DNA of 39,260 bases from Bacteroidales bacterium (lineage in GTDB: Bacteria; Bacteroidota; Bacteroidia; Bacteroidales; F082): the NCBI GenBank assembly GCA_024681295.1, contig JAILBC010000163.1, forward strand, positions 1 through 39,260. The letters run 5' to 3'. Under the pieces are notes generated by a model. That model searched no databases, had not been told where the DNA came from, and was given only the letters and a program-made list of their open reading frames with translations. Positions 1 to 39,260 of the stretch are shown here, piece after piece. Numbering within the stretch: the stretch's first letter is position 1; each line of letters begins with the position of its first letter. A program made the translations under genes and the position numbers.

Positions 1-1734
1 CAGTGCAACTGGATGTACTGGCGCTATTTCATGTGGAACTTCGCGGGTCGTCAAAACGATATCGAGAGCCAAGGTGAGTTGGAGCATGGCAACTGGATCA
101 GCGGCATCAACGCCATCGACGAAGCCCGTCTTGGCGATCAAAGCAATATCCCCGACAGTCTGAAGAACCCTGGCAGGACCACCTATTATTTCCTGCCACT
201 TATCCTTGGGCTCTGCGGACTCATTTGGATGCTCCGCAAGGACGCCAAGTGGAGTTGGGTCATCTTCCTGCTTTTCTTCCTGACAGGTCTCGCTATCATC
301 ATCTATCTGAACCAAACGCCATACCAGCCTCGTGAGCGTGACTATTCGTACGCCGGCTCATTCTACGCCTTTGCCATCTGGATTGGCTTGGGTGTTTTGG
401 CCCTCATCGACTGGATTGAGCGTCTCACCAAGAGCAAGAATCTGGTGACCACTGCCCTTGTCACTTTGGTATGCCTCCTTGCCGTGCCCTGCCTCATGGC
501 TGCACAGGGTTGGGACGAGCATAACCGTGGCGGGAAGACCTCGGCTCACGACTGGGCAAAGATGTATCTGGCACAACTACCGCCCAACGCAGTGATCTTC
601 ACTCGAGGCGACAACGACACCTTCCCTTTGTGGTACATCCAAGAGGTAGAAGGCTTCCGCACTGACGTGCGTGTGGTCAACTACATGCTTTCCTCAGGTT
701 ATTGGTATGCTCACCAGATGGGTCGCAAGGTATATGATTCAGAGCGTCTGCCTTTAACTCTGTCACCCAAGGAGTACGACAACGGCGTCAACGAGTCGCT
801 CCGCGTCATTGAGGAAGAGGGGGTGAAAGGACAATACTTTGAGTTGAAGGATGTGATAGACTTCGTCCATAACCCGAAGGCAGTGAAGTACTACACCAAC
901 GGTAGTTCCACGCACTATCTGCCTGTCCGCACCCTGAAATTGACGGTCGACAAAGAAGCCTGTGTGCGCAACGGCATCGTGCCTGAGAGCATGAAGGACC
1001 AAATTGTCGACGAGATTCGCTGGGAGATCAAGGACAACTATATTTACAAGAACGCCTTGTTGCTGCTCGATTTCATGGCCTCCAACAATTGGGAGCGTCC
1101 TGTGTACTTCACCTCGTTCAGCGACATGTCGAGTGTATTGGGCATCCAAGAATACCTACACATGGAGGGTCTCTCCTACCGTTTCATCCCTGTGAAGGCC
1201 GACGATTATTATAAAGGTGTTGGCGGCGTTTACCGTGAAGGAAGTTACGACCTCATGGTCAACAAGGCCAAGTGGGGCAGCATGAACGAAGACGGTGTGG
1301 TGCCAGACCGTGAAAGCGTACGCAATTCTGAATTTGCCCGTCAGAGCTACGTCCGTCTTGCCCAGAGCCTTGTCAACCACGCTGAGTACGACTCCGCCAT
1401 CATCGTCATGGACAAATATCAGGAATTCTTCCCTAACGAGAAGTTCCCATACGGTTTGCGTCTCTACCAGTTCCCCGAATTGTATTATGTTTGTGGTGCC
1501 ATGGAGAAAGGCGATGAATTTATGGCGAAGATGGTGAAGAACTGCTGCGAAAAGGTGGACTATTATGGGAATATGGAACCTAGGTTTGTTGAGTATTACG
1601 TTGAAGACATAGACGAGCAGGTCAGCATTTTGCGACAGATGCAGTTGACGGCGCGTCAATACGACCGTACTGAGATGCAGTCTCTCCTTGACCCCATCAT
1701 GAACGAATACCTGCAAAAGTACTATATGGAATAG
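1..1734 (+). CDS. DUF2723 membrane glycosyltransferase (GT117-like), 3' part only
   Basis: The frame is open from the window edge; the first ATG inside the window (base 13) is internal, so this is the C-terminal part of a larger protein. The visible start (WRYFMWNFAGRQND) and the later QTPYQPRERDYSY segment are typical of Bacteroidota DUF2723 proteins, which are multispan inner-membrane proteins related to protein O-mannosyltransferases. Two to four hydrophobic helices lie in the first 170 residues. A soluble domain follows that carries RGDNDTFPLWYIQE and is probably extracytoplasmic. The last 120 residues look helical, TPR-like. The family is thought to glycosylate exported proteins, but the acceptor is unknown. 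lgt begins two bases after the stop, so the two are probably cotranscribed, both acting on envelope proteins at the membrane. Confidence 0.85.
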   Translation, partial: QCNWMYWRYFMWNFAGRQNDIESQGELEHGNWISGINAIDEARLGDQSNIPDSLKNPGRTTYYFLPLILGLCGLIWMLRKDAKWSWVIFLLFFLTGLAIIIYLNQTPYQPRERDYSYAGSFYAFAIWIGLGVLALIDWIERLTKSKNLVTTALVTLVCLLAVPCLMAAQGWDEHNRGGKTSAHDWAKMYLAQLPPNAVIFTRGDNDTFPLWYIQEVEGFRTDVRVVNYMLSSGYWYAHQMGRKVYDSERLPLTLSPKEYDNGVNESLRVIEEEGVKGQYFELKDVIDFVHNPKAVKYYTNGSSTHYLPVRTLKLTVDKEACVRNGIVPESMKDQIVDEIRWEIKDNYIYKNALLLLDFMASNNWERPVYFTSFSDMSSVLGIQEYLHMEGLSYRFIPVKADDYYKGVGGVYREGSYDLMVNKAKWGSMNEDGVVPDRESVRNSEFARQSYVRLAQSLVNHAEYDSAIIVMDKYQEFFPNEKFPYGLRLYQFPELYYVCGAMEKGDEFMAKMVKNCCEKVDYYGNMEPRFVEYYVEDIDEQVSILRQMQLTARQYDRTEMQSLLDPIMNEYLQKYYME

Positions 1735-1736
1735 TC

Positions 1737-2597
1737 ATGGTCTTGAACTACATCACCTGGAACGTCGACCCAGTAGCTTTCTCGTTGGGTTCCTTGCAAG
1801 TGCGTTGGTATGGCATCTGCTGGGCCTTGGGATTTCTTTTCGGATACCTTTTAATGAATAAGGTATACAAAAAAGAAAGGATGCCCGAGGGTGAGTTAGA
1901 CAGCTTGCTCATTTACATGCTGGTCTCCACAGTCATTGGAGCTAGGCTGGGGCATTGCCTCTTTTATGAGCCAGAGTATTATCTCTCGCATCCTATCGAA
2001 ATCTTGAAGATTTGGGAGGGCGGATTGGCCAGCCACGGCGGTGCCATCGGCATCCTCATTGGGTTGTGGCTTTATGTGAAGCGTTTCAATCGGAAGACCA
2101 ACAAGAAAAAAGGAGAGACCACCCACATCACCTACCTCTGGATGCTTGATCGCATTGTCATTCCCGTATGCCTTGTGGGCGCTTTCATCCGTCTGGGCAA
2201 CGTGTTCAACTCCGAGATTTACGGCACCCCTACCACCCTACCTTGGGGTTTCGTCTTTGTACGCGGCAATGAGCAGTTTTTCGGTGCCAATGGCGAACTG
2301 TTACCTTGCCATCCCACGGGGCTTTACGAGGCCTTCTTCTGCATCGTGACAATGTTCCTGTTGCTGTGGATGTTCTTCGAGCGTGACCTAGGCGACAAGC
2401 GCCCCGGCTTGATGTTCGGCACCTTCTTGGTCATCATCTTCGGATCACGAATTGCCATTGAGTTCTTGAAGAACGTTCAAGTGGACTTCGAAAAAAACAT
2501 GATGTTCGACATGGGCCAGTGGCTCAGCGTACCCTTTGTCGCAGTTGGTCTCGTGATGATTGTATGGTCATTGCGAGGGAAGACATCTCGCCCTTGA
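1737..2597 (+). CDS. lgt: Prolipoprotein diacylglyceryl transferase
   Basis: Lgt transfers diacylglycerol from phosphatidylglycerol to the lipobox cysteine of prolipoproteins in the inner membrane, the first step of lipoprotein maturation. The 286-residue protein has about seven hydrophobic segments. It carries the family motifs GGLASHGGAIG (H100 within it) and RLGNVFNSEIYG (R152 onward), plus an early RWYGICWALGF segment. Length is normal. The start ATG lies two bases after the upstream stop. The last 74 bases overlap, tail to tail, the end of the membrane gene on the other strand. Substrates in this window include the beta-mannosidase lipoprotein and the small lipoprotein at 35750. Confidence 0.96.
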   Translation: MVLNYITWNVDPVAFSLGSLQVRWYGICWALGFLFGYLLMNKVYKKERMPEGELDSLLIYMLVSTVIGARLGHCLFYEPEYYLSHPIEILKIWEGGLASHGGAIGILIGLWLYVKRFNRKTNKKKGETTHITYLWMLDRIVIPVCLVGAFIRLGNVFNSEIYGTPTTLPWGFVFVRGNEQFFGANGELLPCHPTGLYEAFFCIVTMFLLLWMFFERDLGDKRPGLMFGTFLVIIFGSRIAIEFLKNVQVDFEKNMMFDMGQWLSVPFVAVGLVMIVWSLRGKTSRP

Positions 2598-3162
2598 CGG
2601 AGCGCAGACCCTCGCTGAGGATGCCCGCGAAACTGTCGCATTCGCCATCGGTTATCTTGGCAATACCGCGGCTGATGAGGGAGCGGTCGTCAAAGGGAGT
2701 TGGAGAGAGTGAGGGATGGGTTGAATAGGTTGGATGGGTTGAATGGGCGAGTTGTTGATCTGGCTGGGATTCTGTGGGGATTAGGATTGGAAGAGTAATG
2801 GGCTGTAGTTCGGCCAGCAAGGGCATTTCATTCCTTTTATCGCATTTTTCAGGCTGGACTGACGAAGACTTGACGGCTTTTTTCGGGATGATGAAATGCG
2901 CTTGGCTCTCCGCCAGGAGAATGGTTTCATGCGACACTATCAGTTTGGCCTCGACGGGTTTCAGTTCGGCAAGCAACTCTTGTTCGGGCAAGGTGTTGCG
3001 ATGCCAGAAGATGCCGAACAGGAGTGCCACAGTGGCTGCTGCAGCGATGAGTTTAGCATACAGAGGGATCACCACGGGTTTCTTCAGAGCTGCCTTATGC
3101 TCATACACCACATCGGGTGGTGTGAGTTTGGGGTATTCTTCATTGTTGAGGTCGGTATTCAT
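2524..3162 (-). CDS. Single-span membrane protein behind an ECF sigma factor, putative anti-sigma factor
   Basis: This 212-residue protein starts inside the sigma-factor stop codon (ATGA overlap), so the two are translationally coupled. It has a cytoplasmic N-terminus of about 30 residues, one hydrophobic segment at roughly residues 31-53, and a long non-cytoplasmic part. The latter contains a proline/threonine stretch with the duplicated hexapeptide STHPTY/STHPSL, encoded by an 18-bp direct repeat (2714-2726 and 2732-2744). Gene order and topology suggest an anti-sigma factor, but no ZAS zinc motif (HxxxCxxC) is visible, so this is inference from position. The 3' end runs 74 bases into lgt on the opposite strand. 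Confidence 0.7.
   Translation of the reverse strand: MNTDLNNEEYPKLTPPDVVYEHKAALKKPVVIPLYAKLIAAAATVALLFGIFWHRNTLPEQELLAELKPVEAKLIVSHETILLAESQAHFIIPKKAVKSSSVQPEKCDKRNEMPLLAELQPITLPILIPTESQPDQQLAHSTHPTYSTHPSLSPTPFDDRSLISRGIAKITDGECDSFAGILSEGLRSVKGEMSSLAMTIQSSRDQLRQRVR
2714..2744. repeat. 18-bp period direct repeat in the putative anti-sigma gene
   Basis: The 13-mer GGATGGGTTGAAT occurs at 2714-2726 and 2732-2744. The 18-bp period preserves frame and duplicates a six-residue STHPxx unit in the non-cytoplasmic part of the protein. It resembles recent slippage in a linker. Confidence 0.7.
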
Positions 3163-3656
3163 GGTTCAGTGTCGATTAGGTTGTCCATACTTTTTATGAC
3201 GTTGCGGAGGGTAGTGCGGGCGCGGAAGATATTGACTTTGACTTGCGCTTCGGTTTGCCCGGTGATGTCCCCAATCTCTTGATAACTGTAACCCTCGTAG
3301 TCGCGTAGCAGCACAGCGGAGCGTTGGGCTTCGGGGAGGGTGGCCACGGCTTTATGGAGAATTGCATTGACATCGGGATAGGTATTGGCTTTTTCGGCGG
3401 GGACTTGGAAGAGGGCCTCCTCGGTAATCTCTTGATGGCGTTTGCGTGAGAGGTCGACGATGAGGTGGTAGGCGGTGGTGAAAAGGTAAGACTTGGCCTT
3501 TTCGAATTCCACTTGACGGCGGCGTTCCCACACTCGGGCGAAGCAGTCCTGCATAACGTCCTCAGCCTCCATGCGGTTGCGCAGGGAGGCCAGGACAAAG
3601 CGGAACAGTCCGTCAGCGTACTGATCGACGCAGGTGTTGTATTGGGAACGTGTCAC
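3159..3656 (-). CDS. ECF-type RNA polymerase sigma factor
   Basis: This 165-residue sigma-70 family protein has the compact ECF layout. Region 2 is near the N-terminus (AEDVMQDCFARVWE, about residues 31-44). Region 4 is at the C-terminus, with a helix-turn-helix in YEGYSYQEIGDITGQTEAQVKVNIFRAR. It would direct RNA polymerase to a small regulon. It lies 15 bases after the surface protein gene and overlaps the next gene by four bases, so the three form one transcription unit. A GTAAC-N16-CGTC element before the first gene looks like an ECF promoter, which suggests autoregulation. The signal sensed is not evident. Confidence 0.93.
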   Translation of the reverse strand: MTRSQYNTCVDQYADGLFRFVLASLRNRMEAEDVMQDCFARVWERRRQVEFEKAKSYLFTTAYHLIVDLSRKRHQEITEEALFQVPAEKANTYPDVNAILHKAVATLPEAQRSAVLLRDYEGYSYQEIGDITGQTEAQVKVNIFRARTTLRNVIKSMDNLIDTEP

Positions 3657-3671
3657 AAGGTAGGTTTTCTA

Positions 3672-5066
3672 TTAGAACAGCAGGCTAAAGCCCACGTTGA
3701 AGGTATGCGACGTAGGTCCGCATGTTTCTTCGAACAAGGGTAACAAATTGAAACTGGCATAGAAGCCCATGTCGTTACCGCCAGCGCGTAGGGTGGCATC
3801 GAGTTTCAAAGGATTCACATAATAATCGCTGTGTACCTTTTCTTTGTGTTTATCCTCGAATTTGATCTTCGACCAGGTATCGATTCGGAGACCTCCGGTG
3901 ACACCAGCAGCGATGAAGAGGCCGCGAGTGGGTCTCACCTCAATCATCAGAGGAGCCTGTACATAAAGCACCCCGAGTTTACTCTTCCTCACGGGACCTT
4001 CCACGTTCTCATCGACCCAGTCACCTTCGATATGTTGGGCGCCTTTGACGAGGCGAACGGGGTGGTTGAGGCTATAGTTGTTCCAGCCCAGACCGATACC
4101 AGTATAGAGGCCTGCTATGTGGTTGCGATTGAAAGCGATGCCTACGTCGGCGATGTTGAAGTTGAAGTTCCAGCTCTTCAGGGGTTTCAGTTGAAGGAAG
4201 GCGTACTCACCTTCGAAGTCGGCTGACGAGCCAGGTCCAAAGAGCATGTTCAGTCCTGCATCGACGCCGCACCAGTGTGGGTCGAAGAGAAGGGTTCTGG
4301 GTTGGGGCACATTGGGTTTCACTCCCGGGAAATGATCGCCAGGCTTATCCTTAGGTTGAGGTCCGAAATGTTTTTGGTTCCATCCTTCGTGATGGTTGCG
4401 GTCTTGGCGGTCACGGGGAGCCCGGCCTTCCATGCGGCGTTCGAAGTCTTCACCCCACTCTTCCATGTGACGGCCCCATTCTTCCATGCTCTTGCCCCAG
4501 CGTTCCATGTCGCGTTCGAATTGGTCCCAGTCGACCGAGTCGGCGAGTTGTTCCAGGTTACGACCCAGTTCGGCCATCAGTTCCGACAGACCATCCAGGC
4601 GGGATACCACGTGTGTTTCTCTATCCATATTATTGATCACATCACCTGAGCCCATTTTTTCGACTTGCAGTTGGTCGCAATGGCCTTGCAGGATCACGTC
4701 GCCCGAACCGGAATGCTGAACTAGCACCCAGTCGTAATCCAGATTCAGTAGCACGTCACCCGAACCGGAAGAACGCACCACGAGGTTATCGGCTCTCAGC
4801 GTTCCTTGTGTAAGGACATCGCCTGACGAATAAGACTCCAAGTAGCCGAGCACTTCGACGGTCACCTCAAAGTCGCTGTTACCGTACAAATAGAGCACAC
4901 TATCCTGGGTATTCCATTTGGCCTTTGCTTCGTCGGAATAGACCGAGAATTGGGGGCCTTGACGGAGAAGGACGTCACCTCTGGTATTGACTACTACTGT
5001 GTTGATTTGTGCTGATGCAATGCTCACTGTGAAAAGAGCAATTGCAAAAAGGAATAGTTTTTTCAT
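3672..5066 (-). CDS. Secreted SGSGDV-repeat (DUF2807-like) plus outer-membrane beta-barrel protein
   Basis: The start was chosen at base 5066, where MKKLFLFAIALFTVSIASAQ forms a clean signal peptide; the frame extends 17 codons further without support. The mature protein has three parts. Residues 21-150 carry four SGD/GSGDV motifs about 20 residues apart (81, 102, 121, 140), as in DUF2807 'head GIN' beta-solenoids. Residues 155-255 are a charged linker with repeated (E/R)WG units and a Pro-rich end. Residues 260-464 form an aromatic, alternating-strand domain ending in FNVGFSLLF, a typical outer-membrane barrel C-terminus. It heads the ECF sigma operon. A role in surface sensing or envelope stress is inference; no enzyme motif is seen. 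Confidence 0.8.
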   Translation of the reverse strand: MKKLFLFAIALFTVSIASAQINTVVVNTRGDVLLRQGPQFSVYSDEAKAKWNTQDSVLYLYGNSDFEVTVEVLGYLESYSSGDVLTQGTLRADNLVVRSSGSGDVLLNLDYDWVLVQHSGSGDVILQGHCDQLQVEKMGSGDVINNMDRETHVVSRLDGLSELMAELGRNLEQLADSVDWDQFERDMERWGKSMEEWGRHMEEWGEDFERRMEGRAPRDRQDRNHHEGWNQKHFGPQPKDKPGDHFPGVKPNVPQPRTLLFDPHWCGVDAGLNMLFGPGSSADFEGEYAFLQLKPLKSWNFNFNIADVGIAFNRNHIAGLYTGIGLGWNNYSLNHPVRLVKGAQHIEGDWVDENVEGPVRKSKLGVLYVQAPLMIEVRPTRGLFIAAGVTGGLRIDTWSKIKFEDKHKEKVHSDYYVNPLKLDATLRAGGNDMGFYASFNLLPLFEETCGPTSHTFNVGFSLLF

Positions 5067-5100
5067 GGGTTTTATTATTTGTTGTTTGTTTACGTACATA

Positions 5101-5126
5101 AGACGAACAAACAGCAAAAAAGTTAC
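5101..5126 (-). promoter_or_regulatory. Candidate ECF sigma promoter (GTAAC-N16-CGTC)
   Basis: On the minus strand GTAAC (5126-5122) and CGTCTTA (5105 leftward) are separated by 16 bases, about 35 bases before the surface-protein start. An AAC-containing -35 and a CGTC -10 are the general form of ECF promoters. The position in front of an operon that encodes an ECF factor suggests autoregulation. Confidence 0.6.
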
Positions 5127-5138
5127 AAGCTAGTATTA

Positions 5139-7394
5139 TTATTTCGCAAATAAAACCTTGCGTTCAGCGGTAAGATTCACGCCTTCAGTCAGTTCCAGCT
5201 TTACAAAAATTGATTTCGGATCAGCTTTTAGCAAAAATTCATGAAGGCCTTCCACGTAGTATTTTCGGTTCTCGTTGGCGCTCATCTCCACTTTCACTTT
5301 TTGTTCAAATAGCGGATGGTCTTCGAGGTCGTATACTGTGACGGTCAACGTGCCATCGATGTTTCGAAGCAGGTCGGAGGTGACAAAAACCTGATGGTCT
5401 TTACGGTCAAGGCTTAAAAGCACCGGTGCATAGAGGGTCTTGAGCCATTCGTGAAACACTTTGGGGTTCCCGTAGTAGTCGATTGATGACCAGGAAGTCA
5501 CTGGCCAGGCATCGTTGAGTTGCCAGTAGAGCGTTCCCATATTGTAAGGTTTGGCGGTGCGGTGCGCCTCGATGGCGATCTCCATACCGATGGCTTGCGA
5601 GAGCTGGCTCTGATAGACATACTCCTTGAAGTCTTCGCTTGGGGAGCAATAACGATGGATGAAATCATCTATTAATTGGGTGCCACGAGCATGCTTTTGA
5701 TGTGCGGCAATCACTTCGGCATCTTTGCTCAACGATTCGCCTTGGGCAATCTTTTCCAATGTGGAATAGTCGGGATAGCTCTGATAGCCATATTCGCTAT
5801 TGAATCGACCCACCTTCTCGCGGTAGACCTCGTAGGGCTGTTCGCCCCACCATACGCCCCAGTAGTGCACGTCACCTTGGGTCAGACTCTCAGGCCTCCC
5901 CCAACCTTTCGAAGGTGAGCTCGGCCAATAGGGACGCGTGCCATCGTAAGTGTCGACCACCATGGGAAGGATGGTCTCGAAAAGACGGTCATAGCCTGCT
6001 TTGATGGCTTGGTCATCTTCCTCCGACCAGCCCAAAGACTTTTGCCAGCCCCAGTTATAGTAACCTTCAGAGATCTCATTGCCGCCGCACCATAGGGCTA
6101 ACGAGGGGTGGGAAGCCAGACGTTTCACCTGTTCCAAGGCTTCTATCTTGGCGTTTTCGAGGAAGGCCTCGTCGTATGGATACATTGTACCAGCGTACAT
6201 AAAGTCCTCCCAAACTAGAATGCCTAGAGAATCACAGATATTGAAGAAATCCTCCGAAGGATAGATACCCCCGCCCCACACACGCAGCATATTGAAATGA
6301 GCGTCCTGGGCCATTTTGAGAAGATTATACGTGTTGTCGGGATTGATCCAAGTTTCGATCATTTCCTCAGGAACGTAGTTGGCTCCCTTGGCATACATCG
6401 GGATGCCGTTCACCTTAAAATAAAAAGAAAAGCCTTTCTCATCGGGTTCCTGAACAAGCTGCACGGTCTTGATACCTGTTATTATCTTTTGGGAATCCAA
6501 AACTTTATCATAAGATTTAAGCACAACTTCAAAATCATAGAGCGACTGCTCGCCCATCTCGTTGGGCCACCAAAGTTCGGGGTTATCGAGGGTAAAGCTG
6601 AAGATTTTATGTTGGTTGCCTTGTGCCGTTTGGAAAGGGAAACTATGGTAGGGTTTGCCGTCTTTTAAGAGTTCGACAGTCAAGTCTCCGCCGTTGGTAC
6701 TTTCCACATCGAGATGCAGCGTCAGTTTGGCTTGTTCTTTAGTGGCCTCGTTGGTGACGATATAGGCATTTTCGAGTCGGGCTGTTGACCAAGCGATCAA
6801 CTTGACTGGTTTCCAGATGCCCACGTTTTTGTATTTTGGGGCCCAGTCCCAGCCGTGCTGGTAGGGTGCTTTGCGTGAGACGGCGTATTTTTCGGGAAGA
6901 CGGGGTTGGTGTGCTTCGTAGAGGGCTCTTTGGAGGCTGTCGTAGCGAGGAAATTCAAGCGACAAGAGATTGTCGGCGGGTTTCAGCAGAGGTTTCACAT
7001 CCAATTTCCAAGTACGGAACTGGTTATCGGCATCGAAGAGTTTTTTTCCGTTTAGGGTCACCGATGCATAAGTATCGATGCCTTCAAAAACGAGTTCCAC
7101 TCTTTCTTTCTCAAGAAGTTCCTTACTGACGTTGAAATGGGTCAAATAGGTCCAATGGGCGTTGGAAATCCACAACAGATCGTTTTCCACCGTACCAAGA
7201 TAGGGATGTGGGATGAGTCCTGCATCATAGAGGTTTTGTTGGACCACCGAGGGTACGGTGACGGGGAGATTGATATCCAATGTGTCGCCTGTGAGGGTCC
7301 AGTTTTGTGACAGGGGTTGTTCAAGAACGTTTTGGCGAGAGGAACAGGCCGACAAGAGAAACAAACCAAGAAGAAAAAGAAAATATCGTTTCAT
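5139..7394 (-). CDS. Beta-mannosidase, GH2 family, lipoprotein
   Basis: The 751-residue protein hydrolyses terminal beta-mannose from the non-reducing end of oligosaccharides (family knowledge). A lipoprotein signal with LLSAC places the lipidated cysteine at residue 17, so it is probably anchored in the periplasm or at the surface. The order is a jelly-roll sugar-binding domain, an immunoglobulin-like domain, then a TIM barrel from about residue 325. The GH2 motif RVWGGGIYP begins at 371. The acid/base glutamate is E440 in WCGGNE and the nucleophile is E534 in FNSEYGYQSYP. It is shorter than typical 850-residue family members, with little after the barrel. It follows cutC on the same strand. 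No SusC/SusD genes accompany it, so it is not part of a visible polysaccharide locus. Confidence 0.9.
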   Translation of the reverse strand: MKRYFLFLLGLFLLSACSSRQNVLEQPLSQNWTLTGDTLDINLPVTVPSVVQQNLYDAGLIPHPYLGTVENDLLWISNAHWTYLTHFNVSKELLEKERVELVFEGIDTYASVTLNGKKLFDADNQFRTWKLDVKPLLKPADNLLSLEFPRYDSLQRALYEAHQPRLPEKYAVSRKAPYQHGWDWAPKYKNVGIWKPVKLIAWSTARLENAYIVTNEATKEQAKLTLHLDVESTNGGDLTVELLKDGKPYHSFPFQTAQGNQHKIFSFTLDNPELWWPNEMGEQSLYDFEVVLKSYDKVLDSQKIITGIKTVQLVQEPDEKGFSFYFKVNGIPMYAKGANYVPEEMIETWINPDNTYNLLKMAQDAHFNMLRVWGGGIYPSEDFFNICDSLGILVWEDFMYAGTMYPYDEAFLENAKIEALEQVKRLASHPSLALWCGGNEISEGYYNWGWQKSLGWSEEDDQAIKAGYDRLFETILPMVVDTYDGTRPYWPSSPSKGWGRPESLTQGDVHYWGVWWGEQPYEVYREKVGRFNSEYGYQSYPDYSTLEKIAQGESLSKDAEVIAAHQKHARGTQLIDDFIHRYCSPSEDFKEYVYQSQLSQAIGMEIAIEAHRTAKPYNMGTLYWQLNDAWPVTSWSSIDYYGNPKVFHEWLKTLYAPVLLSLDRKDHQVFVTSDLLRNIDGTLTVTVYDLEDHPLFEQKVKVEMSANENRKYYVEGLHEFLLKADPKSIFVKLELTEGVNLTAERKVLFAK

Positions 7395-7396
7395 GC

Positions 7397-7423
7397 TACA
7401 GAGCTAGCATCCCTACGGGATGC
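7397..7423. repeat. Palindromic repeat, copy 1
   Basis: This 27-bp unit (TACAGAGCTAGC followed by a hairpin with stem GCATCCC/GGGATGC and loop TAC) sits just before the beta-mannosidase start. It differs from copy 2 at two bases. Confidence 0.85.
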
Positions 7424-7445
7424 GGATGATTAAGGGATTCAGATT

Positions 7446-7472
7446 TACAGAGCTAGCGTCCCTGCGGGATGC
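7446..7472. repeat. Palindromic repeat, copy 2
   Basis: This is the second 27-bp copy (stem GCGTCCC/GGGATGC, loop TGC), with one GT pair, so pairing is largely kept. It lies immediately after the cutC stop. Both copies occupy the cutC/beta-mannosidase gap. Confidence 0.85.
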
Positions 7473-7473
7473 A

Positions 7474-8205
7474 TTATGGATTAATCAGTTTTTCCATCTC
7501 ATAGATGATGTCGTAATTCGACTCGGTCCAGACCATGGAGGCACCAGTGGCGTCTTTTTGGTTTGGATAGAGTTTCTCGTTGAAGCGAGGCACCCAATGG
7601 CCTAAGGAGGCGTGTACGTTGACCACACCCGTCTGGTTGACAATGTCCATCACATTGGAAAGGTTGATGCCGCCACCAGGCATGATGGCGATGCGGTCAC
7701 CAAAACGCAGCTGCATCTCGGCAATCATCGGGATGCCCTCCTCAGCAGTTGGTTTGCCGCCCGAAGTCAGCACTTTATCGAAGCCTAAACTGATGATCTG
7801 CTCCATTGCCTCAAGAGGCTTCACACATGCATCGATGGCTCTATGGAAAGTGAACTTCAGTCCTTCGCCCACCTCCATCAAAGCTTTCAAAGCATCAATA
7901 TCAGGCATGCCCTCGTTATTCAAGGCACCGATCACCACCCCTTCGAAGCCCAGCTTCTTGCAAAGCATGATGTCGGTTTTCATCAAGTCGATTTCCTCTT
8001 CATCATAGATGTAGTTTCCTGGTCGCGGACGGATGAGCACGCGCATGGGGATGAAGGAGACGTCGATGGCTTTGGCGAGGGTACCGAACGAAGGGGTGAG
8101 ACCGCCTACCTCGAGGGCTTCGCAGAGTTCCACACATTGGGCGCAGCCTTCCATGGCGTTGCGCAGAGACTTGATGCCGTTGGCACAGATTTCGAGACGG
8201 ATCAT
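7474..8205 (-). CDS. cutC: CutC family protein
   Basis: This 243-residue TIM-barrel protein belongs to the CutC family. The family was linked to copper homeostasis in E. coli, but its biochemical activity is unsettled. Family segments seen are the N-terminal LEICANGIKSL, the RPRPGNYIYDEEE motif, FTFHRAID, LTSGGKPTAEEG and IMPGGGINLSNV. The start was set at base 8205 (MIRLEICA). The frame stays open further upstream only because it runs antisense to mutS2. It diverges from mutS2 over a 63-bp promoter region and is followed on the same strand by beta-mannosidase. Confidence 0.92.
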   Translation of the reverse strand: MIRLEICANGIKSLRNAMEGCAQCVELCEALEVGGLTPSFGTLAKAIDVSFIPMRVLIRPRPGNYIYDEEEIDLMKTDIMLCKKLGFEGVVIGALNNEGMPDIDALKALMEVGEGLKFTFHRAIDACVKPLEAMEQIISLGFDKVLTSGGKPTAEEGIPMIAEMQLRFGDRIAIMPGGGINLSNVMDIVNQTGVVNVHASLGHWVPRFNEKLYPNQKDATGASMVWTESNYDIIYEMEKLINP

Positions 8206-8216
8206 AACAATAAGAT

Positions 8217-8249
8217 TTTGCGCAAAAATACGAAAAAAACGTATCTTTG
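8217..8249 (+). promoter_or_regulatory. Candidate mutS2 promoter
   Basis: TTTG at 8217-8220 and TATCTTTG at 8242-8249, 21 bases apart, match the Bacteroidota -33/-7 pattern. The following GCAGCCCA also occurs after the cysS -7 box. Confidence 0.7.
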
Positions 8250-8258
8250 CAGCCCAAA
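8223..8258 (-). promoter_or_regulatory. Candidate cutC promoter
   Basis: The minus strand carries TATTTTTG (8230-8223), a TAnnTTTG -7 box, with TTTG at 8258-8255. The 24-base spacing is slightly long. It interleaves with the mutS2 promoter on the other strand. Confidence 0.45.
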
Positions 8259-8268
8259 AACAATCAAC

Positions 8269-10662
8269 GTGATCTATCCCGAACGCTTCGAGCAGAAAAT
8301 TGGTTTTTCCCATGTGAGGGGAGCTGTCAAAGGGCACTGTATCAGTGCCATGGGACTGGAACGGGCCGAGCGGATGGACTTCAGCACCAACCGCGAAACC
8401 ATCGAACGACAGCTCGACCAGACCGTGGAGTTCATGCAACTGCTCCAGAATGGGGTGCCCTTCCCCGTGAGAGACTACCATGACCTTCGCGAGGCGTTCC
8501 ACCACATCAGGATTCCAGGGACGAGCATCAGTTTGGAGGACCTCTTTGCCATGAAGCCATCGCTGAATGCTTTGAGCTACATCCTGAAGTTCGGTCATAG
8601 TGAAGCAAAAGCAGATTATCCCGAAATCTGTGCCCTCACCGATGGCATTTTCGTTGATGCGATTGTTTTTACCGAAGCCAACCGTCTTGTGGACGACAAA
8701 GGCGAGATGCCCGACAATGCCTCTCCTGAGTTGGCCGAGATACGACGCGACATCCACCGTAAGACCGGAGGCATCGAACGTCGTATCCGACAGATCATGA
8801 GCGATGCCAAGACCTCTGGGTGGGTCGACCCGAAAGCCGAACTCACCATCCGCGACGGAAGAATGGTAATTCCCGTCCATGCCAGCGACAAGCGTGCCAT
8901 CAAAGGCTTCGTCCACGACGAGTCAGCGACGGGACAAACGGTATACATCGAGCCTTCCGAGATTGTGGAGACCTCCAATGAAATCAAGGAACTGGAATAC
9001 GCCGAACGTCGCGAGGTGCAACGCATCCTCACCCAGTTCACCGACAAGATAAGGCCTTCCCTACCCGACCTGCTCAAAGCCTGGGATTTGCTTGGACAGC
9101 TCGATTTCATCCGTGCCAAGGCTCTCTACAGCCAGAGCATCGGGGCTATCAAACCCGTCATCAAAGAAGAGCCTTTCTTTCGTTGGATTCAAGCCCGACA
9201 TCCCGTGCTGGAGCAAAAGCTGAAGTCCGAAGGCAAGAGCATCGTGCCCTTGGACCTCAACCTCGATCAAGAGGACCGCATCCTGGTCATTTCCGGTCCA
9301 AACGCTGGCGGCAAATCCGTCTGCCTCAAGACTACAGGTCTTATCCAATACATGTTGCAATGCGGACTCTGCGTGCCCATGCACGTTGATTCAGAATGCG
9401 GACTATTCAAGAGTCTGTTTATCGACATTGGCGACGAGCAGAGCATTCTCGACGACCTTTCCACCTACAGTTCGCATCTACGCAACATGAAGGTGTTGTT
9501 GGAGAACGCCGATAAACATTCCTTATTCCTCATCGATGAGTTTGGAACAGGAACGGAGCCCCAACTAGGTGGTGCCATCGCCGAGGCCATCCTCCTAGAG
9601 CTCAACCAAAAACAGGTGTTTGGTATCGTCACCACGCACTACGCCAACCTGAAGTTGCTGGCCGACCATCACGAGGGCATCGTCAATGGTGCCATGCTGT
9701 TCGACACCAAGTTCATACAGCCCATGTACATCATGGTCACTGGCAAACCCGGCAGTTCCTTCGCTTTCGAGATTGCTAGAAAAATAGGATTCCCAAAGGA
9801 AATCTTGGACAACGCCACACACATCACTGGAGAGCAACATTTGAGGTTTGAGCAGCAGTTGCAACAGCTTGAGGTCGACAAGAAAGCCATCAGGAAAAAA
9901 GAGCGCGAACTACAGGTAGCCGACACCCTGTTGACCGAGGTGGTGGAGAAATACAAGAAACTGCTCAGCGAGCTGGAAGGCAAGAAGAAACAATACTTGC
10001 GCGATGCCGCCGCCGAGGCGCAGGAGCTTATCGACAAGGCCAACAGCAGCATTGAGCGTACCATCCGCGAGATCAAAGAAGCCCAAGCCGAGAAAGAACG
10101 CACCAAGGAGATCCGGCAGGAACTGAAGAAGACCAAGGAGGAGATTGCCGAGACTGCCAAGAAGGTGGCCGAGCCCAAGAAGCCCAAACCCGAGACCGAC
10201 GCCACGTTGAAAGTGGGTGACACGGTTTGCATCGACGAGATGGAGATTGTGGGCGAGATTGTGTCCATAAGCGACACGGATGCCACGATTATGTTCGACA
10301 CAGTGAAACTCCGTACCAGCCCCGATAAGCTGCGCAAGGTAAGCCGTGCCGAGGGTCGCAAGGTACAGCGCAAGTGGCAATCAGGCCTTGCCGATGACCT
10401 CAGCGAGAAGGCTGAGCATTTTGACTTGACCTTAGACGTAAGGGGGAAACGTGCTGAGGAGGCTTTGGACATAGTGGCCAAATACCTCGATGAGGCGAAG
10501 CTATTGAGCATCAAGGAGGTAAGTATCCTTCACGGCAAGGGCAATGGCATTTTGCGCAGGCTCATTAGGGAATATTTGAGCCGCGACCATGATGTGGCAC
10601 GATACGCCGATGCCTCGCTCGAAACGGGTGGGGCTGGGATTACCAGAATAACATTAAAATAA
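8269..10662 (+). CDS. mutS2: Endonuclease MutS2
   Basis: MutS2 is a MutS-family ATPase with a C-terminal Smr domain. Family members act in suppressing recombination and in rescuing collided ribosomes. The start is the GTG at 8269, giving (M)IYPERFEQKIGF; the open frame further upstream is antisense to cutC. The 797 residues hold a core/clamp region, Walker A GPNAGGKS at 343-350, Walker B LFLIDEFGTGTEP, a long charged coiled coil around residues 525-640, a KOW-like segment, and the Smr domain with LDVRGKRAEEA and HGKGNGILRRLI near the end. The mismatch-recognition domain of MutS is absent, as expected. The gene converges with the small membrane genes with a five-base gap and no visible terminator. 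Confidence 0.94.
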   Translation: MIYPERFEQKIGFSHVRGAVKGHCISAMGLERAERMDFSTNRETIERQLDQTVEFMQLLQNGVPFPVRDYHDLREAFHHIRIPGTSISLEDLFAMKPSLNALSYILKFGHSEAKADYPEICALTDGIFVDAIVFTEANRLVDDKGEMPDNASPELAEIRRDIHRKTGGIERRIRQIMSDAKTSGWVDPKAELTIRDGRMVIPVHASDKRAIKGFVHDESATGQTVYIEPSEIVETSNEIKELEYAERREVQRILTQFTDKIRPSLPDLLKAWDLLGQLDFIRAKALYSQSIGAIKPVIKEEPFFRWIQARHPVLEQKLKSEGKSIVPLDLNLDQEDRILVISGPNAGGKSVCLKTTGLIQYMLQCGLCVPMHVDSECGLFKSLFIDIGDEQSILDDLSTYSSHLRNMKVLLENADKHSLFLIDEFGTGTEPQLGGAIAEAILLELNQKQVFGIVTTHYANLKLLADHHEGIVNGAMLFDTKFIQPMYIMVTGKPGSSFAFEIARKIGFPKEILDNATHITGEQHLRFEQQLQQLEVDKKAIRKKERELQVADTLLTEVVEKYKKLLSELEGKKKQYLRDAAAEAQELIDKANSSIERTIREIKEAQAEKERTKEIRQELKKTKEEIAETAKKVAEPKKPKPETDATLKVGDTVCIDEMEIVGEIVSISDTDATIMFDTVKLRTSPDKLRKVSRAEGRKVQRKWQSGLADDLSEKAEHFDLTLDVRGKRAEEALDIVAKYLDEAKLLSIKEVSILHGKGNGILRRLIREYLSRDHDVARYADASLETGGAGITRITLK

Positions 10663-10667
10663 ACCTT

Positions 10668-10913
10668 TTATTTCTTTCGGAACAGGGAAAGAATGAACAA
10701 GAACAGCACAGCGCCGAGGGTGCCGACAAGGAGTTGGCCCCAGAAGGAGCCGCCGCCGCTCAGTCCAAGGAGACCGAACACCCAGCTACCCAGGAAACCG
10801 CCGACCACACCAACGATGATGCACAGTAACAAGCCCATGCCTTTTTTCATGATTTTGCCAGCAAGCCATCCGGCAAGTGCTCCGATGAGCAATGACACAA
10901 GAATTCCAGTCAT
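10668..10913 (-). CDS. Small GlsB/YeaQ/YmgE-type membrane protein
   Basis: This 81-residue, glycine-rich hydrophobic protein has about three membrane segments (GALAGWLAGKIMKKG, VGVVGGFLGSWVFGLLGL, VGTLGAVLFLFILSL). This matches the YeaQ/YmgE/transglycosylase-associated family, whose members are often stress-induced and of unknown mechanism. It is the last gene of the glsA-glsB-engB unit, three bases after its neighbour. The neighbour has the same layout, so they may be diverged tandem duplicates. Confidence 0.8.
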   Translation of the reverse strand: MTGILVSLLIGALAGWLAGKIMKKGMGLLLCIIVGVVGGFLGSWVFGLLGLSGGGSFWGQLLVGTLGAVLFLFILSLFRKK

Positions 10914-10916
10914 AGT

Positions 10917-11198
10917 TTAATCCTCCTCCTCGTTTCTGTCTCTAACGAAAAGCAAAAAAACAAAAAGAATGCAGGCGAAGCCCAAACCAGCCGCAATTTC
11001 GAGAAGCATCGTCTTCACGCCGCCACCAAAGCTGAACGTACTGACCACCCAACTGCCTAGTCCACCGCCAAGAAGGCCGCAGATCAGGCAGAGCGTCGGG
11101 TGAATCGTAAAGCGCTCCCTGTTCATGAGATTACAATAGATTCTTCCAGCAAAAGCTCCAAGAATCAATGCTGCAACAATACCAATAATTTTTAACAT
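10917..11198 (-). CDS. Small YeaQ/YmgE-like membrane protein
   Basis: The 93-residue protein has an N-terminal membrane helix, a short polar segment with a conserved-looking GLLGGGLGSWVVS (compare VGGFLGSWVF in the next gene), a second helix and an acidic tail (RDRNEEED). It is probably a diverged relative of the downstream 81-residue protein. Function is unknown. It lies 24 bases after engB and three bases before the next gene. Confidence 0.7.
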   Translation of the reverse strand: MLKIIGIVAALILGAFAGRIYCNLMNRERFTIHPTLCLICGLLGGGLGSWVVSTFSFGGGVKTMLLEIAAGLGFACILFVFLLFVRDRNEEED

Positions 11199-11222
11199 AG
11201 CTATATTAAAATTGTTTAATGA

Positions 11223-11846
11223 TTATAATCCGTTGGTTTTTAAATAGTTTTCAAGTTCTGTGTTTTGTTGTTCAATGAAATCAAGAATCTCGTCGCGACC
11301 CATTTTTGTCTCCGACGAAGTTATAAAGATTGGAGGTAGTTCCTCCCAGTCTTCCAAAAGTCTATTTTTATAAGCATCAACATTTCTGTCGAGCTCTGCT
11401 TTACTAATTTTATCCGCTTTTGTAAACACAATACAGAAGGGAACTTGGTTTTCGCCGAGCCATTCCATGAAGCCGATATCGCTATTTTGCGGCTCGATGC
11501 GGGAGTCGACCAGTACGAAGGTATAGAGTAGGTTACGTCGGCGTGTGATGTAATTGGCCAGCATGACACGCCATTCCTCGCGCGCTTTTTTGGAACGTTG
11601 GGCATAGCCATAGCCTGGCAGGTCAACGAGGTACCAACTGTTGTTGACCATAAAGTGGTTGATGGCGATGGTCTTGCCTGGCGTGGCCGAAGTCTTGGCC
11701 AGTCCCTTGCGTTGCACCAGTGCGTTGATCAATGACGATTTGCCCACGTTGGAACGGCCGATGAAAGCATACTCAGGCATATTGTCCTTGGGCAGCTTTT
11801 CGAAGCGGCTGTTGCTAGAAATGAAACGTGCGTCCTTAATGATCAT
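11223..11846 (-). CDS. engB: Ribosome biogenesis GTPase YsxC/EngB
   Basis: This 207-residue TRAFAC GTPase is needed for large-subunit assembly in the bacteria studied. All G motifs are intact: G1 GRSNVGKS at 30-37, G2 TPGKT at 55-59, G3 DLPG at 75-78 followed by [15 protein letters not shown]4 TKAD at 142-145 and G5 TSSE near 176. Length is typical. It begins three bases after the glsB-like gene and is cotranscribed with it. Confidence 0.96.
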
Positions 11847-11849
11847 GGC

Positions 11850-12806
11850 TTAGTTGTAATGCAAGGGTTTTTCGTCGGGGTTGAAGTTGGTATAGCGTTC
11901 GTATTTATTGCTGAAGATATCGTTGATGGTGACCAAGATGCCAGTCTCTTCCACGTTGCCGAAGGGTGCGTTGAGTGCTGTTCCGAAGGAGCGCATGGTG
12001 CTGGAGAGATTCATATAGGCGTTGACCAGCGGGGGCACGGCGGCGCCACGTTCGCGGACGTTTTTCACGAGGATACGGTAATTTTCGGTATAGTCCTTAC
12101 CCTTGAAGATGGCTTTGAGTTGTGACTCGTCCGTCACGATGGGCAGCGCCAACTCAGGCCAAGGTTCGAGCAGATGGTCGGGATCCGGAAAGTTAGTCTT
12201 CATGAAATAGAGGATCAAATCGCGCGACACACGTTCCAATTGGGGGTACATGGTGACTTTGCCGAAGAAGTATTTCGCTTGAGGGATGGTCTTGCAAAGG
12301 GAGCCCAGTCCGTCCCACAGGTTGTCGAGCGAGTACATGCCTTTGGAGAGCGACTTGGAGGGCTGGTAGTCGGGTTGCACGAAGGAGCGTCCCAACTCGA
12401 TGGTATAGGGCAGGTATTCGTGGACAAACTTCTCCGAATACCGGAAGAGTTCACCTGTTGGGGTATCGACATGTCCATCGTCCGTCGATTTCAACTTGTC
12501 GCACAGCATATAACGGTATCCACCGACGATAGCTTTGTCGTAGGGGTTCCACACGATGAGCTGCTCGAAATAGTTGTCCGGGTTGGTGTCAAAAATGTCG
12601 AGGTCGCAGTCAAGTCCTGTGCCGCCGCCCGAGTCGCGGAAGCTGATCTCACGCAGGCGTCCAATCTCGCGCAAAACGTTGGGCGCATTGAAGGCATTCA
12701 GCACATAAATTTCGTTTTTGCCGTTATTTGTCTGCCTGACGAAGCGCTCGGGGGTTAGCTCCTCGAGGATTTGATTTACCGGTATGGGATCGATGATCTT
12801 TTTCAT
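11850..12806 (-). CDS. glsB: GNAT-type N-acyltransferase, probable glycine-lipid synthase GlsB
   Basis: The 318-residue protein matches the 'hemolysin'/OlsB-like acyltransferases. GlsB of Bacteroides N-acylates glycine with a 3-hydroxy fatty acid, the first step of glycine-lipid synthesis. Visible features are REISFRDSGGGTGLDCDLD, IVGGYRYMLCD, a YTIELGRSFVQPDYQ acyl-CoA/ACP-site strand and LWDGLGSLC. The gene directly follows a HPLGGLD acyltransferase that fits GlsA, the partner that adds the O-linked acyl chain. The two-gene arrangement is the main reason to prefer GlsB over a generic GNAT assignment. Confidence 0.78.
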   Translation of the reverse strand: MKKIIDPIPVNQILEELTPERFVRQTNNGKNEIYVLNAFNAPNVLREIGRLREISFRDSGGGTGLDCDLDIFDTNPDNYFEQLIVWNPYDKAIVGGYRYMLCDKLKSTDDGHVDTPTGELFRYSEKFVHEYLPYTIELGRSFVQPDYQPSKSLSKGMYSLDNLWDGLGSLCKTIPQAKYFFGKVTMYPQLERVSRDLILYFMKTNFPDPDHLLEPWPELALPIVTDESQLKAIFKGKDYTENYRILVKNVRERGAAVPPLVNAYMNLSSTMRSFGTALNAPFGNVEETGILVTINDIFSNKYERYTNFNPDEKPLHYN

Positions 12807-12811
12807 GGCAT

Positions 12812-13684
12812 TTACGGAATCAGATACTCCCGGTCGGGCTCGAAGGTGAGCTCCGTCCCTGGGGTCAGGTTATACGAGAAGCAGCGCAGTTTTTCAGCCC
12901 ACTGCGCATCGGTAAAGCGGTTGTCGAAAGTCTGCCAAGGGATCGGTTTGCCGAACACGATGGTGAGGGTCTTGTTCCGTTGTTTGAAGAATTCGCTGGG
13001 CAGGAAAGCCATCTCTATATTCGTCTTGATTTTCAAGAACTTGCGTAATCGAGCGAGGTTATAGAAGAAGTTGGAGTTCCGTCCGTCGATATGGGTAGGA
13101 ATGATATCGCGATGGTATTCGCGCGATTTGGCGATGAACGTCTTTTTCCATTCGAGATCCTGTATCTTGCCACCTTTCACTTTGCGCGAGCAGAGGCCGA
13201 AGGGGAAGTAGCAGATGGCGCGGTCGCCCTCGAAAGTCTCGTTGAAGAGGCGGAGGTTTTCCTGTTTGTTGGCGACGCCCTTGCCTGCTTTGTTGACCGG
13301 GATAAAGATCGGTTGGAGGTTTTTGATGAACATCAGGAAGTCGTTGACCGGGGTGACGGGGTCGGTGCAATAGGAGCCCACGGTGCCGATAAGGGCGATG
13401 CCATCGAGACCGCCTAAGGGATGGTTGGAGGCCACCAAGATGCGTTCCGAGGCAGTGAGGTTCTCCGGGCCTTCCACCACGATGTTCAAATTGAAGTCCT
13501 TGATAACGGCCTGCACGAACTCTACTCCCTGAAGATGGCCATAGGTACTCAAGATGCGGTTGATGTCGTCTACGTGAAGCAGTTTCTCAATACGGCGGAC
13601 AAGCCACGGATGCTTCAGCAGCTTCGGGGCCTTGGCTGCCAGTATCTTTTTGAGATCGATCAGATTACCGTACTTGTCCTCCAT
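12812..13684 (-). CDS. glsA: PlsC-like acyltransferase, probable O-acyltransferase GlsA
   Basis: The start was placed at base 13684 (MEDKYGNLIDLKK), 13 codons inside the longest frame, because the extra residues are encoded across the promoter box. The 290-residue protein has the acyltransferase signature ASNHPLGGLDGIAL, an H-x5-D form of the usual HxxxxD, followed by IFIPVNKAGKG and a CYFPFGLCSRK segment equivalent to the FPEG motif. By family and by adjacency to the GlsB-like gene it should esterify a second fatty acid onto N-acyl-glycine at the inner membrane. It is the first gene of a five-gene minus-strand unit. Confidence 0.77.
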   Translation of the reverse strand: MEDKYGNLIDLKKILAAKAPKLLKHPWLVRRIEKLLHVDDINRILSTYGHLQGVEFVQAVIKDFNLNIVVEGPENLTASERILVASNHPLGGLDGIALIGTVGSYCTDPVTPVNDFLMFIKNLQPIFIPVNKAGKGVANKQENLRLFNETFEGDRAICYFPFGLCSRKVKGGKIQDLEWKKTFIAKSREYHRDIIPTHIDGRNSNFFYNLARLRKFLKIKTNIEMAFLPSEFFKQRNKTLTIVFGKPIPWQTFDNRFTDAQWAEKLRCFSYNLTPGTELTFEPDREYLIP

Positions 13685-13710
13685 AGACTTTATACCATCA
13701 AAATAACTTA

Positions 13711-13740
13711 CAAAAATAAACAATTTCAGTCAAAAACAAA
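13711..13740 (-). promoter_or_regulatory. Candidate promoter of the glsA-glsB-engB unit
   Basis: The minus strand has TATTTTTG (13718-13711) with TTTG at 13740-13737, 18 bases apart, 27 bases before the chosen glsA start. Confidence 0.6.
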
Positions 13741-13763
13741 CGTCCCCATACCGATTTTTTTAT

Positions 13764-13827
13764 TGTTGATAACTATCTTATTGATTTACAACAAATTAAC
13801 AGTTATCAACACCCTGTTGATAACTAT
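13764..13827. promoter_or_regulatory. Cluster of three DnaA-box-like 9-mers with a perfect hairpin
   Basis: TTATCAACA occurs at 13803-13811 on the plus strand, and at 13764-13772 and 13815-13823 on the minus strand. It differs from the DnaA box TTATCCACA by one base. The last two form an 11-bp perfect inverted repeat (13801-13811/13815-13825) with loop CCC. The two minus-strand copies sit in an identical 13-mer. This lies in the glsA/mraZ divergent gap. Possible roles are DnaA control of the dcw operon or a hairpin recognised by another protein. Confidence 0.5.
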
Positions 13828-13862
13828 GTGCAAAACTTATCGACCCGGAAAAGACAAAAAAG

Positions 13863-13886
13863 TGGGTAAAAATGGTGTAAAGTGGT
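13863..13886 (+). promoter_or_regulatory. mraZ: Candidate MraZ operator (three TGGK repeats, 10-bp period)
   Basis: TGGG at 13863, TGGT at 13873 and TGGT at 13883 are spaced exactly ten bases apart, 11 bases upstream of the mraZ -7 box. E. coli MraZ represses its own operon by binding three TGGGN direct repeats separated by five bases, the same geometry. Confidence 0.6.
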
Positions 13887-13896
13887 AAAAAATGCA

Positions 13897-13904
13897 TAAT
13901 TTTG
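13897..13904 (+). promoter_or_regulatory. Candidate dcw operon promoter -7 box
   Basis: TAATTTTG matches TAnnTTTG, 20 bases before the mraZ start. No TTTG is found about 20 bases upstream, where the TGGK repeats lie instead. The promoter may therefore be activator-dependent or weak. Confidence 0.6.
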
Positions 13905-13924
13905 CTCGTTGAAAATCCAAAACA

Positions 13925-14389
13925 ATGAGTAATCCTACCGGAACATTCTACTGCAAGCTTGATGCGAAGGGTCGACTGATGCTTCCAGCCGACTTCAGAG
14001 CAGAGTTGGGCGACCAGGTGGAAGAGGACTTCATCCTCCGTCCGGGACTGCACGGTGCCTATCTGGAGCTGTACACCATCAGCGACTGGAACAGGCGTAA
14101 GGAGATCCTAATGAAGGTCAACCCCTTCGACCGCCACCGGCTCGACATCGTGCGCAAGTATCTCGACGGGGTGAGGCGCGTGAAGCTCGACGCCAACGGA
14201 CGTCTCCAAATCCCCAAGGATCTACTGGAGCGTAGTGGCATGACCAAAGACATCGTCATCGATTCCATATTCGCCAATATGGAAATTTGGGACAGAGCAG
14301 CCTACTACGAGCGCGTCAATGCCATTACACCCGACGAACTTTCAGACAGTATGCAGACAATCTTCTCAGGAGAACAATTTGGAATCTAA
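13925..14389 (+). CDS. mraZ: Division/cell wall cluster transcriptional regulator MraZ
   Basis: The 154-residue protein has the two SpoVT-AbrB-like half-domains of MraZ. Each carries a DxxGR signature: LDAKGRLMLP near residue 14 and LDANGRLQIP in the second half. MraZ binds DNA as a ring-shaped oligomer and represses the dcw operon it heads. The three TGGK repeats just upstream fit an autoregulatory operator. rsmH follows after 18 bases. Confidence 0.95.
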   Translation: MSNPTGTFYCKLDAKGRLMLPADFRAELGDQVEEDFILRPGLHGAYLELYTISDWNRRKEILMKVNPFDRHRLDIVRKYLDGVRRVKLDANGRLQIPKDLLERSGMTKDIVIDSIFANMEIWDRAAYYERVNAITPDELSDSMQTIFSGEQFGI

Positions 14390-14407
14390 CCTTCAATTAT
14401 TCAAACC

Positions 14408-15301
14408 ATGTATCACAACCCGGTGTTATTAGACGAATGTCTTGAAGGCTTGAACATCAAGCCTGACGGCGTGTACGCCGACGTCACCTTCGGTGGCGGA
14501 GGACATTCGCGTGCCATCATGGAAAGGCTCGACACCGGACATCTTTATGCGTTCGACCAGGACGAAGACGCCCAAGCCAACGTCATCGACGACGAGCGGT
14601 TCACCTTCATCCCGCAGAACTTCAGCTACTTCAAGAATTTCATCCAACTCTACCATCAGGGCAAGATCGACGGCATCCTCGCCGACCTCGGCGTGTCGTC
14701 GCACCAGTTCGACACTCCGGAGAAAGGCTTCTCCACCCGTTTTGAAGGAAGGCTCGACATGCGCATGAACCGGCAGAACCCTCTCGACGCTGCTACCGTC
14801 GTCAACACCTACGATCAGAATGATCTCATGCGCATCCTCAGTCTCTATGGCGAGGTGCAGAACGCCCGTCAGTTGGCCTCCGACATCGCCATGGCCCGTG
14901 AGTCGGCCCCCATCGAGACCACCACGCAACTCAAAGAAGCCGTGCAAGGTCGTCTGCCTCGTGGTCACGAGAACAAAGTCCTGGCCCAGATTTTCCAGGC
15001 TCTCCGCATCGAGGTCAACCACGAGATGGAAGCCCTCACCGCTTTCCTCAGCCAGTGCGCCGACGTGCTCAACCCCGGCGGTCGCCTTGTTGTCCTCTCC
15101 TACCACTCACTCGAAGACCGTCTGGTGAAGAACTTCACCCGCACCGGTAACGCCGAAGGCATCGAAGAAAAAGACTTCTTCGGCAACCCGATGACACCTT
15201 ATATTATTATAAACAGAAAACCCATCGTGCCCTCAGAAGAAGAGATCGCAGCCAACAGCCGGGCACGGAGTGCGAAACTCAGGATCGCAGAAAGGAGATA
15301 A
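14408..15301 (+). CDS. rsmH: 16S rRNA (cytosine1402-N4)-methyltransferase RsmH
   Basis: The 297-residue protein begins MYHNPVLLDECLEGL and has the SAM-binding VTFGGGGHSRAIMERL, the DGILADLGVSSHQFD motif, the GFSTRFEGRLDMRMN segment, the RLPRGHENKVLAQIFQALRI insertion domain and the SYHSLEDRLVKNF catalytic-fold motif, all typical of RsmH (MraW). It methylates C1402 in the ribosomal P site. The conserved position after mraZ is usual. The ftsL start lies one base after the stop. Confidence 0.97.
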   Translation: MYHNPVLLDECLEGLNIKPDGVYADVTFGGGGHSRAIMERLDTGHLYAFDQDEDAQANVIDDERFTFIPQNFSYFKNFIQLYHQGKIDGILADLGVSSHQFDTPEKGFSTRFEGRLDMRMNRQNPLDAATVVNTYDQNDLMRILSLYGEVQNARQLASDIAMARESAPIETTTQLKEAVQGRLPRGHENKVLAQIFQALRIEVNHEMEALTAFLSQCADVLNPGGRLVVLSYHSLEDRLVKNFTRTGNAEGIEEKDFFGNPMTPYIIINRKPIVPSEEEIAANSRARSAKLRIAERR

Positions 15302-15302
15302 G

Positions 15303-15638
15303 ATGAGAAGAGAACGTAAAAAGACCGCCAAAAAAGGCACTGTCATGAACATCCTGGGAGGCAGCTTCCTCACCCGTGAAGACTTCTCCAAGATCTTCCC
15401 ATTCTTGGTCTATCTCACCGTGCTGCTGATGCTCATCATCACCAACGCCTACATCGCTGAGAACACCAGCCGCACCGTCAAAAACAACACCCTTCGTCTC
15501 CGTGACCTCCGAGTGGAGTACACCTACGCCAAGTCAGCCTTCACCAAGGAGTCGACCCAAACCATCATGATCGACAAACTGGCCAAGGACGGCATCAAAG
15601 AATCTTTAGAAACCAGAACCATTAGAACGGAAAACTGA
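15303..15638 (+). CDS. ftsL: Cell division protein FtsL-like
   Basis: The start at 15303 (MRRERKKTAKK) directly follows the rsmH stop. The 111-residue bitopic protein has a basic cytoplasmic N-terminus, one membrane segment at about residues 34-53 (FLVYLTVLLMLIITNAYIAE) and a short periplasmic coiled-coil-like part, as expected for FtsL, a scaffold with FtsQ/FtsB for FtsWI. Similarity to FtsL is by layout and position; sequence conservation in this family is low. The C-terminus (ESLETRTIRTEN) runs into a 7-bp tandem repeat that provides the stop codon. Confidence 0.85.
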   Translation: MRRERKKTAKKGTVMNILGGSFLTREDFSKIFPFLVYLTVLLMLIITNAYIAENTSRTVKNNTLRLRDLRVEYTYAKSAFTKESTQTIMIDKLAKDGIKESLETRTIRTEN

Positions 15639-15657
15639 AAACGGAAAACTGAAAGTT
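15622..15657 (+). repeat. 7-bp tandem repeat at the ftsL/ftsI junction
   Basis: The tract reads as heptamers TTAGAAC, GGAAAAC, TGAAAAC, GGAAAAC, TGAAAGT and ends at the ftsI ATG. It encodes the end and stop of FtsL and the whole gap to ftsI. Confidence 0.85.
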
Positions 15658-17700
15658 ATGAAACGCGACCCGAAAACGAGCAGCATGATCAGGACCTTCC
15701 TGGTGTACCTTGGGGTACTGGCAGTGGGCATCCTCATCTTGGTGAAAGCCGTGCTGGTGCAGACCAAGGAGGGTGATGAACTGCGTGCCTTGGCCGAGCA
15801 GGTGGAGACACGATTCGACACCTTGCAGGCCTCAAGGGGCGACATCCTCGCCTGCGACGGCAGCCTGCTGGCCACCGACGTCCCCATCTTCGAGGTGGGC
15901 ATTGACCCCTCGGTCATCGACAGCGTGGTCTTCTTCAGCGGAATCGACCAACTGAGCCAACAGCTGGCCGGCATGTTCCCCAAACGCAACGCCGCCGCCT
16001 GGAAGAAAGGCCTCATTGAGGCAAGACACAACGGCAGACACTATTACCTCGTCGACCTCAACGTCACCTTGGGGCAATACCGCGAGATGGAGACCTTCGC
16101 CATCCTCAACAAAGGCAACCTCAAAGGAGGTCTCACCAAGTCGCAGCCCAAGTTCAAGCGCATCCATCCTTACGGTTCTCTGGCTGGCCGTACCGTAGGC
16201 TACGTCAACGACGGCAAACTCGTAGGACTTGAGAGTGCCTGCGACTCCATCCTCCGTGGGAAGGACGGACACCACAAGCAACGTCACCTGCACCACGGCG
16301 TGTGGATTCCCATCGAAGACGAGAACAACATCGAAGCCGTCAACGGCAACGACATTGTCTCCACCATCGACATCGGCATCCAGGACATCGCAGAACGTGC
16401 GCTGCGCGACGCCATCATCAACAACAAGGCCGAGCAAGGCTGCGCCATCGTCATGGAAGTGAAGACCGGCGAGGTAAAGGCCATCACCAACTTACAGCGC
16501 GACAAAGTCACCAACAAATGCCAAGAGCTGTACAACTTCGCCCTCGGCGTGGGCATCGAACCCGGGTCAACCTTCAAGCTGGCCTCCATGCTTGTTTTGC
16601 TCGACACCTACCCCGAACTTGACATCAACAAGCGCAACGTCAACATCGGTAAGGCTCACACCCCACTCACCTTCTCCAACAAGAAGATGTACGACGACCA
16701 CCCCGTCAACCAAGATGGCCTGGTGACCATCCGTGAAGTGTTCGAGCAGTCATCTAACAAAGGTACCGCCAAGCTCATCACCGACTACTTCGGCAACAAC
16801 CCCGAACGCTATGTCAACGGTCTCTACAACTTGGGGATCAACACTCCCTTGGGCACTGGCATGGCTGGCGAAGCCAAACCCTTCATCAAACATCCTGTGT
16901 TCGACAAGAAATACTGGTCAAAGACCTCCCTCCCATGGATGTCGATTGGTTATGAGCTACGTCTGCCGCCCCTGCAAATCCTCACCCTTTACAACGCCGT
17001 CGCAAACGAAGGCCGGATGATGAAGCCCATGTTCGTGAAAGAGATCCGCAAGGAAGGTGTCACCATCCAGACCATTGAGCCCGTGGTCCTCAACGAGCAC
17101 ATCGCTTCACAGAAGACCATCGACTCCGTTCAAAGCATGATGATCGGTGTGGTGGAACGCGGCACTGCCAAGGCGCTGAAGGGCACCGAATACGGCGTCG
17201 CCGGAAAGACTGGTACCGCGCAGCTCTACAATGTAGAGAAGAAAGCTTACAAATGGCTTAACGCCGAAGGCAGATGGGAACGCGACTACAACGTCACCTT
17301 CGTGGGCTTCTTCCCTGCCGAACAGCCAGTCTACAGCTGCATCGTGGTCATCAGCAAGGCCAAGGGGCAGTTCTACTCCGCCGGTAAGGTGGCCGCACCA
17401 GCCTGGAAAGAAATTGCCGACCGCGTGTATGCCACCAAGGTCAAAGGCACTATAGAAACCACGCCCCCCTCCCCCATCGAGAACATTGAATACCATCCCA
17501 TCACCGACCCCTTGCAGTACGACCCGCTGCTGGTACCCGATGTCAAGGGAATGAACATCACTGACGCCGTCTACCTGCTCGAGAACATGGGCTGGAACAC
17601 CAGCTTTGAGGGTTACGGCCAAGTCGTCAAACAGTCCGTTCCCGCTGGCGACTCGCTACGGGCAGGAGGCATCATCACATTAACACTGGCACAGAAATGA
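15658..17700 (+). CDS. ftsI: Septal peptidoglycan transpeptidase FtsI (PBP3) with PASTA domain
   Basis: The 680-residue class B penicillin-binding protein has a short cytoplasmic tail, one membrane segment at about residues 10-32, a pedestal domain and a transpeptidase domain. Its three active-site motifs are intact: S304-T-F-K, S365-S-N and K517-T-G. The final 60 residues form one PASTA domain (VPDVKGMNITDAVYLLENMGW), common in Bacteroidota. It crosslinks septal peptidoglycan together with FtsW. Its stop overlaps the murE start (ATGA). Confidence 0.96.
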   Translation: MKRDPKTSSMIRTFLVYLGVLAVGILILVKAVLVQTKEGDELRALAEQVETRFDTLQASRGDILACDGSLLATDVPIFEVGIDPSVIDSVVFFSGIDQLSQQLAGMFPKRNAAAWKKGLIEARHNGRHYYLVDLNVTLGQYREMETFAILNKGNLKGGLTKSQPKFKRIHPYGSLAGRTVGYVNDGKLVGLESACDSILRGKDGHHKQRHLHHGVWIPIEDENNIEAVNGNDIVSTIDIGIQDIAERALRDAIINNKAEQGCAIVMEVKTGEVKAITNLQRDKVTNKCQELYNFALGVGIEPGSTFKLASMLVLLDTYPELDINKRNVNIGKAHTPLTFSNKKMYDDHPVNQDGLVTIREVFEQSSNKGTAKLITDYFGNNPERYVNGLYNLGINTPLGTGMAGEAKPFIKHPVFDKKYWSKTSLPWMSIGYELRLPPLQILTLYNAVANEGRMMKPMFVKEIRKEGVTIQTIEPVVLNEHIASQKTIDSVQSMMIGVVERGTAKALKGTEYGVAGKTGTAQLYNVEKKAYKWLNAEGRWERDYNVTFVGFFPAEQPVYSCIVVISKAKGQFYSAGKVAAPAWKEIADRVYATKVKGTIETTPPSPIENIEYHPITDPLQYDPLLVPDVKGMNITDAVYLLENMGWNTSFEGYGQVVKQSVPAGDSLRAGGIITLTLAQK

Positions 17701-19196
17701 AACTCAAGGACATCATAGTAAACTGCAATCTACTGGACCTCACGGGTAACAAGGATCTCGACATCGACAAGGTGTCGTTCGATTCGCGTGAGGCAGCACC
17801 CGGCACCCTCTTCTTCGCCGTCAAGGGCACCCAAACCGACGGCCACGAGTATATCGAGAACGCTCTGGACAAAGGCGCCAGCGCCGTCGTGTGCGAGAAG
17901 ATGCCCAAAGCGCTGCGCGAAGGCGCGACCTATATCCGTGTCGATGACAGCAGTTATGTGTTAGGCGTAGCGGCAGCCAACTTCTACGGCAACCCGTCGA
18001 AGTCGCTGAAGCTGACTGGCGTGACCGGCACCAATGGCAAGACCACTATCGCCACGCTGCTTTACCGCTTGTTCAGCGATGCAGGTTACACTTGCGGCCT
18101 CCTCTCCACCATCGAAAACATCGTGGACCACGAGGTCGTCCCGTCCACCCACACCACCCCTGACCCCGTGGAGCTCAACGCACTGCTCCGCCGGATGGTG
18201 GACTGCGGCTGTGAATACGCCTTCATGGAGGTCAGCTCACACGCTGTCGACCAGCACCGCATCGCGGGGTTGCATTTTGCTGGAGGCATCTTCACCAACC
18301 TCACCCACGACCATCTCGACTATCACAAGACCATGGCCAACTACCGGAACGCCAAGAAGAAGTTCTTCGACGACCTGCCAGCCAACGCTTTCGCGCTGAC
18401 CAACCTTGACGACAAGAACGGCGCTGTGATGCTGCAAAACACCAAGGCCCACAAGCTGAGCTACGCCTTGAAGCACGACGCCGACTATAAAGGCATTGTG
18501 CTCGAAAGTCATTTCGACGGCATGCTCATGAAGGTGAACGGCGTGGAGCTTTACACCCGACTGGTCGGCAGTTTCAACGCCAGCAACATCCTTGCCATCT
18601 ACGGTGCGGCCCTTGCCTTGGGATTCGACAAAGACGAGCTCCTGGTGGAAATCAGCAAGATGAACGGTGCCAACGGACGGTTCGACATGGTACATAGTGA
18701 CAGCGGCATCGTCGGCATCGTCGACTACGCCCATACGCCCGACGCCCTGGAGAACGTGCTAAAGACCATCAACGAAGTTAAAACGGAAAATGGAAAATGG
18801 AAAACGGAAAGTTCTCCGTTCTCAGTTCTCAGTTCTCCGTTTGTCATCACTGTGGTTGGTTGCGGAGGAAACCGCGACGCCACCAAGCGTCCCGAGATGG
18901 CCGCTGTGGCCGTGAAACTCAGCGACCGTGTCATCCTCACCAGCGACAATCCCCGCAACGAAGACCCCGAGGAGATCATCCGTCAGATGAAAGCCGGCAT
19001 CGAGTCTAGCGACATGTCCAGAGTGCTCTCCATCACCGACCGCCGCGAGGCCATCCGCACCGCCGTGGCACTGGCCAAGAAAGGCGATATCATTCTGTTG
19101 GCAGGCAAAGGCCACGAGGACTACCAGATTATCAAAGGCGAGAAACGCCATTTCGACGACAAAGAAGAACTTACAAAAGCATTGAAGGAGAAATAA
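17697..19196 (+). CDS. murE: UDP-MurNAc-tripeptide synthetase, meso-diaminopimelate-adding
   Basis: MurE adds the third stem-peptide residue in the cytoplasm. The 499-residue protein has the P-loop GTNGKT at 111-116, TTPDPVELN, the SSHAVDQHRI motif, NLTHDHLDYH and the C-terminal-domain motifs GCGGNRDATKRPEM and DNPRNEDP (417 onward). DNPR is the usual signature for meso-diaminopimelate. An insert of about 20 residues (362-382) between the ATPase and C-terminal domains is encoded by 7-bp repeats. It replaces what is normally a short loop, but the frame is intact and all motifs remain, so the enzyme should work. Confidence 0.96.
   Translation: MKLKDIIVNCNLLDLTGNKDLDIDKVSFDSREAAPGTLFFAVKGTQTDGHEYIENALDKGASAVVCEKMPKALREGATYIRVDDSSYVLGVAAANFYGNPSKSLKLTGVTGTNGKTTIATLLYRLFSDAGYTCGLLSTIENIVDHEVVPSTHTTPDPVELNALLRRMVDCGCEYAFMEVSSHAVDQHRIAGLHFAGGIFTNLTHDHLDYHKTMANYRNAKKKFFDDLPANAFALTNLDDKNGAVMLQNTKAHKLSYALKHDADYKGIVLESHFDGMLMKVNGVELYTRLVGSFNASNILAIYGAALALGFDKDELLVEISKMNGANGRFDMVHSDSGIVGIVDYAHTPDALENVLKTINEVKTENGKWKTESSPFSVLSSPFVITVVGCGGNRDATKRPEMAAVAVKLSDRVILTSDNPRNEDPEEIIRQMKAGIESSDMSRVLSITDRREAIRTAVALAKKGDIILLAGKGHEDYQIIKGEKRHFDDKEELTKALKEK
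18780..18841 (+). repeat. 7-bp tandem repeat hairpin inserted in murE
   Basis: Heptamers of the GGAAAAT/GGAAAAC type run to about 18810 and are followed by their near reverse complements (TTCTCCG, TTCTCAG, TTCTCAG, TTCTCCG), giving an imperfect hairpin. It is in frame and encodes MurE residues 362-382. Confidence 0.85.
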
Positions 19197-19199
19197 GCC

Positions 19200-20477
19200 A
19201 TGTTATACTATCTTTTCCAGTATTTAAACCAAATCAATTTCCCTGGGGCAGGCGTTTTCACCTACGTCACCTTCCGTGCCGCAATCGCCATCATCATGGC
19301 CCTCATCGTATCCGTGTGGTTTGGCAACTGGTTCATCAAGATGCTCAAGCGTAAGAAAGTCGTCGAGACTCAGCGCGACGAAAAGACCGACCCTTATAAC
19401 ACCGCCAAGAAAGGTGTGCCCACCATGGGCGGCGTCATCATCATTGTCTCCATCCTCGTCCCCGTGCTACTCGTTTGCAAGCTACACAGCGTCTACACCG
19501 TCCTGATGATCGTCACCACCCTGTTGTTGGGCATCATCGGGTTTGCAGATGATTACGTCAAGACCTTCAGGAAAAAGAAAGACGGCCTCAAGCCCGCAGT
19601 CAAGCTCGGCGGACAGATTCTGTTGGGCCTCATCGTGGGATTGACTTTGCGTTTCAGCCCTGCCGTTCATATCAACGAGACCGTGCAGGTGAAGATTGAG
19701 AACAACAAAGAAGTCGTGGTGAAGAGTCCCGATGTGAAGTCGACCCGCACCACCATCCCCTTCGTCAAGAACCATAACCTCAACTATGCCAACCTGTTCA
19801 AATGGGCCGGACCCAAATGGATGCACTATCTGGCATGGATTTTCTTCGTGCTACTCACCGTTTTCATCGTGGCTGCCGTGAGCAACGGTTCCAATCTCAA
19901 CGATGGCATGGACGGCATGGCCTCAGGTAACTCAGCCATCATTGGAATAACGCTAGTCATCCTAGCCTATATCTCCAGTAACGCCGTCACGGCGGGCCAC
20001 TTCAACCTGATGTTCATACCCGGAAGTGAAGAGCTGGTGGTGTTCCTGGCCGCTTTTGTGGGCGCCCTCATCGGCTTCCTGTGGTTCAACTCCTTCCCTG
20101 CGCAGATCTTCATGGGCGACACCGGCAGTCTCACCATCGGCGGCATCATCGCTGTGTCGGCCATCATCATGCACAAAGAGTTGCTGCTGCCCTTGCTCTG
20201 CGGGGTGTTCCTCTTCGAGATCCTTTCCGACCTCGACGTGAAACGCTTCGTCAAGACAGGCAAGAAGCACCGCATCTGGAAGAAAGGTCCCCTTCATGAC
20301 CACTTCAGAACGAGCTACAGCGACTTCAAGAAGGCCTGGCCCAACAGCACCGTCACCTTCAAAGGTCGCGGCGAGGGCTACAATATCGTACACCACGAGG
20401 TGAAGATCACCATCCGATTTTGGATCATCACCATTTTGTTGGCGGCGTTTACGCTGATTACCTTTAAGATAAGATAA
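19200..20477 (+). CDS. mraY: Phospho-N-acetylmuramoyl-pentapeptide-transferase
   Basis: MraY makes lipid I at the inner membrane by moving phospho-MurNAc-pentapeptide to undecaprenyl phosphate. The 425-residue multispan protein carries KKGVPTMGG, GFADDYVKTFRKKKDGLKPAVKL with the catalytic DD pair, NGSNLNDGMDGMASG and FMGDTGSLTIGG, and ends with KKHRIWKKGPLHDHF. A polar segment between transmembrane helices (about residues 155-195) is longer than in E. coli, as is common in this phylum. The next frame begins 20 bases after the stop, too close for a hidden N-terminal part of murD. Confidence 0.97.
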   Translation: MLYYLFQYLNQINFPGAGVFTYVTFRAAIAIIMALIVSVWFGNWFIKMLKRKKVVETQRDEKTDPYNTAKKGVPTMGGVIIIVSILVPVLLVCKLHSVYTVLMIVTTLLLGIIGFADDYVKTFRKKKDGLKPAVKLGGQILLGLIVGLTLRFSPAVHINETVQVKIENNKEVVVKSPDVKSTRTTIPFVKNHNLNYANLFKWAGPKWMHYLAWIFFVLLTVFIVAAVSNGSNLNDGMDGMASGNSAIIGITLVILAYISSNAVTAGHFNLMFIPGSEELVVFLAAFVGALIGFLWFNSFPAQIFMGDTGSLTIGGIIAVSAIIMHKELLLPLLCGVFLFEILSDLDVKRFVKTGKKHRIWKKGPLHDHFRTSYSDFKKAWPNSTVTFKGRGEGYNIVHHEVKITIRFWIITILLAAFTLITFKIR

Positions 20478-20497
20478 AAGATAAAAGTTATATACAA

Positions 20498-21034
20498 ATG
20501 AGATATTTATTTGCAAAAGCCGAAACCCTTACTCCGCAACGTCCCTCCAATATGGCTTCGGGCATCGCCTCGAAGATTGTGGAGATCAGGAACGAGAACA
20601 TCAAACGCTGCATGGGCGACACCATCGCGCACCGTCAGCAATACATCGACACCGTTGACGGCGTCATCTACTACGACGATGCCAAGGCCGAGAACGTCAA
20701 CGCCACCTGGTTCACCTTCGAGAACATCGTCAACCCGGTGATTTGGATTGTGGGCGGCTCGTGCCACAACAATTATAGCGAGTTGATTGACACGGCACGG
20801 AAGAAAGTGAAGACCATCATCAGCATCGGCAACGAGCAGGAAGGCATTGAACTGACTTTCCGCAACGTAGTGAAGGAGATTTACCATGCCGACTCCATTG
20901 AGAAGGCAGTCAGCATGGCCTCCATCCTCGCCGAGGAGAACGACCTTGTACTCTTCTCGCCTGCCTGCAAAGACAGCGAGATGAACTATGAAGAAAGAGG
21001 AAAACGCTTTGTGGAAGAGGTGAGCAAACTATGA
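20498..21034 (+). CDS. MurD C-terminal-domain-only protein (murD remnant or pseudo-ligase)
   Basis: The 178-residue protein sits exactly at the murD position of the dcw cluster and aligns only with the end of MurD. Residues 17-45 match the helices after the central domain (SNMASGIASKIVEIRNENI...HRQQYIDTVDGV). Residues 59-71 (YDDAKAENVNATW) match the (N)DSKATNxxAT motif. SPAC (154-157) and NYEERGKRF (163-171) match the SPACASFDxFKNxExRGxxF motif, here shortened. The N-terminal UDP-binding domain and the P-loop ATPase domain are absent. The usual GGxDKGxD motif is GGSCHNNY, lacking the lysine. It cannot be a working ligase alone. The frame is intact, with an ATGA overlap to ftsW. It may be a structural remnant or decaying; a full MurD must lie elsewhere. 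Confidence 0.85.
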   Translation: MRYLFAKAETLTPQRPSNMASGIASKIVEIRNENIKRCMGDTIAHRQQYIDTVDGVIYYDDAKAENVNATWFTFENIVNPVIWIVGGSCHNNYSELIDTARKKVKTIISIGNEQEGIELTFRNVVKEIYHADSIEKAVSMASILAEENDLVLFSPACKDSEMNYEERGKRFVEEVSKL

Positions 21035-22380
21035 GTTGGATCAACAAGATATTGAAAGGCGACCGTGTGATCTGGGTGGTGATGTTCATTTTGGGCATTA
21101 TCTCGTTGATTGCCGTGTACAGCGCCACCAGTTCGGAGGCCCATGTGCGTGTCGGAGCCTACAACGAGCAAGTGCTGATCAAGCATGCTGCCACATTGTT
21201 AGCCGGTTTCGTCATGATGTTCGCGGCATCGAGAATCAACTACCGTCGTTACTCCCGTGCCATCGAACTAGTGCTGCTGTTGTGCTTTGTCCTGCTGATC
21301 TTCACTTATTTCTTTGGAAGCCGCATCAACGGTGCTTCCAGAAGCATCATGGGATTCCAGACCAGCGAGTTGGCCAAGATCGTGCTGATTACCTATCTAG
21401 CCAAATACATCGTGGTGTGGAACCAGAAAGAGTACACTTTCAAGAAGCTCCTCCTTCCCATCTTCCTTCCTATCCTCCTCATCGTGGCCCCCATCTTCCC
21501 TGAGAACCTCTCCACGGCAGCCATGCTCTTTGTAGTGTGCATCGTGATGTTGTTCATCGGGCAGATCAAGTTCAAATACATCATGGCGCTGATTGGCATC
21601 GTGATTTTGGGCATGGGCCTATACATCCTCACGGACGACATCGTGGCCACCCGTCGTCAGCACAAGTACGAAAAGGTGGTCCGCCTTGCCGAGGAGAACC
21701 CCAACGACATCAAGTTGCAGGAGAAAGCCGCCAAGAAGCCCAGGGTGAGCCGCGTGAAGACTTGGATTGGTCGTATCGAGGCCATGAAAGAAGAGAAGGC
21801 CGCGAAGAAGGCGCTTGACGAAAGAGGCGAGAAGGTGCCGTTGCAGATCGACGACCGTAACGCCCAGAAGACATACGCCAAGATTGCCGTCGCCCGTGGA
21901 GGTCTCTTTGGAAAAGGATCGGGTAAGAGCACCCAGCGCAACTTCCTGCCCCAGCCCTTCTCCGACTGTATCTACGCCATCATCATCGAGGAATACGGAC
22001 TTGTTGGAGGCATCTTCGTGATGCTGCTCTATATTATCCTGCTCACACGGTCCATCAGGATCATGAAGAAACGTCCACTGACCTTCGGAGCCCTGATGTC
22101 GTTCGGCATCGCCTTCATCCTCATCATGCAGGCCATGATCAACATGGGTGTTTCCACTGGTCTGCTACCAGTGACGGGACAACAGCTCCCCTTCATCAGC
22201 AAAGGCGGCTCGTCGATGCTCATGACGGGATTCGCGGTCGGGATGATCTTGAGCGTTACTAGAAGTTTGGAGGAAACGGAAAACGGAGAACGGAAAACGG
22301 AAAGTAATGAGTTAGAAACGAGGAGTGAGGAGTTGAATAATGAACCTTTGGAAACTGAACAATTAGAAACTGCATTATGA
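21031..22380 (+). CDS. ftsW: Lipid II polymerase FtsW (SEDS family)
   Basis: The 449-residue multispan SEDS protein polymerises septal peptidoglycan with FtsI. It has IYSATSSEA-type and GSRINGASRSI segments, QTSELAKIVLITYLAKY, and the C-terminal TGQQLPFISKGGSSMLMTGFAVGMIL. Two oddities are seen. The large extracytoplasmic loop before AKIAVARGGLFGKGSGKSTQRNFLPQPFSDCIYAIIIEEYG carries a charged, probably helical stretch (residues about 205-280) longer than in E. coli. The last 37 residues are a Glu/Thr-rich tail made from 7-bp repeats. The start overlaps the murD remnant stop, and the stop overlaps the murG start. Confidence 0.95.
   Translation: MSWINKILKGDRVIWVVMFILGIISLIAVYSATSSEAHVRVGAYNEQVLIKHAATLLAGFVMMFAASRINYRRYSRAIELVLLLCFVLLIFTYFFGSRINGASRSIMGFQTSELAKIVLITYLAKYIVVWNQKEYTFKKLLLPIFLPILLIVAPIFPENLSTAAMLFVVCIVMLFIGQIKFKYIMALIGIVILGMGLYILTDDIVATRRQHKYEKVVRLAEENPNDIKLQEKAAKKPRVSRVKTWIGRIEAMKEEKAAKKALDERGEKVPLQIDDRNAQKTYAKIAVARGGLFGKGSGKSTQRNFLPQPFSDCIYAIIIEEYGLVGGIFVMLLYIILLTRSIRIMKKRPLTFGALMSFGIAFILIMQAMINMGVSTGLLPVTGQQLPFISKGGSSMLMTGFAVGMILSVTRSLEETENGERKTESNELETRSEELNNEPLETEQLETAL
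22270..22336 (+). repeat. 7-bp tandem repeat encoding the FtsW tail
   Basis: The tract reads as heptamers GAAACGG, AAAACGG, AGAACGG, AAAACGG, AAAGTAA, TGAGTTA, GAAACGA, GGAGTGA, GGAGTTG. It joins the CGGAAAA-type and GGAGTGA-type units in one place, linking the two flavours as one family. Confidence 0.8.
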
Positions 22381-23468
22381 GATTTGTCATTAGTGGAGGC
22401 GGAACAGGCGGGCATATCTTTCCCGCGATAGCGATAGCGGACGCATTGAAGCGCAGGTGTCCGGAGGCCGAGATCCTTTTCATCGGCGCCAAAGGTCGTA
22501 TGGAGATGGAACGCGTGCCCAAGGCTGGCTATCCCATTGAGGGGTTGTGGATCAGCGGGTTCACCAAGAGCCTCAGCTCAGCCATCCTGCCCGTCAAGAT
22601 TTTCGCCAGCATGAACAAGGCTGCGAGGATCCTGCGTCGTTTCAAGCCCGACGCAGTGATTGGCGTAGGTGGATTTGCCAGCGGTCCCACCCTGAAAGCC
22701 GCCAATGTGCTCCGCATCCCGACCATCATACAAGAGCAGAATTCATATCCCGGCAAGACCAACCGAAACGTAGGCAAGAAGGCCAAGGCCATCTGTGTGG
22801 CTTATCACGGCCTGGAGCAGTGGTTTCCCAAGGAGAAGATCCACTTCACTGGCAACCCACTGCGCGGCAACATCAACGGCCAATGCGACCGTCAGGAGGC
22901 CGCCGCCTACTTCGGGGTCGACGCCAACAAACCCGTGGTATTGCTGGTGGGTGGCAGTCAGGGCGCCTTGGGCATCAACAAAGGCATCAGCGCCCAGCTG
23001 TCGGCCTTCCAAGGCACCGACATGCAGCTCATCTGGCAGACTGGCAAGACCTACATCACCCAAGCCCAGGAAGAGGTGAAAGCCCTAGGGCTGGAGGCGC
23101 AGGTGAAGCCTACCGTATTCATCGACCGAATGGACTACGCCTATTCGGTGGCCGACGTGGTCATCTCACGTGCTGGAGCCATGAGCATCTCAGAGCTCGC
23201 TTTGGTGAAGAAGCCCGTCATCTTTGTGCCGCTACCCACCGCCGCCGAGGACCATCAGACCAAGAACGCCATGCAGTTGGTAGAAGCCGACGCCGCTATC
23301 ATGGTACGCAACAGTGAGACCGAGCAGAAATTGATACCCGTCCTTCAGCAACTTCTTGCCGACAAAGCGAAGCAAGAAGAAATGAAGGCCAACATCGGCA
23401 AGTTCGCCCGTCCGAACGCCGCTGATGACATCGTAGATATCATATTAAAAGTGAAGAGTGAAGAGTGA
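22377..23468 (+). CDS. murG: Lipid II synthase MurG (UDP-GlcNAc transferase)
   Basis: MurG adds GlcNAc to lipid I on the cytoplasmic face of the inner membrane. The 363-residue GT-B protein has the N-terminal SGGGTGGHIFPAIAIADAL loop, IGVGGFASGPTLKAA, QEQNSYPGKTNR, VGGSQGALGINKG and the UDP-GlcNAc-binding ISRAGAMSISELALVKKPVIFVPLP region. The last residues (KVKSEE) and the stop are produced by a 7-bp repeat. It overlaps ftsW by four bases. Confidence 0.97.
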   Translation: MRFVISGGGTGGHIFPAIAIADALKRRCPEAEILFIGAKGRMEMERVPKAGYPIEGLWISGFTKSLSSAILPVKIFASMNKAARILRRFKPDAVIGVGGFASGPTLKAANVLRIPTIIQEQNSYPGKTNRNVGKKAKAICVAYHGLEQWFPKEKIHFTGNPLRGNINGQCDRQEAAAYFGVDANKPVVLLVGGSQGALGINKGISAQLSAFQGTDMQLIWQTGKTYITQAQEEVKALGLEAQVKPTVFIDRMDYAYSVADVVISRAGAMSISELALVKKPVIFVPLPTAAEDHQTKNAMQLVEADAAIMVRNSETEQKLIPVLQQLLADKAKQEEMKANIGKFARPNAADDIVDIILKVKSEE

Positions 23469-23484
23469 AAAGTGAAGAGTGAGA
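23447..23484 (+). repeat. 7-bp tandem repeat spanning the murG end and murC start
   Basis: AAAAGTG/AAGAGTG heptamers place GTG every seven bases (23451, 23458, 23465, 23472, 23479). The TGA at 23466 ends murG and the GTG at 23472 starts murC. Confidence 0.85.
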
Positions 23485-24806
23485 AGCACATATATTTCTT
23501 AGGCATAGGCGGCATCGGCATGAGCGCCCTGGCGAGGTATTACCATCACCAAGGTGCCGTGGTGTCGGGCTATGACCGCACCCCTTCCCCACTCACCAAA
23601 CAGCTCGAAGATGAGGGCATGGCAATCCATTATGAAGACAATCCCGACCTATTGCCTGCCCTCATCGACAAGGTGATCTACACCCCAGCCGTGCCCGCAG
23701 ATCTGAAGGAGATTGCCGAACTCAAGCGCCGCCGCCTCAGCCTGACCAAACGCGCTGTCGCCTTGGGCGAGATCTCCAAGGCTCACTTCACCATCGCGGT
23801 GGCCGGCACCCACGGCAAGACCACCACCACGGCCATGACCGCCCATATCCTGAATGCCTGCGGACGCGACACCACCGCTTTCATCGGCGGCATCGCCAAC
23901 AACTTCAACAGCAACCTGTTGCTGGGCAGTGGTCCTGACAGCACCTTGGTGGTCGAAGCCGATGAGTTCGACCGCTCGTTCTTGCAACTTACCCCCAACA
24001 TCAGCGTCGTCAACGCCATCGATGCCGACCATCTCGACATCTACGGCGACCGTCAGCATCTGGTGGACAGTTTCAACAGCTTCGCGCAGCTCACCCAGGG
24101 TCCCGTCATCGTCAAGGAAGGCCTAGACGTGAAGGCCCAAAACATCATCCGTTTCGGATTTGGGGCGCAGTGCGACTACAAGGCTGAGATTTTGAAGTCC
24201 GAGGAAGGCATCACCGACTTCTCCGTCACTGCCCAAGGCGTCACCACACTGGTCACTCTGCCTTTGGCCGGCAACCACAACGTGATGAACGCCACTGCGG
24301 CCTTTGCTGCCGCCAGGCAGATTGGGCTGGAGCCCGAAACAATTGCCCGGGCACTGGCCACATTCCAAGGTGTGAAACGCCGTTTCGATGTACAAATTAG
24401 AACCAAAAATTACATTTATATAGATGATTATGCACATCATCCTGAAGAAATAAAATCTTGTTTGTCGGCCATTAGAGCGTCTTTCCCGTGCAGACAGATC
24501 ACGCTCGTCTTCCAGCCGCATCTTTTCACTCGTACACGCGATTTCATGGAAGAGTTTGCCGTAAGCCTGGCGATGGCCGACAACTTGATTTTACTCGACA
24601 TCTACCCAGCCCGTGAGAAGCCCATTGAGGGCATCACCTCGCAGGCCTTGTTGGATAAAGTGAACTTGAAGAACAAGAGCCTTTGCCCAAAAGAGCATTT
24701 GCTGGAGGTCATCGCCGAGCGCAAGCCCGAATTGTTGGTGACCATGGGTGCAGGCAATATAGATCGATTCGTTGAACCCTTAAAAACAATGATAAGCCAA
24801 TGGTAA
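23472..24806 (+). CDS. murC: UDP-N-acetylmuramate--L-alanine ligase
   Basis: MurC adds the first stem-peptide residue. The 444-residue protein has the dinucleotide-like GIGGIGMSAL at 11-20, the P-loop GTHGKT at 112-117, the central FDRSFLQLTPNISVVNAIDADHLD region, GNHNVMNATAA, GVKRRFD and DDYAHHPEE. The start is the GTG at 23472: the match to other MurC proteins begins three or four residues later, no ATG precedes it, and the earlier in-frame GTG at 23451 runs into a stop. A local AT-rich codon patch (about 24388-24465) encodes the conserved YAHHP region. The ftsQ start overlaps the 3' end by seven bases. Confidence 0.95.
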   Translation: MKSEKHIYFLGIGGIGMSALARYYHHQGAVVSGYDRTPSPLTKQLEDEGMAIHYEDNPDLLPALIDKVIYTPAVPADLKEIAELKRRRLSLTKRAVALGEISKAHFTIAVAGTHGKTTTTAMTAHILNACGRDTTAFIGGIANNFNSNLLLGSGPDSTLVVEADEFDRSFLQLTPNISVVNAIDADHLDIYGDRQHLVDSFNSFAQLTQGPVIVKEGLDVKAQNIIRFGFGAQCDYKAEILKSEEGITDFSVTAQGVTTLVTLPLAGNHNVMNATAAFAAARQIGLEPETIARALATFQGVKRRFDVQIRTKNYIYIDDYAHHPEEIKSCLSAIRASFPCRQITLVFQPHLFTRTRDFMEEFAVSLAMADNLILLDIYPAREKPIEGITSQALLDKVNLKNKSLCPKEHLLEVIAERKPELLVTMGAGNIDRFVEPLKTMISQW

Positions 24807-25579
24807 AGAAGATATTAAGCATTGTGTTGTGGGTCGTCACCGGGGCTGCGATCATCGTGCTCTTCGCCTTTGCGCGTAAGGGCTATCTGGAGAATCCTTT
24901 GAAGGGGATCCATCTCACCGTGGAGCGCAACCAAGCCATAGGCTTTGTCGAGAACGACAGCATCATCGCTAAGGCACGTGCCATCTGTGGCATGGAGCGT
25001 CAGGCCAACATCTCCGAGATTGACATGATGAAACTCCGCCGCATGCTCAACGACAATCCGTGGATTGACAAGTCGAGCGTTTACGTCGACCTGAACGACA
25101 CTTTGCGCATCACGGCCACCGAATATGAGCCGGCCCTTCGCGTATATAACTTGGAAGGTCGTTCGGTTTATCTTACCCACGAGGGTGTCATCATCCCCTC
25201 CAGTCCCCGTTACACGCCGCATCTGATCATTGCCAGTGGCAATTACGGTTTCGCCACACCTCGAAATAATGGCAACATCGCTGACAGTTTATATCTGAAC
25301 TCCGGTCTCGCCGAGGCCTTGGCCATCGCCGAGTCCATCAGCAAAGACCAGTTCCTCAAGGAGCACATCGGACAGATCTACCGTAACACGGACAACGAAT
25401 ACGAAGTCATCGTCAACAACCTCCCCATCCAAGTCATCGTAGGCGACACTTGCGCAGTCGATAATAAGCTGCATCGCCTCAAGGTACTGTTGGAGAAATA
25501 CCAAGGCACTACCGAACTGGAGGGTTACAAAACGATGAGCCTGAAATATAAAAATCAAATCGTGTGTACAAAAAAATAA
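24800..25579 (+). CDS. ftsQ: Cell division protein FtsQ-like
   Basis: The 259-residue bitopic protein has a short basic N-terminus, one membrane segment at about residues 6-25, then a periplasmic POTRA-like and beta domain (VERNQAIGFVENDSI, LNDNPWIDKSSVYVDLNDTLRITATEYEPALRVY). It is the scaffold that links FtsL/FtsB to the divisome. Assignment rests on topology, the POTRA-like pattern and the murC-ftsQ-ftsA order. It overlaps murC by seven bases. Confidence 0.9.
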   Translation: MVKKILSIVLWVVTGAAIIVLFAFARKGYLENPLKGIHLTVERNQAIGFVENDSIIAKARAICGMERQANISEIDMMKLRRMLNDNPWIDKSSVYVDLNDTLRITATEYEPALRVYNLEGRSVYLTHEGVIIPSSPRYTPHLIIASGNYGFATPRNNGNIADSLYLNSGLAEALAIAESISKDQFLKEHIGQIYRNTDNEYEVIVNNLPIQVIVGDTCAVDNKLHRLKVLLEKYQGTTELEGYKTMSLKYKNQIVCTKK

Positions 25580-25584
25580 AAATC

Positions 25585-26952
25585 ATGAGTGAAGGAAAAA
25601 TCATTGTCGGATTAGACATCGGCACCACCAAGATCGCATGCATCGTGGGCAGAAAAGGTGCCAACGGAAGAATTGAGATCCTGGGATACGGCAAGGCCGC
25701 ATCGACAGGAGTAAGCAGAGGTATTGTCACCAACATCGACGAGACCGTCAACGCCATCAAGACAGCGGTCGACGAGGCTGCGGCCCAGTCGAACGTCGAC
25801 ATCAAGTCGGTCGACGTGGGCATCGCGGGCCAGCACATCAAGAGTTTGCAGCACCGCGGTGTGCTGATGCGCGACAACCGCGACACGGAGATCACCGATG
25901 AGGAGCTGGAGAAACTGCGTCAGGACACGTTCAAGATCAACATGGTGCCAGGAGAACAGATCATCGACGTCATCCCCCAGGAGTATTTCGTCGACGGTGA
26001 AATTGGAACAACTCCCAAGGGCATGCTCGGCAGCAAGTTGGAAGCCAACTTCCACGTCATCATCGGCCAGACTGCAGCGGCCATGAACATCAAGAAATGC
26101 ATTGAGCGCGCCGGGTTGGAGATGAACCACATGATCCTCGAGCCCATCGCCTCGGCGGAGGCCGTGCTCGACGAGGAAGAGATGGAAGCCGGCGTGGCAC
26201 TGGTCGACATCGGCGGCGGCACCACTGACATCGCCATCTTCCACGAGAGCAAGATTTACCATTCCGCCGTCATCCCCTTCGGCGGCAACATCATCACCGA
26301 GGACATCAGCAAGGGTTGCGCCATCATCCGTCGCTATGCTGAAGATGTGAAGGTGAAGTTCGGCTCGGCGGTCGCCAGCGAGAACCGCGACGACGAACTG
26401 GTGTCGATCCCCGGTATCCGTGGCAGAGCCTCGAAGGAAATCTCGTTCAGGAACTTGGCCAACATCATCCAGGCCCGTATGGAGGAGATCTTCGATTTGG
26501 TCAACTACGAAATCCAAAAGGTCCATTCGCAGCATAAGCTCATCGCCGGCATCGTGCTCACAGGAGGCGGCGCCATGATGAAGCACATCCAGCAGCTGGC
26601 GGCTTTCAAGACTGGACTCGACGTGCGCATTGGCTACCCCAATGAGCACCTCACCGAAGGCACCGCCAAGGAGATGGCCAGTCCCATGTTCGCCACTGGC
26701 ATCGGCCTCGTGATCGAAGGCATCGCCCGTGCCGAATATGAAGAGAAGATGGACCGTATGAAACATCCTAAGAAACCGGTCATCAACATCAAGCCCGTGG
26801 ATGACAACGTTGAGGAAGAGGTAGTTGATCAAGAAGACGGAAGTCAGAAGCCAGAAGAAAAGAAAAGACCCAAAAGGGAGAGAAGACACGGTTTCGACAT
26901 CACCAAGATTATCACCAAGATCTTCTCTGAAGAAAATGAAGTAGATGAATAA
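25585..26952 (+). CDS. ftsA: Cell division protein FtsA
   Basis: FtsA is the actin-like membrane tether of FtsZ. The start at 25585 (MSEGKIIVGLDIGTTKIAC) gives 455 residues and lies five bases after ftsQ; the open frame seven codons upstream overlaps ftsQ. Phosphate-1 is GLDIGTTK, the 1C domain follows (residues about 85-165), phosphate-2 is VDIGGGTTDIAIF and the adenosine motif is GIVLTGGGAMM. The C-terminal linker is charged and partly made of 7-bp repeats. It ends in an amphipathic helix (GFDITKIITKIFSE) for membrane binding. Confidence 0.96.
   Translation: MSEGKIIVGLDIGTTKIACIVGRKGANGRIEILGYGKAASTGVSRGIVTNIDETVNAIKTAVDEAAAQSNVDIKSVDVGIAGQHIKSLQHRGVLMRDNRDTEITDEELEKLRQDTFKINMVPGEQIIDVIPQEYFVDGEIGTTPKGMLGSKLEANFHVIIGQTAAAMNIKKCIERAGLEMNHMILEPIASAEAVLDEEEMEAGVALVDIGGGTTDIAIFHESKIYHSAVIPFGGNIITEDISKGCAIIRRYAEDVKVKFGSAVASENRDDELVSIPGIRGRASKEISFRNLANIIQARMEEIFDLVNYEIQKVHSQHKLIAGIVLTGGGAMMKHIQQLAAFKTGLDVRIGYPNEHLTEGTAKEMASPMFATGIGLVIEGIARAEYEEKMDRMKHPKKPVINIKPVDDNVEEEVVDQEDGSQKPEEKKRPKRERRHGFDITKIITKIFSEENEVDE
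26831..26862 (+). repeat. Degenerate 7-bp repeat in the FtsA linker
   Basis: The heptamers AAGACGG, AAGTCAG, AAGCCAG and AAGAAAA encode part of the acidic/basic linker before the membrane-binding helix. It is weaker than the other tracts. Confidence 0.55.
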
Positions 26953-26973
26953 TTAAAAAAAATCAATAAGACT

Positions 26974-28614
26974 ATGGAAAGCATTACTAATGAACTATTC
27001 AGACCCGAGTATGATAAACCCGCCAACTACATCAAGGTGATCGGCGTAGGCGGAGGCGGTGGCAATGCTGTCAACCACATGCTCGAGGAAGGCATTCAGG
27101 GTGTTGACTTTGTGTTGTGCAACACCGACTATCAAGCGCTGATGCGCAGCACCGTCCCCACCAAGGTGCACCTTGGCAAGCGCCAGCTCGGCGCCGGCAA
27201 CGATCCCGCCGTGGGACGTGAGGCCGCTTTGAGCAGCGAGGAGGAAATCGACAAGCTCCTCGACGAAACCACTCAGATGGTGTTTGTGACCGCCGGTATG
27301 GGCGGTGGCACCGGCACCGGTGCTGCTCCCGTGGTGGCCCGTATCGCCAAAGAAAAGGGCATCCTCACCGTCGGCATCGTCACCATCCCCTTCGAGTGCG
27401 AGGGACGCCGTCGCAAGCAGCAGGCCCAAGCCGGCATCGAGGAACTCAAACAACACGTCGACACGCTGATTGTCATCAGCAGTGACAAGCTTCGCGACAC
27501 CTACGGCAACATGAAGCTCACCGACGCCTTCAAGAAGGCTGACGACGTACTCGCCACTGCCGCCAAGGGTATCGCCGAGATCATCACCGTCACTGGTTAC
27601 GTCAACGTCGACTTTGAAGATGTCAAGACCGTCATGCGTAACAGCGGCAAAGCCATCATGGGCACCGGCCGCGCCAGTGGTGAAAACCGCGCCGAGGAAG
27701 CCATCCAACTGGCCATCAACTCACCGTTGCTTAATGACAACAACATCGAAGGTGCCAAGAACATCCTCATCTACATCACCTCTGGTTCTGACGAGGTGTC
27801 GCTCGACGAGGTGGTGGAGATCACCGAGTATGCCCAGAGCATCTGCGGCAGCGGTGCCGACGTGATCTGGGGCAACGGCGTCGACGAGACGCTGGGCAAA
27901 GACATCAGCGTGACCCTCATCGCCACCGGCTTCGACAGCAAGTGTACCACCCAGGTCACTGCTGAACCCACGGCCAAACCCGCCGCCCAGCCAGAGCCTG
28001 TCGTCTGCCAGCCAGCCGTATCGGTAGATAACAGTAACCGCACCATTCACCGCCTCGACGAGGAAGAGACCCAGCCCGAACGCGAAGCCGTGGCCACCCC
28101 GACCATTGAGTTCAACTTCATCGCCAACGACCCCGATGTCGTTGAAGAAGAGACTCCGCACACCGTGGTCCACTCGCTGAACGAGAACACTGAGGCCAGA
28201 CCTGCAGAGGCACCCGTTTTCCGTCCCGAACAGACCGAAAGTGCACCCTCCGTGCGTGTATTCGAGAACCCCTTCGCCGCTGGCAACAACGACGATGAAG
28301 GATTCGAGATCTCCAATAGCGCCGAGACCCATACCGTTCAGGCCGTAGCCACGGAAGTAGAGACCCTGGTGCAGGAAGAGCCTCGTGAAAAGCCCTACGA
28401 CCCGAAAGAAGAGCTGAAGCGTAATCGTCTCAGAGCTCTGAGCCTCAACTTCAAGACCCAGAAAGGCCTCGAAGAGCTGGAACGCGAGCCCGCCTACATG
28501 CGTCGTAACAGAGACTACGAAGAGCTCGAGATTGAAGAGGAAGTCTCCGAGTACTCCGCCTCCAGCCAAGGCATCAGCACCGAGAACTCCTACCTCCACC
28601 AACGCGTCGACTAA
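26974..28614 (+). CDS. ftsZ: Cell division GTPase FtsZ
   Basis: The 546-residue tubulin homologue forms the division ring. The GTP-binding domain has IGVGGGGGNAVNHM and the tubulin signature GGGTGTG at 110-116; the T7 synergy loop is NVDFEDV at 211-217. The core ends near residue 330. A disordered acidic linker of about 140 residues follows, then a C-terminal block (RNRLRALSLNFKTQKGLEELEREPAYMRRNRDY...SYLHQRVD) typical of Bacteroidales FtsZ, which is longer than the E. coli protein. Confidence 0.98.
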   Translation: MESITNELFRPEYDKPANYIKVIGVGGGGGNAVNHMLEEGIQGVDFVLCNTDYQALMRSTVPTKVHLGKRQLGAGNDPAVGREAALSSEEEIDKLLDETTQMVFVTAGMGGGTGTGAAPVVARIAKEKGILTVGIVTIPFECEGRRRKQQAQAGIEELKQHVDTLIVISSDKLRDTYGNMKLTDAFKKADDVLATAAKGIAEIITVTGYVNVDFEDVKTVMRNSGKAIMGTGRASGENRAEEAIQLAINSPLLNDNNIEGAKNILIYITSGSDEVSLDEVVEITEYAQSICGSGADVIWGNGVDETLGKDISVTLIATGFDSKCTTQVTAEPTAKPAAQPEPVVCQPAVSVDNSNRTIHRLDEEETQPEREAVATPTIEFNFIANDPDVVEEETPHTVVHSLNENTEARPAEAPVFRPEQTESAPSVRVFENPFAAGNNDDEGFEISNSAETHTVQAVATEVETLVQEEPREKPYDPKEELKRNRLRALSLNFKTQKGLEELEREPAYMRRNRDYEELEIEEEVSEYSASSQGISTENSYLHQRVD

Positions 28615-28623
28615 ACAAAAACC

Positions 28624-30912
28624 ATGCGTCGGCTACTATTTACGGTTTTATTGCTTATAGCTGGGTTCGTTGCCAAGGCCCAGCTATACAGCAACGATTT
28701 TGAGAACCAGTACACCTGGTATCCGCCATGGATGAATCTGAAAATCGTAGCCGACAGCACCGCCCTCACTGGTTCATACGTCTGCTCCTGCGACTCCACC
28801 CAGGAGTACGGGTTGGGGTACGTTTTCAAGGCTGGAGAAGTCTATCCGCGCCAAAACATCAACATCAAGTATGAGTTTCTGTTTAGGTCGGAAAAGGCCT
28901 CGCCACAGGCTGTGGTCACCTTCAGCATCGACGACGAGACGGGCAACCAATACTGGAACGCCTATTCTCTGGCCAGTTTTGTCAACGACACCGCCTTATG
29001 GTCACGCGTGAGCCTCGACTTGAACTTCCCTGCCGACTATATCGGCAACGGGAAGATCAGCACCTGTATTTGGAATCGGGAGAAAGAGAACCTTTGGTTT
29101 GATGACGCTTCAATAGAGATTACTCCGTGGGAGATGAAGAGTTACCTCGGAGTGAGGAGTGAGGAGTTAGGAGTGAGGAGTAAAAAATATGGGATGCTAA
29201 CGGAATATATCTTTGACGGCGATACCCTATCGGAATACCATCCTTTCACAGAAACGGAAAGTGGAGAGTGTAAAGTGGAAAACGGTATCCTTTCAACCGT
29301 ATTAACTATCGACAGCACTCAACTATCCACTCTCCACTATAAGCTTTCAACTACCTTCCATCGGGAAGGAAAACTACTCCGTCAGGCCCTCGTCGTTCCT
29401 TTCAGCGACAGCACTTTGACCATCTATAGGAGAAACATGGCCGTCGACACCTCGCTGTTTCAGCCCGAGTATTATTTGGACCGCGAAGGCTTCAAAGTAG
29501 GCGAAGGCGACCACACGGTAATCTCCTACCATCAGACGGGTATCTCCTCCACCCAGTTCGACGCCGTCAACAAGGTGGCCTACTTCAACCTCGACTACTG
29601 GCGTGATCACCCGATGATCCATTATCCTTTGAGCGATACCGTGATGGATTACTTTGAGGACATTTCCTGTAGTCAGATTTATGAAAGCACGCAGTGGGAG
29701 CACTTTATCACGCTCTATGAAGGCAATGACGTTCCCAACCTACCCCGTATCATGAAAATTCCCTATGGCTACGAGTCAGGCATCATCTTCACGGAGCATG
29801 CCGACTGGACCGACATCCGCACCCATCGCGCAGTGCTTTTCGGGAGCGAGAAAGTCACCAAAGCCAAAGATGCCATAGGAGGTTTTGTGTATTACGGCAT
29901 CCCCGTCACCAAGAGCGTCTTCTACAACAACCCCGACCAGGTAACCAACGAGGCTGTTAGCCGTGGAGCTTTCAAAGGACTTCACAGCACCATCAGGACT
30001 GACAAGGAGTTCAAGAAGTTATTAAAACAGTTATATAAATTAGATTTCGATATTTGCTTACATACACCTGAGCAATACACTACCACACAAGGCAATCTCA
30101 AGGAAGCTTTGGACTACATGCAACGCCATTTCAAATCGACCACTTGGATTGATCATGGCTACAACAACGGCTTGAGCAACAATCGCGAGGATATGGTTTG
30201 TGACGGACTGGATCGTCAGTCGGAATACTACGCCGCCTCCCAGTGGCAAAGCCACGGCATCAAATACCTGTGGAACGCCTACTACGAGGAGAACCGTATG
30301 CCACAATGGTGCTTCGACAACAACCTGACGCAGCCCTATCCGGGCTTTGGCGATGCCTTGCCCAATCGGCAAATCACTGTTTTAACGGAAAACTCTCCGT
30401 TCTACACTTGGTGTACTCCCTCGACTTTGGAAGCCGTCACTGATACCGAATGGGATTTCTACTATAGCGACCAACGATTACAACGCCTTGTCGACAACCA
30501 CGACGTCCATATCACCCACATCTACCCTGCTTGGGTCTGGCCTGGACGTACATTCTGGACCTACGATGCCGACAGCACCATCGTGGCCTTGCCCGGCATG
30601 AACCGCGCCTTCGAGCGCATCGCCAAGCTCCGCGACGAGCATAAAATGCTGCCCATGACCATCAAGACATACCTTGACTACTATACCGGATTGCTACATA
30701 TCGACTACGAAATCATCGACGAGGAGCACATCCGTCTGACCAACAACAGCCCAGATGAGGTCAAAGGCTTCACGCTGCTCTGTCCTTCCCCGATCCGATT
30801 CGAGGATAATCGTTATTACGAATATCGCAAATCAGGGAACGATTACTATATCTGGTTCGACTTTAAGCCCTATGATAAAGTAGACATAAAACTTGTTACT
30901 CCTCACTCCTAA
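28624..30912 (+). CDS. Unrecognised secreted protein, possible deacetylase-like fold
   Basis: The 762-residue protein starts nine bases after ftsZ and has a signal peptide ending near AKA-Q20. Residues 20-175 look like a jelly-roll carbohydrate-binding module (FENQYTWYPPWMN ... LWFDDASIEI). Residues about 177-190 (GVRSEELGVRSKKYG) and 212-240 are low-complexity inserts made by 7-bp repeats. From about 380 onward, FTEHADWTD (TEHAD 390-394), DICLHTPEQ (H480) and WIDHGYNNG (H511) suggest a divergent polysaccharide deacetylase (NodB) fold. That is inference from spaced His/Asp motifs, not a firm family match. The C-terminus (LVTPHS) is encoded by another repeat tract. Linkage to the dcw cluster hints at an envelope role. 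Confidence 0.6.
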   Translation: MRRLLFTVLLLIAGFVAKAQLYSNDFENQYTWYPPWMNLKIVADSTALTGSYVCSCDSTQEYGLGYVFKAGEVYPRQNINIKYEFLFRSEKASPQAVVTFSIDDETGNQYWNAYSLASFVNDTALWSRVSLDLNFPADYIGNGKISTCIWNREKENLWFDDASIEITPWEMKSYLGVRSEELGVRSKKYGMLTEYIFDGDTLSEYHPFTETESGECKVENGILSTVLTIDSTQLSTLHYKLSTTFHREGKLLRQALVVPFSDSTLTIYRRNMAVDTSLFQPEYYLDREGFKVGEGDHTVISYHQTGISSTQFDAVNKVAYFNLDYWRDHPMIHYPLSDTVMDYFEDISCSQIYESTQWEHFITLYEGNDVPNLPRIMKIPYGYESGIIFTEHADWTDIRTHRAVLFGSEKVTKAKDAIGGFVYYGIPVTKSVFYNNPDQVTNEAVSRGAFKGLHSTIRTDKEFKKLLKQLYKLDFDICLHTPEQYTTTQGNLKEALDYMQRHFKSTTWIDHGYNNGLSNNREDMVCDGLDRQSEYYAASQWQSHGIKYLWNAYYEENRMPQWCFDNNLTQPYPGFGDALPNRQITVLTENSPFYTWCTPSTLEAVTDTEWDFYYSDQRLQRLVDNHDVHITHIYPAWVWPGRTFWTYDADSTIVALPGMNRAFERIAKLRDEHKMLPMTIKTYLDYYTGLLHIDYEIIDEEHIRLTNNSPDEVKGFTLLCPSPIRFEDNRYYEYRKSGNDYYIWFDFKPYDKVDIKLVTPHS
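29151..29183 (+). repeat. GGAGTGA-type 7-bp repeat, left inverted copy
   Basis: The tract comprises heptamers of GGAGTGA and GGAGTTA. Bases 29154-29183 are the exact reverse complement of 30896-30925, a 30-bp perfect inverted repeat 1.7 kb apart. Confidence 0.9.
29252..29345. repeat. 7-bp repeat with inverted arms inside the secreted-protein gene
   Basis: GGAAAGT/GGAGAGT/GTAAAGT/GGAAAAC heptamers start near 29252. AGTGGAGAGTG at 29260-29270 is perfectly inverted at 29328-29338. The frame stays open. Confidence 0.7.
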
Positions 30913-30927
30913 CTCCTCACTCCTCCC
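30896..30927 (-). repeat. GGAGTGA-type 7-bp repeat, right inverted copy
   Basis: Read on the minus strand this is the same 30-mer as 29154-29183. It encodes the last residues and stop region of the secreted protein and ends one base before the purN ATG. Confidence 0.9.
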
Positions 30928-30928
30928 T

Positions 30929-31495
30929 ATGAAACGTCTTTCCATCTTCGTCTCCGGCAACGGCACCAACCTCCAGCGCATCGCTGAGTTTTTCAAGAAC
31001 AGCAAAGAAGTTGAGATTGTCAACGTGGTCTGCAACAACCCCAAGGCATACGCCATCGAGCGCGCCAAGAACCTAGGTATTCCCGTGAGGATGGTCACCA
31101 AAGCAGAATTCAACAGTCCTGAGTTCACAAAGGAGATGGTTGACTTAGACCTCGATTTGATCGTGCTAGCCGGCTTTTTATGGAAGATTCCAGCGAGTCT
31201 GATTCAGGTTTATCCGCATCATATCATCAACATCCACCCGGCGCTGCTGCCCAAATACGGTGGCAAGGGCTTCTACGGCGAACACGTCCACGAAGCCGTG
31301 GTGGCCGCCAAGGAACCTTTCTCAGGCATCACCATCCATTACGTTGACGAGATTTACGACAACGGGGAGACCATACTCCAAGCCTACGTCACCTTAAGCG
31401 AGGGCGAAACCCCCGACACGCTGGCGGCAAAGATTCATAAGTTGGAACAGGCTTACTTCCCAGTTACCATTCAACAGTTGTTATTCTGGAGCTAA
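30929..31495 (+). CDS. purN: Phosphoribosylglycinamide formyltransferase
   Basis: PurN transfers a formyl group from 10-formyl-tetrahydrofolate to GAR in purine synthesis. The start at 30929 (MKRLSIFVSGNGTNLQRI) gives 188 residues; the frame upstream is repeat DNA. Motifs are SGNGTNLQ at 9-16, the INIHPALLPKYGGKGFYG signature with N101 and H103, and D144 in EIYDNG, the catalytic triad of the family. The gene is 16 bases after the secreted-protein stop. Confidence 0.95.
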   Translation: MKRLSIFVSGNGTNLQRIAEFFKNSKEVEIVNVVCNNPKAYAIERAKNLGIPVRMVTKAEFNSPEFTKEMVDLDLDLIVLAGFLWKIPASLIQVYPHHIINIHPALLPKYGGKGFYGEHVHEAVVAAKEPFSGITIHYVDEIYDNGETILQAYVTLSEGETPDTLAAKIHKLEQAYFPVTIQQLLFWS

Positions 31496-31504
31496 CGTCC
31501 ACTA

Positions 31505-31536
31505 CGTCATTGCGAGCGAAACGAAGTGCAATGACG
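31505..31536. repeat. Hairpin-forming dispersed repeat between convergent genes
   Basis: CGTCATTGC (31505-31513) pairs with GCAATGACG (31528-31536) around a 14-base loop. The left arm plus loop (CGTCATTGCGAGCGAAACGA) recurs inverted at 34671-34692. Placed between the convergent ends of purN and the YitT gene, it may also terminate transcription, though no T-run follows. Confidence 0.7.
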
Positions 31537-31551
31537 CAAAGCGGGCCTTGC

Positions 31552-32496
31552 TTATTCTGTAGGAAGAGCCTTAAACCCGTTGCCCATGATCTCTGAGCTC
31601 TCGATGACGTTGACGAAAGCATTCGGGTCGAGGAAACGAAGGTTAGCCTTCAGTTTCACCAAATCGCTACGGTTCAAAGTCACGTAAATCATCTTGCGCT
31701 CAGCGCCTTGATAGAGGCCACTGCCGGCGAACACGGTGCCGCTACGGTCGAGATCCTTGAGGATGAAGTCGCGCACTTCGTCGATTTTATCCGTGACGAT
31801 GAAGGCTGTCTTGTAACTCTTCACGCCTTCCACCACAAGATCGATGATCTTGCTCTCGATGAAGATCAGGATGATGGAATAGATAGGCAGGCGGATATCC
31901 TCGAAGGCCACGAGGGTGGTCAGTGAGATGATGCTATCGACGATGAGCACCAGGGTACCCAAACTGATCTTGGTGTATTTGTGGGCAATCATGGCGATGA
32001 TATCTGAGCCTCCCGAGGTAGCACCCGAGCGGAAGATGATGCCGATGGCCAGACCGTAGATCAAGCCTGACACCACGGTATTCAGGAAGAAGTCGGGCAT
32101 GAAGAAACGCTGAACCTCGCCGTCCATGAAGAAGAGCGAGGACTGAAGCTCAGCATCGAAGAAGGGACCGTCGTGGATGACCGGTGCATAGCCCCACCAA
32201 GTCTCAACAATGAAGGTAAACACCGGGATCAGGATGACCGAGATCACCGTCTTGATTCCGAACTTGGGGCCTAGGATGATCGTACCAATAATCAGAAGTG
32301 GGATATCCATGCAGATGCCAGCCAGGGAGATCTTCCATCCCCACATGGCGTTAAACACGTTAGCCAGACCATACACACCGCCAGGAGCCATGTGATAAGG
32401 ATTCACAAACATCACGTCGCCCACGGCGAACAGGGCCGAACCCAATACCAGGTAAAGGTAAGCCAGGATCTGCTGTTTCAGTTTCTCGTTCTTCAT
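31552..32496 (-). CDS. YitT family membrane protein (DUF161/DUF2179)
   Basis: The start at 32496 (MKNEKLKQQILAYL) was preferred over one eight codons earlier. The 314-residue protein has about six membrane segments, including GSALFAVGDVMFVNPYHMAPGGVYGLANVF and FRSGATSGGSDIIAMI, each with the glycine-rich motifs of the YitT family. A cytoplasmic DUF2179 domain of about 80 residues follows (KTAFIVTDKIDEVRDFIL...ERKMIYVTLNRSDL). Substrate and function are unknown. It diverges from the beta-barrel gene. Confidence 0.9.
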   Translation of the reverse strand: MKNEKLKQQILAYLYLVLGSALFAVGDVMFVNPYHMAPGGVYGLANVFNAMWGWKISLAGICMDIPLLIIGTIILGPKFGIKTVISVILIPVFTFIVETWWGYAPVIHDGPFFDAELQSSLFFMDGEVQRFFMPDFFLNTVVSGLIYGLAIGIIFRSGATSGGSDIIAMIAHKYTKISLGTLVLIVDSIISLTTLVAFEDIRLPIYSIILIFIESKIIDLVVEGVKSYKTAFIVTDKIDEVRDFILKDLDRSGTVFAGSGLYQGAERKMIYVTLNRSDLVKLKANLRFLDPNAFVNVIESSEIMGNGFKALPTE

Positions 32497-32507
32497 AAGA
32501 TTGATTT

Positions 32508-32544
32508 TTTGAAGTGGCAAAAGTACGATTTTTTCCTATATTTG
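32508..32544 (+). promoter_or_regulatory. Candidate promoter of the outer-membrane barrel gene
   Basis: TATATTTG at 32537-32544 fits the -7 box. TTTG at 32508-32511 is 25 bases upstream, a little far. The element interlocks with the divergent YitT promoter, so the two may exclude each other. Confidence 0.55.
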
Positions 32545-32548
32545 CAAA
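32518..32548 (-). promoter_or_regulatory. Candidate YitT promoter
   Basis: The minus strand has TACTTTTG (32525-32518) and TTTG (32548-32545) with 19 bases between, a full match to the Bacteroidota -7/-33 pattern. Confidence 0.65.
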
Positions 32549-32564
32549 GAAATAACAAAAGGAC

Positions 32565-34667
32565 ATGGCTCGTTGTCACCACTTTCTTTTTGCCTTGATG
32601 CTTTGGCTGTTCAGTTTGCCTTTGATAGCCCAGGAAGGGCCCATCTTCGTCAACGAAGGCGAGACGGTGGTATATCATCTCAGCCGTGATACACAGGGAC
32701 AGAAAGGCACCGTTTCGGACGCTTTGCAGAACGTGCCCGGCGTGAAGGTCGACACTGAAGGACACATCAGCCTGCGTGGGGTAAGTGAAGTGGAGATCTT
32801 CATCAACGGGAAACCATCGCATTTCGATGAGGAGAGCCAGAAGAACTACCTGCAGCAGGTTTCGGCAGCGACCATCGACCGCATCGAGGTGATGACCAAT
32901 CCCTCGGCTCGCTACACCACGGCCATCGACACAGGCGTCATCAACCTCATTACCGCCGCCGAGGCAACCTCCGAGCGACATCTCAGCGTCGGCCTCCAAA
33001 CCAACACCCACCCCGAGCTCTCACCTTGGGTCTCCTACATTTGGAGCAACCAGAAATTCTCCTTCACCGCCAACCTCAAAGGCACATACTCCAACACCAC
33101 AAAACACACCGACCGTTACAGCTATTCCTTTGTGGATCATGACGATTCAAGGGTCATGGACACCGCGACAGCCATCCGCTCGCAAAGCGATGACACGGCT
33201 CGTTACTACACCATGGAGGTTTTTCTCAAGGGCGAATACCATCCCAATGAGAACAACGACTTCATGGTCTATTTCAACATCATCCCAAATATTCAGAAAA
33301 CTTCTTCATTATCAGATACTTACAGAAAAGAGTATATTCACGAAGTCGGTGAATACCAGTACAGCATCTACAACAATAACACGCAAACCATGTCGTATGG
33401 TGGTGCAGGGATGAGTTGGAACCATCGGTTTCAGCAACCAGGCCATACTTTAGGCCTTCAGGTCAACTCGGAATACGACTTCGGGGGCAGCATGGCCAAG
33501 GAGATCCGCACTTTCAAGGACCAGCCTTTCTTGAACCGTAACATCCGTCAGACCAACGATTTTGTCGATATCGGCCACGAGGTCAAGTTGGAGTACACCT
33601 ACCCTTACCACAAAAACGGGGAGCTTTACGTCAGCTTGAGCAACAACTTCAGGCCCGACAACAACATTGGGTTATATGACACCCTTGGCACTGATGGCTA
33701 CGTCACCGACTGGATGCGTTCCGAGAACCGCAAGTTCAGCCGCGACTATGTATCGGGTGTGGTCATGGTGCAGCACCATTTCGGGCGGCTGACTGTGAAG
33801 CCTGGGCTCAGTTACGAGACTGTCTTTTTAAAGGCGCGTTATTTTGACACGCCCGAGTACGACACCTTAATGAGTTTCAACCACTGGCTACCCTCACTGC
33901 ACCTCTCCTACCGCACCGAGTCGCAGCACAACTTCGGTCTCGGCTACACCCGCAAGACCGACTATCCTTGGATGCGTTATTTCACGAGACGCATCAATTA
34001 CGAGGAGGAAAGCTTCGTGACGGGCAATCCATTATTGAAACCTACCCTGATCGACGCCTTCGAACTGTCCTGGTCGAAATACTGGGAAAATCTTGGTTCA
34101 GTGAACATCAAGGGTTATTACAACAACTCCATCCACGCCATCAATCAAGTGAGCGATGTGGCCTACAATGACTTTTTCGGGCGCGTAGTGCCTTACACCA
34201 AGCCCGTCAACTTGAACAAATACTTCGAGGCCGGCGGCGAGTTCAACCTTACCTATCGTCCCAACGCTACTTTCAACGTGCGTTTGGATGCCAATGTATT
34301 CGACTCGTACATTGAGACTTTGTACGACAAGACCCAGGACAGCGTGATCCGCAGTGAGTTGTGGTCCTACAACCTCCAGCTCAGCACTTGGGCGAAGCTG
34401 TGGAACAAGCTCGAAGTCCACGCCACAGCCTATTACAACTCGCCCACGCAGACCCTCTTCGCCACCAGGCAGACCGCCTACGGCATTGACTGCGGCCTCC
34501 GCGCTGATTTCCTCGACAAGCGTTTGTCAGTGCTGCTGAACGCTTACGATATCTTCAACTGGAACAAGGAGGACAACTATACCTTTAACCCTTATTACAT
34601 CTCCTACAGTTCCTACAAGGCAAACAGTAGATACGTGAGTTTGGAGGTGGTTTACAGGGTTTGGTAA
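32565..34667 (+). CDS. Outer-membrane beta-barrel protein with plug (TonB-receptor-like)
   Basis: The 700-residue protein has a signal peptide ending near LIAQ-E23. A plug-like domain follows (VSDALQNVPGVKVDTEGHISLRGVSEVEIFINGKP ... IDRIEVMTNPSARY), then a long barrel rich in alternating aromatic strands that ends in YVSLEVVYRVW with a terminal Trp. The usual N-terminal carboxypeptidase-regulatory domain is missing, so the plug begins almost at the mature N-terminus. No SusD partner lies beside it. It fits the Bacteroidota outer-membrane beta-barrel family (OMP_b-brl_3). The ligand is unknown. Confidence 0.85.
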   Translation: MARCHHFLFALMLWLFSLPLIAQEGPIFVNEGETVVYHLSRDTQGQKGTVSDALQNVPGVKVDTEGHISLRGVSEVEIFINGKPSHFDEESQKNYLQQVSAATIDRIEVMTNPSARYTTAIDTGVINLITAAEATSERHLSVGLQTNTHPELSPWVSYIWSNQKFSFTANLKGTYSNTTKHTDRYSYSFVDHDDSRVMDTATAIRSQSDDTARYYTMEVFLKGEYHPNENNDFMVYFNIIPNIQKTSSLSDTYRKEYIHEVGEYQYSIYNNNTQTMSYGGAGMSWNHRFQQPGHTLGLQVNSEYDFGGSMAKEIRTFKDQPFLNRNIRQTNDFVDIGHEVKLEYTYPYHKNGELYVSLSNNFRPDNNIGLYDTLGTDGYVTDWMRSENRKFSRDYVSGVVMVQHHFGRLTVKPGLSYETVFLKARYFDTPEYDTLMSFNHWLPSLHLSYRTESQHNFGLGYTRKTDYPWMRYFTRRINYEEESFVTGNPLLKPTLIDAFELSWSKYWENLGSVNIKGYYNNSIHAINQVSDVAYNDFFGRVVPYTKPVNLNKYFEAGGEFNLTYRPNATFNVRLDANVFDSYIETLYDKTQDSVIRSELWSYNLQLSTWAKLWNKLEVHATAYYNSPTQTLFATRQTAYGIDCGLRADFLDKRLSVLLNAYDIFNWNKEDNYTFNPYYISYSSYKANSRYVSLEVVYRVW

Positions 34668-34670
34668 GAT

Positions 34671-34692
34671 TCTCGTTTCGCTCGCAATGACG
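34671..34692 (-). repeat. Dispersed repeat, inverted half copy
   Basis: The minus strand reads CGTCATTGCGAGCGAAACGA plus two bases, matching 31505-31524. It sits between the convergent stops of the barrel gene and tdh. The second arm of the hairpin is missing. Confidence 0.75.
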
Positions 34693-34695
34693 TGC

Positions 34696-35643
34696 TTACA
34701 GAAGTTTCTTCTTGAGGGTTTCGATCATATCGACCGTCATCTTGTCGAGGTCGTACTTGGGATTCCAGCCCCACTCGGCACGAGCGCAGCTGTCGTCCAT
34801 CTTGTTCGGCCAGCTGTCGGCGATGGCTTGACGGATGGGATCGAACTTGTACTCCATCTCAAAGTTCGGATAGTATTTCTTGATGGCATTGTAGATGATC
34901 TCCGGATCAAAGCTCATGGCCGTCACGTTGAACGAGTTGCGGTGAACCAATTTGGTGGGGTCGGCCTCCATGATGTCGACCATGGCATCCAAAGCGTCGG
35001 GCATGTACATCATGTCCATGTAGGTGCCTTTGCTGATGGGGCAATAGAACTTCTCGCCCTTCACGGCAGCGTAATAGATCTCCACGGCGTAGTCGGTGGT
35101 GCCACCACCGGGCAGCGTCAGGTTGCTGATGAGGCCCGGGAAGCGGACGCTGCGTGTATCCACACCAAAGCGGGTGAAGTAGTAGTCGCTCAGCAACTCA
35201 CCCGTCACTTTGGTCACACCGTAGATGGTGTTAGGACGTTGGATGGTGTCCTGAGGTGTGTTGTCGTGCGGGGTGCTAGCACCGAAGGCGCCGATGGACG
35301 AAGGCGTGAAGACGGCGCAGTTGAAGATGCGGGCCGTCTCCAGACAGTTCACCAACGAGCCGATGCCGACGTTCCAACCCAGCATGGGGTTCTTCTCGGC
35401 GGTAGCCGAGAGAATAGCGGCAAGGTTATAGATGGTGTCGATATTGTAGCGTTTCACCACGTCGACGATCTGCATGATCTGCGTCGAGTCGATTCTCTCA
35501 AAAGGACCGGTCTCGGCAATTTCACCGGTCAAAGGGCGAAGATCCGAAGCCACCACGTTTTCGTTTCCGTAGGTAGCACGGAGCTTCTTTACCAATTCGG
35601 TTCCGATCTGTCCACCGGAACCAACGATCAATATCTTTTTCAT
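34696..35643 (-). CDS. tdh: NAD-dependent L-threonine 3-dehydrogenase (epimerase/SDR type)
   Basis: The 315-residue extended short-chain dehydrogenase oxidises threonine to 2-amino-3-ketobutyrate. The nucleotide fold is VGSGGQIGTEL near residue 7, the catalytic serine region is TPSSIGAFG, and YxxxK is Y141/K145 in YGVTK. The FPGLISNLTLPGGGTTDYAVEIYY and YMDMMYMPDALDAM segments are characteristic of the SDR-type TDH rather than UDP-sugar epimerases. kbl lies upstream on the same strand, which supports the assignment. It is separated from kbl by an opposite-strand lipoprotein gene, so each has its own promoter. Confidence 0.92.
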   Translation of the reverse strand: MKKILIVGSGGQIGTELVKKLRATYGNENVVASDLRPLTGEIAETGPFERIDSTQIMQIVDVVKRYNIDTIYNLAAILSATAEKNPMLGWNVGIGSLVNCLETARIFNCAVFTPSSIGAFGASTPHDNTPQDTIQRPNTIYGVTKVTGELLSDYYFTRFGVDTRSVRFPGLISNLTLPGGGTTDYAVEIYYAAVKGEKFYCPISKGTYMDMMYMPDALDAMVDIMEADPTKLVHRNSFNVTAMSFDPEIIYNAIKKYYPNFEMEYKFDPIRQAIADSWPNKMDDSCARAEWGWNPKYDLDKMTVDMIETLKKKLL

Positions 35644-35678
35644 TATGGTAAGTGTTTGTATGATTCTTCTGTTTAGGC

Positions 35679-35708
35679 TTGCAAAATTAAAAAATTTTCG
35701 TATTATTG
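35679..35708 (+). promoter_or_regulatory. Candidate promoter of the small lipoprotein gene
   Basis: TTG at 35679-35681 and TATTATTG at 35701-35708, 19 bases apart, resemble the Bacteroidota promoter with one mismatch in the -7 box. It overlaps the tdh promoter. Confidence 0.45.
35682..35689 (-). promoter_or_regulatory. Candidate tdh promoter -7 box
   Basis: The minus strand reads TAATTTTG, 38 bases before the tdh start. No clear -33 element was found. Confidence 0.45.
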
Positions 35709-35749
35709 CATTCAGATAACATCATTATTCACTTAATAAAACTACAAAA

Positions 35750-36292
35750 ATGAAAGCAAAATTCTTATTCGTACTTGCTGCGGTAGCCCTTGCGTTTACT
35801 GCCTGCAGAAAAGAAAAGCCAACGCCTAAAAACGAACTGACTTGGAATGGAGAAACCCGCGAGGTAGTTGGTTCGGTGAGTGTTGAGCAACAGGGCACAG
35901 CGTATTATATCACTTGCCATACACCCATGGAAAATGAAGAAGGCCATCCCGACTATACCTTCGAATGTGAGACAAGCAAAAACGGCCTCAACCACACTTA
36001 TGACCTTGCAGGAGGCCATAACGCTGATCCATCCTACCTAATCTTTGCCAACAAGTTTTGCAGCCCAGACAAACACTGGTTCTACAACAGTTCCTACACC
36101 AACTTCGCAGACGAATGGGGTGGCCACATCAATGGAACCAACTTTGAGAACACTTCCATCTTCAAGAGCGGCACCATGACCATCACCCTTGATGACGAAG
36201 CCCTTGCTTTGTCGCTTGACGGCGTCTTGAAAGACGATGACACCTTTACCGTAGATCTTTACGTTCCGAGAGAAAATTTCATCAACAGATAA
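35750..36292 (+). CDS. Small lipoprotein of unknown function
   Basis: The 180-residue protein has a lipoprotein signal (FVLAAVALAFTAC, lipidated Cys19) followed by a charged RKEKPTPK linker. The rest is predicted to be beta-rich, with repeated polar/aromatic strands (TAYYITCHTP, DYTFECETS, GTMTITLDDEALALSLDG). No known family is recognised. It has its own promoter and a strong terminator, and stands alone on the plus strand between tdh and kbl. Confidence 0.8.
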   Translation: MKAKFLFVLAAVALAFTACRKEKPTPKNELTWNGETREVVGSVSVEQQGTAYYITCHTPMENEEGHPDYTFECETSKNGLNHTYDLAGGHNADPSYLIFANKFCSPDKHWFYNSSYTNFADEWGGHINGTNFENTSIFKSGTMTITLDDEALALSLDGVLKDDDTFTVDLYVPRENFINR

Positions 36293-36314
36293 CCATCTGT
36301 TGCGACCACACATT

Positions 36315-36347
36315 AAAACGGCTGGCCTGACGAGACCAGCCGTTTTT
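36315..36347 (+). terminator. Rho-independent terminator
   Basis: An 11-bp perfect stem (AAAACGGCTGG/CCAGCCGTTTT, loop of ten) is followed by a T-rich stretch, 22 bases after the lipoprotein stop. A-runs on the left arm let it work for kbl on the minus strand as well. Confidence 0.9.
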
Positions 36348-36383
36348 GATTTTAGAGGGTATTTCCTACCCTTTTATTCTAAA

Positions 36384-37571
36384 TTATTTCAAAACTCCCA
36401 GTTCCTTGCCAATCTTAACGAAGGCGGCGATGCACTTGTCTAAGTGCTCGCGCTCGTGAGCAGCGCTCACCTGAACACGGATACGAGCTTGTCCCTTCGG
36501 CACCACAGGATAGTAGAATCCCGTGACGAAGATGCCTTCTTCCTGCAACTTGGCAGCGAACTTCTGCGACAGCGGAGCGTCGTAGAGCATCACGGCACAG
36601 ATGGCGGATTGTGAAGGTTTGCAGTCGAAGCCAGCCTCAGTCATCTTCTTGATGAAGTAGTCGGTGTTGGCGTGCAGTTTGTCCTGGAGGGCGTTGGTCT
36701 CGCTCATCATCTCGAACATGCGGATACCAGCGGCCACGAGGCCAGGAGCCATCGAGTTGGAGAAAAGGTACGGACGGGAACGCTGACGGAGCATGTCAAT
36801 GATCTCCTTGCGACCGGTGGTGAAGCCACCCATGGCGCCGCCAAAGGCCTTGCCGAGGGTGCCGGTGAGGATCTCGATCTTGCCACGGAGGTTGAAGTGC
36901 TCGGTCACGCCACGGCCGGTCTTACCAACCACGCCAGCGGAGTGGCTCTCGTCGACCATGACCATGGCGTTGTATTTCTGGGCCAGCTCATAAATCTTGT
37001 CGAGGGGGCACACGTTGCCATCCATCGAGAACACGCCGTCGGTGACGACGAGACGGAAGCGGCACTTCTGGGCATCTTGAAGTTGCTTTTCGAGGTCGGC
37101 CATATCGGCGTTGGCATAGCGGAAGCGCTGGGCCTTGCAAAGGCGCACGCCGTCGATGATGGAGGCGTGGTTCAAAGCGTCAGAAATGATGGCATCCTGA
37201 TCGGTGAGCAGGGGCTCGAACACACCGCCGTTGGCGTCGAAGCAGGCAGCGTAGAGGATGGTATCCTCGGTGCCAAAGAACTCAGCGATCTTGGCTTCCA
37301 ACTTTTTGTGGAGATCCTGGCAACCGCAGATGAAACGCACGGAAGCCATGCCGTAGCCACGGTTGTCCATGCCTTCCTTGGCGGCCTGGATCAGTTCCGG
37401 GTTGTCGGCGAGGCCGAGATAGTTGTTCGCGCAGAAGTTGAGGCAAACCTTGCCGCCAACCATGATTTCGGCGCCCTGGGCGCTCTCGATGATGCGTTCA
37501 TGTTTGTAGAGGCCATCGGCTTCGATCTGAGCCAATTCCTTCTTCAGATATTCTTGAAAGTCAGTGTACAT
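36384..37571 (-). CDS. kbl: Glycine C-acetyltransferase (2-amino-3-ketobutyrate CoA ligase)
   Basis: The 395-residue PLP enzyme splits 2-amino-3-ketobutyrate with CoA into glycine and acetyl-CoA, the step after TDH. The alpha-oxoamine synthase motifs are present: CANNYLGLADNP, the acyl-CoA site GYGMASVRFICG, DALNHASIIDG, VMVDESHSAGVVG, and the PLP lysine K241 in GTLGKAFGG. Length matches E. coli Kbl. Together with tdh it forms a threonine-to-glycine route. Confidence 0.96.
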   Translation of the reverse strand: MYTDFQEYLKKELAQIEADGLYKHERIIESAQGAEIMVGGKVCLNFCANNYLGLADNPELIQAAKEGMDNRGYGMASVRFICGCQDLHKKLEAKIAEFFGTEDTILYAACFDANGGVFEPLLTDQDAIISDALNHASIIDGVRLCKAQRFRYANADMADLEKQLQDAQKCRFRLVVTDGVFSMDGNVCPLDKIYELAQKYNAMVMVDESHSAGVVGKTGRGVTEHFNLRGKIEILTGTLGKAFGGAMGGFTTGRKEIIDMLRQRSRPYLFSNSMAPGLVAAGIRMFEMMSETNALQDKLHANTDYFIKKMTEAGFDCKPSQSAICAVMLYDAPLSQKFAAKLQEEGIFVTGFYYPVVPKGQARIRVQVSAAHEREHLDKCIAAFVKIGKELGVLK

Positions 37572-37604
37572 GGTATAAATGTTTTTAAAAGTTCACTTTG
37601 GCCG

Positions 37605-37637
37605 CAAATTTACAAAAAACAATAAAACACGGACAAA
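37605..37637 (-). promoter_or_regulatory. Candidate kbl promoter
   Basis: The minus strand has TAAATTTG (37612-37605) and TTTG (37637-37634) with 21 bases between. The -33 box lies inside the terminator hairpin of the upstream gene. Confidence 0.6.
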
Positions 37638-37654
37638 TATGTCCGTGTTTTATT
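37621..37654 (-). terminator. Rho-independent terminator of the small membrane gene
   Basis: This is a 15-bp perfect stem (37621-37635/37640-37654, core ACACGGACA) with a four-base loop. On the minus strand it is followed by TTGTTTTTTG. It lies 22 bases after the small membrane gene. Confidence 0.88.
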
Positions 37655-37676
37655 ATGAAAAAAATCTATTCAAATT

Positions 37677-37940
37677 TTAGAGTCCAGCAGCGGCTTTGAT
37701 GCGAGCATATACGATGTAGTAAATGACGATGCCAGCGATGCCACAGATAAGACCAGCGATGGCCATACCTTTTTTCTTGTTCTTGAGGAACAGGGCGACG
37801 ACTGCAAGGACAATACCGATGGCGCAGAGCCAGAAGCTAAGGACGTTCAGCAGCGGAATCCATGAGAACACGAGACCGACTAATGCGATAACGAAACCAG
37901 CGACGCCAAGGCCGTTCTTTTGAAGTTGATTATCTCCCAT
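37677..37940 (-). CDS. Small membrane protein, DUF4190-like
   Basis: The start at 37940 (MGDNQLQKNGLGVAGF) was chosen; ten codons further upstream lie in promoter-like DNA. The 87-residue protein has two to three membrane segments (GVAGFVIALVGLVFSWIP, FWLCAIGIVLAVVALFL, GMAIAGLICGIAGIVIYYIV) separated by a basic KNKKKG turn. This layout is seen in DUF4190-type proteins of unknown function. It is transcribed alone, between its promoter and a strong terminator. Confidence 0.78.
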   Translation of the reverse strand: MGDNQLQKNGLGVAGFVIALVGLVFSWIPLLNVLSFWLCAIGIVLAVVALFLKNKKKGMAIAGLICGIAGIVIYYIVYARIKAAAGL

Positions 37941-38003
37941 TGTAATAAACCCTAGATTCGTGTCGGGCACAACTTTTAATAATTAAAAAAGCAATTTAGA
38001 CCA

Positions 38004-38011
38004 CAAAAATA
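38004..38011 (-). promoter_or_regulatory. Candidate -7 box for the small membrane gene
   Basis: The minus strand reads TATTTTTG, 63 bases before the chosen start. No well-spaced -33 box is seen. Confidence 0.4.
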
Positions 38012-38064
38012 GAAAAATACACCAAGCACTCATCATGTTTCCTTATTTTTTTTTGCATTTTTCG

Positions 38065-38072
38065 TATTTTTG
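38065..38072 (+). promoter_or_regulatory. Candidate cysS promoter -7 box
   Basis: TATTTTTG lies 29 bases before the cysS start. It is preceded by CG and followed by GCAGCCCA, the same context as the mutS2 -7 box. Confidence 0.6.
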
Positions 38073-38101
38073 CAGCCCAGAAACAACAAAGTCCATCAAA
38101 A

Positions 38102-39260
38102 ATGAACAGCACCTTATATATCTATAACAGCCTTTCGCGCTGCAAACAACCGTTTAAACCCTTGAATGCCCCGCATGTCGGCATGTACGTGTGCGGTCCC
38201 ACCGTGTACGGCGATCCGCATCTGGGCCACACCCGCCCGGCCATCACCTTCGACCTGGTATTCCGCTATCTGAAGCACCTCGGCTACAAGGTGCGTTATG
38301 TGCGCAACATCACCGATGTTGGCCATTTGGAGCATGATGCCGACGAGGGCGAGGACAAGATTGCCAAAAAAGCAAGACTCGAAAACCTCGAGCCCATGGA
38401 AGTGGCACAATACTATACTAACCGCTACCACGCGGCCATGGACAAGCTCAACGTGCTTCGTCCGTCGATTGAACCACACGCCTCGGGTCACATCATCGAA
38501 CAAATCGCCATGGTGCAGAAAATCCTCGACAACGGCTTCGCATATGTGGAAAATGGAAGCGTTTACTTCGATATCGAGAAATACAACAAGGAGCATCCCT
38601 ACGGCATCCTTTCGGGACGCAACTTTGAGGAGATGCTCAACACCACCCGTGAACTGAGCGGTCAGGAAGAGAAGCACAATCCTGTGGACTTCGCCTTGTG
38701 GAAGAAAGCCGAGCCGAAACACATCATGCGCTGGCCCTCACCATGGAGCGACGGCTTCCCGGGATGGCACATGGAATGCTCCGCCATGGGCTGCAAGTAC
38801 CTCGGTGAGACCTTCGACATCCACGGTGGCGGCATGGACCTCATGTTCCCTCACCACGAGTCGGAGATCGCCCAGAGCATGGCCGCCAACGGTAAACAGC
38901 CCGTGGTCTATTGGATGCACAACAACATGATCACCATCGGCGGACAGAAGATGGGTAAGTCGTTGGGCAATTTCATCACTTTGGAAGAGTTCTTCAACGG
39001 CCACCACATCAACGCCAAGGGCGAGGAGATGCTGGCTCAGCCGTATACTCCTATGACCATCCGCTTCTTCATCCTTCAGGCCCACTACCGCAGCACTTTG
39101 GACTTCAGTAATGAAGCCCTGCAGGCTGCCGAAAAGGGTTACAACCGCTTGATGGAAGGCGTGAAGACCGCCGCTGGATTAAAAGCCACCGAAGGTGCGG
39201 CCAACCTTGATATCCAGAAGATCGTGGATGCCTGCTACGATGCCATGAACGATGACTTCA
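38102..39260 (+). CDS. cysS: Cysteinyl-tRNA synthetase, 5' part
   Basis: The ATG at 38102 opens a frame that runs off the window after 386 codons. The class I synthetase charges tRNA-Cys. The HIGH-type motif is HLGH in [18 protein letters not shown], where the first zinc-ligand cysteine (C31) also lies. Further motifs are GWHMECSAM, the [19 protein letters not shown] zinc/active-site region and the KMSKS motif as KMGKS in [12 protein letters not shown]. The tRNA-binding C-terminal part lies outside the window. Confidence 0.97.

Follow-up and report, generated by a model that had tools for sequence, protein, structure and literature searches.

A MurD C-terminal domain at the murD position

The window analysed here is the whole stretch of 39,260 nucleotides from a contig of a Bacteroidales bacterium (JAILBC010000163.1), and it carries a dcw cluster in the order ftsI, murE, mraY, a short gene, ftsW, murG, murC, ftsQ, ftsA and ftsZ. 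Apart from those of the Mur ligases, the gene names rest on homology and gene order. The features around the short gene are listed in Table 1.

Table 1. Features at the murD position of the window.
Feature	Position	Strand	Basis
mraY	19200..20477	+	position and homology
Gap of 20 bases from the mraY stop to the short gene	20478..20497	+	
Short MurD C-domain gene (MurD-C), 178 aa	20498..21034	+	intact 178-codon frame with ATG start; profile matches, alignment
N-terminal segment, residues 1-44: what is left of the final helices of the central domain, HN pair missing	20498..20629	+	alignment; AlphaFold2 pLDDT <50
Folded C-terminal (glutamate-ligase-type) domain, residues 45-178	20630..21031	+	
DDAKAEN, counterpart of NDSKATN; Asp61 = E. 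coli D317	20675..20695	+	alignment
GGSCHNNY, counterpart of GGxDKGxD; D-Glu-binding Lys (E. coli K348) lost	20753..20776	+	alignment
SPACKDSEMNYEERG, counterpart of SPACASxDxFxNYExRG, two residues shorter	20957..21001	+	alignment
ATGA overlap of the short-gene stop with the ftsW start	21031..21034	+	
ftsW	21031..22380	+	position and homology

The original prediction had placed at the murD position, between mraY and ftsW, an intact frame of 178 residues corresponding to the end of MurD only, and the profile matches agree. The NCBIfam murD model (TIGR01087) aligns with the short gene over profile positions 303-439 of 441 only, scoring 96.1 bits, which is below its cut-off of 211.95. The Pfam Mur_ligase_C model (PF02875) scores 35.7 bits, above its cut-off of 28.4, and by score as well as by fold the product is a Mur ligase C-domain. 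The short distance to mraY and the overlap with ftsW were also found as predicted. The N-terminal UDP-binding domain and the central P-loop domain are missing, and only 20 bases separate the frame from mraY; the prediction was right on this loss and needs one refinement, as about 40 residues of the end of the central domain are kept. As judged from its sequence, the short protein cannot by itself be a ligase. It shares with full-length MurD the position between mraY and ftsW, the C-domain fold and recognisable DSKATN, SPAC and NYExRG motifs, but it has neither the UDP-binding domain nor the larger part of the ATP-binding domain, and both the HN pair and the equivalent of K348 are gone.

Fold and ligand-site residues of the short proteins

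The start of the window protein aligns near position 256 of E. coli MurD, and this first residue of segment 1-44 lines up with a conserved internal Met of full-length MurD. In an AlphaFold2 model made with 31 sequences, the C-domain is well predicted (block means of 74-96 from residue 51) while the first 44 residues stay below 50. Structural comparison with Foldseek and VIA-align superposes residues 36-178 on the C-domains of MurD. The N-termini take a form of MTLEELALQG in many short proteins and differ in others, including that of the window.

The motif changes noted earlier (DAKAEN, GGSCHNNY and a SPAC-type motif shortened by two residues) are all present in the alignment, and we followed the corresponding sites in a set of 45 short and 47 full-length proteins, from which loci L300, L268 and L184 were excluded because of a missing dcw hit or a contig edge. 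The D-Glu-binding lysine, present in all 47 full-length proteins, is kept in only 8 of the 45 short ones. The central-domain HN pair (E. coli H268-N269 in the UniProt count) is found in 47/47 full genes and in none of the 45 short ones; the short gene of genome G294 likewise lacks it. Residues of the fold (Trp71, Trp83, Val104, Ala137, Ser154-Pro155 and Phe171 in the window count) are conserved to at least 91% within both groups of short proteins. Together, these counts indicate that the ligand sites erode in proteins whose fold is preserved.

The pattern bears on whether the C-domain has kept the ability to bind an amino acid or a nucleotide and, as a regulatory sensor, adjusts other Mur enzymes, among them MurL and the second MurD-like protein (MurD2) described below. 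According to PMC4816537, MurD binds its amino acid through the C-domain; the equivalent of D317 (Asp61 in the window) is retained in all 45 short proteins aligned, and five of them keep all six site residues checked. Nevertheless, the K348 equivalent has gone from 37/45, that of K319 from 22/45 (kept in 23) and that of S415 from 20/45 (kept in 25), in addition to the HN pair that every one of them lacks, and we regard a sensor of this kind as unlikely.

Retention and selection in the genus

The short gene is present in 33 of 36 genomes of the same genus (own genome included), and the remaining three lack mraY as well. In 32 of the 33 carriers, its immediate neighbours are mraY on one side and ftsW on the other. 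In the dcw cluster of genome G015 (L167:6239-9396), mraY is absent and murE is followed by the short gene and then by ftsW. Scanning named genomes with the short protein yielded 34 loci, all with mraY before and ftsW after the gene (34/34), although a scan with the short protein itself as query is unable to show absences. These loci belong to Bacteroidales MAGs; where their titles give a source, it is a ruminant or some other gut sample. The presence of the gene in 33/36 genomes and at 34 named loci rules out an assembly error at the murD position.

Codon models gave the short gene an omega of 0.057 in one set of 14 species and of 0.101 in a second set of 14, values that are rough because synonymous change is high in both sets. 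For seven neighbouring genes, the lowest and highest values are 0.035 (mraY) and 0.136 (ftsQ) in the first set, and 0.041 (mraY) and 0.112 (ftsQ) in the second. Among four close genomes (L069-L072), there are 3-5 synonymous and no nonsynonymous differences in the short gene, and the close pair L064/L065 differs by 24 synonymous and 4 nonsynonymous changes. Presence and dN/dS in relatives were the checks proposed earlier, and of the two fates foreseen for the gene, retention of a domain is borne out by its genus-wide presence, its low omega and the purely synonymous changes among the four close genomes.

A rival account is a role in cis only, in which the frame is kept because it carries ribosomes from mraY to ftsW by translational coupling, or because a promoter or an RNA signal acting on ftsW lies within it. 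Such a role would suit the ATGA overlap in the window and the presence of ftsW next on the same strand in all 45 short genes checked. An overlap with ftsW is nevertheless found in only 9 of these 45; in the other 36 there is a gap of 0-271 bases, a rough estimate as the first in-frame start was used. Moreover, a signal need not keep a folded domain, and selection acts on the amino acids, the synonymous sites being near saturation between the window and L039 (pS 0.60). Owing to this amino-acid constraint, coupling or a cis signal alone is an insufficient explanation, and we give it little credence.

The other fate foreseen, a decaying gene, finds no support in this genus. A slowly rotting leftover that is conserved in appearance only would account for the loss of ligand-site residues in many lineages, for the very divergent genes of genomes G103 and G326, and for the faster evolution of the short genes compared with the full ones: at equal operon distance, the median C-domain divergence is 0.44 for short and 0.36 for full genes, and farther out 0.66 and 0.39. 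The faster C-domain points to partly relaxed, not neutral, constraint. Neutral decay agrees poorly with omega values inside the range of the neighbours and with the excess of synonymous changes in the close genomes; frames are intact in 45/45 short genes, though the other part of the gene has been lost many times. Neither relaxed selection typical of a pseudogene nor a broken frame was thus found, and we consider decay a still poorer account than the role in cis.

A MurL-MurD2 pair in the same genome

The suggestion that a true MurD lies elsewhere holds in part. The search of the genome for a full-length MurD, as earlier proposed, located one on contig C44 (L073:9755-11014; 312.2 bits to TIGR01087) with its own C-domain; it is MurD2-like, of the predicted L-Glu type, and not an ordinary MurD. 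Directly before it and overlapping it, on this contig other than that of the window, lies a MurL-like gene of 453 aa (L073:8401-9762), which matches NF041275 over residues 14-412 (E 3.4e-77) with 259.8 bits, below the cut-off of 700 that applies to this model, which is named for Xanthomonadales. A search for glutamate racemase (MurI, TIGR00067) gave no match in any of the 36 same-genus genomes, and MurL was found in 32 of them. The relatives of MurL in 31 other genomes of the genus, at 54-85% identity, rule out a contaminant contig as the source of the pair.

In the Xanthomonas pathway (Feng et al. 2017, as told in PMC8788868), MurD2 adds L-Glu, which MurL then epimerises. The same source states that Glu197 and Arg358 of X. 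oryzae MurD2, equivalent to D182 and K348 of E. coli MurD, decide the choice of L-Glu. Glu, Arg and Ile occupy the positions of E. coli D182, K348 and K319 in all 13 MurD2 proteins aligned, own included. The own pair thus resembles that of Xanthomonas in the L-Glu-setting Glu and Arg, in the MurL-like gene directly before MurD2 and in that MurI was not found; it differs in the MurL match below the cut-off, and in some relatives MurL and MurD2 form one frame. The own genome and genus appear to use the predicted L-Glu route known from Xanthomonas in place of MurD catalysis.

The one-frame arrangement, of 885-996 residues, was observed in G019, G021, G024, G028 and G031 of the same genus (loci L171-L175), and MurL and MurD2 share an open frame also in G111, G136, G200, G274 and G331 of other families. 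It looks like a natural MurL-MurD2 fusion.

A split enzyme, in which the short protein would supply its C-domain in trans to an orphan N-terminal and central part of MurD or to MurD2, is very improbable, since the predicted fold of a complete Mur ligase C-domain suits it but nothing that looks like an orphan N-terminal or central fragment is among the eight hits that the MurD model gives in the own genome (all frames besides the short gene have at least 423 residues), MurD2 has its own C-domain and the site residues are lost in this genus.

Short and full murD across Bacteroidales

We sampled 295 Bacteroidales genomes of at least 90% completeness and counted MurI as strong at E under 1e-25; the majority of all sequences analysed here are from drafts. 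MurL is present in 96 (in one, G107, by a fragment match) and strong MurI in 187; none has both and 12 have neither. Weak racemase matches, the best at 4e-21, occur in 22 MurL genomes besides the fragment one.

Short and full genes were told apart by the length of the open frame (resolved in 89 MurL and 131 MurI genomes); the neighbours were checked for the short genes except that of G130 and for part of the full ones, and the contig of G040 ends before mraY. Besides the own genome, 39 of 95 MurL genomes carry a short gene, 50 a full one (G107 counted among these) and six are undecided (four without a dcw-type hit, two at contig ends). In the 133 strong-MurI genomes searched out of 187, the gene is full in 131, split by contig ends in one, without a hit in one and short in none. 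The 12 genomes with neither comprise one with a short gene (G050) and 11 with full ones. Fisher's test of 39 short and 50 full against 0 and 131 gives 9e-19; the genomes are related, so the tree presented in the next section is the better test. Since the C-domain was the search handle, loss of the whole gene would appear as no hit, which concerns at most 4 of the 95 MurL genomes (G055, G085, G109 and G156; in G055, mraY too gave only weak partial matches).

Full MurD in the dcw cluster of MurL genomes (e.g. L100, L270-L299) keeps seven N-terminal and central residues and K348 in 32/32 cases, and the ratio of N-terminal plus central to C-domain divergence is 1.24 there and 1.16 in MurI genomes. 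Catalytic decay of the full MurD is therefore not seen. As MurD looks intact where no strong MurI was found, these genomes may run two routes or may have another source of D-Glu.

Three genomes carry a short gene with neither MurL nor MurD over the cut-off. In G050 (L077, L176; 98% complete, 10 contigs) the short MurD-C is very degenerate, and MurI was not found either; the other two, both of the own genus, are G023 (L163; 97% complete) and G016 (77%). They may reflect gaps or a further route.

Repeated truncation of murD

A tree of mraY and ftsW from 105 operons (50 short, 55 full) implies 18 changes between short and full genes, 13 of them forced by branches with at least 95% SH-aLRT support. 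A full gene cannot regrow, and for this reason changes were also counted one way only, which on the resolved tree again gave 18 truncations. The tree is a quick one without bootstraps, leaves out L300, L268 and L184 (no dcw hit, or a contig edge), and exchange of operon pieces could shift some of these counts. An earlier tree of 91 rows, made without L300 and, four excepted, without rows that did not offer both genes, had given 14 changes, 10 of them forced. The own family of the window contributes only 13 members to the trees.

Short and full genes also occur side by side within single genera: G294 beside G145 and G229, G176 beside G314 and G254, G083 beside G180, G258 and G316, and G040 and G152 beside G235 and G299. 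Nucleotide homology of G294 (to G145 and G229) and of G176 (to G314) runs to about the mraY stop, breaks off for about 790 bases and sets in again no more than 6 bases from the ATG that serves as the new start. In these two comparisons within a genus, the gene was shortened by an in-situ deletion that ends at an internal Met codon. For G083 against G180 and G040 against G235, homology returns later, at 158 and 120 bases inside the short gene, respectively. The tree and the same-genus comparisons rule out a single old truncation.

Import of a foreign short gene is not favoured. Among 12 short genes compared, drawn from mixed families, those of G176, G238, G083 and G105 are closest to the full gene of their own family; G040, G152 and G150 have another short gene of the family as nearest relative, and for G124, G165, G069, G038 and G297 it is neither of these. 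In several families, the C-domain of the family's own full MurD is closest to the short gene.

The Met column at which the short genes newly start holds the most conserved Met of the full-length genes (45/47). Its 21-base lead is rich in A/T, with fractions of 0.75 and 0.65 compared with 0.58 and 0.56 ahead of other Mets. E. coli MurD has Leu at this column and Streptococcus agalactiae MurD has Met; because of this shared Met, and because the A/T-richness may follow from the encoded residues, an internal start is only hinted at.

The extremely divergent short genes of family f69 (L269 of G103 and L308 of G326) lie between mraY and ftsW, near the limit of recognition.

A proposed second role of the MurD C-domain

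Loss of the catalytic parts while the fold of the C-domain stays leads us to infer a second, non-catalytic role of this domain. The reading we lean towards, at slightly better than even confidence, is that the MurD C-domain of Bacteroidales has such a role and was kept as an adaptor after MurD2 and MurL had taken over. In a genus without recognisable MurI, the MurL-like gene and the MurD2-like gene directly after it would take over catalysis, and the ligase part of the dcw MurD would then be free to go. The sequences show that the dcw murD has lost the UDP-binding domain together with the greater part of the ATP-binding domain, with the C-domain remaining under purifying selection. Across the order, this truncation took place many times, nearly always where MurL is found (G050, G016 and G023 being exceptions), and many short genes share the same starting place. 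The C-domain would persist as a small adaptor tying together components of the peptidoglycan and division complex on the membrane side; FtsW, MurG and MraY, as operon neighbours, are candidate partners, though any choice of partner is a guess. As far as our analysis goes, an adaptor in this complex is the most likely role, and a scaffold function of the short protein is plausible.

The operon position and the published contacts of Mur ligases fit with an adaptor. Thermotoga MurD, MurE and MurF bind MurG and MreB, as told in PMC6420597 and PMC4816537, and Mycobacterium tuberculosis Mur synthetases interact with FtsW, FtsQ and FtsZ according to PMC3605390, which found no contact among the Mur synthetases themselves. 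Both cases involve contact of Mur ligases with the wall or division machinery, as we propose here, but through whole enzymes, whereas the short protein offers the C-domain only. In Acinetobacter, MigC binds MurD residues 55-354, mostly outside the C-domain, as given in PMC12208494. Against the reading as a whole we count the partly relaxed constraint, the very divergent genes of G103 and G326, the failure to find MurL or a MurD over the cut-off in G016, G023 and G050, the four MurL genomes without a dcw-type hit, the later return of homology in G083 and G040, and the score of the MurL match below the cut-off.

A more far-reaching form of the adaptor reading, possible but in our judgement rather doubtful, is that MurD of Bacteroidales is two-functional. 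Its C-domain would be a structural module of its own in the divisome and peptidoglycan complex, perhaps already made from an internal start where species retain whole MurD, and the takeover of catalysis by MurL and MurD2 would have uncoupled the two functions at least 13 times, with only the module left. If so, nature would itself have separated the functions of a Mur ligase, as an experimenter might. A possible parallel is PAP11, a MurE-like protein of the plastid polymerase.

Significance

A literature search of incomplete coverage brought up no publication that deals with a truncated dcw MurD, nor one about Bacteroidales MurL, and the MurL taxa given in parts of two pathway reviews (PMC8788868, PMC5808125) include no Bacteroidota. 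We rate the short gene as a retained pseudoenzyme domain that is unusual for its many parallel origins. The MurL-MurD2 route is suggested for about one third of the Bacteroidales genomes sampled (96/295), and its spread matters for drugs directed against MurI, MurD or MurD2.

It has long been asked if Mur ligases have tasks beyond catalysis, such as assembling a complex at the membrane, and essential catalysis masks any second role. Here catalysis has apparently been taken over, so that the job of the kept C-domain may be studied alone. Gut and rumen Bacteroidales that appear to have exchanged MurD for a different pathway have repeatedly trimmed murD down to one and the same non-catalytic end part without giving up its place in the cluster, and this suggests a second job of the domain in building the cell wall.
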